This document shows positions 1-64,000 of a stretch of 64,000 bases of DNA, one piece after another; positions within the stretch are counted from its first letter, which is position 1, and every line of letters begins with the position of its first letter. Where the stretch lies: positions 62,001-126,000 of the forward strand of contig NZ_QWJJ01000015.1 in the NCBI RefSeq assembly GCF_003575965.1, written 5' to 3'. The notes beneath the pieces were generated by a model. The model had not been told where the DNA came from and did no database searches. It was given only the letters and a program-made list of their open reading frames with translations. The translations under genes and the position numbers were made by a program. Origin of the DNA: Pseudooceanicola sediminis (GTDB lineage Bacteria > Pseudomonadota > Alphaproteobacteria > Rhodobacterales > Rhodobacteraceae).

Positions 1-824
1 CCAAGACGCTGGTGATCGGCGTGGCCAACCGCGGCGGGATGATTTCCCAGGCATGGAAGAAGGTTCTGATCGAGGCGCTGGAAGAGGGCTTTGACATCGC
101 GTCGGGCCTGCACAACCTGCTGCGCAACGAAGCCGACCTGAAAGCCGTGGCCGAGGCGACGGGACGCACGCTGCACGATGTGCGCATCCCCACCGTGCAA
201 TACCCCATCGCGAATGGTGAAAAGCGGAGCGGCAAACGGTGCCTGGCCGTCGGCACCGATTGTTCGGTCGGCAAGATGTACACCGCGCTGGCGATGGACA
301 AGGAGATGAAGGATCGGGGTCTGAAGTCCAGCTTTCGCGCCACGGGCCAGACCGGCATCCTGATCACGGGCGAAGGCGTGCCGCTGGATGCGGTGATTGC
401 GGATTTCATGGCCGGGTCGATCGAATACCTGACGCCGGACAACGACCCGGATCACTGGGACATGATCGAGGGGCAGGGCAGCTTGTTCCATGCTTCGTAT
501 TCCGGGGTGACGATGGCGCTGGTGCACGGTGGACAACCCGATGCCCTGGTGCTGTGCCATGAGCCGACGCGCGAGCACATGCGCGGTTTGCCGTCTTACA
601 AGTTGCCGACGCTCGAGGCGCTGCGCGACGTGGCCCTGACCTTGGCGCATGTGGTGAACTCCGGCTGCACGGTCATCGGAATTTCGGTGAACACGCAGCA
701 TCTGGGGGAAGACGACGCGAAAGCCTATCTTGCCGAAGTGGAAGAGCGGATGGGACTGCCTGCGGTCGACCCGTTCCGCATGGGCGCGGGGCGCCTGGTG
801 GATGCGCTGGTGGCGCTCGGGTAA
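1..824 (+). CDS. dgcN: DgcN-like N-acetyltransferase (DUF1611), 5' truncated
   Basis: The reading frame is open from the window edge, so the start lies upstream; about 274 residues of a roughly 330-residue family are present. It resembles DUF1611 proteins, of which DgcN is described as a D-glutamate N-acetyltransferase feeding the racemase DgcA. A P-loop-like stretch GTDCSVGK lies near residue 85 of the visible part, and the C-terminal half carries the family's conserved GQGS and CHEPTR segments. The next gene downstream is the matching racemase, 82 bp away, which supports the assignment. The function is inferred from family and gene order; the N-terminal domain is not visible. Confidence 0.8.
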   Translation, partial: KTLVIGVANRGGMISQAWKKVLIEALEEGFDIASGLHNLLRNEADLKAVAEATGRTLHDVRIPTVQYPIANGEKRSGKRCLAVGTDCSVGKMYTALAMDKEMKDRGLKSSFRATGQTGILITGEGVPLDAVIADFMAGSIEYLTPDNDPDHWDMIEGQGSLFHASYSGVTMALVHGGQPDALVLCHEPTREHMRGLPSYKLPTLEALRDVALTLAHVVNSGCTVIGISVNTQHLGEDDAKAYLAEVEERMGLPAVDPFRMGAGRLVDALVALG

Positions 825-835
825 CGACCCATCCC

Positions 836-895
836 ATCGGGGGCGCTGCCGGGATCGGCGGAGGCCTCCGGCGGGGGTATTTATGGCCAGATGAG
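836..895 (+). repeat. Dispersed GGTATTTnnGGCCAGATGA repeat, copy A
   Basis: A GC-rich palindromic head (GGAGGCCTCC) is followed by GGGGGTATTTATGGCCAGATGA. The same tail recurs near 12420 (minus), 41400 and 57665, with related variants near 60840 and 63180. This copy fills the dgcN-dgcA gap and ends directly at the dgcA ribosome-binding site. It looks like a REP-type intergenic element. Confidence 0.75.
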
Positions 896-906
896 GAGAG
901 CAGGAC

Positions 907-1872
907 GTGCAGATTGATGTGACGCGGGACAAGTTCCCCCTGGCGCAGGTTTTCCGGATCAGCCGTGGGGCGCGGACAGAGGCAGAGGTTCTGACGGTCA
1001 CCTTGCGCGATGGAGATGTCGTGGGGCGCGGGGAATGCGTGCCATATGCCCGTTACGACGAGACGCTGGCGTCGGTCGAGGCGCAGATTGCGGCCCTGCC
1101 CCGCGACATTACCCGGAAGGGGTTGCAGGATCTGCTGGAGCCGGGCGCCGCACGCAACGCGGTGGATTGCGCGCTGTGGGATCTGGAGGCGAAGCGCGCG
1201 GGCAAACCGGTCTGGGAATTGGCCGGGCTGTCGGCGCCCCGCCCCGAGATCACCGCCTATACCCTGTCGCTTGACGCGCCTGCGGCAATGGAAGCCCAGG
1301 CGGCCAAGAACGCCTATCGGCCCTTGTTGAAGATCAAGCTGGGCACGCCCGATGACATGCCCCGGCTTGAGGCCGTGCGCCGTGGGGCACCGCAATCCCG
1401 CATCATCATCGACGCGAACGAAGGGTGGAGCGCGGAGGTTTATGCCGATCTGTCGCCGCACCTGATCCGTCTTGGTGTCACCCTGGTCGAGCAGCCTCTG
1501 CCCGCCGGGCTGGATGATGCGCTGATCGGGATGGAGCGCCCGGTGCCGGTCTGTGCCGACGAGAGTTGCCATGATCGCGCCAGCCTGCCCAAGCTGAAGG
1601 GCAAGTACGACGTCGTGAACATCAAGCTGGACAAGACCGGGGGGCTGACCGAGGCGTTGGCCCTGCGCGAGGCCGCGCTGGCGCAGGGATATGGCGTGAT
1701 GGTGGGCTGCATGGTCGGTTCGTCGCTGGCCATGGCGCCTGCGGTCCTGGTGGCGCAGGGCGCGTTGGTGACCGATCTGGATGGGCCGCTGTTGATGGCG
1801 CAGGATCGAGAGGTCCCGCTGCACTATGACGAGGCGGGCGTGCATCCCGCAACGCCGGATCTGTGGGGCTGA
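907..1872 (+). CDS. dgcA: Dipeptide epimerase-family N-acetyl-D-glutamate racemase
   Basis: A 321-residue enolase-superfamily enzyme. The K-x-K acid/base pair is at Lys142/Lys144, the metal ligands at Asp169, Glu195 and Asp218, and the second catalytic lysine in VNIKLDKTGG near 240. Most automatic annotation would call it L-Ala-D/L-Glu epimerase. Next to dgcN it is better read as DgcA, which racemises N-acetyl-D-glutamate to the L form in D-glutamate degradation. The start is GTG at 907, with GAGGAGAG about 8 bases upstream. It is followed after 116 bp by a D-amino-acid transaminase, giving a D-amino-acid catabolic cluster. Confidence 0.88.
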   Translation: MQIDVTRDKFPLAQVFRISRGARTEAEVLTVTLRDGDVVGRGECVPYARYDETLASVEAQIAALPRDITRKGLQDLLEPGAARNAVDCALWDLEAKRAGKPVWELAGLSAPRPEITAYTLSLDAPAAMEAQAAKNAYRPLLKIKLGTPDDMPRLEAVRRGAPQSRIIIDANEGWSAEVYADLSPHLIRLGVTLVEQPLPAGLDDALIGMERPVPVCADESCHDRASLPKLKGKYDVVNIKLDKTGGLTEALALREAALAQGYGVMVGCMVGSSLAMAPAVLVAQGALVTDLDGPLLMAQDREVPLHYDEAGVHPATPDLWG

Positions 1873-1988
1873 GGCCCCGCCGGCGTGAATTCCCCTTGTC
1901 CTTGCGCGTGGCGTCAGGGCAATAGACCGACAACCGACAGTACCCCCGGGGGATCGCCCCGCGACGGGCGATTTTCAAGGAGTGTCCA

Positions 1989-2852
1989 ATGAGCCGCATT
2001 GTCTACGTGAACGGTGACTATCTGCCCGAGGAAGAGGCGAAGATCTCGATCTTCGACCGGGGTTTCCTGATGTCCGATGGTGTCTACGAGGTGACAAGCG
2101 TTCTGAATGGCAAGCTAATCGATTTTCCCGGGCACGCCACGCGGCTGGAACGGTCACTGGGTGAGCTGGACATGGCCAGCCCCGTCAGCATGGATGAGTT
2201 GCTGGCGATCCACCGGGAGCTGGTTTCGCGCAACGAAATCGAGGAAGGGCTGGTCTATCTGCAGATCACCCGTGGCGCGCCGGGCGACCGGGATTTCGCG
2301 TTTCCCGATCCGTCGACGACGCCGTCGACCATCGTGCTGTTCACCCAGAACAAGCCCGGTCTGGCCGACAGCCCGGCGGCAAAGACGGGCACCAAGGTCA
2401 TTTCGATCGAGGATATCCGCTGGGGTCGGCGCGACATCAAGACGGTGCAGCTGCTCTATCCGTCCATGGGCAAGATGATGGCCAAGAAGGCCGGTTGCGA
2501 TGATGCCTGGATGGTCGAGGACGGCTTCGTGACCGAAGGCACATCGAACAACGCCTATATCGTCAAGGGTGGCAAGATCATCACCCGCGAACTGTCGACG
2601 GATATTCTGCATGGCATCACCCGCGCCGCCGTGCTGCGCCTGGCCGCCGAGGCGCAGATGGAGGTCGAGGAGCGCAACTTTACCATCGACGAGGCAAAGC
2701 AGGCAGACGAAGCCTTTACCACCTCGGCCAGTGCCTTTGTCATGCCCGTGGTCGAAATCGACGGTGTGACGCTGGGGAACGGGACGCCCGGCACCGTCGC
2801 CAGGCGCCTGCGCGAGATTTATCTCGAGGAAAGCCTGAAGACGGCGATCTGA
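1989..2852 (+). CDS. dat: D-amino-acid transaminase (class IV PLP aminotransferase)
   Basis: A 287-residue fold-type IV PLP enzyme that interconverts D-amino acids and 2-oxo acids through D-alanine or D-glutamate. The PLP lysine is probably Lys151 in the RRDIKTVQLL segment, and the cofactor glutamate and phosphate-binding loop are EGTSNN at 183-188. The N-terminal FDRGFLMSDGVYE signature is typical of the family. The start has AAGGAG about 5 bases upstream. Branched-chain transaminase or aminodeoxychorismate lyase are less likely alternatives. With dgcN-dgcA it suggests assimilation of peptidoglycan-derived or other environmental D-amino acids. Confidence 0.85.
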   Translation: MSRIVYVNGDYLPEEEAKISIFDRGFLMSDGVYEVTSVLNGKLIDFPGHATRLERSLGELDMASPVSMDELLAIHRELVSRNEIEEGLVYLQITRGAPGDRDFAFPDPSTTPSTIVLFTQNKPGLADSPAAKTGTKVISIEDIRWGRRDIKTVQLLYPSMGKMMAKKAGCDDAWMVEDGFVTEGTSNNAYIVKGGKIITRELSTDILHGITRAAVLRLAAEAQMEVEERNFTIDEAKQADEAFTTSASAFVMPVVEIDGVTLGNGTPGTVARRLREIYLEESLKTAI

Positions 2853-2925
2853 CGCCGACGGCGGCGCGGCCAGTCCGATTGTGATTGGTGCGCCCGGGGC
2901 CTGCGGATAGAATGAGAGAACGACA

Positions 2926-2958
2926 GGAACGCGCCAGGCTCTGGCGCGTTCCCTGCGT
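2926..2958 (+). terminator. Hairpin after the transaminase gene
   Basis: A perfect 12-bp stem (GGAACGCGCCAG / CTGGCGCGTTCC) with a 3-base loop lies 73 bp after the stop codon. The trailing T-tract is short (CTGCGTTT), so termination efficiency is uncertain. Confidence 0.65.
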
Positions 2959-3029
2959 TTGCGGGCCATCGCATCGCGTTGGCTGATCACGAACCCTGCG
3001 ACCGGCGTCCTTCGGTCGGGAGATTTATC

Positions 3030-3827
3030 ATGCGTCTCGCCTTTCATTCGATCCTGACCGTGCTGGCCCTGACCGCGCCGGCGGTGGCAGACATCCGGCT
3101 GTGCGATTATCGGCCAAGCCAGTTGATCGGTACCCGCTCCGCTGCGCTCATGGGGGCGACGGCGGCAGGCACCTTGGCGGGCGTGCCCGCAATGGGCGGC
3201 GGCGAGGGGCTCAGAGGCTTCTATGTACTCTCTGACGTGGCGGGTGGTCCGGACGCTGGTGCGCCGGAGAAAAAGCGGTTGGGACTGAAGGACGCAGCGG
3301 GTCTGGTCGGCTCGGCCGTCAGCGCCGTTTCCTCTGCCGCGATGCTCTCGCCTGCTGCGCTGGCGGCGGGGGCGGTGGCCGGTGTAGGCATTGCCGGTGC
3401 AGAAAAGGTCTGCCAGCTGCGGGATGAACGGATCGACGATCCGCAGGCGGTCATGCTGATCCTCTACCAGGTCGCCGACAACGCCGATCCGGACTATTTC
3501 TCTCGCACGACGGTCGAGGGGGAACCTGCCGTTCGCGTCCGTCAGGATGACGGCAGCTACGAAGATTACGAGATGGCTGACCTCTATATCGTTGACGGAG
3601 AGATCCGGCATCGCAAATTCGGCCGCGACACCGTGGTCGGGACCATCGGATTTATCGTCACGGCTGGCAACCCGGTGGCTGTCGATGCCTCGGCGGATGC
3701 CGTGACGACAACCGATCTGGGCGCCGCCCCGGTGCAGGACATACCGCCCGAGGCGCCCCTGCCCGAGGCCCCTGCGCCGCAACAGCCTTCGGGCGATGCT
3801 CCCGGCGCTCAGCCTCTCGTCGAATAG
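3030..3827 (+). CDS. Secreted protein of unknown function with glycine/alanine-rich zipper segment
   Basis: 265 residues from the ATG at 3030, chosen because GGGAG precedes it and the product then begins with a clean signal peptide (MRLAFHSILTVLALTAPAVA). The mature part has two Cys, then an Ala/Gly-rich stretch (about residues 95-120) resembling a glycine-zipper membrane-associating segment. A more polar central domain and a Pro/Ala-rich low-complexity tail (about 235-265) follow. I do not recognise the family. It stands alone, converging on the minus-strand DUF1244 gene. The likely location is periplasm or outer membrane. Confidence 0.75.
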   Translation: MRLAFHSILTVLALTAPAVADIRLCDYRPSQLIGTRSAALMGATAAGTLAGVPAMGGGEGLRGFYVLSDVAGGPDAGAPEKKRLGLKDAAGLVGSAVSAVSSAAMLSPAALAAGAVAGVGIAGAEKVCQLRDERIDDPQAVMLILYQVADNADPDYFSRTTVEGEPAVRVRQDDGSYEDYEMADLYIVDGEIRHRKFGRDTVVGTIGFIVTAGNPVAVDASADAVTTTDLGAAPVQDIPPEAPLPEAPAPQQPSGDAPGAQPLVE

Positions 3828-3853
3828 GCCAGCGCGGGGGGCAGCTCTCTCGG

Positions 3854-4171
3854 TCAGCGCTCAGGGGTGCCGACGTTTTCGCGAAAGGCCGTGTCGAACG
3901 CGGCTTTCTGCGTGTCGCTCGCGTCGGTCTGGTGCGCGGCCTTCCAATCCTCGAACGGCATGCCGTAAAAGGCCTCGCGCGCCGCCTCCTTGCTCATTTC
4001 GATGCCGCGCTCCGCTGCGGCCTCCTGGTACCAGCGGCTCAGGCAGTTGCGGCAGAACCCGGCCAGGTTCATCATGTCGATGTTCTGCACATCCGGGCGT
4101 TTTTCCATCAGGTGCGCGCGCAGGGCGCGAAAGGCTGCGGCCTCCAGCTCGATACGGGTCTGGTCGTCCAT
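3854..4171 (-). CDS. DUF1244 domain protein
   Basis: 105 residues from the ATG at 4171, preceded by AGGAG at a good distance; an ATG two codons upstream (4177) is too close to that site. It matches the small DUF1244 family of proteobacteria, whose conserved core is NLAGFCRNCLSRWYQEAA and which has two closely spaced cysteines (C-x2-C). The function of the family is unknown. It is the last gene of a minus-strand run (amidohydrolase, CHMI-like isomerase, DUF1244), 19 bp after the isomerase, so co-transcription is likely. Confidence 0.85.
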   Translation of the reverse strand: MDDQTRIELEAAAFRALRAHLMEKRPDVQNIDMMNLAGFCRNCLSRWYQEAAAERGIEMSKEAAREAFYGMPFEDWKAAHQTDASDTQKAAFDTAFRENVGTPER

Positions 4172-4190
4172 CGTCATCTCTCCTCTCATC

Positions 4191-4514
4191 TCAGCGCTTG
4201 CGGAACGATGCCTTCGGGATCGCCACCGTTTCGACGCAGAGCGCACATGTCTCGGGCAGATCGCGCCGCAAGACGTCCACTACGGCATCTGCAAGCGCAT
4301 TGTGCTGGTCCGGGCCGCGCGTGTCCATCAGGCGCAGCGTGACATGGGCAAAGCTCGGCTCACCCGACAGTAGCAGATAGTCGACCTGCTGCGCCCGGAC
4401 CTTGACGGCGGCGCGCGGAACGGCCGGATGGGCGGCGACGGCCTCGGCCAGCGCTTGCATCAGCGGGGCCAGCGGCTGATCCAGCCCGCCGTGTTCCAGA
4501 ACGATATGGGGCAT
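4191..4514 (-). CDS. 5-carboxymethyl-2-hydroxymuconate isomerase (CHMI) family protein
   Basis: 107 residues beginning MPHIVLE, so Pro2 would become the N-terminal catalytic proline typical of the tautomerase superfamily after Met removal. The family enzyme acts in homoprotocatechuate degradation. No other hpa genes are visible here; its neighbours are an N-formylglutamate amidohydrolase and DUF1244. The substrate may therefore differ from CHM, and I do not assign hpaF. An orphan tautomerase in a conserved small operon is the safest reading. Confidence 0.8.
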   Translation of the reverse strand: MPHIVLEHGGLDQPLAPLMQALAEAVAAHPAVPRAAVKVRAQQVDYLLLSGEPSFAHVTLRLMDTRGPDQHNALADAVVDVLRRDLPETCALCVETVAIPKASFRKR

Positions 4515-4584
4515 CTCTGAATCCTTTGCTTCATAGGCCAGTGTCTAAAATCAGAGGTCAGGGTCTACGATCAAAAGCCGCTAT

Positions 4585-4600
4585 CCAACCTAGAGGTTGG
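4585..4600 (-). terminator. Palindrome overlapping the amidohydrolase stop codon
   Basis: CCAACCTAGAGGTTGG forms a 7-bp stem spanning the TAG stop of the amidohydrolase gene. A short T-run follows on the minus strand. It may attenuate read-through into the next gene, but the stem is short. Confidence 0.35.
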
Positions 4601-5330
4601 TGTCGGCCAGTGCAGCTTGCAATATCGGGGCCAGTCGCGCGGCCCAGGCTCGCTGCGCGGCCTCTTCCCCGATCAGGTCGTTGCGCAGCTCGATCAGCGC
4701 GTTCAGGCGACCGTGCTCAATCGCGTGCCTTTCGATCGCGTCACCGGGCAGGTGTCCGCCATAGGGCTGGTTGGCGCCGACGCACAGGTCGCCTTCCTGC
4801 TCAAGCCGCGCAATCAGCGGCGTGGTCAGGCGCTCGTCGGCGGCAAACAGGACACCGACCTGCCAGGGGCGCGGCGGGCGCCCCTTCAACTGCGGGGTAA
4901 AGGAATGCACGGACAGGATCACGGTATCGGGCTGCCGCGCGGCCAGGTCTGCCAGTGCCGCATGATAGGGGCGATAGCAGGCGTTCAGCCGGGCCTCGCA
5001 CTCCTGTGCATCCGCATGGCGATTGGCGGGGATGATCGTGCCGTCATACAGTTTCATCAGCAGTGTCGGATCATCCTCGCCCCGGTTCGGGTCGATGACG
5101 AGACGCGAAAAATTCGACATGATTGCCGGCGCATCCAGTGCCTCGGCCAGCGCACGGGTCAGCCCGGCGGCGCCCACGTCATAGGCGATATGGCGGTGCA
5201 TGTCGGTTTCCGACAGGCCCAGACTACCCCCGCCGACGAAATCGGGTACGGTGTTCGCAGCATGATCGCAGGTGACCAGCCAGCGTGACGGACGATCCCT
5301 GCCAATGATTTCGTAAGGGGTGTATGTCAT
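4590..5330 (-). CDS. N-formylglutamate amidohydrolase family protein
   Basis: 246 residues. The family hydrolyses N-formyl-L-glutamate (the last step of one histidine pathway) or related N-acyl amino acids, using zinc. Seen here are the N-terminal CDHAANTVP segment, HIAYDVGAAGLTRALAE, the SRLVIDPNRGEDD segment and LSVHSFTP. The start at 5330 has GGAGGTGA 7 bases upstream. No hut genes are nearby, so a role in histidine use is not supported by context. It is first in a three-gene minus-strand operon and divergent from pyruvate kinase. Confidence 0.85.
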   Translation of the reverse strand: MTYTPYEIIGRDRPSRWLVTCDHAANTVPDFVGGGSLGLSETDMHRHIAYDVGAAGLTRALAEALDAPAIMSNFSRLVIDPNRGEDDPTLLMKLYDGTIIPANRHADAQECEARLNACYRPYHAALADLAARQPDTVILSVHSFTPQLKGRPPRPWQVGVLFAADERLTTPLIARLEQEGDLCVGANQPYGGHLPGDAIERHAIEHGRLNALIELRNDLIGEEAAQRAWAARLAPILQAALADTNL

Positions 5331-5432
5331 GAGGGTGTCACCTCCATTGGCAAGTTTGCAAAGACGCCATAATGTGCGATGTGAACGCTAACATCCGGGG
5401 TTTCCGGGCCGCGAGAACAGGGGATGACCTTA

Positions 5433-6884
5433 ATGAAACGTCAGCGCAATACCAAAATCGTCGCAACTCTGGGGCCATCGTCCTCGGATTATGAGACGAT
5501 CCGTGCGCTCCATCAGGCCGGTGCGGACGTGTTCCGACTGAACATGTCGCACGGCAGTCACGATGAAATCCGTGAAAAGCACCGCATCATCCGCCAGATC
5601 GAACGCGACACGGACGGCACCATCGGTATTCTGGCCGACCTGCAAGGGCCGAAGCTGCGCGTCGGCACGTTCCGCAACGAATCCGAGGAGCTGGTGATCG
5701 GCGAGGCCTTCCGCCTCGACCTCGACGACACGCCCGGTGATCTGACCCGTGTGAACCTGCCCCACCCCGAGATTTTCGCAGCGTTGGAGCCCGGCTCCAG
5801 CCTGCTGGTCAACGACGGCAAGATCCGCCTCGTCGTCAAGGACTGCGGCGAAGATTACGCCAATTGCGAAGTCACCGTCGGCGGCACGATTTCCAACCGC
5901 AAGGGTGTGAACGTTCCCGATGTGGTGCTGCCGCTGGCCGCCCTGTCTGAGAAGGATCGCGCCGATCTGGAATTCGTCTGCCAGCTGGGGGTCGACTGGC
6001 TGGCCCTGTCTTTCGTTCAGCGCCCCGCCGATGTCGATGAGGCGCGCGAACTCGCCGGTGGGCGTGCCGCGATCCTCTCCAAGATCGAAAAACCTGCCGC
6101 GGTGAAGAGCTTTGACGACATTCTTGCGGTTTCCGATGGGATCATGGTGGCCCGCGGTGACCTTGGTGTCGAACTGCCGGTTCACGCGGTGCCGCCCATC
6201 CAGAAACGCCTGATCCGCAAGTGCCGCATTGCTGCGAAACCGGTCATCGTCGCGACGCAGATGCTCGAATCGATGATCGAAAGCCCGATGCCGACCCGGG
6301 CCGAGGTGTCAGACGTCGCCGCCGCGATCTATGAAGGCACCGATGCCGTCATGCTTTCTGCCGAAAGCGCGGCGGGCCAATATCCTGTCGAAGCGGTCAC
6401 AACCATGGACAACGTCGCCCACGAGGTCGAGACGGATCCGCTCTACCGCGAGGTGATCGAGGCGCAGCGCAGTTCGACGACCGGGCGCGGCTCGGTTGCC
6501 GAAGGTATCGTTGCCGCCGCGCGCGAAATTGCGGAAACGACGGACATCAAGGCGATCTGCTGTTTCACCCAGCACGGTACGACCGCCCTGCTGGTGTCGC
6601 GTGAAAAGCCGCGTGTCCCGATCCTGGCGCTGACCCACCTGCGCGGGACGGCGCGGCGCCTGACCCTGTCCTGGGGCGTGAACTGCCTGATGACCGGTCA
6701 GCTTGATCGGTTCAAGCAGGCGGTGGTCAATGCCGCCCGCGGCGCGCGCGTCACGGGCCTTGCGTCGGCAAGCGACCAGATCGTCGTGACTGCCGGCGTG
6801 CCCTTCAACCAGCCCGGCACGACGAATATCCTGCGCGTGGCGCCCTGCGAAGAACGTCTGATCTACGCGGCCGATCCTGAATGA
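5433..6884 (+). CDS. pyk: Pyruvate kinase
   Basis: 483 residues from the ATG at 5433. The ATG at 5424 abuts the AGGGGA ribosome-binding site, while 5433 has correct spacing and gives the usual MKRxRNTKIVATLGP start. It converts phosphoenolpyruvate and ADP to pyruvate and ATP. The TIM-barrel catalytic segments are present (LNMSHGSHD, ADLQGPKLR, NRKGVNVP, SKIEKPAA, MVARGDLGVELP, TQMLESM), with the B domain between about residues 70 and 165 and a C-terminal allosteric domain. It stands as a single gene followed by a strong hairpin. Confidence 0.97.
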   Translation: MKRQRNTKIVATLGPSSSDYETIRALHQAGADVFRLNMSHGSHDEIREKHRIIRQIERDTDGTIGILADLQGPKLRVGTFRNESEELVIGEAFRLDLDDTPGDLTRVNLPHPEIFAALEPGSSLLVNDGKIRLVVKDCGEDYANCEVTVGGTISNRKGVNVPDVVLPLAALSEKDRADLEFVCQLGVDWLALSFVQRPADVDEARELAGGRAAILSKIEKPAAVKSFDDILAVSDGIMVARGDLGVELPVHAVPPIQKRLIRKCRIAAKPVIVATQMLESMIESPMPTRAEVSDVAAAIYEGTDAVMLSAESAAGQYPVEAVTTMDNVAHEVETDPLYREVIEAQRSSTTGRGSVAEGIVAAAREIAETTDIKAICCFTQHGTTALLVSREKPRVPILALTHLRGTARRLTLSWGVNCLMTGQLDRFKQAVVNAARGARVTGLASASDQIVVTAGVPFNQPGTTNILRVAPCEERLIYAADPE

Positions 6885-6887
6885 CCA

Positions 6888-6930
6888 GGCCGCGCCCCTA
6901 TCCGCCTGGTTCAGGCAGGGGCGCGGCCTT
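6888..6930 (+). terminator. Long GC hairpin after pyk
   Basis: An 11-bp perfect stem (GGCCGCGCCCC / GGGGCGCGGCC) begins 4 bases after the pyk stop, with a 19-base loop and only TT following. It may terminate or stabilise the transcript end. Confidence 0.55.
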
Positions 6931-6948
6931 CGCAAATGGTGCATCCCC

Positions 6949-7188
6949 ATGGACATGATGACCAGCGATATCCTCTACGGCATTGGTGTGCTGTTGGTGG
7001 TGTTGGCCATCCCCGCGTTGGTAACGGCCTATGCCGAACATCGCACGGCGGTCTGGGGGATGATCATGGCGGTGCTTGGCCTTGCCATGATCGGCTGGAT
7101 CTACAGCACGGACAGGGCCGTCTATGCTGCGCTGCAAATGCCGCATGTCGTGTTTCGCGTCATCGGATATGCGCTTGATGCCCTCTGA
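6949..7188 (+). CDS. Small two-helix membrane protein, unknown function
   Basis: 79 residues with two hydrophobic segments (about 7-27 and 36-55), so an inner-membrane hairpin is likely. It lies between pyk and rpmI on the same strand. The ribosome-binding site is weak. Internal ATG codons at 6955 and 6958 are alternative starts. I recognise no domain; its support is coding-like composition, membrane topology and an otherwise empty gap. Confidence 0.6.
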   Translation: MDMMTSDILYGIGVLLVVLAIPALVTAYAEHRTAVWGMIMAVLGLAMIGWIYSTDRAVYAALQMPHVVFRVIGYALDAL

Positions 7189-7359
7189 GGGGCGCATCGG
7201 GCTGGCGGCGGGGCCTGTTCAGTTGCGCGCGCCGTATTTCCCAAGGACACCGGGCTTGCCAAAGCCCCCCTCTGCCCCTATACGGCGCTTTCTATCTGCG
7301 CGGCCGGCCGAAGTGGCATGCCGAGTCGCGCTTCATCTCGTGAATGACAGGAGACGAAA

Positions 7360-7560
7360 ATGCCCAAGATGAAGACGAAGTCGAGCTGCAAAAAGCGGTT
7401 CAAGGTGACGGCCACCGGCCGTATCGTTGCTGGCCAGGCCGGCAAACGCCACGGCATGATCAAGCGGAGCACCAAGTTCATCCGCACCGCCCGTGGGACC
7501 ACGATCCTGGCGAAGGCTGATGAGAAGATCATCAAGCCAATGATGCCCTACGCACGCTAA
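7360..7560 (+). CDS. rpmI: 50S ribosomal protein L35
   Basis: 66 residues, full length, very basic, with the L35 signature [17 protein letters not shown] and the central KRHGMIKRS segment. AGGAG precedes the start. It is transcribed with rplT 12 bp downstream. infC, often found upstream in other phyla, is not next to it here. Confidence 0.98.
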
Positions 7561-7572
7561 GGAGTTCAGGAT

Positions 7573-7944
7573 ATGTCCCGCGTTAAAGGTGGTACCACAA
7601 CCCACGCCCGTCACAAAAAAGTTCTCGACGCTGCAAAAGGCTATTATGGCCGCCGCAAGAGCACGTTCAAAGTTGCCCGTCAGGCCGTCGACAAGGCCAA
7701 CCAGTACGCGACCCGCGACCGCAAGAACCGCAAGCGCAATTTCCGCGCCCTGTGGATCCAGCGTATCAACGCGGCTGTCCGTATGCACGACGAGGCTCTG
7801 ACATACTCGCGTTTCATCAACGGTCTGGCGCTCGCCGGTATCGAGGTTGACCGCAAGGTTCTGGCCGATCTGGCCGTCAACGAACCCGAAGCCTTCGGTG
7901 CGATCGTCGCGCAAGCCAAATCGGCTCTGCCCGCCGCCGCCTGA
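7573..7944 (+). CDS. rplT: 50S ribosomal protein L20
   Basis: 123 residues, full length. Characteristic blocks are [50 protein letters not shown] and the conserved [14 protein letters not shown] sits upstream with good spacing. L20 binds 23S rRNA early in large-subunit assembly and in some bacteria represses its own operon. No L20-binding leader could be judged by eye. A strong terminator follows. Confidence 0.98.
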
Positions 7945-7990
7945 TCTTTCCCCACCGGGTCCGCCCGGAACGGAAATGTCACAGATTCAA

Positions 7991-8017
7991 CCCCGCTCGG
8001 CACCGAGCGGGGTTTTT
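7991..8017 (+). terminator. Rho-independent terminator of rpmI-rplT
   Basis: A 10-bp perfect stem (CCCCGCTCGG / CCGAGCGGGG) is followed immediately by TTTTT, 46 bases after the rplT stop. Confidence 0.92.
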
Positions 8018-8117
8018 CGTGTCTGCAACCCGCTTGGAACGCCCTCTGAACGCCCTAACAAACTTGCATTCCGGGGCTGCTGTGATACCCACTCGCGGTC
8101 TGTGAACGGAGGCCGCG

Positions 8118-9185
8118 ATGGACGATCTTAAGGCAAAATACCTCTCGGCGATCGCCGATGCGGGCGATGAATCCACGCTTGAGGACCTGCGCCTGCAGGC
8201 CGTCGGAAAGAAGGGCGAAGTCAGCCTGAAGATGCGCGAGCTGGGCAAGATGACGCCCGAGGAACGCCAGACCGCCGGCCCCGCCCTCAACGCCCTGAAG
8301 GACGAGATCAACTCGGCCCTCGCCGCGAAAAAGGCGGCCCTTGGCGACGCCGCGCTTGACGCCCGCCTGCGCGCGGAATGGCTCGACGTGACGCTGCCCG
8401 CCCGTGGCACCGCGCGTCAGGGCACGATCCACCCGGTTTCCCAGGTCTGGGAAGAATGCACCGCGATCTTTGCCGACATGGGCTTTGCCGTCGCCGAAGG
8501 CCCGCAGGTCGAAACCGACTGGTACAACTTCGACGCCCTCAACATCCCCGGCCACCACCCCGCCCGGGCCGAGATGGACACGTTCTACATGCACCGCGCG
8601 ACAGGCGACAACCGCCCGCCGCACGTGTTGCGCACCCACACCAGCCCGGTCCAGATCCGCTCCATGCAGGAGCAGGGCGCGCCGATCCGCATCATCGCGC
8701 CGGGCCGCGTTTACCGCGCCGACTTCGACCAGACCCACACGCCGATGTTCCACCAGGTCGAGGGCCTCGCGCTCGACAAGGATCTCTCCATGGCGAACCT
8801 GAAATGGGTGCTTGAGGAGTTCTTTACCGCTTATTTCGGCACCAAGGTCAAAACCCGTTTCCGCGCCTCTCACTTCCCCTTCACCGAGCCCTCGGCCGAG
8901 GTCGACATCCAGTGTTCCTGGGAAAACGGCACCGTGAAGGTGGGCGAAGGCGACGGCTGGCTCGAAGTCCTCGGCTCCGGCATGGTCCACCCACACGTGC
9001 TGCGCGCCGGTGGCGTGGACCCGGACAAATGGCAGGGCTTTGCCTTCGGCATGGGCATCGACCGCATCGCGATGCTGAAATACGGCATCCCCGATTTGCG
9101 CGCCTTCTTCGATTCCGACCTGCGCTGGCTGCGCCACTATGGCTTCAGCGCGTTGCAGGTGCCGACGATCCGGGGCGGGGTGTGA
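8118..9185 (+). CDS. pheS: Phenylalanyl-tRNA synthetase alpha subunit
   Basis: 355 residues, full length. A coiled-coil N-terminal region (about 1-90) precedes the class II catalytic core. Motif 2 is the HTSPVQIR...RVYRAD region and motif 3 is [18 protein letters not shown] near the C terminus. It charges tRNA-Phe as an alpha2beta2 enzyme with PheT. GGAGG precedes the start. In most relatives pheT follows directly; here a YrhK-like gene and an inverted repeat separate them. Confidence 0.97.
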
Positions 9186-9197
9186 TCCTCTCAGCTC

Positions 9198-9274
9198 TCC
9201 GTAGGGCGGGGTTCACCCCGCCTTCGGTGGCCGCCGCGCCAGCGTCACAGGCGGGGTGAACCCCGCCCTACGGA
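9198..9274. repeat. 26-bp perfect inverted repeat between pheS and the YrhK-like gene
   Basis: The arms are 9198-9223 and 9249-9274, perfectly complementary over 26 bp around a 25-base spacer. Each arm is itself a hairpin (GGCGGGGTTCACCCCGCC). The whole can form a long cruciform or a transcript stem about 20 bases after pheS stops. It resembles REP/BIME-type intergenic elements. Confidence 0.88.
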
Positions 9275-9282
9275 AATTTGAA

Positions 9283-9576
9283 ATGGACAGCCCCATGACC
9301 CTCTTCCGCCACGAAAACCGCCAACGGACCGAGCACTCGAAACGCCTCTATGCCCGCTTCGAGATCGCCTACACTCTGGTTGATTTCGGCGCGGCCTTCT
9401 GCTTCGTGCTCGGCTCCATCTTCTTTTTCTCCGAACGCCTGATGACCCCCGGCACCTGGCTGTTCCTGATCGGCTCGCTCCTGTTTGCCGCCAAACCGAC
9501 GCTGCGGCTGGTCCGCGAAATCAAACTCTACCGTATGGGCGATCAAGACGACCTCGCCTCCCGCCTGAAGGACTGA
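9283..9576 (+). CDS. YrhK-like small membrane protein
   Basis: 97 residues from the ATG at 9283; an ATG at 9295 is possible and neither has a strong ribosome-binding site. Two hydrophobic helices (about 27-47 and 53-73) flank a short loop, with a basic N terminus containing FRHENRQRTEHSKRLYARFE. This matches the YrhK-like domain as I recall it. The function is unknown. It is embedded in the pheS-pheT operon with a 4-base gap before pheT, so it is probably translated from the same mRNA. Confidence 0.75.
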   Translation: MDSPMTLFRHENRQRTEHSKRLYARFEIAYTLVDFGAAFCFVLGSIFFFSERLMTPGTWLFLIGSLLFAAKPTLRLVREIKLYRMGDQDDLASRLKD

Positions 9577-9580
9577 CCCG

Positions 9581-11980
9581 ATGAAATTCACCCTCTCCTG
9601 GCTGAAAGAACACCTCGACACCACCGCCACGCTGGACGAAATCACCGAGGCGCTGACCGACCTCGGGCTTGAGGTCGAAGGCGTCGAGGATCCCACCGCC
9701 AAGCTGCGCGGCTTCACCATCGCCCGCGTGCTCGAGGCCGAGCAGCACCCCGATGCCGACAAGCTGCGCGTGTGCAAGGTGCAGACGGCAGAGGGCGAGA
9801 CGCAGATCGTCTGCGGCGCCCCGAACGCGCGCGCCGGGATTACGGTCGTTCTGGCGAAACCGGGCATGTATATTCCCGGCCTCGACATCACCATTTCCGT
9901 CGGCAAGATCCGCGGCGTCGAAAGCTTCGGCATGATGGCGTCGGAGAAGGAGCTGGAGCTGTCGGACGAACACAACGGCATCATCGAACTGCCCTCCGGC
10001 GAGGTCGGTCAGGATTTCGCGGATTGGCTGGCCGAAAACCGCCCCGAAACCGTCGACCCGGTGATCGAGATCGCGATCACGCCGAACCGCCCCGATGCCC
10101 TCGGCGTGCACGGTGTCGCGCGTGATCTGGCCGCGCGTGGCCTCGGCACCCTGAAAGCGCTGCCCGACTATACCCTGACCGAGGAGGGCGCCTGCCCGAT
10201 CTCCGTCACCATCGACGCGGGCGCCGCCGACGGGTGCCACGTCTTTGCCGGCCGCGTCATCAGGGGCGTCAGGAACGGCCCCAGCCCCGAGTGGTTGCAG
10301 AGCAAGCTGCGCGCCATCGGTCTGCGCCCGATTTCGACCCTCGTCGATGTGACCAACCTGTTCACTTACGACCTGAACCGCCCGCTGCACGTCTTTGATG
10401 CGGCCAAGGTCGCAGGCGGGTTGCGCATCCACCGCGCCACGGGCGGAGAAGAACTGCTGGCGCTGGACGAAAAGACCTACACGATCCCCGAAGGCGTGCT
10501 GGTCATCTCTGACGACAACGGGGTCGAGAGCATCGGCGGCATCATGGGCGGCGAGGTGTCCGGCTGTACCGAAGACACAACCGACGTCTTCGTCGAGGCC
10601 GCGTACTGGCACACCGTTTCGATCGCCACCGGTGGGCGCGCGCTCAAGATCAACTCCGACGCGCGCTATCGCAATGAACGCGGTATCGACCCGGCCTTCA
10701 ACATGGAGGCGCTGGACCGCGCCTGCGCGCTGATCGTGTCGCTCTGCGGCGGCACTGTCACCGAGGCGGTCGTCGCCGGTGCCGTGCCCGACGTGTCGCG
10801 CGCCTACCGCCTCGATACCGACCGCTGCTCCTCCCTCGTCGGCATGGACATCCCGGCCGAGACGCAGCGCGCGACGCTGACGGCCCTCGGCTTCGTGATG
10901 GATGGCGATGACATGGCCCATGTCCCGTCCTGGCGTCCCGACGTGCAGGGCGAGGCGGACCTGGTCGAGGAAGTGGCCCGCATCGCCTCCCTCTCCAATC
11001 TTGAGCCGAAGCCGATGCCGCGTCTTGCGCCCGGCGTGCCCAAACCCATCCTGACCCCGCTGCAAAAACGCGAACAACTGGCGCGGCGCACCGCGGCGGC
11101 GCTCGGCTACAACGAATGCGTCACCTATTCCTTCATCGACAAGGCCTCGGCCACGCTGTTCGGCGGCGGCGATGATGCGACGATGGTGGGCAACCCGATC
11201 TCCTCGGAAATGTCGCACCTGCGCCCGGATCTGCTGCCCGGACTGCTGCAGGCGGCGGCGCGCAACCAGTCGCGCGGCATGAACGACATGGCGCTGTTCG
11301 AGGTCGGCGCGATCTGGCATGGCGGCGAACCCGGCGAACAGCAGATGCAGGTCGCGGGTCTGCTGGTCGGTCAGACCGCACCGAAAGACGTGCACGGCGC
11401 GGCGCGCCCCGTCGACACCTTCGACGCCAAGGCGGATGCCGAGGCGATCCTGTCGGCCATCGGCGCCCCCGCCAAGGTGCAGGTGCTGCGCGACGGCGAC
11501 ACCTGGTGGCACCCGGGTCGCCATGGCCGCATCTGCCTCGGCCCGAAAAAGATGCTGGCCGTGTTCGGCGAAGTGCACCCCCGGGTGCTGCGGGACATGG
11601 GGATCAAGGGCACAGCCGTCGCCTTCTCGATTTGGCCCGAGCAGATTCCGCTGCCGCGCAACGCCTCCGCTTCGCGCGGCGCGCTGGTGCTCAACGGGCT
11701 GCAGGCCGTTGAGCGTGACTTCGCCTTCGTTGTGGACACCTCGGTCGAGGCGCTGACCCTGGTCAACGCCGCTGCCGGTGCCGACAAGGCGCTGATCACC
11801 GACGTGCGCGTCTTTGACGAATTCATCGGCGGCAGTCTGGGCGAGGGCAAGAAAAGCCTTGCCGTGACGGTGCGTCTGCAACCCAGCGACGCAACGCTGA
11901 AGGAAAAGGACATCGAAGCGATCTCCGCCAAGATCGTCGAAAAGGTCGAAAAAGCCACCGGCGGCACGCTGCGCGGCTGA
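9581..11980 (+). CDS. pheT: Phenylalanyl-tRNA synthetase beta subunit
   Basis: 799 residues, full length. Domain order: N-terminal B1 with tRNA-binding (OB-fold) segment (about 40-150), B3/B4 editing domain (about 215-400), B5 (about 405-475), a catalytic-like core, and a C-terminal ferredoxin-fold anticodon-binding domain (about 705-799). The beta subunit binds tRNA-Phe and hydrolyses mischarged Tyr-tRNA-Phe. It starts 4 bases after the YrhK-like gene. Long open frames on the opposite strand are shadows of its GC-rich codons. Confidence 0.97.
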   Translation: MKFTLSWLKEHLDTTATLDEITEALTDLGLEVEGVEDPTAKLRGFTIARVLEAEQHPDADKLRVCKVQTAEGETQIVCGAPNARAGITVVLAKPGMYIPGLDITISVGKIRGVESFGMMASEKELELSDEHNGIIELPSGEVGQDFADWLAENRPETVDPVIEIAITPNRPDALGVHGVARDLAARGLGTLKALPDYTLTEEGACPISVTIDAGAADGCHVFAGRVIRGVRNGPSPEWLQSKLRAIGLRPISTLVDVTNLFTYDLNRPLHVFDAAKVAGGLRIHRATGGEELLALDEKTYTIPEGVLVISDDNGVESIGGIMGGEVSGCTEDTTDVFVEAAYWHTVSIATGGRALKINSDARYRNERGIDPAFNMEALDRACALIVSLCGGTVTEAVVAGAVPDVSRAYRLDTDRCSSLVGMDIPAETQRATLTALGFVMDGDDMAHVPSWRPDVQGEADLVEEVARIASLSNLEPKPMPRLAPGVPKPILTPLQKREQLARRTAAALGYNECVTYSFIDKASATLFGGGDDATMVGNPISSEMSHLRPDLLPGLLQAAARNQSRGMNDMALFEVGAIWHGGEPGEQQMQVAGLLVGQTAPKDVHGAARPVDTFDAKADAEAILSAIGAPAKVQVLRDGDTWWHPGRHGRICLGPKKMLAVFGEVHPRVLRDMGIKGTAVAFSIWPEQIPLPRNASASRGALVLNGLQAVERDFAFVVDTSVEALTLVNAAAGADKALITDVRVFDEFIGGSLGEGKKSLAVTVRLQPSDATLKEKDIEAISAKIVEKVEKATGGTLRG

Positions 11981-12037
11981 TTGCCCCATCGACGGGCGGC
12001 GCGCTCCGCTGCGGCTCAGACGCCCCGCCCGCCGTCT

Positions 12038-12085
12038 CGTAACCCCGACGTCCCGTAACCCCACCGTCCCGTAACCCCGATACGA
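12038..12085. repeat. Three tandem 16-bp repeats after pheT
   Basis: Three adjoining units of CGTAACCCCGACGTCC and variants lie at 12038-12053, 12054-12069 and 12070-12085; the last is diverged at its end. They lie in the pheT to PhnA-domain-gene gap. Slippage is a plausible origin. With three copies and no spacers they are not a CRISPR array. Confidence 0.8.
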
Positions 12086-12103
12086 CCCAGGAAAGACCCA
12101 GTG

Positions 12104-12397
12104 ATGAGCGACGATGACGATTATGTCTATGACGAGGTGACGGGTGAATGGATGCCCGCCGCAGACCTCGCCGCGCGCAACCAGATCCAGGTCGTGGATT
12201 CCCAGGGAACGCCGCTGGCAGATGGTGACCAGGTCGTGCTGATCAAGGATCTCAAGGTCAAGGGCGCAGGTCAGACCCTGAAACAAGGCACGGTGATCAA
12301 GACGATCCGCCTGACCACCAACCCCGACGAAGTCGATTGTCGCCACCCCGAGATCAAGGGGCTGGTCCTGCGCACGGAATTTATCCGCAAACGCTGA
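12104..12397 (+). CDS. PhnA domain-containing protein (YjdM C-terminal type)
   Basis: 97 residues from the ATG at 12104, preceded by AGGAAAG; a GTG one codon upstream is less well spaced. The C-terminal two-thirds is the PhnA/YjdM SH3-like domain (DGDQVVLIKDLKVKG, IRLT, GLVLRTEFIRK). Family members of about 110 residues carry an N-terminal zinc ribbon. Here it is replaced by a short acidic segment (DDDDYVYDEVTGEW) without cysteines. Despite the name, the family is not shown to cleave phosphonates. Confidence 0.82.
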   Translation: MSDDDDYVYDEVTGEWMPAADLAARNQIQVVDSQGTPLADGDQVVLIKDLKVKGAGQTLKQGTVIKTIRLTTNPDEVDCRHPEIKGLVLRTEFIRKR

Positions 12398-12417
12398 CAC
12401 ATGCGCGGCCTCCCGCG

Positions 12418-12450
12418 TCATCTGGCCTCAAATACCCCCGCCGGAGGCAC
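12418..12450 (-). repeat. Dispersed GGTATTT..GGCCAGATGA repeat, copy B
   Basis: On the minus strand it reads CCTCCGGCGGGGGTATTT followed by GAGGCCAGATGA, matching copy A including the CCTCCGGCGGGGG head. It lies between two convergent genes. Confidence 0.75.
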
Positions 12451-12477
12451 CCGCATTCACTACCGACCGGCGCGATG

Positions 12478-12510
12478 AAAAAAGGCGACCCCCCGGTGGG
12501 GGCCGCCTTT
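12478..12510 (-). terminator. Terminator of the GST gene
   Basis: On the minus strand AAAGGCGGCCCCC pairs with GGGGGGTCGCCTTT around a 3-4 base loop and runs into TTTTTT, 19 bases beyond the GST stop. Because the stem also ends in T on the plus strand, it may work in both directions for these convergent genes. Confidence 0.85.
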
Positions 12511-12529
12511 CCAATCGATGCCGCACGCC

Positions 12530-13222
12530 TCAGCGCGCAGGAATGTTCTTGCCCTTTTCCACGGCCGGGCGGGCATAGAACCGCTCGACATAGGGCTGAA
12601 GGTTCCCGAAGCTGTCCCATTCCAGCACGTCGTGGGCGCCGTAGAAGGCGATCCCGTTCAGCCAGGGCGCAATGGCGATATCCGCGATCGAGAATTCGCC
12701 GGTCACCCAGTCCTTGCCCTCAAGCTGCGTGTTGATCACGTTCAGCAGGCGCTTGCCCTCGTTCACGAAACGCTCGACGGGGCGGGGATCCTCGATCTCC
12801 TTGCCGGCGAACTTGTAGAAATACCCCAGCTGTCCCAGCATCGGACCCAGACCGCCCATCTGCCACATCAGCCACTTGATCACCTCGTACTTGCCAGGCC
12901 CCGACACGGGCATCAGCTTGCCGGTCTTTTCGGCCAGGTAGATCAGGATCGCGCCGGATTCAAACAGCTGCACAACGCTGCCATCCGGCCCGTTCGGGTC
13001 GATGATGGCGGGGATCTTGTTGTTCGGTGACAGCGACAGGAACTCCGGACTGCGCACGAATTCATCGCCCAGCGGCACCTTGTGGGCCTCGTATTCCAGC
13101 CCCATCTCCTCCAGCGCGATCGAGACCTTCACCCCGTTCGGCGTCGGAAAGGAATACAGCTGGATGATTTTCGGATTCTGGGCGGGCCACTTGTCGTTGA
13201 TCAAGAAATCGTCGGGGAACAT
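12530..13222 (-). CDS. Glutathione S-transferase (YfcG/Nu-class-like)
   Basis: 230 residues. The thioredoxin-fold domain occupies about 18-105, with [20 protein letters not shown], the cis-Pro segment NNKIPAI and the glutathione-binding ES pair in [15 protein letters not shown]. An all-helical C-terminal domain follows. The TPNGxKV active-site motif, which lacks a catalytic Tyr/Ser/Cys and has Thr-Pro-Asn instead, is that of Nu-class enzymes, which act as glutathione-dependent disulfide reductases. AGGAGG precedes the start. It is monocistronic with its own terminator. Confidence 0.88.
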
Positions 13223-13390
13223 CGGAACCTCCTGTTGCCAATTCCCCTCGATATATCGTCGGGCTGGGTGAAAAAACAGCGCGGGTCTGCAAAGGCGATT
13301 GGAAAAGTCGGTGCGTGGATGCAGATTGCAGGGTCAAATAATACACATCGCCCACCGGGGCGGGTCGTCACCACAACACAGGACGGGGCT

Positions 13391-13843
13391 ATGCTGAAAG
13401 AATTTCGCGCCTTCATCGCCAAGGGCAATGTCATGGACATGGCTGTCGGCATCATCATCGGGGCGGCCTTTACCGCCATCGTCAAATCCATGGTCTCGGA
13501 CCTGCTGAACCCGGTTCTGGGGCTGTTCACAGGCGGGCTGGATTTCACCAACAACTATTTCATTCTTTCCGGCGGCGGCCCCTACGACAATCTGGATGCG
13601 GCCCGCGAAGCCGGCGCAGCGGTTTTTGCCTACGGGGCCTTCCTGTCGGCCGTGATCAACTTTCTCATCGTGGCCTTCGTGGTCTTCATGCTGGTGCGCT
13701 ACCTGAACAAGGCCAAATCCATCGTCATGGCCGAGGAAGAGGCCGCCCCCGCCGAGGCAAAGCCCGCCGGTCCGACCCAGCTCGATGTGCTGCTGGAAAT
13801 CCGCGACGTGCTCAAATCCGACCCCCGGCCACGGGCGGACTAG
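13391..13843 (+). CDS. mscL: Large-conductance mechanosensitive channel MscL
   Basis: 150 residues, slightly longer than the usual 136-145. The amphipathic N-terminal helix ([20 protein letters not shown]) leads into TM1 (about 15-40), a periplasmic loop and TM2 (about 75-100). A charged C-terminal bundle with an Ala/Glu-rich linker follows. It forms a homopentameric inner-membrane pore that opens on hypo-osmotic shock. The ATG at 13391 gives the canonical N terminus; longer in-frame extensions upstream have no family counterpart. Confidence 0.96.
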
Positions 13844-13968
13844 CGCGTCGTGCGGCGCGATACGTGGGCAGGGGCGCATTTTTTGCGCGCCGCGCATGTA
13901 TCGCCTCGCATCTTCCCTCTCCGGCAGGATAACCTGCGCCTGAACAGCGAAATTGCCGGAGACCCTTG

Positions 13969-14427
13969 ATGTCGCTCGACCAGATGGATCGCTCGATCCT
14001 GCGTGTACTGCAAAAGCAGGGGCGGATGTCCAACGCCGATCTGTCCGACAAGGTCGGCCTGTCGCAATCCGCCTGTCATCGCCGGGTCCAGCGCCTGGAA
14101 CAGGATGGCTATATTCGCGACTACGTTGCCTTGCTGAATGCGCGCAAGATGCAGCTGGCCACGACCGTCTTCGTCGAAATCGGCCTGTCGGGACAGGCGG
14201 ACGAGCTGCTGGAGGCATTTGAAACCGCCGTCGCCCGCGTGCCCGAGGTGCTTGAATGTCACCTCATGGCGGGCACGGCGGACTATCTGCTCAAGGTCGT
14301 TGCCGAAAGTTCGGAAGATTTCGCGCGCATTCACCGTCAAAGCCTGGCGCGCCTGCCGGGTGTGCAGCGGATGCAAAGTTCCTTTGCGCTGCGCACCGTC
14401 TTCCGCACCACCGCGCTGCCGGTCTAG
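13969..14427 (+). CDS. Lrp/AsnC family transcriptional regulator
   Basis: 152 residues from the ATG at 13969, with CCGGAGA upstream (a TTG one codon earlier is less likely). The N-terminal winged helix-turn-helix spans about 4-62 (MDRSILRVLQKQGRMSNADLSDKVGLSQSACHRRVQRLE). The C-terminal RAM ligand-binding domain spans about 68-145. Such proteins form octamers and respond to amino acids. The adjacent genes (mscL, a membrane protein) give no clear target, although alanine dehydrogenase and amino-acid enzymes occur elsewhere in the window. Confidence 0.93.
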   Translation: MSLDQMDRSILRVLQKQGRMSNADLSDKVGLSQSACHRRVQRLEQDGYIRDYVALLNARKMQLATTVFVEIGLSGQADELLEAFETAVARVPEVLECHLMAGTADYLLKVVAESSEDFARIHRQSLARLPGVQRMQSSFALRTVFRTTALPV

Positions 14428-14430
14428 AGG

Positions 14431-15156
14431 TTACTCGGCGGGGTTGAACTGGCCCATTGCGGACTCTTCGCGCGTGCCGCGCCGCGACACCTCGCCATAC
14501 AGATCCGGGTTGCGCGGATTGGCGAAAATCATCAGCGACATCAGGCTGAAGGCGAATTCGTACAATTCGAACTGGCGCGGGACGCCCCCGATCACGACCA
14601 TCGTCACCGATGCCACGATCGCCAGCGCGGCGTGCAGCATACTGGGCACGGGAACGGCCAGTGCGCTGGCGAATTTGCGCACCCAGCCCGCCAACGGGTA
14701 CAGGATCGGCAGCAGGATGAGGTAGGCCAAAAGCACCGGCGTCAGGTCGTTGCCGAAAATCGTGCTGGCCAGTTGCGTGTCGCCGATCACCAGGTTGTGC
14801 AGGTTGGTTTCGGCCTGAAAATTGTGCTCGACAAAGAAACTGCCCGACTGCCAGTCAAAGATCCGTTGGCCCCAGGACACTTCTTCGCCCGCGACAAACG
14901 CATACAGTGCCGCATACAGCCAGGTCAGCCCGGCCCCGAAACGCCGCCCCAGGTGTTGCAGCTGCCGACCACGCCAGATCAGCAGCAGGGCAGAGACCAG
15001 CAGAAAGATCGCCGTGCCATATTCCAGCGGTCCGTCTTCCTGGGCCAGGGAGGTTTCGAACAGGCCGGGATTGATCAGGGCAACCGGGATGGCGATGGCA
15101 TGAACCACCACAAACATCACAAGAACAACAAGCGTGAAAAGACGCGCGCGGGGCAT
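14431..15156 (-). CDS. Multi-pass membrane protein with conserved GEEVSWGQR motif, unknown function
   Basis: 241 residues with about six hydrophobic segments (near 8-28, 45-63, 75-92, 140-158, 170-190 and 205-222). The loop after the third segment carries AGEEVSWGQRIFDW and then ETNLHNL. These charged and aromatic clusters look like a conserved functional site at the membrane face. I have seen this pattern in bacterial uncharacterised membrane proteins but cannot name a function. AAAGG lies about 8 bases before the start. It converges on the Lrp gene, with only 3 bp between stop codons. Confidence 0.75.
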   Translation of the reverse strand: MPRARLFTLVVLVMFVVVHAIAIPVALINPGLFETSLAQEDGPLEYGTAIFLLVSALLLIWRGRQLQHLGRRFGAGLTWLYAALYAFVAGEEVSWGQRIFDWQSGSFFVEHNFQAETNLHNLVIGDTQLASTIFGNDLTPVLLAYLILLPILYPLAGWVRKFASALAVPVPSMLHAALAIVASVTMVVIGGVPRQFELYEFAFSLMSLMIFANPRNPDLYGEVSRRGTREESAMGQFNPAE

Positions 15157-15309
15157 CGTGGTGGACCTTTCGGAAATCAGCGGCGGACCTCTCTTTCAAG
15201 GCCCAAAAGAAATGGCCGGGCAGCCGACTCGGACCTGCTCGGAGAGAATTGAACTATACAGTCCAGTTCCGATTTCAAGAAAATGTCATAAAAATTTTGG
15301 AAAACTTTT

Positions 15310-15329
15310 GCCGAATCGCATGATTCGGC
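15310..15329. promoter_or_regulatory. Palindrome GCCGAATC-N4-GATTCGGC
   Basis: Perfect 8-bp arms around GCAT, at the edge of an AT-rich patch about 155 bp upstream of the membrane-protein gene. There is no T-tract on either strand, so a protein-binding site is more likely than a terminator. No family can be assigned. Confidence 0.45.
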
Positions 15330-15492
15330 GGAAATTTGCCGGACGCATTGCGCGGTTCGTGTCCTCGCAGCCTGTCCTCGGGCCGAAACGGGATTGTTCC
15401 TGACAGGGCGCCGCTTTTCCGCGCCGCAGGGTCCGTGACGTGGAAAGGGGGGCATTTCACCGGGCCGTCGCCGCGGCGGGCCCCGGAAATGA

Positions 15493-15520
15493 CAAACCCC
15501 CGGGCGTTGGCCGCGGGGGA
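15493..15520 (-). terminator. Probable rpsU terminator
   Basis: On the minus strand ATCCCCCGCGGCC-loop-CGCCCGGGGG is followed by TTTG, about 50 bases beyond the rpsU stop. The outer CCCCCG/CGGGGG stem is strong and the T-tract is short. Confidence 0.6.
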
Positions 15521-15569
15521 TCATCTGTTTCTTAGGTTCGTCTGAACGAAAAGCTCAGGCAAAAGGCGC

Positions 15570-15776
15570 TCAGAGCATGCCTTCGCGTTGCAATTTCTTA
15601 CGTGCCAATTTACGGGCACGACGGATCGCTTCGGCTTTCTCGCGCGCTTTCTTCTCGGACGGTTTCTCGAAATGTTGCTTGAGCTTCATTTCGCGGAACA
15701 CGCCTTCGCGCTGCAGCTTTTTCTTCAGGGCCCGAAGGGCCTGGTCGACGTTATTGTCGCGAACACTGACCTGCAT
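15570..15776 (-). CDS. rpsU: 30S ribosomal protein S21
   Basis: 68 residues, full length: [20 protein letters not shown] with the basic C-terminal helix ([17 protein letters not shown]). S21 joins the small subunit late and helps mRNA initiation. It is a single gene with its own terminator, divergent from the COQ9 gene. Confidence 0.97.
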
Positions 15777-15937
15777 GTGGTTGTCACCACCTTCCTAAGT
15801 TAGAGTTGCATCAGATTGCAGGAAGTGGCCGTATAGCAATGGCCGCCCTATTTGTCCAGTATCGCCGCGCGTGCCCCCTTGGCCGTGCGTGCGCGGTGGG
15901 CCAGTTGCCCGCCGGACAGCGGAAAAGGAGAAACAGC

Positions 15938-16651
15938 ATGACGGACGATACCCAATTCGACGCTGAAACCGACCCCGATCACCCGCACGGCGCCGCCGAC
16001 CTGTTGCTGGATGCGGCGCTGACCCACGTCCCCTTCGACGGCTGGAGCGAGGCCACGCTGAAAGCCGCCGCCGCCGACGCCGAGGTGCCCATGGGGTTGG
16101 CCAGGGCGCTCTATCCCCGTGGCGCCATTGACCTCGCGCTGGCTTATCACAAGCGGGGCGACGCCGAGATGGTACGCCGTTTCGCGGCCGAGGATCACTC
16201 CGGCCTGCGCTACAGCGAAAAGGTGGCCCGCGCGATCCGCATCCGGCTTGAACTGGCCGACCGCGAACTGGTGCGCCGGGGCGCTACCCTGTTCGCCCTG
16301 CCGCAAAATGCCTCGGATGGGGCAAAGGCGGTCTGGGGCAGCGCGGATGCGGTCTGGCGGGCTCTTGGCGATACCTCCGATGACGTCAACTGGTACACCA
16401 AGCGGATGACCCTCTCCGGTGTCTATTCCGCGACCGTCCTCTACTGGCTCGGGGATGATTCGCTGGGCCAGCAGGCGACGTGGGATTTCCTCGATCGTCG
16501 CATCGCCGGTGTCATGCAGTTCGAAAAGGCCAAGGCCCGTATGTCCGACAGCCGCCTCGGACAGGCGCTCGCCAAGGGGCCGATGGCACTGCTGTCGCGT
16601 CTGCGCGCGCCGCAGCGGCCCAACGACATGCCCGGCTCTTTCGGGCAATAG
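15938..16651 (+). CDS. COQ9 family ubiquinone biosynthesis protein
   Basis: 237 residues from the ATG at 15938, preceded by AAAAGGAG. The TetR-like COQ9 fold is recognisable: a helical N-terminal part with LLLDAALTHVPFDGWSEATLKAAA and a lipid-binding C-terminal half with WYTKRMTLSGVYSATVLYWLGD. COQ9 presents quinone intermediates to the COQ7-type hydroxylase. It is typical of alphaproteobacteria and mitochondria. The quinone-reductase-type gene follows on the same strand. Confidence 0.93.
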   Translation: MTDDTQFDAETDPDHPHGAADLLLDAALTHVPFDGWSEATLKAAAADAEVPMGLARALYPRGAIDLALAYHKRGDAEMVRRFAAEDHSGLRYSEKVARAIRIRLELADRELVRRGATLFALPQNASDGAKAVWGSADAVWRALGDTSDDVNWYTKRMTLSGVYSATVLYWLGDDSLGQQATWDFLDRRIAGVMQFEKAKARMSDSRLGQALAKGPMALLSRLRAPQRPNDMPGSFGQ

Positions 16652-16666
16652 GTCGCCAAGGGTCAT

Positions 16667-16705
16667 CCCTGCCACTGCGCGGCAATGGCGCGGGGGGTGG
16701 CAGGG
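16667..16705. other. Hairpin between the COQ9 and quinone-reductase genes
   Basis: Nine-base arms CCCTGCCAC and GTGGCAGGG flank a GC-rich 21-base loop, 15 bases after the COQ9 stop. There is no T-tract. It may be a transcript-stabilising or weakly terminating stem. Confidence 0.5.
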
Positions 16706-16766
16706 CGCGACGACGCGCGTCAGAACGACACGATCAGACAAGTTCAAGACGAAGGGAGCACCTCAT

Positions 16767-17741
16767 ATGCGGGTGATCGAGATTTCCAAACCGGGTGGAC
16801 CGGAGGTTCTGGTGCTGGGCGAACGCGAGGTGCCGGCGCCCGGCCCCGGGCAGGTCCGTCTGCGTGTGGCCTACGCCGGGGTCAACCGCCCCGACGCGCT
16901 GCAACGGGCGGGCGCCTATGCGCCGCCCCCCGGTGCCAGCGACCTTCCCGGTCTCGAGGCATCAGGCCAGGTGGTTGCCGTGGGTCAGGGTGTCCCTGAA
17001 ACCGCCATGGGCCAGCGTGTCTGTGCCCTGCTGCCCGGCGGCGGCTACGCCGAAGAGGTGGTCACCCCCTGGGCGCATTGCCTGCCGGTGCCCGAAGGCA
17101 TGTCGATGGCCCAGGCGGCCTGTCTGCCCGAAACCTTTTTCACGGTCTGGACCAACGTGTTCATGCGCGGTGGACTGCGCGGGGGGGAAACGTTCCTCGT
17201 GCACGGCGGCTCCTCCGGCATCGGCACCACGGCCATCCAGCTTGCGCACCTGTTCGGGGCGCGGGTCTTTGCAACGGCCGGCTCGGCCGAAAAATGCGAT
17301 GCCTGCGTCTCGCTGGGCGCCGAACGCGCGATCAACTACAAGACCGAGGATTATACCAGCGTGCTGGCCGATGCGGGGGGCGCCGATGTCATCCTCGACA
17401 TGGTCGGCGGGGATTACATCCCGCGCAACATCCAGACCCTGAAACCCGATGGGCGGCTGGTGATGATCGCCTTCCTCGGCGGCGCCAAGGCCGAGGTGAA
17501 CTTTGCCCAGATCATGGCGAAGCGCCTGACCGTGACAGGCTCTACCCTGCGTCCGCAAACCGATCAGGCCAAGGCCGAGATCGCCGAGGCGCTGCGCGAA
17601 CAGGTCTGGCCGATGCTGGCGGCGGGGCGGCTGGCCCCGGTGATGGACAGCGAATACCCGATGGACCGTGCCGCGGATGCCCATGCCCACATGGAATCCT
17701 CGACCCACATCGGCAAGATCGTGTTGAACATCGGCGGCTGA
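16767..17741 (+). CDS. NAD(P)H-quinone oxidoreductase, PIG3/QorA-type MDR family
   Basis: 324 residues from the ATG at 16767 with GAAGGGAG upstream. The GroES-like domain (about 1-125) begins MRVIEISKPGGPEVL and contains the AGVNRPDALQRAG segment. The Rossmann domain carries the NADPH-binding HGGSSGIGTTAIQLA near 145-160. It lacks the structural-zinc cysteines of alcohol dehydrogenases, fitting a zinc-independent quinone reductase that reduces quinones or enones with NADPH. A quinone role fits the upstream COQ9 gene, though this is inference. Confidence 0.88.
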   Translation: MRVIEISKPGGPEVLVLGEREVPAPGPGQVRLRVAYAGVNRPDALQRAGAYAPPPGASDLPGLEASGQVVAVGQGVPETAMGQRVCALLPGGGYAEEVVTPWAHCLPVPEGMSMAQAACLPETFFTVWTNVFMRGGLRGGETFLVHGGSSGIGTTAIQLAHLFGARVFATAGSAEKCDACVSLGAERAINYKTEDYTSVLADAGGADVILDMVGGDYIPRNIQTLKPDGRLVMIAFLGGAKAEVNFAQIMAKRLTVTGSTLRPQTDQAKAEIAEALREQVWPMLAAGRLAPVMDSEYPMDRAADAHAHMESSTHIGKIVLNIGG

Positions 17742-17757
17742 CCCTTCCGCTTTGTCT

Positions 17758-17805
17758 CTGCACCGTTCCCCTGCATCGTTCCCCTGTGCCGACGGAACGG
17801 TGCAG
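17758..17805. repeat. 12-bp inverted repeat upstream of the SDR gene
   Basis: CTGCACCGTTCC (17758-17769) and GGAACGGTGCAG (17794-17805) are perfectly complementary over a 24-base loop. No T-tract follows. It lies 63 bp before the SDR start, so either a transcript stem ending the previous gene or an operator is possible. Confidence 0.6.
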
Positions 17806-17867
17806 GGGGGCAATCCGTTGGGATCACATGCCTGTTTCACAGGCGCGCAGATTCGAAAGGAAAGCCC

Positions 17868-18650
17868 ATGCAGATTGATCTTTCAGGCAAGCACGCCCTC
17901 GTCACCGGGTCCACCGGGGGCATCGGCTATGGTATCGCCAGCCGTCTGGCCGAATGCGGGGCCCGCGTGACCCTGAACGGGCGCAGCGAAGACAGTGTGC
18001 AGCAGGCCGTCGATGCGCTGCAATCGGCGTTGCCCGATGCCGCGCTCGGCGGGATCGCCGCCGACCTGTCGGTGCCCGAGGCCTGCGATGCCCTGCTCTC
18101 TCACCTCGGTCCGGTCGACATCCTGATCAACAATGCCGGTATTTTCGGTCCGCAGGACTTCTTCGAGGCCGAGGATTCGCTTTGGCAGAAATACTGGGAC
18201 GTGAACGTCATGGGCGGCGTGCGTCTGTCCCGCGCCCTCACGCCGGGCATGGTCGACCGCGGCTGGGGCCGGGTTCTGTTCCTCGGCTCGGAATCGGCCT
18301 TCAACATCCCCGCCGACATGATTCACTACGGTGTGACCAAGGCCGCCTACGTCGCGCTGGCGCGCGGTCTGGCCAAGCGGCTGGCAGGCACCGGCGTGAC
18401 CGTCAATTCGCTGCTGCCGGGGCCGACCCTGTCCGACGGCATGACCGAAGGCCTGAACCCCGAGGCCGGCCAAAGCGTCGAGGATGCGGCGCGCGATTTC
18501 GTCATGCAGAACCGTCCCAGTTCGATCATCCAGCGCGCCGCCACGGTCGAGGAGGTCGCCAACATGGCTCTCTATGCCGTCTCGCCGCTCAGTTCCGCCA
18601 CGACGGGCGCTTCGCTGCGGGTCGATGGCGGTGTGGTCGATACGCTCTAA
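17868..18650 (+). CDS. SDR family NAD(P)-dependent oxidoreductase
   Basis: 260 residues of classical short-chain dehydrogenase type. The cofactor loop TGSTGGIG is at about 13-20, the NNAG motif at 88-91, Ser141, and the catalytic YGVTK with Tyr154 and Lys158. AAAGGAAAG precedes the start. The substrate cannot be told from sequence; 3-oxoacyl-ACP reductase-like enzymes of this shape act on many ketones and sugars. Its stop codon overlaps the stop of the convergent RNase T2 gene (18647-18650). Confidence 0.9.
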   Translation: MQIDLSGKHALVTGSTGGIGYGIASRLAECGARVTLNGRSEDSVQQAVDALQSALPDAALGGIAADLSVPEACDALLSHLGPVDILINNAGIFGPQDFFEAEDSLWQKYWDVNVMGGVRLSRALTPGMVDRGWGRVLFLGSESAFNIPADMIHYGVTKAAYVALARGLAKRLAGTGVTVNSLLPGPTLSDGMTEGLNPEAGQSVEDAARDFVMQNRPSSIIQRAATVEEVANMALYAVSPLSSATTGASLRVDGGVVDTL

Positions 18651-19330
18651 TCCGACCCGCCCAGGCTGTGAAACAGCGCATCCGTCGCGCGGCAATCGCG
18701 CCGGGTATCGGGCGCGCAGGGGCGTGGGTCCAGCCACTTCGTCAGGCAGATCCGCGCCTCCTGTATCCGGCCGGCCTTGCAGGTGATGGTCAGCCCATCC
18801 GCCTCAAGCTGCGGATTTTCCTCAAGAAACGCGGCCTCGATGGTGCTGGCAGGCAGGCGCAGGTCGCGGGGCACCGCGCGCAGCAGCGCCGGGCGCGTGA
18901 CGCTGTCATAGGCCCGGCGCGACAGCGCGAAATAGGCCTGTGCGCTCAGGCCCGAACAGCGCCCATGCTTTTGCCATTCGTGCCAGGCCAGGCTGCCGGT
19001 GCCCATGATATCGGCCATCGCCGCCGTCTCGGCGCGGCTCGGGTCGGGCAGGGGGCTGGCGCAATCGGCGGGATAGCCGACCTCGTTCTGCGGCCACAGA
19101 CCATGCAGCACCCAGCCGAACGCCTTGCCCGGTGCACATTGCGCCGAACCCGACGCGCGCCCCTGCGCCGCGCACCATCCCGGCGACCAGCTCAGCGACA
19201 GCACGTAGTAATCGAAACGGCCCGCCACGTCCCCGGCCCGCGCCGCAGGGGCCAGCGACAGGGCGGCGCTCAGCAACAGGGCCAGGTCGCGTGCCAGGGT
19301 CATCGCCCTGCGAATAAGGTGCCTGCGCAT
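18647..19330 (-). CDS. Secreted ribonuclease T2 family protein
   Basis: 227 residues from the ATG at 19330, chosen over 19303 because GGAAG is correctly spaced only for the former. A signal peptide (about 1-32, ending LAPAARA) is followed by both T2 catalytic segments: LHGLWPQ with His76 and WHEWQKHGRC with His117, Glu118 and His122. Four or more cysteines suggest disulfides in the periplasm. The family cleaves RNA through 2',3'-cyclic phosphates. The window also encodes a secreted CpdB, which opens such cyclic nucleotides, so RNA scavenging is a plausible joint role. Confidence 0.9.
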   Translation of the reverse strand: MRRHLIRRAMTLARDLALLLSAALSLAPAARAGDVAGRFDYYVLSLSWSPGWCAAQGRASGSAQCAPGKAFGWVLHGLWPQNEVGYPADCASPLPDPSRAETAAMADIMGTGSLAWHEWQKHGRCSGLSAQAYFALSRRAYDSVTRPALLRAVPRDLRLPASTIEAAFLEENPQLEADGLTITCKAGRIQEARICLTKWLDPRPCAPDTRRDCRATDALFHSLGGSD

Positions 19331-19463
19331 TCGACTCTTCCATTTCCGTGCAAAGCTGACTATATAGCGGCCAAGTTCCCCCACAACGGTAACCTGCATC
19401 GCCCCGGCGGTGCGCCTGGTCCCGCCAGGCAGCGGGGAAGATTTGACGTTCAGGAGTTTCGAC

Positions 19464-20231
19464 ATGACTGGCAAACCTCTCATGGCCAAGGCCACCGCGG
19501 TCTGGCTGGTGGACAACACCACGATGACCTTCAAGCAGATTGCCGATTTCACCGGCATGCACGAGCTTGAGGTCCAGGGCATCGCCGACGGCGATGTCGC
19601 CGCTGGCGTCAAGGGGTTCGACCCCGTTGCGAACAACCAGCTGGACCAGGAAGACATCGATCGCGCCGAGGCCGATCCGACCAACCGCCTCAAGCTGAAA
19701 TTCAACCCCTCGGCCGTGGGCGAGGAAAAGCGTCGTGGCCCGCGCTACACGCCGCTGTCCAAACGCCAGGACCGTCCGAACGCGATCCTCTGGCTGGTGA
19801 AATTCCACCCCGAGCTGACCGATGGCCAGATTGCCAAGCTGGTCGGCACCACCAAGCCGACGATCCAGTCGATCCGTGAACGCACCCACTGGAACATTGG
19901 CAACATGCAGCCGATCGACCCGGTTGCGCTCGGGCTCTGCAAGCAGACCGAACTGGATGCCGCCGTTCAGAAGGCCGCGCAGAAACGGGCCGCCGACGGG
20001 GCCGCGATGACCGATGACGAGCGCCGCAAACTGCTCTCGACCGAGCAGAGCCTCGGGATGGAAACCGAATCGCGGATGCCGACCGCCATCGAAGGTCTGG
20101 AAACCTTCACGTTATCCAATGACCACGATGATGACGACGACGAGTACAAGAAAAAGCCCGAATACGACGCCGACAGCCTGTTCAACCTGCCCAAGGGCGG
20201 TGAGGACGACGACGAAGACGACGACGAATAA
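19464..20231 (+). CDS. trcR: DUF1013 family cell-cycle regulator (TrcR-like)
   Basis: 255 residues from the ATG at 19464, with CAGGAG upstream. The N-terminal half is the DUF1013 domain, containing two HTH-like segments (TMTFKQIADFTGMHELEVQGIADG and LTDGQIAKLVGTTKPTIQSIRERTHW). The family is restricted to alphaproteobacteria, and TrcR is annotated there as a cell-cycle transcriptional regulator. The C-terminal 40 residues are an acidic tail with runs of Asp/Glu (near 215-221 and 244-255), which may mimic nucleic acid or bind polymerase. A terminator follows. Confidence 0.88.
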   Translation: MTGKPLMAKATAVWLVDNTTMTFKQIADFTGMHELEVQGIADGDVAAGVKGFDPVANNQLDQEDIDRAEADPTNRLKLKFNPSAVGEEKRRGPRYTPLSKRQDRPNAILWLVKFHPELTDGQIAKLVGTTKPTIQSIRERTHWNIGNMQPIDPVALGLCKQTELDAAVQKAAQKRAADGAAMTDDERRKLLSTEQSLGMETESRMPTAIEGLETFTLSNDHDDDDDEYKKKPEYDADSLFNLPKGGEDDDEDDDE

Positions 20232-20263
20232 GGCCACGGCCCCACCGTCTGATACTTTTGCAG

Positions 20264-20293
20264 GACCCGGCGCTGAAAAGCTCCGGGTCTTTT
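20264..20293 (+). terminator. Rho-independent terminator of trcR
   Basis: A 7-bp stem GACCCGG / CCGGGTC with a 12-base loop is followed by TTTT, 33 bases after the stop. Confidence 0.85.
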
Positions 20294-20395
20294 GCATTCG
20301 GGGTGTTTTGCCGTGTCCGGGGGGGCAGGGGCTTGCGCCCGCCGCCTGTCCTGTCAAACCTGCCGGCAGACAGGATCACGACAAGGACACCGCCC

Positions 20396-21544
20396 ATGCA
20401 CATTGCCGTAGTTGGCGCCGGAATGATCGGTGCCGCCGCCGCCCGCCACCTAACGCTGGAGGGGCACGAGGTCACGCTGATCGGCCCGGATGAACCCACC
20501 GATCCCGCCACCCATACCGGCCCCTTCGCCAGCCATTATGACGCCGGGCGCATCACCCGTCAGCTCGACCCGTGGATCTTCTGGAGCAGGGTGTCGCGCG
20601 CCTCTATCGCCCGCTACCGCGAGATCGAGGCCACCAGCGGCGTGCGCTTTTTCACCGAGGCCGGGTCCCTGATGGCCGGGCCCGAAGGCACCCCGCAGAT
20701 GCAGCGCCTCGACAGCACCCGCCTGCGCGACAGTGTCCCCTGCGAGGTACTGCGCGACGCCGAACTTGCGGCCCGGTTTCCCTATTTCGACTTTCACCCC
20801 GGCACCGTCGGCTTTCTTGAGCGCAGCAATGCCGGGCATATCAACCCGCGCGAACTGGTGCGCGCGCAGATCACCGCCGCCACCGCGCAGGGCGCGACGC
20901 TGCTGCGCGACGTGGTGCAAGGGATTGATGACACCGGCGCAGGCGTCACGCTGCGGCTCAGCGACGGCACCCTTCACGCCGACCGCGCCCTGATCGCCAC
21001 GGGCGGCTTTACCCGCGCCCTGACGGGCGATGCGCTGCCGTTTCAGGCCTTTGCCCGGACCGCCGTGCTGTTCGAGGTGTCGCAGGCCGAGGCGGAGCGT
21101 CTGGCGCAGATGCCGACCCTGATCGTCCTGCTGCCGAATGGCGAAGACCCCTATCTGCTGCCCCCGATCCGCTATCCCGATGGCAAGATGTACCTCAAGA
21201 TGGGCGGCGACACGGTGGACGTGGCGCTGGAAACGCCCGCCGATTTCACCGACTGGTATCGCTCGGGTGGGTCGGCCCGCGTCGGTGCGCAGATCGAAGG
21301 GTTTCTGCGCGACCGGATGCCCAGCCTCGACATCGCCTCCGTGTCCACGATGCCCTGCGTGACGACCTTCACGCCGGACAATATCCCCCACTACAAGGCG
21401 CTGTCCGACAACGTCTTTACGGCCTTTGCCGGATGTGGCCGGGGGGCCAAGAACTCGGACGAACTCGGGCGTCTCGGCGCGCTGCTGGCGACGGGGCGGG
21501 CGCTGCCCGACTGGGCCAATACGCCCGCCGTCGCTGCTGAATAA
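20396..21544 (+). CDS. FAD-dependent amine/amino-acid oxidoreductase (DAO family)
   Basis: 382 residues from the ATG at 20396. The dinucleotide-binding motif MHIAVVGAGMIGAAAARHL opens the protein, and the DAO/GlpO fold continues to a C-terminal GCGRGAKNSDELG FAD-contact segment. The N-terminal SHYDAGRITRQLD region resembles the monomeric sarcosine oxidase / N-methyl-amino-acid oxidase branch. The substrate is probably a secondary amine or D-amino acid, but sequence alone does not decide. It converges on alanine dehydrogenase, so amino-acid nitrogen metabolism is a consistent theme. Confidence 0.82.
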   Translation: MHIAVVGAGMIGAAAARHLTLEGHEVTLIGPDEPTDPATHTGPFASHYDAGRITRQLDPWIFWSRVSRASIARYREIEATSGVRFFTEAGSLMAGPEGTPQMQRLDSTRLRDSVPCEVLRDAELAARFPYFDFHPGTVGFLERSNAGHINPRELVRAQITAATAQGATLLRDVVQGIDDTGAGVTLRLSDGTLHADRALIATGGFTRALTGDALPFQAFARTAVLFEVSQAEAERLAQMPTLIVLLPNGEDPYLLPPIRYPDGKMYLKMGGDTVDVALETPADFTDWYRSGGSARVGAQIEGFLRDRMPSLDIASVSTMPCVTTFTPDNIPHYKALSDNVFTAFAGCGRGAKNSDELGRLGALLATGRALPDWANTPAVAAE

Positions 21545-21611
21545 GGTCGCCGCTGAATAAGGTGGAACCGGCCCGCCCTCACAGGCTGGGCCGGTTGCCT
21601 GCACCGGCGGC

Positions 21612-22727
21612 TCAGACCAGGTCCAGCGCCTTGTCGGCGGCCAGAAATTCCAGCCCCTGCGCCTCGGCCACCGGGGCGCAGGTGATCCGCCCGGCAGCGA
21701 CGTTCAGCCCGGCCATCAGGTGCGGATCGGCCTGCAATGCCGCGCGCACGCCCTTGTCCGCGATGCGCAGCAGATGCGGCAGCGTCGCGTTGTTCAGCGC
21801 ATAGGTCGAGGTGCGGGCCACGCCGCCCGGCATGTTGGCGACGCAGTAATGCACCACGTCCTCTTCGACATAGGTCGGGTCGGCATGGGTCGTGGCACGC
21901 GATGACTCGAAGCAGCCGCCCTGATCAATGGCCACGTCGACGACGACCGCGCCTTTCTGCATCGTGCCCAGCATTTCGCGCGTCACCAGCTTGGGCGCTG
22001 CGGCACCGGGGATCAGCACGGCGCCGATGACCAGATCGGCGGTGGCCAGCACCGTTTCCAGCGCGGTACGCGTCGAATACTGCGTCTTCACCCGCCCGCC
22101 GAACTGGGCGTCGATCCCCTCCAGCACATCATTCGACCGGTCCAGCAGCACCACCTCGGCACCCAGACCCACCGCCATCGCGGCGGCATTGCGCCCGACG
22201 ACACCGCCGCCGATGATCACCACCTTGCCCGGCGCAACGCCCGGCACGCCGCCCAGCAACACACCCCGGCCGCCTTGCGCCTTTTCCATCACATGCGCGC
22301 CCGCCTGCACCGACATGCGCCCCGCAACCTGGCTCATCGGTTTCAGCAGGGGCAACCCGCCACTGGCCGACGTGACCGTCTCGTAGGCGATGCAGGTCGC
22401 GCCGCTGTCCAGCAGGTCGCGGGTCTGCGGCGCATCGGGCGCCAGGTGCAGATAGGTGTACAGGACCTGACCGGGGCGCAGCCGCTTGCGTTCCTCCGCC
22501 TGCGGTTCCTTGACCTTGACGACGATATCGCAGGCAAAGACGTCCTCGACAGTGCCGAGCGTCGCACCGGCGCCGGTATATTCGACGTCCGACGCACCGA
22601 TGCCTGCACCGGCGCCGGTCTCGATCACCACCTCATGACCATGGGCGATCAGCTCCGCCGCGCTTTCCGGCGTCAGGCCGACGCGATATTCATGGTTCTT
22701 GATTTCCTTGGGGCATCCGATGCGCAT
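21612..22727 (-). CDS. ald: Alanine dehydrogenase
   Basis: 371 residues from the ATG at 22727, which has AGGAGCC upstream; longer in-frame extensions lack family counterparts. [20 protein letters not shown] is the classical start, with substrate-binding residues around it. The Rossmann loop [20 protein letters not shown] lies near 174-193, and VDQGG-type sequence ([13 protein letters not shown]) follows. It reversibly deaminates L-alanine to pyruvate with NAD. In related bacteria it is regulated by an Lrp-type protein, and a candidate operator palindrome lies about 60 bp upstream. Confidence 0.96.
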
Positions 22728-22782
22728 GGTCTGGCTCCTGTGTTGGGCGATGACCCCATGATGACAGACTGCCGGGGGATTT

Positions 22783-22798
22783 CCTTGATTTCTCAAGG
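22783..22798. promoter_or_regulatory. Candidate operator upstream of ald
   Basis: A perfect palindrome CCTTGA-TTTC-TCAAGG centred about 63 bp before the ald start. The arms resemble an FNR half-site only partly, lacking the TTGAT/ATCAA pairing. A regulator of alanine use is a guess. Confidence 0.4.
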
Positions 22799-22950
22799 GG
22801 AAATTTGCGCTGTAACAGGTGAAAAATTCGATGATTGGCCCGGTTTCTGCAAGTTTCTTCGCGCGATTGGGATAACGGAGGGATCTGCTCCGCCATATCG
22901 GAGCCTATCTGGGAGGATGCTGCGCCGCCGCATCTACCCCTGCAGCGCAG

Positions 22951-22976
22951 AAAAAAGCCCGGCATCAAGCCGGGCC
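22951..22976 (-). terminator. Terminator downstream of recR
   Basis: On the minus strand GCCCGGC-TTGAT-GCCGGGC is followed by TTTTTT, about 125 bases beyond the recR stop. The intervening segment is the phased repeat element, so that element may be transcribed in the recR 3' end. Confidence 0.82.
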
Positions 22977-23000
22977 TCTCTGTTGGCGGCATTTGAAATG

Positions 23001-23070
23001 ACACCGTTCGGATACCGCTCAGATACCGTTCAAATACCGACGTCGACATTCTGCGAAATCAGGGGCTTAG
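23001..23070 (+). repeat. Phased GATACCG element, copy 1
   Basis: Three GATACCG-like motifs occur at an 11-bp period (GATACCGCTCA, GATACCGTTCA, AATACCGACGT), preceded by ACACCGTTCG and followed by a segment ending AGGGGCTT. A copy of the same 70-bp length lies inverted at 41249-41318. No other copy was noticed in the window. Confidence 0.8.
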
Positions 23071-23102
23071 CCGTCTCCCGGGCGCAAATGCCGACGTCGG
23101 TG

Positions 23103-23696
23103 TCAGATATCCTTGCGCGCCCGCAGCGCGGCGGTGATCGTCCCATCGTCCAGATAGTCCAGCTCGCCGCCGATCGGCACCCCCTGCGCCAGCGATGTCA
23201 GCCGCACGCGGCCTTCCAGCTGGTCGGCGATGTAATGCGCCGTGGTCTGCCCGTCAACGGTGGCGTTCAGGGCCAGAATGACCTCTGAAATGCCTTCCTC
23301 TTCAATGCGTTGCACCAGAAGAGGGATGCGCAAATCGTCCGGGCCGACGGCATCCAGCGCGCTCAGCGTCCCGCCCAGCACATGATACCGGCCGTGAAAG
23401 CTCGCCCCGCGCTCCATCGCCCAAAGGTCAGCGACGTCCTCGACCACGCAAAGCTCTGAATTCGCGCGCTTTTCGCTGGCGCAGATATCGCAGATCCGTG
23501 CACCGCCCAGGTTGCCGCAGCGATCGCATTCGCGCACCGTCACCGCGACCTGGTGCATCAGGTCGGCCAGCGGCGTCAGCAACAGTTCCCGCTTGCGGAT
23601 CATCTGCAAAACGGCCCGACGGGCGCTGCGCGGCCCCAGCCCGGGCAGCCGCGCCATCATGTCGATCAGCGCATCTATATCGCGTGAGGCGCTCAT
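23103..23696 (-). CDS. recR: Recombination protein RecR
   Basis: 197 residues, full length. The N-terminal helix-hairpin-helix ([14 protein letters not shown], about 17-30), a four-cysteine zinc finger (Cys57, 60, 69, 72) and a Toprim domain (about 80-175) follow in order. RecR acts with RecO and RecF to load RecA at gaps. It follows ybaB by 6 bp in the conserved dnaX-ybaB-recR arrangement, where YbaB/EbfC, RecR and DnaX are commonly linked. Confidence 0.97.
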
Positions 23697-23702
23697 GGCA
23701 GC

Positions 23703-24047
23703 CTAGAACGGCATCTTGAAATCTGCAGGCAAACCAAGGCCTTCGGTGATCTTGCCCATTTCTTCCTGCGACCGTTCGGCGGCCTTGGCCTGGGCATCCT
23801 TGATGGCGGCCAGGATCAGATCCTCGACCACTTCCTTGTCGTCGCTGTTGAAGATCGACGGGTCGATGTCCAGGCTCTTCAGGTCGCCTTTGGCGCTGGC
23901 AACGGCCTTGACCAGGCCCGCGCCGCTTTCGCCCGTGACGGTGATGTTGTGCAGCTCTTCCTGCAGATCCGTCACCTTGGTCTGCATCTCCTTGGCGGCC
24001 TTCATCATTTTCGCCATGTCACCCATTTGACCGAGGCCCTTGAACAT
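23703..24047 (-). CDS. YbaB/EbfC family nucleoid-associated protein
   Basis: 114 residues starting at the third of three consecutive ATG codons (24047). AAGGAG lies 7 bases before that codon and too close to the first two. MFKGLGQMGDMAKMMKAAKEMQ opens a coiled N-terminal helix followed by the YbaB beta-sheet with the GLVKAVASAKGDLKSLDIDPSIF segment. The family binds DNA as a dimer. It lies between dnaX and recR on the same strand. Confidence 0.95.
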   Translation of the reverse strand: MFKGLGQMGDMAKMMKAAKEMQTKVTDLQEELHNITVTGESGAGLVKAVASAKGDLKSLDIDPSIFNSDDKEVVEDLILAAIKDAQAKAAERSQEEMGKITEGLGLPADFKMPF

Positions 24048-24214
24048 CATCATTCTCCTTGATTTACAGGGGCGCGGGCGCAACGGCCTGACCCCGAAAC
24101 TGGTTTCTCGTTCCATATCGCGGCCCGCCGTGGCCAGTGCAAGGGGCACGCCGGCGGGCGCAGCGACAAAACGCCTGATTTGGTCAAAAGACCGCTGTTT
24201 TCAGAGGTTTCGCC

Positions 24215-26014
24215 TTAGTCGTCCTCAAACGGATCCCATTCGTCATCGACCTCCGGCAACGCCTCTGCCTGCACTTCTGCGCTGATATCCTGCAATGTGC
24301 GGACGCCTGTAATCTCGGATTTCGGAAAGGCCTCGAACAGGGCTTTAAGCATCGGGTGATCGGCCGCGGCGGCCTTCAGCTCGCGCGCCTTGGCATCGCG
24401 TTTGTCGGCGATCGTTTCCTCGGCATTCTCGTTTCCCAGCACCACCGCCCAGCGGTTCCCGGTCCACAGCTGCAGCCGCGAGCCGAGGCGCTGTGACAGG
24501 TCCTTCGGTGCGCCGGGTGCCGGAGAAAACTCAATCCTTCCCGGTCTGTAGGAGATGAGGCGGATGCCATTCTCGACCTCCACCAGCAGCTTCATGTCGC
24601 GGTTCGACCGGATCAGTTCGATAACATGGTCAAAGCTGGGATAGCGTGACAAGGCCTGGTCGACGTCCTGCGCGCGCAGCGCATTTGCGCCACCCGAGGC
24701 TTGGGCGCCGCCGCCGCCGATGCCGGCCGAGGCGTAAGCCGAGGCCCCCCCGCCCGCCGCAGGCGCGCCCGTGCCCTGCACGGGTCTGCCACCGCCGCCC
24801 GGGTTGCCACCTCCGCCACCGGGGGCGTCATCCGGCCTCGGCGTATCCTTCAGCTTGCGCACCAGCTCTTCTGGCGCGGGCAGTTCCGCGACATGCGTCA
24901 GGCGTATCACGGCCATTTCCGCAGCCATCATCGCGTTGGGAGCCAGAGAAACTTCTTCCAGTGCTTTCAACAACATTTGCCACATGCGCGTCATTGATCG
25001 CATGGGCAGGCGGGCCGCCAGATCAACGCCCCGTGCGCGTTCGTCCGGGCTGATGGTCGGGTCCTCGGCAGCGTCTGGCGTGATCTTGACCACGCTGATC
25101 CAGTGGGTGATTTCAGCCAGGTCGCGCAGCACCGCCAGCGGATCGGCGCCCGCCGCGTATTGCCCCGAAAGCTCGGTCAGCGCAGCGGCGGCATCGCCCC
25201 GCATGATCATCTCGTACAGGTCCATCACCCGGCCGCGGTCGGCCAGCCCGAGCATGGCACGCACCTGCTCTGCCGTGGTTTCGCCTGCCCCGTGGGAAAT
25301 CGCCTGATCCAGCAACGATGTCGCGTCGCGCGCCGACCCTTCGGCCGCACGACAGATCAGTGCCAGCGCATCCTGCGTGATCTCGGCTTTTTCGCGCCCT
25401 GCGATCTTTTCCAGCAGGGCAATCATCACTTCGGGTTCGATGCGGCGCAGGTCGAAACGCTGGCAGCGCGACAGCACGGTGACCGGCACCTTGCGGATTT
25501 CAGTGGTGGCAAAGATGAATTTCACATGTGCCGGCGGTTCTTCGAGCGTCTTGAGCAGCGCGTTGAAGGCGCTGGTCGAGAGCATGTGCACCTCATCGAT
25601 GATATAGATCTTGTAACGCGCTGATGCGGCGCGGTAATTCACGCTGTCGATGATTTCTCGGATGTCGTTGACCGAGGTGTTGGAGGCCGCGTCCATCTCC
25701 ATCACGTCGACGTGCCGCCCCTCCATGATGGCGCGGCAGTGTTCGCATTTGCCACAAGGTTCGGTGGTGGGTCCGCCGTTTCCGTCGGGGCCGATACAGT
25801 TGATCCCCTTGGCGATGATCCGTGCCGTCGTGGTTTTCCCGGTGCCACGGATGCCTGTCATGATGAAGGCCTGCGCGATCCTGTCAGAGGCAAAGGCGTT
25901 CTTGAGGGTGCGCACCATTGCGTCCTGACCGACCAGGTCGGCAAAGGTTTCCGGCCGGTACTTGCGGGCCAGAACCTGGTAGGCGCCAGGGGATGTCTGC
26001 TCGGTTTCAGTCAT
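24215..26014 (-). CDS. dnaX: DNA polymerase III subunit gamma/tau
   Basis: 599 residues from the ATG near 26014 (MTETEQTSPGAYQVLARKYRP). The AAA+ clamp-loader domain has Walker A GIRGTGKTT (54-62), zinc cysteines around 73-93, Walker B DEVH (140-143) and the SRC sensor. Domain III follows, then a Gly/Ala/Pro-rich linker (about 410-460) and the C-terminal tau region. No A-rich slippery heptamer with hairpin was seen, so programmed frameshifting to a gamma form is not supported. It heads the dnaX-ybaB-recR run and is divergent from the metallopeptidase gene. Confidence 0.96.
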   Translation of the reverse strand: MTETEQTSPGAYQVLARKYRPETFADLVGQDAMVRTLKNAFASDRIAQAFIMTGIRGTGKTTTARIIAKGINCIGPDGNGGPTTEPCGKCEHCRAIMEGRHVDVMEMDAASNTSVNDIREIIDSVNYRAASARYKIYIIDEVHMLSTSAFNALLKTLEEPPAHVKFIFATTEIRKVPVTVLSRCQRFDLRRIEPEVMIALLEKIAGREKAEITQDALALICRAAEGSARDATSLLDQAISHGAGETTAEQVRAMLGLADRGRVMDLYEMIMRGDAAAALTELSGQYAAGADPLAVLRDLAEITHWISVVKITPDAAEDPTISPDERARGVDLAARLPMRSMTRMWQMLLKALEEVSLAPNAMMAAEMAVIRLTHVAELPAPEELVRKLKDTPRPDDAPGGGGGNPGGGGRPVQGTGAPAAGGGASAYASAGIGGGGAQASGGANALRAQDVDQALSRYPSFDHVIELIRSNRDMKLLVEVENGIRLISYRPGRIEFSPAPGAPKDLSQRLGSRLQLWTGNRWAVVLGNENAEETIADKRDAKARELKAAAADHPMLKALFEAFPKSEITGVRTLQDISAEVQAEALPEVDDEWDPFEDD

Positions 26015-26214
26015 GCGGGGCCTGTTCCGGTAGCGGTCCGGCACGGGGCCGGTGGTGGGTGTCGCCCCAAGGTTAAAGGGCAGCGCAGTCAGCGTCCACC
26101 GCCAACGGCGACGCCGGGTCTCCCGGCAGCGAGATGCTGCGAGGGAACCATATCCCTGTTTCGCACATTGGCCCTGCACATATAAGGGCGCGTTGCCCGT
26201 GAGAGGAGACTTTG

Positions 26215-27063
26215 ATGCGTCTGCGGGGCACAAGAACCAGTTCGAATATCGAGGATCGTCGGCGATCCGGCGGCGGTGGCCGGATGATCGGAGGTGGTCT
26301 GGGCCTCGGCGGTGTCCTGGTTGTGCTGGCCATCGGTTGGTTCACGGGTATCGATGTCACCCCGATCCTGAACGGCGCCGCTGCGCCGCAAACCCAGCAA
26401 ACCACCCGAGAGCTGAGCGCTGAGGAAGAGCAGGCAGGCGTCTTCGTGTCGCAAGTCCTGGCCAGTACGGAGGATGTCTGGGGCGAAGTTTTTCCCCAAC
26501 AGGTCGGCGAGGCCTATCAGCCGCCGCGCCTTGTGATGTTTTCACAGGTGACAAGCAGTCCGTGTGGCGGGGCGTCAGGTGCGACCGGTCCGTTTTACTG
26601 CCCGCTGGATCAGAAAGCCTATCTGGACACCGATTTTTTCAACACCCTGTCACGCCAGCTGGGCGCTGAGGGTGATTTCGCCGCGGCCTACGTCATCGCG
26701 CATGAGGTCGCACACCATGTGCAAAACCAGCTCGGGATTCTGGATCAGGTCGACAGCTATCGACGCGGTGCGACCGAGGCCCAGGGCAACGCCGCGACCG
26801 TACGGCTGGAGTTGCAGGCAGATTGCCTTTCCGGGGTCTGGGCCGCCCATGTCGATGCGCTGTTGGAACCTGGTGATATCGACGAGGCGGTGAATGCGGC
26901 GCGCATGATCGGCGATGACCGTCTGCAACGTCGGGCGGGGCGGGTACCGCAGCCGCACACCTTTACGCATGGGACGTCTGAACAACGTTCGCGCTGGTTC
27001 ACGACCGGCTACACTTCCGGCGAAATAACCAGCTGCGATACGTTCAACGCCCGGGAGCTGTAA
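26215..27063 (+). CDS. Neutral zinc metallopeptidase, YpfJ family
   Basis: 282 residues from the ATG at 26215 with GAGAGGAGA upstream. A basic N terminus with RRSGGGGRMIGGGLGLGG leads into one membrane helix (about 29-44). The exported domain carries the zinc motif HEVAHH (His163, Glu164, His167) and the downstream ELQADC segment that supplies another ligand. A CGG...YCP pair suggests a disulfide. The family is widespread; its substrates are unknown. Confidence 0.93.
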   Translation: MRLRGTRTSSNIEDRRRSGGGGRMIGGGLGLGGVLVVLAIGWFTGIDVTPILNGAAAPQTQQTTRELSAEEEQAGVFVSQVLASTEDVWGEVFPQQVGEAYQPPRLVMFSQVTSSPCGGASGATGPFYCPLDQKAYLDTDFFNTLSRQLGAEGDFAAAYVIAHEVAHHVQNQLGILDQVDSYRRGATEAQGNAATVRLELQADCLSGVWAAHVDALLEPGDIDEAVNAARMIGDDRLQRRAGRVPQPHTFTHGTSEQRSRWFTTGYTSGEITSCDTFNAREL

Positions 27064-27125
27064 GTGTAAATGTTCTGGGAAAGACGCCCCCGCAGGCGCC
27101 CTCGGCGCTGGATGCGGGGAAAGGT

Positions 27126-27219
27126 GAGAGGCTGGACAACGACCCAAGCGGGGCTCGTTACGGCTGCTTCCTTCCGGACCTGACCGGGTTGGCGAGGCGC
27201 TCGCCCGCGCCAACCTCTC
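27126..27219 (-). ncRNA. ffs: Signal recognition particle RNA, small bacterial (4.5S) type
   Basis: The minus strand contains the near-invariant apical segment GGTCAGGTCCGGAAGGAAGC, which forms the asymmetric loop and GGAA tetraloop bound by Ffh. The ends pair as GAGAGGTTGG (5') with CCAGCCTCTC (3'), giving a closed stem of about 94 nt. The RNA joins Ffh to target membrane and secreted proteins. Exact ends are inferred from pairing. It converges on the metallopeptidase gene. Confidence 0.95.
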
Positions 27220-27369
27220 GATCGCTGATATAGGGGGCGCCGACCGGATTCGCAACACCTTGTGAAAAGGGTCGGATTTGCCTTCCGTTGCGAGAACTTA
27301 GGCGGGGCGCCGGGGCGCACAGGGCCGGAGTCCGCGCTGCGGCCCTGTGCATGTTCAACTGCTATCGTG

Positions 27370-29343
27370 TCAGAGCATGATGCGGAACAAGGCAAAGCCG
27401 CCTTCGCCTTCACCCGCAGGTTCGATGTCGACCCCTTGGACACTGTCGGCGTATTTCGCGGCACCCGGGCCGGTTTCGAACAGCACTGTCGTGTCGGGCA
27501 TCGGCGCAAAGGTCCAGTTGGCGTCGGCTTTCGGGCTGATCGTGCCCTTGTCGACGATGTAACGCACGATGATGTCGCGGTTGGTATCCGGCCCCTCGAA
27601 CACGACGGTATCGCCCGTGCCGGGGAAATGGCCGCCGCCCGAGGCGCGATAGTTGTTTGTTGCCACGATGAAGGTCATGTCGTCCGTCACGGGCTTGCCC
27701 TGATAGGCCAGGTCCACGATGCGGCTTTGAGTGCTGACCTCGACGCCGTCGCCATCGTAGCGAGACGGTTTGGACAGGTCGATCTTGTAGGTCACGCCGT
27801 CGATCACGTCAAAGTTGTAGCTGGGGAAGGATGTGTTCAGCAGCGGCGCGTCGGTTGCGCCGGGTTCGATCTGGTTGAACATGCCGGCCGACCGATCCAG
27901 CCAGCCACGCAGCTGCGCGCCGTCGATCTTTACCGCGCGAATTGTGTTGGGATACAGGTAGAGGTCCGAGACGTTCTTGATCGCGACATCGCCCACGGGC
28001 ACTTCGGTATAATACTCGGGGCCACCGCGACCACCGGCCTTGAAGGGCGCGGCGGCAGAGAGAATTGGCAAGCCTTCGAATTCGGTGCCGACCATCATGT
28101 CCTTGATGTACCATTCCTGCGCATTTGATACGACCTGAACCGAGGGATCATCGGCGACCAGTGCAAAATAGGAATGCAGCGGCGTGTCCGTCTTGCCCAC
28201 GGCACGGCGAACATAGGCCAGCGTCTCGTCGTGCTGTTGCTGGGCCGCGGCAAGTACCGTCGGCACGCTTTCGACCAGCGGGTCGATCGAGCGATCTTCG
28301 TTGCGCTTGTAGATCGAGCGGGCCTCGCTTTCGGTGGCAACCACGCGCCATTCATTGCCTTCGCGCTCCAGCAGCAGGTCGATCACGCCCAGATCCGAGC
28401 CCCAGAAGCCGCCCATGACGGCGGGCTTGCCGTGAATCGTGCCGGCGGACACGTCGACTGCCGCGAAATTGTCGAATGTGGGCGAGGGGAAGACGAGGTG
28501 AGAGTGGCCGGTCAGCAGGGCATCGATCCCCTCGACCGCGGCGAGCGGCACCGAGGCGTTTTCCATGCCATCTTCGTGGTTTGCCGACCCGATGCCGGAA
28601 TGGGACAGCGCGATGATGATATCGGCTCCCTCTTCCTTCATCTGCGGTACGTAGGCACGGGCCGTCTCGACGATGTCGCGGGCATTTACCTTGCCCTCAA
28701 GGTTCTTGCGATCCCAGTTCATGATCTGCGGCGGTACGAATCCGATCAGGCCGATCTTGATGGGGTGCGCGCTGCCGTCGCCCACGACGATGGTCTTGTC
28801 GAGGATCACGTAAGGCGGCAGCAGCGTCTTGTCACCGGTCGGGCTGGCGGCCATTTCCTTGACCACGTTGGCCGAGATCACCGGGAAATTGGCACCCGCG
28901 ACGGACTTCATCAGGAAGTCGAGGCCGTAGTTGAATTCATGGTTGCCCAGAGTTGAGGCTTCGTAGCCAAGCGTATTCATCGCGGCGATCACGGGGTGCA
29001 TGTCGCCTTCCTTCATGCCGCGTTCATAGGCGATGTAGTCGCCCAGCGGGTTACCCTGAAGGAAGTCGCCGTTGTCGATCAGCATCGAGTTCGTTGCTTC
29101 GGCGCGAATGGTGTCGACATGGGCTGCAGTCCGCGCCAGGCCAACGGTGTCGTCGGCCTTGTCGGCGTAGTAGTTGTAAGGGAACACGTGCACGTGCAGG
29201 TCGGTCGTTTCCATGATGCGCAGGTGGGCCTGCGCGCCAGCGGCGCGGGCCGAAAAGGGATGAAGGCTGAGCAAGGATGCACCGGCGACTGTGCCGGCAA
29301 GGAAGCCTCGGCGCGACAGGTGGGATGATTTGGAATTCGACAT
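27370..29343 (-). CDS. cpdB: Bifunctional 2',3'-cyclic-nucleotide 2'-phosphodiesterase/3'-nucleotidase
   Basis: 657 residues. A twin-arginine-type signal ([18 protein letters not shown]) directs it to the periplasm. The calcineurin-like metallophosphatase domain has [31 protein letters not shown] and GHSHL (about 42-300). The C-terminal 5'-nucleotidase domain binds the base (about 385-620). It converts 2',3'-cyclic nucleotides to 3'-nucleotides and then nucleosides for phosphate and nucleoside scavenging. The secreted RNase T2 at 18.6-19.3 kb would supply such cyclic ends. Confidence 0.93.
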
Positions 29344-29553
29344 GTTGGACTCCCTCGGTTTCGTAGACGCGCATCATGCGGCTTGCGCATGACATTGCCA
29401 TAAAGGTTTCCGGGTGACGTTACCGGAGGTGCCGTCAAAGGGCCCACTTTGCCCGGCTGATAGCCCTGGATTTGCGCGTCGATGCCTGATCTTTCAACAT
29501 TGCGCTCCCTCAGGCAAGCGGGCAGGTTGCGGCAAATGTCTCAAGGAGAGCCC

Positions 29554-30525
29554 ATGACAGTCGCAATTGCCGAGGAGGTGACGTTTGGTGGATCTGGCCT
29601 GGACAGGGCCGCCCACCTGAGGAGTAATTCCGAAGCGATGCGGGCAGCCATGGAGGCCACCGAGGCACAGATGATACTGTTCTGGCGCGGCAGTATCCTC
29701 GTCGATGCCGAGGCCGCGCTGGTTCGCATGTCTGTGGCCGCTTCTACCCTGATCGAGGTCGGTGCAGCCGCCGTATTTCTGGGTCTGGACGATGGCACGC
29801 CGTTATTCGCGCTGGATCTCACGGCGCTGGCTCCCGAACAGGGTGGCTTTCCCGACCCGGCGCAGGCCTGGCCGACGCAGGGTTTTCCTTTGTCCCGATC
29901 TCTGACTGTCGATGAAATCTTTGTCGATCTGCGCAGCGTCATGGCACGGCTGTCACGACAGGATGCAGAGTTGGCCGCAACCGCGAAGGCAGTTTATGCT
30001 TGGCACGCGACGCATCGGTTCTGCGCCTGCTGCGGTGAGCCGAGCGATGTGATCGAGGCCGGATGGCAACGGCGCTGTCCATCCTGCGGAGCGCGCCATT
30101 TTCCCAGGACCGACCCTGTGGTGATCATGTTGATCACCCGGGACAATCAGGTCTTGCTGGGGCGCTCGCCCGAATGGCCCGAGGGGATGTATTCCTTGCT
30201 GGCAGGTTTTGTCGAACCGGGCGAAACGATCGAGGCTGCTGTCCGCCGCGAAGTGCAGGAAGAAACTTCGGTGCCTGTCGGGGCGGTCGAATACCTGTGC
30301 TGTCAGCCCTGGCCCTTTCCAAACTCGCTGATGTTCGGGTGCCGCGGCACGGCTCTTTCAGACCGGATCGACGTCGACCCGTTGGAAATCGAAGCAGCCC
30401 TCTGGGTAAGCCGCGAGGAGCTGTCGACGGTTTTCGCCGGCGACCATCCGTTGATTCGGCCACCCAGAAAGGGCGCAATTGCAGAATTTCTTCTACGTAA
30501 TTGGCTTGCGGACCGTCTGGATTGA
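29554..30525 (+). CDS. nudC: NAD(+) diphosphatase / NAD-cap decapping Nudix hydrolase
   Basis: 323 residues from the ATG at 29554, which has AAGGAG 7 bases upstream; an in-frame ATG at 29482 lacks one. The zinc ribbon cysteines are Cys157, 160, 175 and 178. The Nudix box GFVEPGETIEAAVRREVQEE follows (about 218-237), and then the diagnostic QPWPFPNSLM. It hydrolyses NADH/NAD and, in characterised homologues, removes NAD caps from RNA. The next gene on the strand is an SRPBCC protein. Confidence 0.95.
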   Translation: MTVAIAEEVTFGGSGLDRAAHLRSNSEAMRAAMEATEAQMILFWRGSILVDAEAALVRMSVAASTLIEVGAAAVFLGLDDGTPLFALDLTALAPEQGGFPDPAQAWPTQGFPLSRSLTVDEIFVDLRSVMARLSRQDAELAATAKAVYAWHATHRFCACCGEPSDVIEAGWQRRCPSCGARHFPRTDPVVIMLITRDNQVLLGRSPEWPEGMYSLLAGFVEPGETIEAAVRREVQEETSVPVGAVEYLCCQPWPFPNSLMFGCRGTALSDRIDVDPLEIEAALWVSREELSTVFAGDHPLIRPPRKGAIAEFLLRNWLADRLD

Positions 30526-30576
30526 CGCGATTGTTTCGGGTGTGAACATGATCCACCTGAAACACGGCGGCAATTT

Positions 30577-31038
30577 ATGAAAATCGTTGCGAAAGAGGAC
30601 ATCGAAGCTCCGATCCAGACGGTTTTCGCCAGAGTCACGGATTTCAAGAGTTTCGAACGATCGGCGATACGTCGTGGTGCAAGCGTTCAGCGTATCGAAG
30701 AGGGCGACAGCCAGAATTGCTGGGACGTCGCCTTTCCTCTGCGTGGCAAAACCCGCATCTTTCGCCTGACCGTGGTGGATTTCGACGACCCCGAACGGAT
30801 GAGCATGTCGGCCATATCCGAAGGCATGGCAGGCGCGATCAAGGTTGAGCTGGTGGCGCTGTCGCGCAGCCGGACACGCCTGCGTTTCGAAACCGAGATA
30901 AAGCCTCAGACCCTGTCCGCGCGCCTGCTGGTGCAGTCATTGCGGCTGGCACGAAGTACGATGCAGCAGCGCCTTCAGGACAGGTTGTCCGACCTGGCGG
31001 CCTCGATCGAAGGCAAGCAGAAATCGCGACGGGCCTGA
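30577..31038 (+). CDS. SRPBCC family protein
   Basis: 153 residues with the START/SRPBCC helix-grip layout: MKIVAKEDIEAPIQTVFARVTDFKSFE at the N terminus, a central sheet and a long C-terminal helix (LLVQSLRLARSTMQQRLQDRLSDLAASIE). The fold binds hydrophobic ligands; no catalytic residues can be assigned. It lies 51 bp after nudC and may share its transcript. Confidence 0.8.
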   Translation: MKIVAKEDIEAPIQTVFARVTDFKSFERSAIRRGASVQRIEEGDSQNCWDVAFPLRGKTRIFRLTVVDFDDPERMSMSAISEGMAGAIKVELVALSRSRTRLRFETEIKPQTLSARLLVQSLRLARSTMQQRLQDRLSDLAASIEGKQKSRRA

Positions 31039-31119
31039 GCGGGCAGGGTTGGCGCGCGCACCGCCTTCGCCCACAGTGGTCCGGGTCAAGGTGTCAGGTC
31101 TGATGAAGCGGCCGCAGGG

Positions 31120-31953
31120 TCAGCCGCGTTGCGCATCCGCCGGATAGACGCCCAGGATTTCCAGCTTGGATGAAAAATACCCCAGCTCGTCCAGTGCCAG
31201 TTTCACATTGGCATCTTCGGGATGGCCTTCGATATCGGCATAGAATTGGGTGGCGGTAAAGCTGCCCCCTACCATGTAGCTTTCCAGCTTGGTCATGTTG
31301 ATGCCGTTCGTCGCAAAGCCGCCCATGGCCTTGTAAAGCGCCGCAGGAATGTTGCGAACCTCGAAGACCAGGGTGGTGATCATGCCATGGTCACCACGCC
31401 GGCGCATGTCCGGGTCGCGCGACATGATCAGGAACCGCGTCGTGTTGTTGGCCTGATCTTCGATATGACGCGCCAGCACGTCCAGTCCATAGACTTCGCC
31501 TGCCAGTTCACTGGCCAGTGCGGCCCTGGTCCGGTCGCTCTGCTGAGAGATCAGCAGCGCGGACCCAGCCGTGTCGGCGCCTGTGACGCGGCTGATGCCA
31601 TGTTCGGACAGGAAGGCTCGGCATTGTCCCAACAACATCTGGTGCGAAGTGGCGGAGGTAATCTCCTCCAGCTTGGTCCCCGGCAGCGCCAGCAGATTGA
31701 TATGCACCCGCACGAACGCCTCGCCGACGATATTCAGCCCACTGCCCGGCAGCAGGTAGTGCATGTCCGCGACACGTCCGAAGGTAGAGTTGTCCACGGG
31801 CAGCATCGCCAGTTCAGCGGTGCCATCCAGCACGGCGGCAATGGCATCCTCGAAGCTGCGGCAGGGAAGCGGCTCGAACTCCGGCTTCGCCTCGACACAG
31901 GCCTGATGGGAATAGGCACCCAACTCTCCCTGGAACGCGATGCGACGATTCAT
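31120..31953 (-). CDS. pheA: Prephenate dehydratase
   Basis: 277 residues, monofunctional, without a chorismate mutase domain. The catalytic domain (about 1-180) begins RIAFQGELGAYSHQA and contains the substrate-binding NNTTRFLIMSR (TRF motif). The C-terminal ACT domain (about 195-270) carries KLESYMVGG and would give feedback control by phenylalanine. It converts prephenate to phenylpyruvate. It is divergent from the cytochrome c gene. Confidence 0.95.
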   Translation of the reverse strand: MNRRIAFQGELGAYSHQACVEAKPEFEPLPCRSFEDAIAAVLDGTAELAMLPVDNSTFGRVADMHYLLPGSGLNIVGEAFVRVHINLLALPGTKLEEITSATSHQMLLGQCRAFLSEHGISRVTGADTAGSALLISQQSDRTRAALASELAGEVYGLDVLARHIEDQANNTTRFLIMSRDPDMRRRGDHGMITTLVFEVRNIPAALYKAMGGFATNGINMTKLESYMVGGSFTATQFYADIEGHPEDANVKLALDELGYFSSKLEILGVYPADAQRG

Positions 31954-32094
31954 GACGATTAATTCCGTGTTATTCTGGACATATCGCCATAAAGGGCGAT
32001 TGGTCGCGGTAACTACACCTTGCGTTGAGCGAGGGGAAGCGGATAGATACCCGCCGAAACACTTGCGACGGATTCATCAGGGGCGCGGCTTTTC

Positions 32095-32616
32095 ATGTTT
32101 GATACAATGACTATCACGAAGATCGTTGGCGGCGTATGCGGCACCCTTCTGGTTTTCCTTTTGGGGAACTGGGCGGGCGATCTGCTTTACGAAACCGGCT
32201 ATGGCGAACATGGTGCGGAAGAACACGCCCAAGGCTATCTGATCGAGACCGCCTCGGCCGAAGGTGACGGTGCCGAGGCCGAAGGCCCATCCTTCGAAGA
32301 AGTCTTTGCCTCTGCAGATGCGGGTGCCGGCGAACGTGTTTTCAACAAGTGCAAGGCCTGCCACAAGGTTGATGGCACCAACGCGACCGGCCCGCACCTG
32401 GATGGTGTGGTCAACCGTGCCGTCGATTCGGTTGATGGGTTCAGCTACTCCGGTGCCCTAGAAGAGCATTTCGATGTCTGGACGCCTGAGCACCTTGACA
32501 CTTTCCTGACCAATCCGCGTAGCGCTGCGCCGGGTACCAAGATGACCTTTGCCGGTCTGCCAAAGGTCGAAGACCGGGCCAACGTGATCGCCTATCTCGA
32601 CTCTCTGTCGAACTGA
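32095..32616 (+). CDS. Membrane-anchored class I cytochrome c (CycM/c552 type)
   Basis: 173 residues. One N-terminal membrane anchor (about 8-30) is followed by an acidic linker (GAEEHAQGYLIETASAEGDGAEAEG) and a mitochondrial-like cytochrome c domain. The haem motif CKACH is at 86-90 and the axial Met at 150 in GTKMTF. Paracoccus CycM of similar size carries electrons from the bc1 complex to the aa3 oxidase, and that is the likely role here. It is a single gene followed by a good terminator. Confidence 0.9.
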   Translation: MFDTMTITKIVGGVCGTLLVFLLGNWAGDLLYETGYGEHGAEEHAQGYLIETASAEGDGAEAEGPSFEEVFASADAGAGERVFNKCKACHKVDGTNATGPHLDGVVNRAVDSVDGFSYSGALEEHFDVWTPEHLDTFLTNPRSAAPGTKMTFAGLPKVEDRANVIAYLDSLSN

Positions 32617-32641
32617 TCCCGGTCTGGGCGATGCTTTTCAG

Positions 32642-32672
32642 GGCCGTCAGCCTCAGGGCTGGCGGCCTTTTT
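32642..32672 (+). terminator. Rho-independent terminator of the cytochrome c gene
   Basis: An 11-bp stem GGCCGTCAGCC / GGCTGGCGGCC with one G-T pair and a 4-base loop is followed by TTTTT, 25 bases after the stop. Confidence 0.92.
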
Positions 32673-32825
32673 CACGTGGAGGCCTGCCGATCACAACGGC
32701 TTCACGCAATCTCAACTTGAACATGGCCAAGATGCGACATTAGCCTACCTGTCAGGCTGGATCGGTAGAAATCGGTTCGCGGCAAAACGCCGAATGCGCC
32801 CAGAAGGATAGACGAGGAGCCCTCA

Positions 32826-34796
32826 ATGCACCGTCCCGCGTTCCGTATCGCAACAATGCAACTGCCGTTTCAGGCGCCTTTGTCGCGGCGTAGATTGCTG
32901 GCACTCGGGGCGCTGACCGCTGCGACTTTTGCCTTTGTCGCGCCGGATGCACGGGCACAGGAAGCCCCGAGCGAGCCGTCCGAGACAACGGAAAGCGCCA
33001 CGGGCGATGAGAAAATCATCAAGAGCCATGGCTACTCCTATTTCGGTGAACTGAAGTACCCGGCCGATTTCGACCATCTGGATTTCGTCAACGTCGATGC
33101 GCCCAAGGGGGGCGATATCGCGATTCAGGCTTCGGGCACGTTCGATTCACTAAACCCTTTCACCGTAAAGGGGCGAGCGGGTGCGCTGGCCTCGACCATG
33201 TACGAAAGCCTGCTGGGCGAGGCGGCGGATGACTACAACGGGTCTTACTGCCTGCTTTGCGAGAGCCTGGAGTATGACGAGGGCAAGACCTGGGTCATCT
33301 TTCACATGCGCAAGGACGCGAAATTTTCCGATGGCACGCCGCTGACGGCACATGATGTCGTGTTTTCGCACAACCTGTTCATTGAACAGGGGCTGCCGTC
33401 GTATTCTGCAGGGGTCAAGAAGCGCGTTCTCGGAGCCGAGGCGCTGGATGACTATACGGTCAAGTTCACCTTTGCGACCGACATATCACGCCGGTCCCTG
33501 ATCGACCAGGTCGGCGCGACAACCGTGTTCAGCAAGAAGTGGTTCGAGGAAACCGGTGCGCGCCTGGATGAACCGCGCTTCGAGACCTCTCCGGGGTCCG
33601 GGCCATACATGCTGGACAGTTACGACGTGAACCGCCGCATCACCTATAAGCGCAACCCCGACTACTGGGGCAAGGATCTGCCGCTCAACAAGGGGCGCTA
33701 TAACTTCGACACGATCCGGGTGGAGTATTTTGCAGACGAATCCGCTGCATTCGAGGCATTCAAGGCGGGCGAATATACGTTCCGCATCGAAACCAGCTCT
33801 CGGCAATGGGCGACGCAATACGATTTTCCCGCAATTCAAGCGGGACATGTTGTCAAGGCAGAGCTGCCTGACGGTATCCCGCCAAATAACGTGGGCTTCG
33901 TCTTCAACCTCGGCCGGGAAAAGTTCAAGGACAAGCGTGTGCGCGAGGCAATTGCGCTGGCATACAATTTCGAGTGGACGAATGAGAGCCTGCAATATGG
34001 CCTGTTCAAGCACCGTGAGAGCTATTTTCAGGATACGCCGCTTCAGGCGAACGGAGTCCCGACAGGCGAAGACCTCGCGTTTCTCGAGGGCCTGGGCGAT
34101 CTGGTGCCGGACGCACTCAAGTCCGAGCCACCCGTTGGGATCCACGTCAGTTCACCCGAACGTCTGAATGATCGTGGAAATCTCCGCAAGGCGATGAAAT
34201 TGCTGGACGATGCCGGTTGGGCCGTTGGCGATGATGGTATCCGCCGGAATGCGCAAGGCGAGGTGCTGTCCATCGATTTCCCGATAAACTCTGCCTCGGC
34301 CAGCTCGCTCGAACCTGTGCTGGACAACTATGCCCTGAACCTGAAAGCGATCGGCATCCGGCCGGATTTTGAAAAGGTCGACCCCAGCCAATATACCAAT
34401 CGCAGTCGCAACCGCGAATACGACATGGTCTATGACGGCTATCGTGCGGGACTGGGGACTGGCACGGGCCTGATGCAGATGTATGGTTCTTCCGAAGCCG
34501 CATTCTCGGTGTTCAATCCGGCGGGGCTGGCCAGTGACCTCGTCGATCAAATCATTCTCGCCTCGCTCGAGACGCAAAGTCAGGAGGAACAGGATGCCTC
34601 CCTGCGCGCTCTCGACCGGGCACTACGGTACGAAATGCTGATGGTTCCAACGTGGTACAAGGCCGGATACTGGGTGGCCTACTACGACATGTTCGAACAT
34701 CCCGACATCCCGCCCTATGACCTCGGCTACCTCGATTTCTGGTGGTACAATGCGGACAAGGCGGCCAAGTTGAAGGCCGCTGGCGCGATGAGGTAA
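32826..34796 (+). CDS. yejA: ABC transporter periplasmic substrate-binding protein YejA
   Basis: 656 residues. An SRRRLLALGALTAATFAF segment looks like a twin-arginine or strong Sec signal, with cleavage near the ARA at about 45. The family 5 (oligopeptide/DppA-like) binding fold follows, with the YejA-type KGGDIAIQASGTFDSLNPF start and PTWYKAGYWVAYYDMFEHP near the C terminus. In enterobacteria YejABEF imports peptides and microcin C. It is first of the yejABEF operon, 9 bp before yejB, with GAGGAG upstream. Confidence 0.93.
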   Translation: MHRPAFRIATMQLPFQAPLSRRRLLALGALTAATFAFVAPDARAQEAPSEPSETTESATGDEKIIKSHGYSYFGELKYPADFDHLDFVNVDAPKGGDIAIQASGTFDSLNPFTVKGRAGALASTMYESLLGEAADDYNGSYCLLCESLEYDEGKTWVIFHMRKDAKFSDGTPLTAHDVVFSHNLFIEQGLPSYSAGVKKRVLGAEALDDYTVKFTFATDISRRSLIDQVGATTVFSKKWFEETGARLDEPRFETSPGSGPYMLDSYDVNRRITYKRNPDYWGKDLPLNKGRYNFDTIRVEYFADESAAFEAFKAGEYTFRIETSSRQWATQYDFPAIQAGHVVKAELPDGIPPNNVGFVFNLGREKFKDKRVREAIALAYNFEWTNESLQYGLFKHRESYFQDTPLQANGVPTGEDLAFLEGLGDLVPDALKSEPPVGIHVSSPERLNDRGNLRKAMKLLDDAGWAVGDDGIRRNAQGEVLSIDFPINSASASSLEPVLDNYALNLKAIGIRPDFEKVDPSQYTNRSRNREYDMVYDGYRAGLGTGTGLMQMYGSSEAAFSVFNPAGLASDLVDQIILASLETQSQEEQDASLRALDRALRYEMLMVPTWYKAGYWVAYYDMFEHPDIPPYDLGYLDFWWYNADKAAKLKAAGAMR

Positions 34797-34805
34797 ACCA
34801 GCCAG

Positions 34806-35891
34806 ATGGGAGCCTACATTCTTCGCCGCCTGCTGTTGGTCATACCGACGCTTCTGGGCATGATGATCATCAACTTCACGCTGACGCAGTTCGTGCCTGG
34901 CGGGCCGATCGAGCAGATCATCGCTCAGGTGCAGGGGCAGGGCGATGTCACGGCTGGATTTACCGGTGGTGGCGGAGATGCCGCCGATATGCTGGGCTCG
35001 AACGATTCCGCCTATGCGGGCGCGCGTGGGCTGCCGCCTGAATTCATTGAAAAGCTGGAAAAGGAATTCGGCTTTGACAAGCCGCCGCTTGAACGGTTCG
35101 GCCTGATGCTTTGGAACTACGTGCGGCTGGATTTCGGGGACAGTTATTTCCGCTCGGTCAGTGTCATTGACCTGGTCCTGGAAAAAATGCCGGTGTCGAT
35201 CACCCTCGGTCTCTGGTCGACGCTGATTGCCTATCTGGTGTCGATCCCGCTGGGTATTCGCAAGGCGGTCAAGGACGGCTCCAGCTTTGACAACTGGACA
35301 TCGGGCGTCATCATCGTGGCCTATGCGATCCCCGGGTTTCTGGTCGCGATCCTGTTGCTGGTGCTGTTCGCCGGTGGGTCCTACTGGCAGTTCTTTCCCT
35401 TGCGCGGCCTTACGTCGGACAATTTCAACCAGTTGTCATGGGCCGGCAAGGCGTTGGATTACCTTTGGCACATCGCGCTGCCGGTCCTTGCCTCGACCAT
35501 CTCGGCTTTCGCCACCCTGACGCTGCTGACCAAGAATTCGTTCCTGGACGAGATCAAGAAGCAATACGTCATGACCGCGCGGGCAAAGGGGCAAAGCGAA
35601 CGCCGTGTTCTGTACGGTCACGTGTTCCGCAACGCCATGCTGATCGTGATTGCGGGATTCCCGGGTGTTTTCATCAGCGTGTTCTTCGCCGGAAGCCTGA
35701 TTATCGAAACGATCTTTTCTCTCGATGGTCTCGGACGGCTTGGATTCGAGGCCGCGGTGGCGCGCGACTACCCGGTGATCTTCGGCACGCTGTTCATTTT
35801 CGGGCTCATGCAACTGGTCGTGGGGATCGTGTCCGATCTGATGTATGTCTTCGTCGATCCGCGTATCGACTTCGAAAAGCGCGAGGGCTAG
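34806..35891 (+). CDS. yejB: ABC transporter permease YejB
   Basis: 361 residues with six predicted membrane helices, the first at the N terminus ([24 protein letters not shown]). A periplasmic region (about 35-100) follows, typical of DppB-type permeases. The cytoplasmic EAA loop that contacts the ATPase is near [22 protein letters not shown]. It pairs with YejE to form the inner-membrane channel. The next gene begins 3 bp after its stop. Confidence 0.94.
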
Positions 35892-35894
35892 GCC

Positions 35895-37085
35895 ATGACA
35901 GACCCGATGCAGCCTGAAACCGCGCCACCCCGCATTCCCGGCCACGATGCGCCCGCTCCGGTGCCCGACGCCCCGAAACGCTGGCTTTCGCCGCTGAACC
36001 AGCGCCGGTGGCGAAACTTTCGCCGCAACCGTCGCGCATTCTGGTCGCTGATCGTCTTTGCGGTGTTGTTCGGTATTTCGCTGTTTGCAGAATTCGTCGC
36101 GAACGACAAACCGATCCTCGTCAATTATCGGGGCGAATATTACATGCCGATCTTCCGGTTCTACCCCGAGACGGCCTTTGGCGGCGACTTCAAGACCGAG
36201 GCGATCTATCGCGACCCCGAGGTGCAATGCCTTATTCACAGCGGTGGTCTGGATAGTTGTTTCGACGATCCCGAAGGGGTCATGGCAGATGCCGAGGATG
36301 GCGTCGTCGATGGCGAGGCGATCGAAAACGGCTGGTCGATCTGGCCACCGATCCCCTATTCCTATGACAGCCCCGTGGACCGACCGGGTGCGGCCCCGTT
36401 GCCGCCCAGTGCGGAAAACCTGCTCGGAACGGACGATACGAAACGCGATGTACTTGCACGGGTGATTTATGGTTTTCGCCTGTCGATCCTGTTCACCCTG
36501 ATCGTGACCGCGCTGTCGTCTTTGATCGGCATTGTTGCCGGCGCGGTTCAGGGCTTTTTCGGCGGTTGGGTCGACCTGCTGTTCCAGCGCATTATCGAGG
36601 TCTGGTCCTCCACACCCTCTCTCTATGTCATCATCATCCTGTTCGCGATTTTGGGACGCGGGTTCTGGCTGCTTGTCGGGTTGACCGTGCTGTTTGGCTG
36701 GATGGCCCTTGTGGGAGTCGTGCGCGCTGAATTCCTGCGGGCTCGCAACCTGGAATACGTGCGTGCGGCCAAGGCGCTTGGGGTGTCGAACCGCACCATC
36801 ATGTTCCGCCACATGCTGCCCAATGCCATGGTCGCGACCCTGACCATGATGCCCTTCATTGTCACCGGCACCATCTCGACGCTTGCCGGGCTCGACTTCC
36901 TCGGGTTCGGGCTCCCGTCGTCCTCGCCATCGCTGGGCGAGTTGACGTTGCAGGCCAAGGAAAATCTGCAGGCGCCTTGGCTGGCATTCACGTCCTTCAT
37001 CGTGTTCGCCTTGATGCTGTCGCTGCTGGTCTTCATCTTTGAAGGGGTGCGCGATGCCTTCGACCCCAGAAAGACGTTTCAATGA
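35895..37085 (+). CDS. yejE: ABC transporter permease YejE
   Basis: 396 residues. A long cytoplasmic Pro-rich N terminus precedes TM1 (about 54-72), followed by a large periplasmic insert (about 75-180) characteristic of YejE. Five more helices complete the DppC-type core. The EAA loop (YVRAAKALGVSNRTIMFRHMLPNA) lies near 287-310. It overlaps yejF by 4 bp (ATGA), indicating translational coupling. Confidence 0.94.
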   Translation: MTDPMQPETAPPRIPGHDAPAPVPDAPKRWLSPLNQRRWRNFRRNRRAFWSLIVFAVLFGISLFAEFVANDKPILVNYRGEYYMPIFRFYPETAFGGDFKTEAIYRDPEVQCLIHSGGLDSCFDDPEGVMADAEDGVVDGEAIENGWSIWPPIPYSYDSPVDRPGAAPLPPSAENLLGTDDTKRDVLARVIYGFRLSILFTLIVTALSSLIGIVAGAVQGFFGGWVDLLFQRIIEVWSSTPSLYVIIILFAILGRGFWLLVGLTVLFGWMALVGVVRAEFLRARNLEYVRAAKALGVSNRTIMFRHMLPNAMVATLTMMPFIVTGTISTLAGLDFLGFGLPSSSPSLGELTLQAKENLQAPWLAFTSFIVFALMLSLLVFIFEGVRDAFDPRKTFQ

Positions 37086-38938
37086 GCATACTTGAGGTCC
37101 GCGACCTGCGCATCGCGTTCCGCCAGGACGGCCAGAGGCACGAGGCCGTGAAGGGCGTCAGCTTTTCCGTCGACCGTGGCGAAACCGTGGCCTTGGTGGG
37201 AGAGTCGGGGTCGGGAAAATCCGTGACGGCCATGTCCACAGTCGCCTTGCTGGGGGACAACGCCGAGGTTTCGGGCAGTGCGACCTTTGATGGGCAAGAG
37301 ATGATCGGCGCCGATGCCCAGCTGCTGCGCAAGGTGCGCGGCAATGACATCAGCTTCATCTTTCAGGAGCCGATGACATCGCTCAACCCGTTGCACACCA
37401 TCGAAAAGCAGCTGGCTGAATCCATGGCGCTACACCAGGGGCTGAAGGGGCGCGGCAGGGGCAAGCGGTTCCTCGAAGGCTGGATGAACTTCACGCCTCT
37501 GCCGTTCTTCATCGGCGTCGCGGTCTTTCTGGTGGCACTGGCGGCCTATGCCAGTTTCGTGTCCACCGCGCCGAGCGAACCGAGCCTGGCTTTCCTGCCG
37601 GCATTCGGCGCTGATCTATTGCCGGGGGTGCTTGTTGCGATGGGGTGGGCGGCGGGGCTGACCGCGGTGCTCTGGGCCGGGAAATACCTGCTGGCGTCGC
37701 GCCTGCGCACGTGGATCATCACCTCCGAGACGCGCGAACGTTCTATCGCATTGCTGAACCAGGTCGGTATCCGCGATGCGGAATCCCGCCTGACCGCTTA
37801 TCCTCATGAACTTTCCGGCGGACAGCGTCAGCGCGTCATGATTGCCATGGCCCTGGCCAACCGGCCGGGCCTGCTGATTGCCGATGAACCGACAACCGCG
37901 CTCGACGTGACGATCCAGGCGCAGATCCTGGAACTGCTGGCCGAGCTCAAGGATCACAACTCCATGGGGTTGCTGTTCATCACGCATGATCTTGGAATCG
38001 TGCGCCGCATCGCCGACCGCGTCTGCGTCATGAAGGATGGGGAGATCGTCGAAACAGGCCCGACAGACCAGATTTTTGCCAACCCGCAGCACCCCTATAC
38101 ACAGATGCTGCTGTCTGCCGCTGCCACAGGCGCCCCCCAGGCCGCGGCGACGGATGCGCCTGCCGTGCTCGAGGCCGAAAACCTGCGCATCTGGTTTCCG
38201 ATCAAGGCGGGCCTGATGAAGCGCACGGTCGGGTACGTAAAGGCGGTCAACGACGCCACGCTGACCGTTCATGCCGGTGAAACCCTAGGGGTCATCGGGG
38301 AATCCGGGTCAGGCAAATCGACGTTGGCCATGGCCCTGATGCGGTTGATCGGGTCCGAGGGGCAGATCCGATTTGAAGGTCAGGACATCCGTCAGTGGTC
38401 CACCGGGCAGCTACGTCATCTGCGCAAGGATATGCAGATCGTCTTTCAGGATCCCTTTGGCTCCCTCAGCCCTCGGATGACGTGCGAACAGATCATCGCC
38501 GAGGGGCTGTCGATCCACAAGATCGGGGATGGTCGTCCGCAGCGTGATCTGGTCGCCGAAGTGATGCGCGAAGTCGGGCTGGATCCGGCAGCGATGCATC
38601 GCTATCCGCACGAGTTTTCCGGCGGGCAGCGGCAACGCATTGCTATCGCCCGCGCAATGATCCTGCGGCCCAAGCTGGTGGTGCTGGACGAACCCACGTC
38701 GGCGCTGGATATGACGGTGCAGGTGCAGATCGTCGATTTGCTGCGCGATTTGCAGCAGAAATACGGTCTGGCATATGTCTTTATCAGCCATGATCTGAAA
38801 GTTGTGCGCGCCATGTCGCACCGGGTGATGGTGATGCGGCAAGGTGACGTGGTGGAAAGCGGCACGGCGGCGCAGGTGTTTGATGCCCCGCAGGCTGCCT
38901 ATACCCAGGATCTTTTTGCCGCCGCGTTGGATCGCTGA
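37082..38938 (+). CDS. yejF: ABC transporter ATP-binding protein YejF with membrane-helix insert
   Basis: 618 residues, against about 529 in E. coli YejF. It has two tandem ATPase domains. In the first, Walker A is at 40-47, the Q-loop glutamine at 95, the signature LSGGQ at 244-248 and Walker B LLIADEP at 264-270. The second begins near 366, with its own GESGSGKS and FSGGQ. Between the Q-loop and signature of domain 1, residues about 123-218 form an extra segment with two strongly hydrophobic stretches (about 141-160 and 178-205). The reading frame is intact and both ATPase motif sets are complete, so the insert is not obviously damaging. Confidence 0.93.
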
Positions 38939-38950
38939 CGGCTTGGCGCC

Positions 38951-40312
38951 TCAGATCGCCGACGAATGACGGGCGGGCGCAGTGTCGTAACGATCAAAGG
39001 CACGGGCAATCATTCGCGTCAGCGGGCGCACTGGCTGCGGGATGAACAGCCCATCTGTCGTGACGCGCAGGAGATCGGGAAACTGGGCCGCGACCTCGTT
39101 GAACATTGCGGTCAACGCAGTTGGCGCGACGTCGAAATGCGCGGAAAGTTCGCCGGTGCGGACCTCGAAGTCGCACATCAGCGCCTCGATGATCCGGCCA
39201 TGCAGGCGGTCTTCATGTGTGAAGGCATGTCCTCGCACGGTCGAAAAGACGCTGTTTCGGATGGCGGCCGTATATCCCGAGGTGGCGGCGTTGTTCTGGG
39301 TATACCCCTGCGGAAACCGAGAGATGGAAGACGCCCCGACGCCGATCAGCACATCTGAGGTGTCGTCCGTGTAACCTTGGAAGTTGCGCCGTAGCAGGCC
39401 GGCTTTCTGGGCGATCTCAAGCCCGTCGCCTGCAAGGGCAAAGTGGTCTATGCCGATTTCCGCGTAGCCGTCCCATTGGAACATCTGGCGCGCGACCTCG
39501 AACAGGGCAAGGCGCTGTTCGGGGGCGGGCAGTGTATCGGCGGGCAGCAAGCTCTGACGGCGCGCCATCCAGGGCACGTGGGCATACCCATACAACGCAA
39601 CGCGGTCGGGGCTGAGCGATAGCAATTTCTGAACGCTCTGGGTGATCTTTCCCGGTGTCTGATGCGGTAGCCCATAGAGGATATCGGCGTTGAGGCTGTA
39701 GACACCGTGATCGCGGATTGCAGCGACAACATCGCGTGTCACCTCGTAGCTCTGCTCGCGTCCGATGCACTTTTGGATCTGGGGGTCGAAATCCTGCACG
39801 CCGATCGAGGCGCGATTCATGCCTGCCGCCGAAAGCACGGAAAGACGCGCGTCGTCGACCTCATTGGGGTCGATCTCGACCGAGAACTCGGCGTGGGGTG
39901 CCAGGGGGGCGACATCGGCAATGGCGCCGGCAAGGGTTTCCATCATCGCGGGCGTCAACAGTGTGGGCGTACCGCCGCCCCAGTGCAGGCGCGAGAGCGC
40001 GACCCCTTCGGGCAGGTGAGCCTTGAGCATTCTCAGTTCGCTCAGAAGGGTTTGCAGGTAGGCCGCAACGGGGGCCGTGCTCTGCGTGCCCTGCGTTCGA
40101 CAGGCGCAGAACCAGCAGAGGTGACGGCAGAACGGCACGTGGATATAGAGCGAGATGGCCGCTCCAGGGGGGATGGCGGCGATCCAGTCGGCATGGGCCG
40201 CAGGCCCGGTCACATCCGAGAAGTGCGGCGACGTGGGATAGCTGGTGTAACGCGGAACTTTCGCGTCAAACAGGCCGTGGCGGGACAATTGCGTTTTGAT
40301 ATCCATGGGCAT
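38951..40312 (-). CDS. hemN: Oxygen-independent coproporphyrinogen III oxidase
   Basis: 453 residues, radical-SAM enzyme. The 4Fe-4S/SAM motif is Cys62-x3-Cys66-x2-Cys69 in HVPFCRHLCWFC, preceded by the substrate-contact PRYTSYPTSPHF and followed by LHWGGGTPTLL. A HemN C-terminal domain is present, so this is HemN rather than HemW. It decarboxylates coproporphyrinogen III without oxygen. It diverges from fnrL with a shared FNR box 30 bp upstream. An ATG at 40306 is an alternative start. Confidence 0.95.
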   Translation of the reverse strand: MPMDIKTQLSRHGLFDAKVPRYTSYPTSPHFSDVTGPAAHADWIAAIPPGAAISLYIHVPFCRHLCWFCACRTQGTQSTAPVAAYLQTLLSELRMLKAHLPEGVALSRLHWGGGTPTLLTPAMMETLAGAIADVAPLAPHAEFSVEIDPNEVDDARLSVLSAAGMNRASIGVQDFDPQIQKCIGREQSYEVTRDVVAAIRDHGVYSLNADILYGLPHQTPGKITQSVQKLLSLSPDRVALYGYAHVPWMARRQSLLPADTLPAPEQRLALFEVARQMFQWDGYAEIGIDHFALAGDGLEIAQKAGLLRRNFQGYTDDTSDVLIGVGASSISRFPQGYTQNNAATSGYTAAIRNSVFSTVRGHAFTHEDRLHGRIIEALMCDFEVRTGELSAHFDVAPTALTAMFNEVAAQFPDLLRVTTDGLFIPQPVRPLTRMIARAFDRYDTAPARHSSAI

Positions 40313-40342
40313 AGGATTTAACAGGGCCTCACTGAGACCTCC

Positions 40343-40356
40343 TTGACCCAGATCAA
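40343..40356. promoter_or_regulatory. FNR box between hemN and fnrL
   Basis: TTGACCCAGATCAA matches the TTGAT-N4-ATCAA consensus at 9 of 10 positions. It is centred 37 bp from the hemN start (40312) and 34 bp from the fnrL start (40384). Confidence 0.9.
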
Positions 40357-40383
40357 TCTGCCACCGGCAACATACAGGCGATC

Positions 40384-41130
40384 ATGCTGCACACTGACCT
40401 CGCCCATTCCACGCAAGATTGTAAAGCTTGCCCGATACGGCATCGGGCAGTCTGCGCCCGCTGTGACGCCGATGAATTGGCCGTGTTGGAAGAAATCAAG
40501 TATTACCGCAGCTTCGAGGCGGGGCAGACTGTCGTGTGGGCGGGGGATCGGATGGAGTTCGTCGGGTCCGTCGTTTCGGGCGTGGCGACGCTGACGCAGG
40601 CGATGGAGGACGGCCGTACGCAGATGGTGGGGCTGTTGCTGCCGTCGGATTTCGTGGGGCGGCCGGGCCGCGACGGGGCTGCCTATGACGTGGTGGCGAC
40701 GACCGGGCTGGTCATGTGCTGTTTTCGCAAGAAGCCGTTCGAGCAGCTGATGGAGACGACGCCGCATATCGCGCAGCGTCTCTTGCAGATGACACTGGAC
40801 GAACTGGATGCGGCGCGTGAATGGATGCTGGTGCTGGGGCGCAAGACCGCACGCGAGAAGATCGCCAGCCTGCTGGCCATCGTGGCGCGGCGGGATGCGA
40901 CGCTCAACCTGATGACTCCCAACGGAAAACTGGTCTTTGATCTGCCGCTGACGCGCGAGGCGATGGCAGATTACCTGGGGCTGACGCTGGAAACCGTGAG
41001 CCGGCAGATCTCGGCCCTGAAGCGCGACGGGGTGATCGTGCTGGAGGGCACGCGTCATGTCGTCGTGCCCGATTTCAGCCGCCTGCTGGAAGAAGCCGGG
41101 GATGACAGCGACGGCGGTATCCTGAGCTGA
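40384..41130 (+). CDS. fnrL: Oxygen-sensing regulator FnrL
   Basis: 248 residues, the same length as Rhodobacter FnrL as I recall it. The N-terminal 4Fe-4S ligands are probably among Cys13, 16, 24 and 27, with the fourth at Cys112 or 113. The cyclic-nucleotide-like beta roll, dimerisation helix and C-terminal HTH follow. The recognition helix ETVSRQISALK has the E--SR residues that read TTGAT half-sites. Without oxygen the cluster dimerises the protein and it controls cbb3 oxidase and haem genes. It diverges from hemN. Confidence 0.96.
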   Translation: MLHTDLAHSTQDCKACPIRHRAVCARCDADELAVLEEIKYYRSFEAGQTVVWAGDRMEFVGSVVSGVATLTQAMEDGRTQMVGLLLPSDFVGRPGRDGAAYDVVATTGLVMCCFRKKPFEQLMETTPHIAQRLLQMTLDELDAAREWMLVLGRKTAREKIASLLAIVARRDATLNLMTPNGKLVFDLPLTREAMADYLGLTLETVSRQISALKRDGVIVLEGTRHVVVPDFSRLLEEAGDDSDGGILS

Positions 41131-41154
41131 GATGTCGCCGCGGGACGACAGGAG

Positions 41155-41185
41155 ATGCCCTGCGCGAGCGCGGGGCATTTTTTTG
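41155..41185 (+). terminator. Terminator of fnrL
   Basis: ATGCCC with an inner GC stem pairs with GGGCAT and is followed by seven T residues, 24 bases after the fnrL stop. Confidence 0.85.
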
Positions 41186-41248
41186 TGCCCACAGCGGTGC
41201 GGTGGCGGCGGTGTGACGCGGTGGTGTGAAGGGGCGGTCCCCAGTCGT

Positions 41249-41318
41249 GCAAGCCCTTGAAATTAAAGGATTCGGACGTCGGTATCTTGACGGTATCGAA
41301 GCGGTATCCGAACGGTGC
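41249..41318 (-). repeat. Phased GATACCG element, copy 2 (inverted)
   Basis: On the minus strand three motifs at an 11-bp period (GATACCGCTTC, GATACCGTCAA, GATACCGACGT) follow GCACCGTTCG and precede a segment ending AAGGGCTT. It aligns without gaps to copy 1 at 23001-23070. Confidence 0.8.
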
Positions 41319-41364
41319 GGAAAAGCCCCCGACCGGGCAGCGGGGAGACGCGCGTGCGGAGCGC

Positions 41365-41427
41365 GGGAGGGAGGGCTCTGCCCTCGGCGCGGGGCGCCTC
41401 ACCCGGGGTATTTCGGGCCAGATGACA
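41365..41427 (+). repeat. Dispersed GGTATTT..GGCCAGATGA repeat, copy C
   Basis: A GGGAGGGCTCTGCCCTC palindrome is followed by a GC-rich stem and CCCGGGGTATTTCGGGCCAGATGA, the same plan as copies A and D. Confidence 0.75.
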
Positions 41428-41702
41428 GGGAGGGCGTCGCGTCTGCGCCGGGGTGTGGCGAGACATGTGCAGTGGGGCGCGGTCGGTGGTGCACACTCGG
41501 TAGGGTCGATCCGGCAGGACACGGGCGGGGTGCATCCCGGGGGGATGATCGGGCGGTGCGCGCAGGCCGAGAGGCGGGGCGCTCAGGGCAAGGCAGCTCA
41601 GGGCGACACCAGTTTGGGGGGAGGGCAGTTTGGGTGCAACGCCAGTTCTGGGGCAAGGTGGGGCAGCGGGGGGAGAGACGCGCTGCCCCGGTTTTCGGAG
41701 GT

Positions 41703-42539
41703 TCAGTGCGCCAGGAAGATCGGCAGTTCGCTGGCCTCCAGCATGTTGCGGGTGGCGCCGCCCAGGATCGCCTGGCGGAACCGCGAATGACCATAGCCGC
41801 CCATGACGATCAGATCCGCCGAGATGTCCTGCGCGTGGCGGCTGATCTGGTCGGAGACGCGGGGCATGGTTTTCGCCACGACCTCGATACTGGCCGAGAC
41901 GCCGTGGCGGGCCAGCCATGTCGCGAGCAGGCCGCCCGGATCGGAACGGTTCGGGCCATGCACTGGCGGGTCGATCACCACGATATGCACGTCGCGCGCC
42001 TGTTGCAGCAGCGGCAGGGCGGCGCGCACGGCGGCGAGGGCCTCGGGTGTTTCGTTCCAGGCGATCAGCGGGGTTTTCAGCGCCTCGGGGGTGGCCTGCG
42101 CGGGCAGGATCAGGATCGGGGCGCGGCCTTCGAACAGGCAGGCTTCGGTGATCTGTTCATGTTCGGACTGGCGGTTCGGGCCGTAGGGCTTTGGCAGGAC
42201 GACGAGATCGGCAAAGCGTGCGCGCCAGCCGACATGGCGACCGATGTCGCCGAGCTGTGTCACGTCGGCCTCGCTGGACCAGCGCAGTTCCGCCCCGGCC
42301 ATTGCCTGGGTGACGGTCTTTTCCAGGTCGCGTGATTCGGCCACGGCGGTGTCGATCGCCTCTTGCAGGATCAGCGCGTTTTCACCGGGGTAGTAATAGC
42401 CGACCTGGCTGCGGTCGATGCCGAGGCAGAGCACATCGAGATGCGCGTCCTGCCGGATGGCAACGGTGACGGCGTTGTCGAGGACAATCCGGGCGTCATC
42501 GTTTTGCGTGACGACCGTGAAGATAGATTTGTAGGCCAT
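41703..42539 (-). CDS. Universal stress protein, tandem UspA domains
   Basis: 278 residues from the ATG at 42539, with GGGAGG upstream. Two Usp folds lie in tandem. The C-terminal one keeps the nucleotide-binding G-x2-G-x9-G-(S/T)-like run (GGYGHSRFRQAILGGATRNMLE). In Rhodobacteraceae a usp gene sits between fnrL and ccoN, and the product is thought to help low-oxygen or stationary-phase survival. It diverges from ccoNOQP, with an FNR-type site placed to drive it. Confidence 0.9.
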   Translation of the reverse strand: MAYKSIFTVVTQNDDARIVLDNAVTVAIRQDAHLDVLCLGIDRSQVGYYYPGENALILQEAIDTAVAESRDLEKTVTQAMAGAELRWSSEADVTQLGDIGRHVGWRARFADLVVLPKPYGPNRQSEHEQITEACLFEGRAPILILPAQATPEALKTPLIAWNETPEALAAVRAALPLLQQARDVHIVVIDPPVHGPNRSDPGGLLATWLARHGVSASIEVVAKTMPRVSDQISRHAQDISADLIVMGGYGHSRFRQAILGGATRNMLEASELPIFLAH

Positions 42540-42601
42540 TCCAGCCTCCCTCTCTTGGCATTGCGATGAGGCCATTCCAGCACGCCTGTCCATGCGCCGC
42601 C

Positions 42602-42615
42602 CTGATCTGGGTCAA
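42602..42615 (-). promoter_or_regulatory. FNR-type site upstream of usp
   Basis: On the minus strand TTGACCCAGATCAG, 13 of 14 bases identical to the hemN/fnrL box and two mismatches from the core consensus. Its centre is about 69 bp from the usp start, which would place it near -41 of a transcript with a leader of about 28 bases. Confidence 0.65.
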
Positions 42616-42629
42616 GCCGCCCGTGGCGA

Positions 42630-42643
42630 TTGATGCAGATCAA
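42630..42643 (+). promoter_or_regulatory. FNR box upstream of ccoN
   Basis: TTGATGCAGATCAA is a perfect TTGAT-N4-ATCAA site, centred about 114 bp before the ccoN start, suiting class II activation with a leader of about 70 bases. Confidence 0.93.
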
Positions 42644-42750
42644 GGAAAGCCGATCACGCAGCGGTGATAAGCAGCCGGGCAAGGACGCGAATGCGCGACG
42701 GGACGGACCCCGGCGCGGGGCCGACAGCCCGGACGGACAGAGGGACGAAT

Positions 42751-44370
42751 ATGACAAATGCAGTAAAGCTGATCGTGCTGGCGATTGTCACGCTGATGGC
42801 GGCAATCGCGGCGAATTACGCACGCGACCTGGCCTATATGGTCAATGCGCTGGTGGTGATGGCGGTGTCGGCGGGGATGTTCATCGTGGTGCTGCGGCAC
42901 ACCGATGAAGAGGTCGTGGTGCGCGATCTGTCGGGCGAATACATGGACGACGTGATTCGGTTCGGGGTGGTGGCAACGGCGTTCTGGGGCGTCGTCGGGT
43001 TTCTGGTGGGGGTGTTCATCGCCTTTCAGCTGGCGTTTCCGGCGCTGAATTTCGGCTGGGCCGATGGGTATCTGAACTTTGGCCGCCTGCGCCCGCTGCA
43101 CACCAGTGCGGTGATCTTTGCCTTTGGGGGCAATGCGCTGATCTGTACCAGTTTCTATGTCGTGCAGCGCACCAGCGCGGTGCGGCTGTGGGGCGGCAAC
43201 CTGGCGTGGTTCGTGTTCTGGGGTTACAACCTGTTCATCGTGATGGCGGCGCTGAGCTATGTCCTGGGCGGGTCCCAGTCCAAGGAATATGCCGAGCCGG
43301 AGTGGTATATCGACCTGTGGCTGACGGTTGTCTGGGTGGCCTACCTGGCGGTGTTCCTGGGCACGGTGATCAAGCGGAAAGAGCCGCATATCTACGTGGC
43401 GAACTGGTTCTACCTGGCCTTTATCGTGACGGTCGCCATGCTGCACGTGGTCAACAACCTGGCGGTGCCGGTCAGCATCTGGGGCGGCAAGTCCGTGCAG
43501 CTGTTTTCCGGTGTGCAGGATGCGATGACGCAGTGGTGGTACGGTCACAACGCGGTCGGGTTTTTCCTGACCGCCGGGTTCCTGGGGATGATGTACTATT
43601 TCGTGCCCAAGCAGGCCGAGCGGCCCGTCTATAGTTACAAGCTGTCGATCATCCACTTCTGGGCGCTGATCTTTCTGTATATCTGGGCCGGTCCGCACCA
43701 TCTGCATTATACCGCGCTGCCCGATTGGGCGAGCACGCTGGGCATGGTGTTTTCCATCATCCTGTGGATGCCGAGCTGGGGCGGCATGATCAACGGTCTG
43801 ATGACGTTGAGCGGCGCCTGGGACAAGCTGCGCACCGATCCGGTGATCCGCATGATGGTGCTGGCGATCGGGTTCTACGGCATGTCCACCTTCGAGGGGC
43901 CGGTGATGTCGATCCGGGCCGTGAATTCGCTGTCGCATTACACCGACTGGACCATCGGGCACGTGCATTCCGGGGCGCTGGGCTGGAACGGGATGATCAC
44001 CTTCGGGTGCCTGTATTTCCTGGTGCCGCGGCTGTGGAACCGGGTGGGGCTGTACAGCCTGTCGATGGTGAGCTGGCATTTCTGGTTGGCGACGATCGGG
44101 ATCGTTCTCTACGCCGCGTCGATGTGGGTGACCGGGATCATGGAGGGGCTGATGTGGCGCGAGGTGGATGCCAACGGGTTCCTGGTGAACAGCTTTGCCG
44201 ACACGGTGGCCGCGAAGTTCCCGATGTACGTGGTGCGTGGGCTGGGCGGGGTCATGTACCTGAGCGGCGCAATCATCATGTGCGTCAACCTGTGGCTGAC
44301 CGCCACCCGCGCGCCCCAGATCGGCGAAGCCAGCGGACCCCGGGCCAATGGCCTGGTCCCGGCAGAATAA
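42751..44370 (+). CDS. ccoN: cbb3-type cytochrome c oxidase subunit I
   Basis: 539 residues from the ATG at 42751 with AGAGGGA upstream; earlier in-frame starts lie closer to the FNR box. Twelve or more membrane helices carry the haem and CuB histidines: [34 protein letters not shown] and the helix with [15 protein letters not shown]. It is the catalytic subunit that reduces oxygen with high affinity. It is first in ccoNOQP, in the expected order and close spacing, under FnrL control by the upstream box. Confidence 0.97.
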
Positions 44371-44382
44371 GGAGCGGAAAAC

Positions 44383-45108
44383 ATGGGTATTCTCGATAAG
44401 CACAAGTTCCTCGAGCGGAACGCGACGCTGCTGCTGGTCTGTTCCTTTGCGGTCGTCAGCATTGGCGGGATCGTGGAGATCGCGCCGCTGTTCTACCTGC
44501 AGAACACCATCGAGGAGGTGGAGGGCATGCGCCCCTATTCGCCGCTGGAGCTGGCGGGGCGCGATGTCTACATCCGGGAGGGCTGCTATGTCTGCCATTC
44601 CCAGATGATCCGCCCGATGCGTGACGAGGTGGAGCGCTATGGGCACTACTCTCTGGCGGCCGAGTCGATGTATGACCATCCGTTCCAGTGGGGCAGCAAG
44701 CGCACCGGGCCGGACCTGGCGCGGGTCGGCGGGCGCTACAGCGACGAATGGCATGTCGACCACCTGAGCGACCCGCAGAGCGTGGTGCCGGAATCGGTGA
44801 TGCCGAAGTACGCCTTTCTGGCCGATGTGCCGATCGACGGGCGCTATATCCAGGACGAGCTGAAGGCGCATCGCGTGGTCGGCGTGCCGTACACGGACGA
44901 GATGATCGCCAACGCCGAAGCCGATTTTTCAGTGCAGGTCCAGCCGTTCGGCAATTGGGACGACATGGTGGCGCGCTATCCAAAGGCGCAGGTGCGCAAT
45001 TTCGACGGGCGGTCGGGCATTTCGGAAATGGATGCGCTGATCGCCTATCTTCAGATGCTGGGCACGCTGGTCGATTTTTCGACCTTCACGCCCGACGCAA
45101 GCCGCTAA
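44383..45108 (+). CDS. ccoO: cbb3-type cytochrome c oxidase subunit II (mono-haem)
   Basis: 241 residues. An N-terminal membrane anchor (about 14-36) precedes the single haem c motif CYVCH at 68-72 ([21 protein letters not shown]). The axial methionine is probably in [12 protein letters not shown]. It relays electrons from CcoP to CcoN. The start has GGAGCGG upstream and lies 12 bp after ccoN. Confidence 0.97.
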
Positions 45109-45121
45109 GGGGAGAGCAAAG

Positions 45122-45304
45122 ATGGATACCTATTCCCTGATGCGCGAATTTGCCGACAGCTGGATGTTGCTGTGGCTGTTCGTGTTCTTTGTCTGTGTCT
45201 TTGTCTGGGTGTTCCGCCCCGGCAGCCGCCGGGTGTACCGCGACACGGCCAGCATTCCCTTTCGCAACGATGACCGGCCTGCTGCCGCCGACAAGGAGGC
45301 CTGA
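45122..45304 (+). CDS. ccoQ: cbb3-type oxidase subunit CcoQ
   Basis: 60 residues with one membrane helix (about 14-33, WMLLWLFVFFVCVFVWVFRPG) and a polar tail (FRPGSRRVYRDTASIPFRND). CcoQ/FixQ stabilises the complex, in some species against oxygen. It is in the canonical position between ccoO and ccoP, 3 bp before ccoP, with GGGGAGAG upstream. Confidence 0.95.
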   Translation: MDTYSLMREFADSWMLLWLFVFFVCVFVWVFRPGSRRVYRDTASIPFRNDDRPAAADKEA

Positions 45305-45307
45305 GCG

Positions 45308-46171
45308 ATGAGCGACAATGACCTGAAGGACAAGCACGGAACCACCGGCCACAGCTGGGACGGGATCGAGGAGCTGAACACGCCGCTGCCGCGCTGGTGG
45401 CTGTACACCTTTTACGCCTGCATCGTCTGGGGCATCGGCTATGCGGTGCTGTTCCCGTCCATCCCGCTGCTGCGGGGCGCGACCCCGGGGATGCTGGGCT
45501 TTTCCACCCGTGGCCAGCTTGAGGAAAAGCTGACAGCGGTCGAGACGGCGAATGCCGGGATCAACCAGCAACTTGTCTCCGTTCCGCTGGAGGAGATCGC
45601 GGGGGATGGCGCGCTGAACCAATACGCCACCTCTGCGGGTGGGGCGGTGTTCAAGACCTGGTGCGCGCAGTGCCACGGGTCAGGGGCGGCGGGGGCCAAG
45701 GGGTATCCCAACCTGCTGGATGACGACTGGCTTTGGGGTGGTTCGATCGACGCGATCCACACCACCATCACCCATGGCATCCGCAACGAGACAGACCCTG
45801 ACGCCCGCTATAGCCAGATGCCCGCCTTTGGCGCCGATGACATCCTGGAAAACGACGATATCGACGCGGTGGTCAATTTCGTGATGTCGCTGTCGGGCAC
45901 GCCGCAGGACGCGGGCGTCGTGCCGCGTGGGGCAGAGGTCTTTGCCGAGAACTGCGTGTCGTGTCATGGCGAGGCCGCCACGGGCGACCGCGATCAGGGC
46001 GCACCGAACCTGCGGGATGCAATCTGGCTGTACGGAGGCGACTATGCGTCGATCCACGAAACCGTGCAAAACGCGCGCTTTGGCGTGATGCCGAGCTGGG
46101 GCGACCGGCTGAGCGAGGCGCAGATCCGCGCCGTGGCCAGCTATGTCCACCAATTGGGCGGCGGCGAGTAA
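45308..46171 (+). CDS. ccoP: cbb3-type cytochrome c oxidase subunit III (di-haem)
   Basis: 287 residues. The N terminus contains HSWDGIEELNTPLPRWW and a membrane helix (about 32-54). Two cytochrome c domains carry CAQCH (119-123) and CVSCH (216-220), with axial methionines in YSQMPAFG and GVMPSWGDRL. It accepts electrons from the bc1 complex or soluble cytochromes. It is last in ccoNOQP, and a bidirectional terminator follows. Confidence 0.97.
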   Translation: MSDNDLKDKHGTTGHSWDGIEELNTPLPRWWLYTFYACIVWGIGYAVLFPSIPLLRGATPGMLGFSTRGQLEEKLTAVETANAGINQQLVSVPLEEIAGDGALNQYATSAGGAVFKTWCAQCHGSGAAGAKGYPNLLDDDWLWGGSIDAIHTTITHGIRNETDPDARYSQMPAFGADDILENDDIDAVVNFVMSLSGTPQDAGVVPRGAEVFAENCVSCHGEAATGDRDQGAPNLRDAIWLYGGDYASIHETVQNARFGVMPSWGDRLSEAQIRAVASYVHQLGGGE

Positions 46172-46279
46172 CGCCGACCCGACGCCAAGCCCGTCCGCCG
46201 GTTCGTCCCCTGCGGCCGGGCGGGCGTGCCCCGGTCCATCCTGTTCGCGCAAATCCTGAGCCGGGGTGCGCCACAAAAG

Positions 46280-46312
46280 AAACCCCGCAGCGCGATAGCC
46301 TGCGGGGTTTTC
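46280..46312. terminator. Terminator after ccoP, probably bidirectional
   Basis: A 9-bp stem AACCCCGCA / TGCGGGGTT with an 11-base loop has TTTTC on the plus side and TTTCTTTT on the minus side. It lies between ccoP and the convergent 52-residue ORF. Confidence 0.88.
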
Positions 46313-46365
46313 AGTTTGCCCGGCACGGGGAGATTGATGCCGGGGTTGGGGGGCCATCGCGGCCC

Positions 46366-46524
46366 TCAGGGTCTGGTCCAGTCGATCAGATCCTGAAGCC
46401 AGTGCAGGCGTTCGCGGCGGGCGCGCCGCGGGGCATCGCGATAGGGGCGGCCATTCGGGTGGCGGCCGCGCGCGTCGAGGTCAGAGGGGTAGAGGTCTTG
46501 GGAACGGTCATAAAACGGGCCCAT
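46366..46524 (-). CDS. Small basic hypothetical protein, 52 residues
   Basis: The start at 46524 is supported by AGGAGG 8 bases upstream. The product (MGPFYDRSQDLYPSDLDARG...) is rich in Arg and Asp, has no membrane segment, and has an amphipathic ERLHWLQDLIDW C terminus. I recognise no family. It follows a 42-residue ORF on the same strand by 49 bp and converges on ccoP; both small genes are divergent from a LysR regulator. It is judged real because of its excellent ribosome-binding site and the context, not homology. Confidence 0.55.
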   Translation of the reverse strand: MGPFYDRSQDLYPSDLDARGRHPNGRPYRDAPRRARRERLHWLQDLIDWTRP

Positions 46525-46573
46525 CGTGGGATCCTCCTGTGTCGGGTGGCCAGGTTGCCGGCCGAAGGGCGCG

Positions 46574-46702
46574 TTATTTTGCGCGCAGGTGAGTGGGGAC
46601 GCGCAGGCGCGGTTTCGCATCGTCCGGCGAGGCCTTGCGTGCGGCGGCGGTGTCGGGGGACCGGCTGGCGGTCAGGAAAGATTTTGCAAAGATGTTCAGC
46701 AT
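46574..46702 (-). CDS. Small hypothetical protein, 42 residues
   Basis: MLNIFAKSFLTASRSPDTAA opens a basic peptide with no membrane segment; AGAGGAC lies 8 bases before the ATG. The Phe/Leu-containing N terminus followed by basic residues resembles many small stress-related peptides, but no domain is recognised. It is transcribed away from the LysR gene across a promoter region with two palindromes, and the 52-residue ORF follows it. Confidence is limited by length. Confidence 0.5.
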   Translation of the reverse strand: MLNIFAKSFLTASRSPDTAAARKASPDDAKPRLRVPTHLRAK

Positions 46703-46774
46703 GGCTTTTGTCCTCTGGTGGGTCTTCTTTACGTCTCTGCTGACTTTGATACGCCAAAACTCATCACCGACCTA

Positions 46775-46789
46775 TTCAGGAAACCTGAA
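46775..46789. promoter_or_regulatory. Candidate LysR-type site 1
   Basis: TTCAGG-AAA-CCTGAA, perfect 6-bp arms; the inner 13 bases have the T-N11-A form of LysR boxes. It is centred 28 bp before the LysR start and 80 bp before the small-ORF start. Confidence 0.6.
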
Positions 46790-46793
46790 GTTG

Positions 46794-46810
46794 TGTAAGA
46801 CTGGCTTACA
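46794..46810. promoter_or_regulatory. Candidate LysR-type site 2
   Basis: TGTAAG-ACTGG-CTTACA, perfect 6-bp arms; the inner T-N11-A form is again present. It is centred 20 bp from site 1, and its last base is the first base of the LysR start codon, fitting autorepression. Confidence 0.6.
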
Positions 46811-47751
46811 TGATTGATTGGATGAACCTTCCCCCGCTCAGCGCGCTTAGGGCGCTTGCCGCCCTGGCGGAAACCGGATCGACCGTTCAGGCGGGGGCGC
46901 GGCTGAACGTCAGCCATGCCGCGATAAGTCAGCAAATAAAGGGGCTTGAGGCGCATCTGGGGCTGGCCCTGGTGGAGCGGGGGGGGCGCCAGCTGGCCCT
47001 GACGGACGAGGGGCGGCAGGTTGCCGACGCGGTGATCGGCGGTGTCTCTTCGATCGAATCCGTTATTGAAAGATTAACAGGTCAGGATGCGGCACGGCCT
47101 CTGATGGTGACCTGCACGCCGGCCTTTGCCTCGTCCTTCCTGATGCCGCGACTCGCGGATTTTCAGCGGCGTCATCCGGGCGTGTCGCTGATGCTGGACC
47201 CGACGCCGGTCATACAGGCGATCGGGCCGGGCGGTGCGGATGTGGGCCTTCGTTATGGCACGGGCGAGTGGAGCGGCCTGCAAGCCGAGCTGTTGCTGGA
47301 CACGCCGATTGCGATTGTCGCCGCCCCGGCGCTGGTCGGGCAGGGGGGCACGGTCGATCCTGGTGATCTGACCGGCTATCACTGGTTGCAGGAACTGGGC
47401 ACAAACGAGGCAAGCGAATTCCTGCGCTGGCATGGTCGCGATCTGGACATGTCCAAGGGCGTGACGTCGTTGCCGGGCAACCTGATGCTGGACGCGGCGC
47501 GCGACGGGCGCGGGGTGGCGGTGATCGCGCGTGCCTTTGTCGAAAGTGACCTGGTCGCGGGGCGATTGCGCCTGTTGTACGAGGATCGCCGCAAGAAGGG
47601 CTATTACCTGGTCTGGCATCCGGGCCATATCCGTCCGCTGGCGCGCGAATTCATGTCCTGGGTGCGGGCCCAGGCGCGCCGGGCCGAGGGCGAGGGCCAT
47701 GGCTACGCCGGTCAGCCGGTGGCAGGGCGGGGCGACGCGGAAATAACATGA
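46810..47751 (+). CDS. LysR family transcriptional regulator, GcvA-like
   Basis: 313 residues. The N-terminal winged HTH (about 8-65) reads LPPLSALRALAALAETGSTVQAGARLNVSHAAISQQIKGLEAHLG. The PBP2-type ligand domain (about 93-295) has the GcvA-branch pattern (TPAFASSFLMPRLADF, then a WLQELG segment). The ligand is unknown. Its divergent promoter with the two small ORFs, containing paired palindromes, is its most likely target. It lies between ccoNOQP and ccoGHIS without an obvious oxygen-related role. Confidence 0.92.
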   Translation: MIDWMNLPPLSALRALAALAETGSTVQAGARLNVSHAAISQQIKGLEAHLGLALVERGGRQLALTDEGRQVADAVIGGVSSIESVIERLTGQDAARPLMVTCTPAFASSFLMPRLADFQRRHPGVSLMLDPTPVIQAIGPGGADVGLRYGTGEWSGLQAELLLDTPIAIVAAPALVGQGGTVDPGDLTGYHWLQELGTNEASEFLRWHGRDLDMSKGVTSLPGNLMLDAARDGRGVAVIARAFVESDLVAGRLRLLYEDRRKKGYYLVWHPGHIRPLAREFMSWVRAQARRAEGEGHGYAGQPVAGRGDAEIT

Positions 47752-47767
47752 CCCGGGGATGCCCCTA

Positions 47768-47781
47768 TTGATGCAAGTCAA
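47768..47781 (+). promoter_or_regulatory. FNR-like box upstream of ccoG
   Basis: TTGATGCAAGTCAA differs from TTGAT-N4-ATCAA at one core position. The centre is about 72 bp before the chosen ccoG start, suiting activation with a leader of about 30 bases. Confidence 0.8.
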
Positions 47782-47846
47782 GGTGGGGGGTGGCGCGCTC
47801 TGTCACAACGCGTGGGACGACCCTGCGCAGAAGTGAGACGAATCCC

Positions 47847-49406
47847 GTGTCGACATCCCAGCCACGCCTTGATGAACCCAGCCTGTATGCCAAGCGCGAG
47901 CCGATCTTTCCCCGCCGGGTGACGGGCAAATTCCGCCGCCTGAAATGGGGGATCATGGCGCTGACGCTGGGGATTTATTACCTGATGCCCTGGATCCGCT
48001 GGGATCGTGGGCCGAACCTGCCGGATCAGGCCGTGCTGATCGACATGGCAAGTCGGCGGTTCTTTTTCTTCTGGATCGAGATCTGGCCGCACGAGTTCTA
48101 TTTCGTCGCCGGGTTGCTGGTGATGGCGGGGCTGGGGCTTTTCCTGTTCACCTCGGCCCTGGGGCGGGTCTGGTGCGGGTATACCTGCCCGCAGACGGTG
48201 TGGACGGACCTGTTCATCCTGGTCGAGCGCTGGATCGAGGGCGACCGCAACGCCCGCCTGCGCCTGCATCGCCAGAAGGCATGGGATTTTCGCAAGGTGC
48301 GGCTGCGGGTCACAAAGTGGCTGGTCTGGCTGCTGATCGGGCTGGCGACCGGCGGGGCATGGGTGTTCTATTTCGCCGATGCGCCGACCCTGCTGCGGGA
48401 TCTGGTGACGCTGAGCGCGCATCCTGTCGCCTATGGCACGATGGCGTTCCTGACGCTGACCACCTTTGTCTTTGGCGGCTTCATGCGGGAACAGATCTGC
48501 ATCTACGCCTGCCCCTGGCCGCGTATCCAGGCGGCGATGATGGACGAGGATACGATCACCGTCGCCTATCGCGAATGGCGCGGCGAGCCTCGGGGCAAGC
48601 ATCGCCGCCGGGCCGAGATGCAGGAACGGGCCGCAAAGGCGATGGACCTGCGCATCGCCGGCCCGAAGGCGGGCGGCACCGCGCCATTCCTTGCCATGCC
48701 GGGGATGCCGCGCGGCGTGGGCGGGCCGATTCCAGCCAAGGAAACCCTGGGCGATTGCATAGATTGCAACGCCTGCGTCAACGTCTGCCCGATGGGCATC
48801 GACATTCGCGATGGTCAGCAGATGGCCTGCATCACCTGCGCGCTGTGCATCGACGCCTGCGACGACGTGATGGACAAGATCGGCAAACCGCGCGGGCTGA
48901 TCGACTACATGGCGCTGACGGACGAGACGGCCGAGCGCGCGGGCGCCGCCCCGCGCCGGATCTGGCGGCACGTGCTGCGACCGCGCACGATCCTGTACAC
49001 GCTGCTCTGGGGGGCGGTCGGGCTGGGGCTGGTGTTCGCGCTGTTCGTCCGCTCGGATATCGACATGACGGTTGCGCCGGTGCGCAACCCGACCTTCATC
49101 ACCCTGTCCGATGGCACGATCCGCAACGTCTATGACCTGCGTCTGCGCAACAAGACGGGTGAGGCGCGACCATTCCGCCTGACGGTGGGGGGCGATGCCC
49201 CGCTGGTCGCGTCCGTCGAGGGCAGCGGTGACGCAACCGTCGTCGTGCCCGCCGACAGTGCGGAGCTGGTGCGGCTGTATGTGGAGGCGGCGCAGGCCAC
49301 CGACCCTGCCGAAGTGGAGCGCACGAATTTCAGGGTCTGGGTCGAGGATATGACCAACGGCGACCGGGCGAGCCGCGACACCGTCTTCAATGGAAGGGAA
49401 AATTGA
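47847..49406 (+). CDS. ccoG: cbb3 oxidase assembly protein CcoG (FixG/RdxA family)
   Basis: 519 residues from the GTG at 47847. An in-frame ATG at 47790 lies only 8 bp past the FNR box and would precede an activated transcript. Four to five membrane helices surround cysteine-rich segments: CGYTCPQ, CIYACPWPRIQ, and the ferredoxin pair CIDCNACVNVCP and CITCALCIDACD. A C-terminal periplasmic Ig-like domain follows. CcoG helps deliver reduced copper to the oxidase. It overlaps ccoH by one base. Confidence 0.95.
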   Translation: MSTSQPRLDEPSLYAKREPIFPRRVTGKFRRLKWGIMALTLGIYYLMPWIRWDRGPNLPDQAVLIDMASRRFFFFWIEIWPHEFYFVAGLLVMAGLGLFLFTSALGRVWCGYTCPQTVWTDLFILVERWIEGDRNARLRLHRQKAWDFRKVRLRVTKWLVWLLIGLATGGAWVFYFADAPTLLRDLVTLSAHPVAYGTMAFLTLTTFVFGGFMREQICIYACPWPRIQAAMMDEDTITVAYREWRGEPRGKHRRRAEMQERAAKAMDLRIAGPKAGGTAPFLAMPGMPRGVGGPIPAKETLGDCIDCNACVNVCPMGIDIRDGQQMACITCALCIDACDDVMDKIGKPRGLIDYMALTDETAERAGAAPRRIWRHVLRPRTILYTLLWGAVGLGLVFALFVRSDIDMTVAPVRNPTFITLSDGTIRNVYDLRLRNKTGEARPFRLTVGGDAPLVASVEGSGDATVVVPADSAELVRLYVEAAQATDPAEVERTNFRVWVEDMTNGDRASRDTVFNGREN

Positions 49407-49879
49407 TGGAAAACGCAGTGAAACCTGGGTTCACCCTGAAGGGCTGGCATGTTCTGGCGGGCTTCGTGGCGGCCTTTGGCGTGATCATCACCGTCAACGT
49501 GGTGATGGCGACGCAGGCGGTGCGCACCTTTCCGGGGCTGGAAGTGGCGAATTCCTATGTGGCCAGCCAGGAGTTCGACACCCGCCGCGCCGCGCAGGAA
49601 AGGCTGGGGTGGACGATCTATGCCGATGACGCGAACGGCTGGGTGCATCTGCGGATCACCGATCGCGCAGGCCAGCCGGTGCGCGCCAAAGAATTGCAGG
49701 CCGTGGTGGGCCGCGCCACGGTGCGCAGCGCGGATGTCGCGCCGGCCTTTGCCTGGAACGGCAGCTACTACGAAGCACCGCTGGAGCTGGCCGGGGGCAA
49801 GTGGGACGTGCGGATCAATGCCACGGCCGACGATGGCACCGCTTTTACCCAGCGGGTCATCCTGCACGTGACGCGATGA
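49406..49879 (+). CDS. ccoH: cbb3 oxidase assembly protein CcoH (FixH family)
   Basis: 157 residues from the ATG at 49406, which overlaps the ccoG stop. One N-terminal membrane helix (about 13-35) precedes a periplasmic FixH domain with NSYVASQEFDTRRAAQERLGW. It is required for cbb3 assembly or stability in species studied. It overlaps ccoI by 4 bp. Confidence 0.93.
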   Translation: MENAVKPGFTLKGWHVLAGFVAAFGVIITVNVVMATQAVRTFPGLEVANSYVASQEFDTRRAAQERLGWTIYADDANGWVHLRITDRAGQPVRAKELQAVVGRATVRSADVAPAFAWNGSYYEAPLELAGGKWDVRINATADDGTAFTQRVILHVTR

Positions 49880-52083
49880 GCGAGGCGGCCCCTTTCGCGG
49901 CCTGTCCGGCCTGTGGTGTGGCCCCCGCGGCGGACGAGATTGCCGCCCGCGCGCTGAAGGACGTGACGCTGATGCTGTCGATCCCCGGCCTTCATTGCGC
50001 CGCCTGCATCGACACGGTGGAACGCGCCCTGACCGCGGAACCCGGCGTCCGGGGCGCGCGGGTGAACCTGACGCTGAAACGTGCGCAGGTCAGCGCGTCG
50101 CCCGGGGTCGAGGCGGCGAGGCTGGTGCGGGCGGTCGTGGCCGCCGGATACGAGGCGCATGAGCTGGATGCGGGTGCCATCGCGGCCACCGCGACGGACC
50201 GTGCAGGGCGCGATCTGCTGATGCGGCTGGCCGTGGCGGGCTTTGCCAGCATGAATGTCATGCTGTTGTCGGTGTCTGTCTGGGCGGGGGCCGAGGATGC
50301 GACGCGTGATCTGTTTCACTGGATCAGCGCCGCGATCACCCTGCCCGCCATTGCCTTTTGCGCCCAGCCGTTCTTTCGCAACGCTTGGGGCGCGCTGCGG
50401 GTCGGGCGGCTGAACATGGATGTGCCGATCACGCTGGCCCTCGTGCTGGCGCTGGTCACATCGCTTTGGGAGGTCTCGCTGTCGGGCGAGGATGCCTATT
50501 TCGACGCGGCGCTGACGCTGACCTTTTTCCTGCTGGCCGGCCGGTATCTGGATCACCGCACGCGCGCCATGGCGCGATCCGCCGCCGAGGAACTGGCGGC
50601 GCTGGAGGTGCCGCGTGCCGTGATCCTGCGCGACGGGGCCGAGGTGCCGGTGCCGGTGGCCGAGGTCGCGATCGGTGATCTGGTGCGGGTGCGTCCCGGT
50701 GGCCGGATGCCGGTGGACGGCGTGGTCGTCGGGGGGGAGTCGGAGCTGGATCGCAGCCTGCTGACCGGCGAGACGCTGCCGGTGCAGGCGACGCCGGGGC
50801 AGGCGGTCAGCGCGGGCGAGGTCAACCTGACGGGGCCGTTGCTGGTGCGGGCGACAGCCGTGGGGCGTGATACTTCGTTGCATCGGATGGCCGATCTGGT
50901 GGCCATCGCGGAAAGCGGGCGCAGCCGCTATACCTCGTTGGCCGACCGGGCCGCGCGGCTGTATGCGCCGGGGGTGCATATCCTGTCGGCGCTGGCCTTT
51001 GCGGGTTGGTGGCTGGGCACCGGGGATCTGCGCGTGGCGTTGAACATCGCCGCCGCCGTGCTGATCATCACCTGCCCCTGTGCGTTGGGGCTGGCGGTGC
51101 CCGCAGTGACGACGGCGGCGTCCGGGCGGCTGTTCCGGCGCGGGTTGCTGATCAAGCATGAAACCGCGCTGGAGCGGCTGGCGCTGGTCGATACCGTGGT
51201 CTTTGACAAGACCGGGACGCTGACCGCAGGGGTGCCCGTGGCGACCAACCTTGCCGATGTCGACGACACGACGCTGGGGGTGGCGCTGGCGCTGGCGCAG
51301 GGGTCGTCGCATCCGCTGAGCCGGGCGCTGGTGCAGGCGCTCGACGGGCGGGTCGAGCCCGCTAAGCTAAGCGATCTGCGCGAGGTGCCGGGCCATGGCA
51401 CCGAGGCGCTGCTGGGCGATCGCCGCGCGAGGCTGGGCCGGGCGGACTGGTGCGGCAACGGCGCAGCCGCGCAGGGCGAGGCGCCGGTGCTGCCGCGCGC
51501 GGCAGTGGGGATGGCGTCGTATTTGCAGATCGGTGGCCGCGTGCATGTGCTGACGTTCGAGGACCATCTGCGCCCGGGCGCCAGTCAGGCTATCGCCGCG
51601 TTGCGGGCGCAGGGGCTGCGGGTTCTTCTGCTGTCGGGCGATGCCGAAGGGCCGGTACGGCGGCTGGCCGAGCAGCTGGGCATCACCGATTGGCAGGCCG
51701 CGCTGCTGCCCGCCGACAAGGCCGCACGAATCGCCGCCTTGCAGAGCGCCGGTGCCAAGGTGCTGATGGTCGGGGATGGCTTAAATGACACAGTTGCGCT
51801 GAGAACTGCCGATGTCAGCCTCTCGCCCGCCTCTGCGTTGGACGCTGCGCGGGTTGCCTCCGATATTGTGCTTCTGGGTGGCGACCTGTCGCCCATTCCC
51901 GACGTGCTTCTCACCGCCTCTCGCGCAATCCGGCGCATTCGTGAGAATTTCCGAATTGCGACGTTCTACAACGTGATTGCCGTGCCGTTGGCGGTGGCGG
52001 GTTTCTGTTCCCCCCTCATAGCGGCGCTGGCCATGTCGGCCAGCTCGGTCACGGTGTCGCTCAACGCGCTGCGACTGAGGTAA
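49876..52083 (+). CDS. ccoI: Copper-exporting P1B-type ATPase CcoI
   Basis: 735 residues from the ATG at 49876 (ATGA overlap with ccoH). An N-terminal CPAC pair and a heavy-metal-associated domain with GLHCAAC (Cys41, Cys44) precede eight membrane helices. The membrane metal site is Cys400-Pro-Cys402, the phosphorylated Asp444 lies in DKTGTLT, and the hinge is GDGLNDT. In ccoGHIS clusters this FixI/CopA2-type pump supplies copper for CuB of CcoN. Confidence 0.95.
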   Translation: MSEAAPFAACPACGVAPAADEIAARALKDVTLMLSIPGLHCAACIDTVERALTAEPGVRGARVNLTLKRAQVSASPGVEAARLVRAVVAAGYEAHELDAGAIAATATDRAGRDLLMRLAVAGFASMNVMLLSVSVWAGAEDATRDLFHWISAAITLPAIAFCAQPFFRNAWGALRVGRLNMDVPITLALVLALVTSLWEVSLSGEDAYFDAALTLTFFLLAGRYLDHRTRAMARSAAEELAALEVPRAVILRDGAEVPVPVAEVAIGDLVRVRPGGRMPVDGVVVGGESELDRSLLTGETLPVQATPGQAVSAGEVNLTGPLLVRATAVGRDTSLHRMADLVAIAESGRSRYTSLADRAARLYAPGVHILSALAFAGWWLGTGDLRVALNIAAAVLIITCPCALGLAVPAVTTAASGRLFRRGLLIKHETALERLALVDTVVFDKTGTLTAGVPVATNLADVDDTTLGVALALAQGSSHPLSRALVQALDGRVEPAKLSDLREVPGHGTEALLGDRRARLGRADWCGNGAAAQGEAPVLPRAAVGMASYLQIGGRVHVLTFEDHLRPGASQAIAALRAQGLRVLLLSGDAEGPVRRLAEQLGITDWQAALLPADKAARIAALQSAGAKVLMVGDGLNDTVALRTADVSLSPASALDAARVASDIVLLGGDLSPIPDVLLTASRAIRRIRENFRIATFYNVIAVPLAVAGFCSPLIAALAMSASSVTVSLNALRLR

Positions 52084-52088
52084 CGACC

Positions 52089-52247
52089 ATGGAAGTTCTC
52101 GTCTGGCTGATCCCGATTTCCCTGTTTCTGGGCGGGCTGGGGCTGATCGCCTTTGTGTATACGGTGCGGAGTGGTCAATACGACGACCCCGACGGCAATT
52201 CACAACGCATCCTGTCCGAACAATGGGACCATCACCCGAAGGCCTGA
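52089..52247 (+). CDS. ccoS: cbb3 oxidase assembly protein CcoS
   Basis: 52 residues beginning MEVLVWLIPISLFLGGLGLI. One membrane helix (about 3-25) is followed by FVYTVRSGQYDDPDGNSQRIL, the CcoS signature including the conserved GQYDD segment. It starts 5 bp after ccoI. CcoS is needed for cofactor insertion into the oxidase. It completes ccoGHIS and is followed by a long terminator hairpin. Confidence 0.95.
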   Translation: MEVLVWLIPISLFLGGLGLIAFVYTVRSGQYDDPDGNSQRILSEQWDHHPKA

Positions 52248-52323
52248 CCCGGAGACCCGATCTGCGCATCCCAGGGGGGGACCAGCTGCCAGCCGCCCCC
52301 GCGACAGACAGGCCTTGGGGACA

Positions 52324-52369
52324 CGACATGAAAACGGGCGCCCGGCGGGGCGCCCGTTTTTGCATGTCG
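52324..52369. terminator. Long hairpin terminator after ccoS
   Basis: CGACATG...ACGGGCGCC pairs with GGCGCCCGT...GCATGTCG, the two arms enclosing a GC stem followed by TTTTT. A-rich and T-rich flanks allow bidirectional use between the convergent ccoS and dacA genes. Confidence 0.88.
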
Positions 52370-52396
52370 GGATAAGGGGGAGGCCGGCAGCGCGGC

Positions 52397-54013
52397 TCAG
52401 GTGCCGGGGCCGACCATGAAGCAGGTCATGTTGCGCGCGGTCAGGCGCTGGCACGTGCGGTCGGCGGCGTCCCGGGTCAGGCCGACAAAGTTGGCCTCCC
52501 ACCCGGTGGGTTTTTGCAGCACCTTGCGCTCTGCCCCCTCCAGCGTTTCGATCTCGGACAGCGCGGTGGTCAGCAGGATACGCTCGGCAATGCCCTTGGT
52601 ATTGTAGCGCCCGATGCTGACCCCCCACAGGGCCTCGGCCGAGGCATTCATCCGGGTGACGACGACGCGTTCCGGTTCTGCCACGGCGGCGGGCTTGATC
52701 ACCGCGGGCTCTGCCTGGATGACGGGTTCGGCGGTTGGGGCTGCGCTTGCAGATGCGGGCGCGGTGGCCGGGACGGCGGCGGGAAATTGCGTCAGCAGGT
52801 CCTTGGGCCGTGGCATCGGATTGAGGCGGGCATATTCGGGCTGTTCGACGACAGCGGCGGCAACCTCGATCGCTTCGGGTTCGGGGGGGGGATCGTAGGA
52901 TTTGCTGGCAACCAGTTCCGCAACCTGCTGGGCGATATCGTCGGTGGTTGCGGCGGCGAGCACGGTATCGCTTTCATCGGGATCCTGATCCCCCTGCGAA
53001 ATGACCGCGGCTGCGGGAACGACGGCGTCCGCCTGGGCCACGAGAACCGGTTCGGGCTGGCCGGGCCGCGCCCTGGGCCGCAGCGACCGGGTGACCGAGA
53101 TCACGCGGTTGACCGTCTTGCCCGCCATCAGCAGCGGATCCTGCGGCGCATAGTTGGGAGCCGGTGGGGCCAGGCGGGGCGCGTTGCGGGGGGCACGGTC
53201 AAAGCCCATGTCGAGCAGCTCTGCCATCCGCTGGTTGCGCCAGGCGGTCGAGCGGCCACCGAACACCGCCGCGATGATGCGGACATCACCGCGCACGGCC
53301 GAGGCGACCAGGTTGAAACCGGCGGCATTGGTATATCCGGTCTTGATGCCATCCGCGCCCTTGTACGCCGACAGGAACTTGCGGTTGGTGTTGTAGAGCG
53401 TGTGGCCGGGGATCGAGGTCTGCTTGCGCCCGAAAAGATTGTAGTATTCGGGATAGTCGAACAGCAGGTGCCGCCCTAGCGTGGCCATGTCGCGCGCGGT
53501 CGACAGGTGGCCGGTACGGGTCAGGCCGTTGGCGTTCTTGAAGGTCGAGCTGGTCATGCCGAGCGCCTTGGCAGTGCGATCCATCCGCGCGGCAAAGGCG
53601 GGTTCGCTGCCGCCGAGGTAATCACCGATGGCGGTGGCGGCGTCATTGGCGGATTTCACGGCAGCGGCCCGGATCAGGTAGCGCAGCTTGATCCGCTGGC
53701 CTTCGCGCAGGCCCAGTTTCGAGGGCGGTTCCTGCGAGGCGTTGCGTGACACGCGGATTTCGGTGTCCAGGCTGACCTCGCCTTTGCGCACCGCCTCGAA
53801 GGCGATGTAGAGCGTCAGCATCTTGGTGAGAGAGGCCGGGTGCAGGCGGGTATCGGCATTGCTTGAATGCAGGACTTCGCCGGTGCGGGCATCCATCACG
53901 ATGGCGGCATAGGGCGCTGCCTGTGCTGCCGTGGAGAGAAATAGCACCAGAAGAAATGCTGCGAATGTCGAAATGAGCCCCCAAAGGGGACGACTGCTCT
54001 GCCGCGCCGTCAC
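52397..54013 (-). CDS. dacA: D-alanyl-D-alanine carboxypeptidase with C-terminal SPOR-like domain
   Basis: 538 residues from a GTG at 54013. It has AGGTG upstream and gives an immediate signal peptide (LISTFAAFLLVLFLSTAAQA); an ATG at 54139 would add 42 basic residues. The penicillin-binding domain has SLTK (Ser61-Lys64), SAN (121-123) and KTG (224-226). A long Pro/Ala/Val-rich linker (about 290-460) leads to a C-terminal SPOR-like domain that would bind denuded peptidoglycan at the septum. It trims the terminal D-alanine of stem peptides. Confidence 0.88.
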   Translation of the reverse strand: MTARQSSRPLWGLISTFAAFLLVLFLSTAAQAAPYAAIVMDARTGEVLHSSNADTRLHPASLTKMLTLYIAFEAVRKGEVSLDTEIRVSRNASQEPPSKLGLREGQRIKLRYLIRAAAVKSANDAATAIGDYLGGSEPAFAARMDRTAKALGMTSSTFKNANGLTRTGHLSTARDMATLGRHLLFDYPEYYNLFGRKQTSIPGHTLYNTNRKFLSAYKGADGIKTGYTNAAGFNLVASAVRGDVRIIAAVFGGRSTAWRNQRMAELLDMGFDRAPRNAPRLAPPAPNYAPQDPLLMAGKTVNRVISVTRSLRPRARPGQPEPVLVAQADAVVPAAAVISQGDQDPDESDTVLAAATTDDIAQQVAELVASKSYDPPPEPEAIEVAAAVVEQPEYARLNPMPRPKDLLTQFPAAVPATAPASASAAPTAEPVIQAEPAVIKPAAVAEPERVVVTRMNASAEALWGVSIGRYNTKGIAERILLTTALSEIETLEGAERKVLQKPTGWEANFVGLTRDAADRTCQRLTARNMTCFMVGPGT

Positions 54014-54496
54014 TGTGTCACCTATCTGCCTCGATGCCGCCGGATTTCCGGCTGGTCCGGATTGGGTCGCCGATTTTCCGGCTGACCATTCTTTATTGTG
54101 AAAAAGGCTAACACAGGGTGTCTTTCGGGCAAAGCGCATTGTTTCAATGGATTGCAGGGCGAGGCTGCACCTTGCGGCGGCAGTGCCAATATGTGGTGAC
54201 GTGACCCGCGACACCTACAAGACCGGCCAGCGGACAGGGTCCGTCAATGGCGCATTTCCGGCACAGTGTTGACGCAAATGCAACAGAACAAGGGACTAAC
54301 GCCTTGGTGAGTGGACGTGAAGCGACGCTGAGCTATGCGACTATCGCCCGCCCCACGCCGAGTCGTCCGCGCCATTGCGCGCGCGCCGTGCCCTGCGCCG
54401 GGGGCACGGCCCCGCCGCTGATCGCGATCTTGGCACGCACAAAACCGGCGCTTTTGCGCTGAGACCTGCCGGAATCACCGGCGCGGGGCGCTGGAT
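54014..54496. other. 483-bp region between dacA and the HAD hydrolase gene
   Basis: No convincing gene. It holds the dacA upstream region with an AT-rich stretch near 54085-54115, a perfect 9-bp-arm hairpin (GCCGTGCCC / GGGCACGGC, 54385-54410), and a GCGC-AAAA-GCGC stem with TTTT on the minus strand near 54440 that may end the HAD transcript. Short open frames here lack ribosome-binding sites. Confidence 0.55.
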
Positions 54497-55204
54497 TCAG
54501 CCGATATCGCGCATCAGGGCGGCCAGCTGACCAAGGTCGGGCAGTTCGCGGAACCGGCTGCCGTCGGTCTGTTCGGGGGCTTCGGCGTGTTCCAATGCCC
54601 AGGTGTCGCCATGCGGCACGTGAATGCCCCATCCGCCGGCCTCGATCACCGGCAGGACGTCGGATTTCAGCGAATTGCCGACCATCAGCGCCCGGGCGGC
54701 GCCGTCTCCGTGGCGGTTGAATATCTGGCTATAGACCGGGGCGGTCTTGTCCGACACGATCTCGACCGCGTGAAACAGATCGCCAAGGCCCGATTGCGCC
54801 AGCTTGCGTTCCTGGTCCAGCAGGTCGCCCTTGGTGATCAACAGCACGCGGTGGGTCTGTGCGGCCGCTTCGACGGCGGCGCGGGCGTGGGGCAGCAGGT
54901 CGATGGGGTGACGCAGCATCTCTTGTCCGGCGTCGATCAGTTGGCGGATGACGGCGGCGGGCACGCGTTCGTCCGTCACCTCGATCGCGGTTTCGATCAT
55001 CGACAGCACGAAACCCTTGATGCCATAGCCATAGCGCCCCAGGTTGCGACGCTCTGCGTCCAGCAACGTACGCTCCAGGTGGTCGCGTTCCGCATAATCC
55101 GACAGCAGGTCGACGAATCGCCCCTCGGTCAGGCGAAAGAAGCGTTCGTTGTGCCAGAGCGTGTCATCGGCATCAAAGCCAATGGTGGTGATGTTTTGCG
55201 TCAT
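54497..55204 (-). CDS. HAD family hydrolase (HAD-IA)
   Basis: 235 residues. Motif I is DADDT with nucleophile Asp11 and acid Asp13, motif II LLITKGD, motif III lysine in QERKLAQ or the following segment, and motif IV VGNSLKSDVLP. A four-helix cap (about 20-90) fits a phosphatase of small phosphorylated substrates. The substrate is unknown. It is divergent from clpS with about 150 bp between. Confidence 0.88.
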   Translation of the reverse strand: MTQNITTIGFDADDTLWHNERFFRLTEGRFVDLLSDYAERDHLERTLLDAERRNLGRYGYGIKGFVLSMIETAIEVTDERVPAAVIRQLIDAGQEMLRHPIDLLPHARAAVEAAAQTHRVLLITKGDLLDQERKLAQSGLGDLFHAVEIVSDKTAPVYSQIFNRHGDGAARALMVGNSLKSDVLPVIEAGGWGIHVPHGDTWALEHAEAPEQTDGSRFRELPDLGQLAALMRDIG

Positions 55205-55355
55205 TTTTGCAATGCCTTTCCCGCCGAAGGTCTTTCAACCGGCGGGGCGGACGTTATATAGTTCACTCAAAGCCCGAAACCCCTATGTGCCCGTGACGGG
55301 TGCCCCTGCGCCCGATCCGGGTGCCCCGGTACCCCGAGACGGGTGATTGAGTGCT

Positions 55356-55697
55356 ATGACGATGAACCGGCCGACGATGATGGCAGACAGAACCGACGAC
55401 GACAGCGACATCAATGTCGTTGTCGATACGCGTCCGCGCACCAAGCGCCCGCCGCTGTACAAGGTTCTGTTGCTGAACGACGATTACACGCCGATGGAAT
55501 TCGTCGTGCTGATCCTGGAGCAGTTCTTTCACATGACCCACGCGGAAGCATTCGAGATCATGCTGACCGTGCACAAGAAGGGTGTCGCGGTCGTCGGCGT
55601 GTTCAGCCACGAGATTGCCGAAACCAAGGTCGCGCAGGTGATGGATTTCGCCCGCAAGCACCAGCATCCGCTGCAATGCACGATGGAAAAGGAATAA
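55356..55697 (+). CDS. clpS: ATP-dependent Clp protease adaptor ClpS
   Basis: 113 residues from the ATG at 55356; ATGs at 55362 and 55377 are alternatives and none has a strong ribosome-binding site. The core is [27 protein letters not shown], with the N-degron-binding Asn-Asp pair and the ClpA-contacting segment [24 protein letters not shown]. The N-terminal tail (about 1-33) is flexible and acidic. ClpS delivers N-end-rule substrates to ClpAP. clpA does not follow directly. Confidence 0.95.
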
Positions 55698-55705
55698 TTT
55701 CCAAT

Positions 55706-56797
55706 ATGACCGGAGCTCGTCTGACGCTGGCCCTCGAGGCTGGCGGGTTGGTGCTGCCCGAGGGCCGCATCGCCATATTGTCCCCGCGCGCCGGTGCGGA
55801 TCTGTCGGCCCTGCCGAAGGATCGCTGCCATGTGATCACCGGGTTCAGGCCCGATCACGCCGCCTTTGCCGCCGCTGGCTATGGCTGCGCCGTGGCCCCC
55901 GAGGGGCGCTATGACGCGGTGCTGGTGTGCCTGCCCAGGGCCAAGGCGGCCGCGCGGGCGCTGATCGCGACGGCGCGGGGGCTGACGGACGGTGTGGTCA
56001 TCGTAGATGGACAGAAGGAAGACGGGATCGAATCGATCCTGAAAGAGAGCCGGGCCCGCGTGCCGGTCGAGGGGCCTGTCAACAAGGCGCATGGCAAGAT
56101 GTTCTGGATGTCGGCGCGCGACATGGCCGGCGACGTCTTTGCCGACTGGCAGGGGGGCACCGAAACGGTCGCGGGCGGTTTCGTCACTGCGCCGGGTGTG
56201 TTTTCTGCCGACGGGATCGACCCGGGGTCCCGGTTCCTGGCCGACACCCTGCCGCCGCTGCGCGGGCGGGTGGCCGACCTCGGGGCCGGCTGGGGCTATC
56301 TTTCGGCGCGGTTGCTGGAAAACGACGCGATCACCACGCTGGACCTGATCGAGGCGGACCACGCGGCGCTGGAGTGTGCCCGCGCGAACATTTCCGACCC
56401 GCGCGCAAGTTTTCACTGGGAGGACGCGCGCGAATGGCGCAGGGATAGCCCCTACGATGCAGTTGTGATGAACCCGCCGTTTCACACCGGGCGCACCGCC
56501 GATCCGGAGTTGGGGCGTGCCTTTATCCGGGCCGCGGCGCGGCTGCTGTCGACGCGCGGCACCCTGTACCTGGTGGCCAACCGGCACCTGGGCTACGAGA
56601 CCGTGCTTGACGAGATTTTCGGCAAGGTCAGTGCCCTGGGGGGCGACCGCAGCTTCAAGGTGTTGAGCGCGGAGCGCCCGACTCGCCAAGGGGCGGCGCA
56701 GGGCGTAAGGTCCGGCGCGGGACACAAGGACAAAGAGACCGCATCGGAGCACGCAGGCCGTGCACCGCGCGCGGGACGAAACGGGAAACACAGATGA
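55706..56797 (+). CDS. RsmC-like 16S rRNA (guanine-N2) methyltransferase
   Basis: 363 residues from the ATG at 55706. The N-terminal degenerate domain (about 1-170) precedes the SAM-binding domain with ADLGAGWGYLSARLLE (about 191-206) and the N2-guanine motif MNPPFHTG (Asn256-Phe259). This is the RsmC/RsmD/RlmG class acting on small-subunit rRNA. The last 35-40 residues are polar and low in complexity, not typical of the family, and run to an ATGA overlap with the next gene. Confidence 0.85.
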   Translation: MTGARLTLALEAGGLVLPEGRIAILSPRAGADLSALPKDRCHVITGFRPDHAAFAAAGYGCAVAPEGRYDAVLVCLPRAKAAARALIATARGLTDGVVIVDGQKEDGIESILKESRARVPVEGPVNKAHGKMFWMSARDMAGDVFADWQGGTETVAGGFVTAPGVFSADGIDPGSRFLADTLPPLRGRVADLGAGWGYLSARLLENDAITTLDLIEADHAALECARANISDPRASFHWEDAREWRRDSPYDAVVMNPPFHTGRTADPELGRAFIRAAARLLSTRGTLYLVANRHLGYETVLDEIFGKVSALGGDRSFKVLSAERPTRQGAAQGVRSGAGHKDKETASEHAGRAPRAGRNGKHR

Positions 56798-57594
56798 CAT
56801 TTTCGATTGCCGGCAAGACGGCCATTGTCACCGGGGCGGCCAACGGGATCGGGCTGGCCATTGCCAAGCTCTTTGCCAACAAGGGAGCCAACGTGATCTT
56901 TGCCGACATGGACGAAGCGCGATTGCAGGCCGAGCTGGGCGAGATCAGCGACGACAGCAACGTGCGCTATTTCGCCGGCGATCTGCGTGAAAAGCTGAGC
57001 ATCGCGAACTTGCTGTCGGCAACCATCGACGCCTTCGACACCGTGGATATCCTGGTGAACGCGTCGCGGCAGGTGATTCCGTCGGACCCGCTGAATCCGG
57101 ATGACGATGCCGTCGAGACATTGTTGCAGCAGAACCTGCTGACGGCGCTGCGGGTCAGCCAGACGGTGGCAAAGCGGATGATCAAGCAATCCGAAGGCCA
57201 GACCGAAGGTCAGGCGGGGGCGATCGTGAACCTGTCGTCGATCGCGGCACGGCGCACCCACCCGGATCTGCTGGCCTATTCCGTCAGCTCGGCCGCGCTG
57301 GACCAGCTGACGCGCAGCCTGGCCGTGGCCCTGGCGCCGCATCGCATCCGGGTCAATGCCGTTGCCTTCGGGTCGGTGATGTCGTCGAGCCTGAAAGAGA
57401 CGCTGAAGGACAATCGCGACTATCGCCTGGATATCGAGGAACATACCCCGCTGCATCGCATCGCCCCGCCGAGCGAGTTGGCCGAGGCGGTGCAATACCT
57501 GTGCTGCGAGGCCTCGTCCTTCATGACGGGCCAGATCATGACCGTGGATGGCGGGCGCACCCTGCTGGATCCGGTTGCGGCACCCGCCCACTGA
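56794..57594 (+). CDS. SDR family protein with altered catalytic motif
   Basis: 266 residues, overlapping the methyltransferase gene by 4 bp. The Rossmann loop TGAANGIG (about 13-20) is intact. The NNAG motif is replaced by NASR. The catalytic YxxxK reads YSVSS, with Tyr162 present but Ser166 in place of lysine, which would normally bind the nicotinamide ribose and lower the tyrosine pKa. C-terminal sequence (MTGQIMTVDGGRTLL) is typical of SDRs. It may bind NAD(P) without normal dehydrogenase activity. Confidence 0.85.
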   Translation: MTFSIAGKTAIVTGAANGIGLAIAKLFANKGANVIFADMDEARLQAELGEISDDSNVRYFAGDLREKLSIANLLSATIDAFDTVDILVNASRQVIPSDPLNPDDDAVETLLQQNLLTALRVSQTVAKRMIKQSEGQTEGQAGAIVNLSSIAARRTHPDLLAYSVSSAALDQLTRSLAVALAPHRIRVNAVAFGSVMSSSLKETLKDNRDYRLDIEEHTPLHRIAPPSELAEAVQYLCCEASSFMTGQIMTVDGGRTLLDPVAAPAH

Positions 57595-57617
57595 TCCGGC
57601 GGACCCATCGACGTCGG

Positions 57618-57686
57618 GGTGAGGAGGGGGCGCTGCCCCCGCCGCGCGGTGCGCGGCCCCCCGGGGGTATTTCTGGCCAGATGACA
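57618..57686 (+). repeat. Dispersed GGTATTT..GGCCAGATGA repeat, copy D
   Basis: GAGGAGGGGGCGCTGCCCCC is followed by a GCCGCGCGGTGCGCGGC stem and CCGGGGGTATTTCTGGCCAGATGA. It ends 12 bp before hemF, in the same position relative to the start codon as copy A before dgcA. Confidence 0.8.
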
Positions 57687-57698
57687 CGGGAGCCGGGT

Positions 57699-58592
57699 AT
57701 GAGCGACAGCATGGAAACGGAGAAGGCACAGGCGAGCGCGTGGTTTCGTGCGCTGCGCGACGAGATCGTTGCCGCCTTCGAGGCGCTGGAGGATGCACTG
57801 GTGTGCGGGCCGATGGCCGAGTGTGCGCCGGGACGATTCGAGGTGAGCGAAACGCGGCGCACATCGGACGACGGATCGGATGCCGGTGGCGGGGTCATGA
57901 GCGTGATGCGCGGTGGTCGGGTGTTCGAAAAGGTCGGGGTGAATATTTCCACCGTTTACGGAACGCTGGGCGCGCGCGCGCAGGCGGCCATGGCCGCGCG
58001 CAAGGGGCTGCCGGGGATGGCCGAAGATCCGCGTTTCTGGGCCAGCGGGATCAGCCTGGTTGCGCATATGCAGAACCCGCACGTGCCGGCGGTCCACATG
58101 AACACGCGGATGTTCTGGACCCCCCATGCCTGGTGGTTCGGCGGCGGTTCGGACCTGAATCCCTGCATTGAATACGCCGAGGACACCGCACATTTCCATG
58201 CCGTGCAGAAAGCCCATTGCGACCGGCACGATGCAGCGTTCTATCCCCGCTTCAAGGCCTGGGCGGACGAGTATTTCCATATCCCGCATCGCAAGCGTGC
58301 GCGGGGTGTTGGCGGGATCTTTCTGGACGATCATTGTTCGGGGGACTGGGCCGCGGATTTCGCCTTTATCCGCGATGTCGGCCAGGCGTTTCTGCCCGCC
58401 TATCGCCCGCTGGTCGCGGCGCGCATGGCACAGCCATGGAACGGGGCCGACAAGGAGGCACAGCTGGTGCACCGCGGATTGTATGCCGAGTACAACCTTG
58501 TCTATGATCGGGGCACCCGGTTCGGCCTGGAAACCGGGCATGATGCCAATGCCGTGCTGATGAGCCTGCCGCCACTGGCCAAGTGGATCTGA
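57699..58592 (+). CDS. hemF: Oxygen-dependent coproporphyrinogen III oxidase
   Basis: 297 residues from the ATG at 57699, with GGGAG upstream. Typical blocks are GGGVMSVMRGGRVFEKVGVN, HMNTRMFW, WWFGGGSDLNPC, GVGGIFLDDH and the C-terminal RGTRFGLETGHDANAVLMSLPP. It converts coproporphyrinogen III to protoporphyrinogen IX using oxygen, complementing the oxygen-independent HemN encoded 18 kb away. It stands as a single gene immediately after a dispersed repeat. Confidence 0.97.
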   Translation: MSDSMETEKAQASAWFRALRDEIVAAFEALEDALVCGPMAECAPGRFEVSETRRTSDDGSDAGGGVMSVMRGGRVFEKVGVNISTVYGTLGARAQAAMAARKGLPGMAEDPRFWASGISLVAHMQNPHVPAVHMNTRMFWTPHAWWFGGGSDLNPCIEYAEDTAHFHAVQKAHCDRHDAAFYPRFKAWADEYFHIPHRKRARGVGGIFLDDHCSGDWAADFAFIRDVGQAFLPAYRPLVAARMAQPWNGADKEAQLVHRGLYAEYNLVYDRGTRFGLETGHDANAVLMSLPPLAKWI

Positions 58593-58810
58593 GCAAATGG
58601 CTATCGGCACAGGCACCTTGCGGACGCGGCGCCGTTCGGCAACCTGACTTTCGTCCCGTCTTGCGGACCACGCCACATGAAGGCCTTTGCGAGGCGATGC
58701 AGGATTGCCGCGCCCGCCAACCGAATCCACCCGCGCGCGGTTGCAAGGCTGTGCGGGCCGCGCCATCACGCTAGGTTTGGCACAGGCGGACATCCCGGGG
58801 GCAATCGGTC

Positions 58811-59710
58811 TTGCATGCGTTGAAACGGTTCTGGCAGTTGCTGACGGCAATGGGTCGGCAGATAGGCGAGATCAACATGGGGTTGATTGCCGCGGGCGTG
58901 GCCTTTTACGGCATGCTGGCGTTCTTTCCCGGTATTGCTGCCATGATATCGCTCTGGGGTCTGGTGTCGGATCCATCCGTCGTGGTGGATGAGCTGAGCG
59001 TGCTGCGCGAGATCATTCCCGATCAGATCTTCGACCTGGTCGAGAACCAGGTTCTCAAGATCAGTTCGGGCAGCGGGTCGACACTCGGCTGGGCAGGGGT
59101 GCTTTCACTGGGCGTGGCGATCTGGTCGGCGCGCTCCGGGGTGGCATCGCTGATCCTGGGGCTGAACATGATCCATGGCGACCCGAACCGGGGCAACCTG
59201 CGCCACTACCTGACCGCCCTGACGCTGACGGTGGCGCTGCTGGGGGTAGGGATCGTCACACTGGGCTCCGTGGTGATCCTGCCCGTCGTGCTGAGCTTTG
59301 TGCCGCTCGGCTTTGTCACCAGCATCCTGATCGAGATCGTGCGCTGGCTGGCGGCGATCCTGGCACTGCTGATCGGTCTGTCGCTGATCTATCGCTACGG
59401 GCCGAACAACCGTGGCCAACGTCTGAAATGGGCAACCCCTGGGGCCGGGCTGGCGGTCTCGGGCTGGGGCATCGCCTCGGTCGCCTTTTCGCTCTACCTG
59501 ACGAACTTCGCCAATTACAACGAGGTTTACGGATCGCTCGGGGCGGCGGTTGCGATGCTGTTCTGGCTCTATATCACCGCGTTCCTGATATTGCTCGGCG
59601 CGTCGCTGAACATCCAGCTGGACAAGCGCCGCGCGATGGATCGTACCCTTCAGGCGATGGAGGACGGCACCGCCGAACCGACCCGGGACGGCAGCGACAA
59701 TGCCCCCTAG
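58811..59710 (+). CDS. YihY/BrkB family inner-membrane protein
   Basis: 299 residues from a TTG at 58811, chosen because the preceding amphipathic stretch (LKRFWQLLTAMGRQIGEIN) is usual in the family; an ATG at 58850 is the alternative. Six hydrophobic segments, the first containing LIAAGVAFYGMLAFFPGIAAMISL. The RYGPNNRGQRLKWATPGA loop is the family signature. YihY was once called RNase BN in error; the true function is unknown. It converges on hemE with a gap of 13 bp. Confidence 0.9.
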   Translation: MHALKRFWQLLTAMGRQIGEINMGLIAAGVAFYGMLAFFPGIAAMISLWGLVSDPSVVVDELSVLREIIPDQIFDLVENQVLKISSGSGSTLGWAGVLSLGVAIWSARSGVASLILGLNMIHGDPNRGNLRHYLTALTLTVALLGVGIVTLGSVVILPVVLSFVPLGFVTSILIEIVRWLAAILALLIGLSLIYRYGPNNRGQRLKWATPGAGLAVSGWGIASVAFSLYLTNFANYNEVYGSLGAAVAMLFWLYITAFLILLGASLNIQLDKRRAMDRTLQAMEDGTAEPTRDGSDNAP

Positions 59711-59723
59711 CGCGCAGGCAATC

Positions 59724-60755
59724 TCAGCCGCCGCGCACCGCGTCGATCATGCGTTGCACGTTGTCTGGATCGGCGTCCGGCGTAATGCCGTGGCCGAGGT
59801 TGAAGATGTGCGGCCCCTTTGAAAAGGCCCTGACAATCGCGCGGGTTTCCTGCACCAGGGCCTCGCCGCCGGTAACCATGTGCGCCGAGGCCAGGTTGCC
59901 CTGAACGCAGCCGTCGACCTGCACATGCGCCGCCGCCCATTCGGGGCTGACGGAATTGTCGATGGCGACGCAATCCGCGCCGGTCGCCTTGGCAAATCCG
60001 ATGTATCGCGCGCCGGCCTCACGCGGAAAGGCGATGATCGGGATGTCGGGATGGCGGGCCTTCAGTTCGGCGATGATGCGGCGCGTCGGTGCCAGAGCGT
60101 AGCGGTCGAAATCCTCTCCCGACAGCGATCCGGCCCAGCTGTCGAACAGCTTGACGCAGTCCGCCCCCGCCTCGATCTGTGCCGAAAGATACTCGATCGT
60201 CCCCTCGGTAATCCGCTCGATCAAGGCTTCGAACACCGGGCGGTTTTCAGCGATGAGGGCATGGGCCGGCGCCTGGTCCGGCGTCCCGCGCCCGGCGATC
60301 ATGTAGGTCGCGACGGTCCAGGGCGCGCCGGCGAACCCGATCAGCGTGGTGTCTTTCGGCAACTCCCGCGCTAGGATCTTCACCGTCTGGTAGATGGGCG
60401 CAAGCACGGCATGGACATCGCTCGCCGGTTTCAGTGCATCGAACCCGGCACGGTCCGTGATCGTCGACAGGCGAGGCCCCTCGCCGGTGACAAACCAAAG
60501 ATCGGCCCCAAGCGCCTGCGGCAAGAGCAGGATATCGGCAAACAGGATCGCGGCGTCGAAGCCATAGCGGCGGATCGGTTGCAGGGTCACCTCCGCCGCC
60601 AGCTCCGGGTTGTAGCAGAGCGACAGGAAATCCCCCGCCTTGGCGCGAGTGGCGCGATATTCCGGCAGATACCGTCCCGCCTGTCGCATCATCCAGATCG
60701 GCGGCACCGGCAGCACCTCGCCCTTCAACGCCCGCAGGATTGTCTTCTCGCTCAT
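59724..60755 (-). CDS. hemE: Uroporphyrinogen decarboxylase
   Basis: 343 residues from the ATG at 60755, with GGAAGG upstream. [17 protein letters not shown] is the classical N-terminal active-site signature, [14 protein letters not shown] and [14 protein letters not shown] follow, and [21 protein letters not shown] is near the C terminus. It decarboxylates the four acetate side chains of uroporphyrinogen III to give coproporphyrinogen III, the substrate of HemF and HemN. It diverges from hemC. Confidence 0.97.
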
Positions 60756-60837
60756 GTGCTGCCCTTCCAAAACTGACCCCTCTGGTCGCGTCCACCGCCC
60801 GGATTGTCAAGCGATGCGGCCGGGGTGGATGACCCAT

Positions 60838-60880
60838 CCCCGGTTTCCCTGTTCCAAATATCCTCCCCGAAGGGGAAAAC
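60838..60880 (-). repeat. Dispersed intergenic repeat variant, copy F
   Basis: On the minus strand CCCCTTCGGGGAGGATATTTGGAACAGGGAAACC has the GC palindrome plus ATATTT plan of the other repeats, but ends ACAGGGAAAC instead of CCAGATGA. It lies in the hemE-hemC divergent region. Confidence 0.6.
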
Positions 60881-60946
60881 AACGCCTGCGCGCGGATCGT
60901 CCTGGCCTCTTGCCTCTCTCGCCCCTCCACAATAGAGCTTTCGGGC

Positions 60947-61894
60947 ATGAAAATCCTTCTTCCGACACCCGACCGACCGCTCAAGATCGGCACCCGCGGC
61001 TCGCCTCTCGCAATGGCCCAGGCGCATGAAACGCGCGATCGCCTTGCCGCGGCCTTCGATCTGCCGGTCACGGCCTTCGATGTCCTGCGCATCTCGACGG
61101 CCGGTGACCGCATCCAGGACAAATCCCTGCGCGAGGTCGGCGGCAAGGGGCTGTTCACCCGCGAAATCGAACAGGCGATGCTCGACGGGGAAATCGATAT
61201 CGCCGTACACTCGATGAAGGACATGCCGGTCGAACAGCCCGCCGGGCTCGTACTCGATTGCTACCTGCCGCGCGAAGATGTGCGAGATGCCTTCGTCTCG
61301 CTGTCCTATCCGGCGCTGGCCGATGTGCCGCAGGGGGCCACCATGGGCACCTCCTCGCTGCGCCGTCGCGCGCAATTGCTCGTGCGCCGGCCGGACCTGC
61401 ACGTGGTGGAATTTCGCGGCAACGTGCAGACCCGCCTGCGCAAGCTCAACGAAGGCGTGGCAGGGGCGACCTTCCTTGCCATGGCCGGGCTCAATCGCCT
61501 CGCCATGGCCGACGTCGCCAAGGCCGCGCTCGACCCCTCGGAAATGCTGCCCGCCATCGCCCAGGGGGCGATCGGCATCGAACGCCGCCGCGACGACATG
61601 ACCACCGCGGCCCTGCTCGAGGCGATCCATGATGACGTGACCGCGCAGCGCCTCGCCGCCGAGCGCGCGTTCCTCGCCACGCTCGACGGGTCCTGCGAAA
61701 CCCCCATCGCCGGCCTGGCCGAACTGGATGGCGGCACGCTGCGCCTGCGCGGCGAGATCCTGCGCCCGGATGGCTCGCGATCCCTCACCGATGACCGAAC
61801 CGCCCCGATCGAGGATGGTGCGGCCCTGGGGCGCGACATGGCCAACGACCTGCTCAGACAAGCCGGCCCCGGCTTCTTTGACTGGCGTCCCTGA
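60947..61894 (+). CDS. hemC: Hydroxymethylbilane synthase (porphobilinogen deaminase)
   Basis: 315 residues. IGTRGSPLAMAQAHE begins the catalytic domain; SMKDMPVE supplies a conserved active-site Lys-Asp, and the dipyrromethane cofactor cysteine is in GSCETPIAG near residue 250. It polymerises four porphobilinogens. It is divergent from hemE, so both are likely under a common regulatory region of about 190 bp. The ribosome-binding site is weak. Confidence 0.97.
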   Translation: MKILLPTPDRPLKIGTRGSPLAMAQAHETRDRLAAAFDLPVTAFDVLRISTAGDRIQDKSLREVGGKGLFTREIEQAMLDGEIDIAVHSMKDMPVEQPAGLVLDCYLPREDVRDAFVSLSYPALADVPQGATMGTSSLRRRAQLLVRRPDLHVVEFRGNVQTRLRKLNEGVAGATFLAMAGLNRLAMADVAKAALDPSEMLPAIAQGAIGIERRRDDMTTAALLEAIHDDVTAQRLAAERAFLATLDGSCETPIAGLAELDGGTLRLRGEILRPDGSRSLTDDRTAPIEDGAALGRDMANDLLRQAGPGFFDWRP

Positions 61895-61931
61895 CCCTGA
61901 CCCGGCCCGGCCCGGCGCGTGTGCCCTGACG

Positions 61932-62570
61932 CTACTTCGTCTCGGGCAGCACCTGCGGCTCGATGTCCGCCTCAGGCGCGCTCTCGGCGGGCGAGGCGGG
62001 CTGGCCCTCTTCCTCCGCCTCCTCCCCTGCCGGGCAGCCATCGGCCTGGCAACTCTCGATCAGGGCAATCTGCTCGGGGCTGGGATCGGCAAAGAGATGC
62101 CCGCCACAGGCATTCAGCCGCAGGATCGGACCATTGTTGGTCAGCTCGATAAAGGCCAGCACTTCACCGTTCTCCGGCAGCGCGGCGCACCACGGGCCGG
62201 TACACCCCAGCTCCATGGTGATCTGCGCCTGCACCGCGGCTGAAAAACCGTCCTCGGTCAATGCCTTGCCGCGCACCAGGGCGGGCAGGCGCTGCACCTC
62301 GGGGTCCGGGTTGGTCAGATCCTGCTCTGGCAGGCTCGGCGTTCCCCGGTCCAGGGTGCCATGCAGCACCATGTATCGGGCGTCCGAGGTGCTGGCCTCG
62401 TCGAAACTGCGCGCCACGTCGGGGGCCAGGCACGACAGGGCCTGCGCCGGGCCCGCGACCAACGTCGCCAGGGCGAGGGCGCACAGCGCGGCTGAGGCCC
62501 GCCTGCGCCTCGATTTCACCAGAGGGTGCTGGACCAGGGATTGGGGCAGGGTCTGCGTGAGGGTGGTCAT
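61932..62570 (-). CDS. Secreted protein of unknown function
   Basis: 212 residues, starting in an ATGA overlap with the rppH stop. A basic stretch (KSRRRR, about 19-24) precedes a signal-type hydrophobic segment (about 26-45, ending AGPAQA). The mature part has several cysteines, with paired GCTGPWCA and CQADGCPAG suggesting disulfides and NACGGHLF. The C terminus is an acidic, Ala/Glu/Pro-rich tail (about 175-212). No domain is recognised. Translational coupling to rppH is likely. Confidence 0.78.
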
Positions 62571-63049
62571 AGGCGCTCTCCGAATTCTGCCAGGACGCGG
62601 GCATAAACCTCGCGTTTGAACGGCACGATGTTGTCAACCAGGGCGTCCGGTGTCATCCAGCGCCAAGCGCTGAATTCCGGGTGTTCGGTGTCGATCTTCA
62701 CATCGTCATCCGCCCCCCGGAACCGCATCAGCAGCCATTTCTGCTTTTGCCCGCGAAACGCCCCGCCCCAGATCCGCCCGGCCAGCTCCGGCGGCAGATC
62801 GTAGGTGACCCACTCGGCTGTTTCGGCCTCGATCATCACCTTGTCGGCGGTGATGCCGGTTTCTTCCCACAATTCCCGCAAACCGGCCTCTTCGGGGCTC
62901 TCCCCGGCATCGATCCCGCCCTGTGGCATCTGCCAGGCGGCAACCTCGCTGTCGATCCGCTGGCCGGTAAAGACCGCACCGTCCCGGTTGACCAGCATCA
63001 CGCCCACACAGGGGCGATAGGGCAGTCTTTCGATCTCTTGTGGTGTCAT
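62567..63049 (-). CDS. rppH: RNA pyrophosphohydrolase
   Basis: 160 residues from the ATG at 63049, with CAGGAG upstream. The start [16 protein letters not shown] and the Nudix box [22 protein letters not shown] (about 44-65) are those of RppH, with [10 protein letters not shown] following. It removes pyrophosphate from mRNA 5' ends to start decay. Dinucleoside polyphosphate hydrolysis is a side activity of the family. It overlaps the downstream secreted-protein gene by 4 bp. Confidence 0.95.
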
Positions 63050-63177
63050 GTCTACTCCTGACATCTGCGCGCAAGGCGTGTCGCCCCATCCTAACCGACG
63101 TGCGGCCAAGCGCAATCTCACCCCCCTTCACGGCACCGTCATCTGCACGGCCCGCGGGCCCGATGCGCCGCCCCGCA

Positions 63178-63215
63178 GGTTTCCCTGTCGGAAATATCCC
63201 CGCCGGAGGCCGACG
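63178..63215 (-). repeat. Dispersed intergenic repeat variant, copy E
   Basis: On the minus strand CGGCCTCCGGCGGGGATATTTCCGACAGGGAAACC shares the CCTCCGGCGGGG head with copies A and B and the ACAGGGAAAC end with copy F, linking the two variants. Confidence 0.65.
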
Positions 63216-63238
63216 CGACATTGCCCCGGATACCGCTC

Positions 63239-64000
63239 TCAGGCCCATATCCCGGCGATTTCGGCACTCAGCCAGTCGCGGAAGCGCGCAAATCCGGGGC
63301 GGGCGGCGCTGCGCTCGGGATAGATCAGCGTATAGGCCTGCCCGGTTTCCAGCCGCCGCTCCGACACGGCGACAAGCCGCCGGTCCTGCAAGGCCGCACG
63401 GGCGATGATTTCAGGCACCAGCCCGATGCCGAGGCCGGCGATGGCGGCATCCACCACCATGTCGAAATGATCGAAGCGCGCCCCGCGCAGCGACCGACGC
63501 GGATCGATGTCGGCCTGGCGAAACCAGTCGGGCCACAGGGTCGGACGGGTACTCTGCTGCAACAGTGGCAGCTCCGGCAGGTCGATGTCACGCAACGCCC
63601 CGCCCTGTCGCCGTCGCGGCGCGACCAGGGACGGGGCCGCGACGGCAACCAGCACCTCGTCCAGCAGATGCAGGTGCTGTGCGCCTGCGCTGCGGTGGCT
63701 GGACCGCTGGATGGCAAGGTCAAAGGGCGCGGTGTCGAAATTCACCGGCTCCAGCCGGGCGGCCACGTCATAGCTTATGCCCGGCGCGGCGGCCTGGAAT
63801 GCACTCAGGCGCGGGATCAGCCAGCTGCGCCCAAAGCTCGGCAGCACGGCCATGCGCAGCACCGATTGCTGGCCCGCAAAGGCCATGACGCCAGTCGCCG
63901 CCGCATCCAGCCGCTCCAGCAGGGCCTCGGCCTCGCGCAGGAAACTGCGGCCGGCGTCGGACAGTGACAGACGCTGGCGGGCCCGCAGGAACAGCGCCAC
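63239..64000 (-). CDS. LysR family transcriptional regulator, 5' truncated by window end
   Basis: About 253 residues are visible. The first residues (ALFLRARQRLSLSDAGRSFL) correspond to the end of the winged HTH, so about 50-55 N-terminal residues lie beyond the window. The PBP2-like ligand domain follows, with VLRMAVLPSFGRSWLIPRLSAF and PFDLAIQRSS, the GcvA-like branch. The ligand and targets are unknown. It ends about 190 bp upstream of rppH on the same strand, separated by repeat copy E. Confidence 0.88.
   Translation of the reverse strand: MALFLRARQRLSLSDAGRSFLREAEALLERLDAAATGVMAFAGQQSVLRMAVLPSFGRSWLIPRLSAFQAAAPGISYDVAARLEPVNFDTAPFDLAIQRSSHRSAGAQHLHLLDEVLVAVAAPSLVAPRRRQGGALRDIDLPELPLLQQSTRPTLWPDWFRQADIDPRRSLRGARFDHFDMVVDAAIAGLGIGLVPEIIARAALQDRRLVAVSERRLETGQAYTLIYPERSAARPGFARFRDWLSAEIAGIWA

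Follow-up and report, generated by a model that had tools for sequence, protein, structure and literature searches.

YejF, the ATP-binding subunit encoded in the 64,000-nucleotide stretch of Pseudooceanicola sediminis DNA analysed here (the window), carries a net insertion of 91 residues in a loop of the helical subdomain of its first nucleotide-binding domain (NBD1), and the inserted residues are predicted to form a membrane hairpin. The insertion spans residues ~124–214 (37451–37723, + strand; ends approximate), and separates the helix that follows the Q-loop from the one preceding the signature, helix names that we take from the known ABC ATPase fold and assume to apply here. The reading that we favour, and consider likely, is that of a transmembrane hairpin with both ends in the cytoplasm that anchors NBD1 next to YejB in the inner membrane and keeps the ATPase docked on the coupling helix; the membrane crossing, the packing beside YejB and the docking role are the parts that we infer.

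The operon, in the order yejA-yejB-yejE-yejF, is intact in the window and lies on the + strand. It comprises a yejA-like gene for a periplasmic binding protein (32826–34796; an open reading frame with binding-protein family matches that are all below cut-off, called yejA by position and relatives), the permease genes yejB (34806–35891) and yejE (35895–37085), each product having six hydrophobic peaks, and directly after them yejF (37082–38938), the start of which is overlapped by the 3′ end of yejE by four bases. All four genes are on one strand in 20/20 other regions of the genus that span them fully (the yejF of genome G003 being in two frames). YejABEF is an importer of peptides, microcin C and, together with YepA, muropeptides. 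The best NCBIfam match of the window YejF, in two stretches, is the equivalog YejF (PRK15134), with 710 bits against a curated cut-off of 834, a score obtained for the window YejF alone. With the YejF of YejABEF it has in common the yejABEF operon, two nucleotide-binding domains, the ATPase motifs and the permease subunits of the family, but it differs by the 91 additional residues of the predicted hairpin in NBD1. Its nearest homologues are YejF proteins encoded in this type of operon: identity to eight other insert-bearing YejF of the genus is 77–93%, and to the best paralogue in its own genome at most 50% over full-length rows. An insert-free subgroup of the genus (G002, G006, G009, G013, G015 and G020) has a YejE of 417–420 residues, compared with 368–403 in other genus genomes, and its YejE alignment breaks near residues 155–181.

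The open reading frame bears out the 618 residues, Q95 and L244-S-G-G-Q248 read from the sequence in an earlier note, and the ~529 residues quoted there for E. coli YejF agree with the length of the NCBIfam model (529). Its statement that the ATPase motifs of both domains are intact also holds, since in a 95-sequence alignment they are invariant in NBD1 (Walker A G40–S47, Q-loop Q95, signature S245–Q248, Walker B D268/E269, H-loop H302) and in NBD2 (Walker A G406–K412, Q-loop Q456, signature S513–Q516, Walker B D536/E537, H-loop H570). What sets the protein apart is the NBD1 spacing between Q-loop (QEPM) and LSGGQ signature, which is 149 residues in the window YejF and 58 in relatives. This spacing was read at 112 loci, 99 of them from insert-free genomes (one locus per genome, 12 within the genus and 87 in the family's other genera), and is exactly 58 in 99/99 of these insert-free relatives; at locus L049 the 58 was read by eye, the script having misread it because the first signature begins MSGGQ. 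In a class-level set of 30 loci, the window's own gave 149, 25 others gave 58 (two of them family members, one already among the 99) and four were not parsed by the motif search. Among the best 11 of 150 own-genome matches, the paralogues gave 16 spacings of 55–58 residues, with one of the eleven giving none, and no hydrophobic run above 1.14. The earlier note had placed an extra segment of ~95 residues at 37448–37736 (residues 123–218); the insertion is real, and its true excess is 91. That note would have given up a membrane interpretation had homologues of the same length lacked the hydrophobic runs, and the 99 run-free homologues are 91 residues shorter at this place.

The two hydrophobic runs that had been noted stand out clearly as 19-residue windows at residues 142–160 and 179–197. 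Helix 1 has a Kyte–Doolittle mean of 2.45 (142–160), with a best overlapping Wimley–White window at 134–152 (sum 11.1), and helix 2 a mean of 1.91 (179–197), with a Wimley–White window at 180–198 (sum 5.4). The next best Kyte–Doolittle window of the protein reaches 0.95; the best windows of the 99 insert-free YejF average 1.19 with a maximum of 1.65, which both insert helices exceed; and the 12 strong helices of the permeases YejB and YejE span 1.42–2.89, a range that includes both. Helix 2 is the weaker on two scales, barely above the highest insert-free YejF value on the Wimley–White scale (5.4 versus 5.3) and at +1.9 on the biological scale. Two hydrophobic spans of at least ~19 residues are present in all nine inserts of the insert profile (A3), the second being weak in one of the nine rows (G001, Kyte–Doolittle 1.26). 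Charged residues occupy 1/171 alignment cells of helix 1 (residues 142–160, nine sequences) and 5/162 of helix 2, and 7/10 carriers have one Lys or Arg inside the 19-residue window of helix 2. The charges around the runs follow a positive-inside pattern: the N-flank has 4–6 Lys/Arg against 1 Asp/Glu in 10/10 carriers measured, the middle loop is neutral or acidic in 10/10, and the C-flank is mixed but mostly positive (net positive in seven of ten carriers, neutral in two and negative in one). Taken together, hydropathy and charge are the pattern of a predicted hairpin with both ends cytoplasmic.

Five elements can be distinguished in the insert, all on the + strand. A basic amphipathic connector, possibly an interfacial helix (residues 126–138, 37457–37495; hydrophobic moment 0.60 over residues 126–137), is followed by the first predicted transmembrane helix (141–160, 37502–37561), a middle loop of variable length that is predicted to be periplasmic (161–178, 37562–37615), the second predicted transmembrane helix (179–200, 37616–37681), with a conserved face of W189, G192, L193, T194 and L197, and a mostly basic connector with conserved residues to the next NBD1 helix (201–214, 37682–37723). 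In a test for conserved faces, helix 2 gave p=0.011, the connector p=0.018 and helix 1, which perhaps has one, p=0.069. L197, L204 and W211 recur at seven-residue spacing across helix 2 and the C-terminal connector, compatible with one continuous helix leading into the nucleotide-binding domain. According to the favoured reading, the hairpin would interrupt a loop on the surface of the NBD1 helical subdomain; the basic amphipathic connector would lead into helix 1, a short periplasmic loop would separate it from helix 2, and helix 2 would return to the cytoplasm and continue through its connector into the next NBD1 helix. Connectors of ~14–20 residues could reach the bilayer, and a tethered NBD1 might favour docking on the coupling helix or assembly.

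An alternative interpretation is that the hairpin does not cross the membrane and forms a re-entrant or interfacial helix pair, or a docking clamp on the lower ends of the YejB helices. The amphipathic connector and the weaker helix 2 would suit an interfacial arrangement, and conserved faces on helix 2 and perhaps helix 1 are what protein contacts would be expected to leave, but we consider this interpretation unlikely because both runs are long enough to span a membrane and are nearly free of charge. The middle loop also argues for crossing: it has ~18–25 residues in carriers of the genus, whereas that of the distant genome G026 has ~71, of which 8 are basic and 11 acidic, a length and composition easier to picture as an exposed loop. 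The same loop could itself be the working part, contacting a binding protein (YejA or YepA) or the periplasmic side of YejB, with the helices as mere carriers; the conserved residues A163, P164, P167 and S168 and the much longer loop of G026 point that way, but in the genus carriers only these ~18–25 residues are available and they are otherwise variable, and we regard a working loop as improbable.

The source of the hairpin was also sought among known folds. Light-harvesting LH1 alpha chains are the best PDB matches of the insert profile (E 0.0077), the best score exceeds the top of 300 local column shuffles (14.3 versus 11.7 bits), and the profile comparison gives a probability of 36.4%. Descent from an antenna alpha chain was nevertheless dropped after a control with 12 unrelated permease helices, of which one, the last of YejE, scores alike against LH1 alpha (36.2%), and we consider such a descent very improbable: none of the nine inserts matches Pfam LHC (PF00556) up to E 10, an LH1 profile has no match in the insert's own genome up to E 10, 23/23 genus genomes have no LHC match, and the insert rows lack the ligand His. 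Insert helix 1 (37480–37590) does show an LH1 alpha-like pattern, with a W near a Pro followed by a hydrophobic run.

With the insert and short flanks as query, 11/101 related genomes match, namely 10/23 of the genus and G026, which belongs to another genus. The yejE of the operon is present in 22/23 genus genomes, of which 10/22 carry the insert and 12/22 the 58-residue form. A search of named genomes returned 43 candidate stretches, seven of which were confirmed (two strains of P. marinus, P. antarcticus, P. spongiae, P. endophyticus, Oceanicola sp. S124 and a Rhodobacteraceae MAG); these correspond to seven of the same-genus loci. The draft assembly of Oceanicola sp. S124 (G003; L133/L138) differs by one base in a short homopolymer within the insert, which breaks the reading frame of yejF there; the copy of a close relative is intact, and a sequencing error is the likely cause, although the break is possibly real. 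A search with profile A3, in which the G026 sequence is included, covered overlapping draws of 385 class-level, 394 family-level and 254 order-level genomes holding few members of the genus, and apart from the window's own insert (all three draws) and G026 (family draw) it returned only weak matches to unrelated frames. Matches in G411, G132, G799 and G839 that could have indicated a wider spread are in other reading frames, not YejF, and G132's own YejF (L054) has the normal 58-residue spacing.

A tree of YejB and YejE, built blind to the trait, unites the ten genus carriers in one clade (100/99) that is sister to the insert-free G011 (joint branch 94/85), with G026 far from the carriers on a long branch. 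A quick tree of YejF without the insert region likewise places nine genus carriers (G003 left out) on one branch (support 95) and groups G026 with those other families of the class that were sampled (support 94). In the YejF tree, L111, the YejF of G226, also sits on a long branch; it is strongly diverged and has an odd amino-acid make-up. The insertion is derived, and most simply it was gained once at the base of the carrier clade. The alignment of homologues proposed to place the insert thus locates it in one Pseudooceanicola clade plus G026, and the choice left by the earlier note between a membrane anchor and a lineage marker resolves into something of each, with one clade and one distant genome carrying what is still a predicted anchor.

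How G026 came by its insert is a separate matter. A profile made from the genus inserts alone scores 29.6 bits against the G026 insert, whereas the highest score from 2000 locally shuffled copies (1991 of them reported) is 14.4, and by this measure the G026 insert looks homologous, beyond a similarity in kind. It is 50 residues longer, nearly all of them in the middle loop. Our preferred guess is that a gene segment was transferred, giving the two distant lineages the insert in common, since an ancestral insert would have to have been lost tracelessly in the 87 genomes of other family genera that were read. Direct signs of a mobile origin were lacking in the searches made: there was no tblastn match in 72,556 plasmid records, none of 37 candidate stretches in viral contigs was confirmed, and no exact direct repeat of 7–14 bases links 37400–37470 with 37700–37780. 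Across the ten carriers compared, the insert matches the remainder of yejF in G+C content or slightly exceeds it. The G026 YejF (L037) has in addition a smaller insertion, moderately hydrophobic in part, at residues ~486–521, in NBD2 before the Q-loop, that has no counterpart in the window YejF.

The insert is under purifying selection and is less constrained than the ATPase core. In 28 pairs drawn from eight carriers (G001 was excluded because of a one-codon gap, G003 because its frame is broken and G026 because it is distant), dN/dS was 0.19–0.79 for the insert stretch (98 codons) and 0.013–0.27 for the rest of the gene, with synonymous sites near saturation in several pairs; the insert sequence thus changes faster than the rest of YejF while its hydrophobic character is kept. 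The higher ratio in the insert, the insert-free YejF of 12/22 genus genomes with the locus and the frame break in one draft genome would all suit a neutral insertion specific to this clade, in which a permissive surface loop tolerates a hydrophobic hairpin that has no useful role. We think this distinctly unlikely, since dN/dS is below 1 in 28/28 pairs, residues such as W134, Y156, G192, T194 and W211 are conserved in the insert, and the insert is kept in 10/10 genomes of the clade (one of them frame-broken).

The site of the insertion lies beside the contact between ATPase and permease. K106 of MalK, in the equivalent loop, is presumably close to the permease. In E. coli DppABCDF, the coupling helix of DppB contacts DppD by hydrogen bonds and a K243–E114 salt bridge, as described in the available part of PMC12136057. 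DppD and OppD of solved importers (8z1v, 8j5q, 8wd9) are related in sequence to YejF and have the same coupling-helix contact residue by alignment, and the alignment makes YejF E113 the counterpart of DppD E114 and YejB K261 that of DppB K243. The insert starts 9–11 residues after E113. Two positions past each contact residue stands a carrier-specific one, M115 in YejF (E113 and M115, 37418–37426, + strand) and Q263 in the YejB coupling helix (K261 and Q263, 35586–35594, + strand): Q263 is present in 10/10 genus carriers and 0/19 non-carriers of the YejB alignment, and M115 in 9/9 aligned carriers and ~1% of 118 non-carrier rows (some genomes appearing twice), with Leu in most insert-free YejF. 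There are four carrier-specific changes in YejB, two in YejE and eight in YejF. The other three in YejB lie at residues 49–53, two of them common to G026; of the eight in YejF, five fall in a 58-column stretch around the insert (two or three at the junction) and three in NBD2, and two are common to G026. We caution that a tie between the insert and the changes on both sides of the contact is suggestive only, and the clade would carry such changes by descent anyway; moreover, the insert does not need M115 or Q263, because G026 has the insert with Leu at both positions and neither contact change.

There was no sign that a permease helix had been lost in compensation for the hairpin: YejB has six hydrophobic peaks in 10/10 genus carriers. 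In YejE, every non-carrier measured, G026 and three of the ten genus carriers show five such peaks, and the remaining 7/10 carriers show six. The sixth probably corresponds to the stretch 265–283, which just exceeds the threshold and contains the carrier-specific M270. YejE residue 270 (36702–36704), before the YejE coupling loop, is Met in carriers and in G327 and Thr or Pro in the other non-carriers shown.

Since the helical subdomain rotates by ~20 degrees between states in E. coli DppABCDF (PMC12136057, available part), it is conceivable that the hairpin is a second coupling path, in which a rigid join through a continuous helix 2 would send the stroke directly to the bilayer or to the membrane helices of YejB, in addition to the route through the classical coupling helix. 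We consider this function rather unlikely. The anchor that we favour agrees with the hydrophobicity, the charge pattern, the conserved hydrophobic character of the insert and its site beside the coupling-helix contact, and to this extent the membrane-anchor reading of the earlier note holds up, with the crossing itself still a prediction from sequence.

To our knowledge, the ATPases of importers are generally treated as soluble proteins that meet the membrane only through the coupling helices of the permease. ABCG- and MacB-type proteins hold an ATPase and membrane helices in one chain, but as whole permease domains joined at a terminus, without a hairpin inside the nucleotide-binding domain. 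Rad50/SMC coiled coils and the inserted domains of UvrA are large insertions between the halves of an ABC ATPase head that are soluble, bind DNA and have no membrane helices. The arm of ABC-F proteins is helical and lies between Q-loop and signature. In M. tuberculosis EttA the arm domain comprises residues 94–136, with NBD1 made of 2–93 and 137–240 (PMC8782954), so that arm and YejF hairpin are both insertions inside NBD1, but according to the available part of that paper the arm contacts the ribosomal L1 stalk and not the membrane, unlike the predicted YejF hairpin. Among nearer relatives, Rv1281c, M. tuberculosis DppD and E. coli DppD have no more than one extra residue at the insertion site and are otherwise continuous there; M. 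tuberculosis OppD carries an iron–sulfur domain (PMC12136057, available part). Titles and abstract openings of the open-licence literature contained no description of such an ATPase membrane hairpin, and the accessible part of PMC8406287 held nothing on YejF domain terms; this is weak evidence of novelty because it covers open-licence papers only.

If the favoured reading is true, a conserved membrane hairpin inside the moving subdomain breaks the rule that these ATPases are soluble and offers a natural test of whether tethering an ATPase changes coupling, for which sister species with and without the hairpin give a clean comparison. Were the hairpin a second coupling path, its presence in a distant lineage as well would imply that the module can pass from one transporter to another. 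In Agrobacterium, cell-wall recycling runs through YejBEF with YepA instead of AmpG, and the authors of that work report YepA to be widespread in Rhodobacterales and suggest the same role there (PMC9790009); because of this role, the change seen in Pseudooceanicola may sit in a physiologically important machine.
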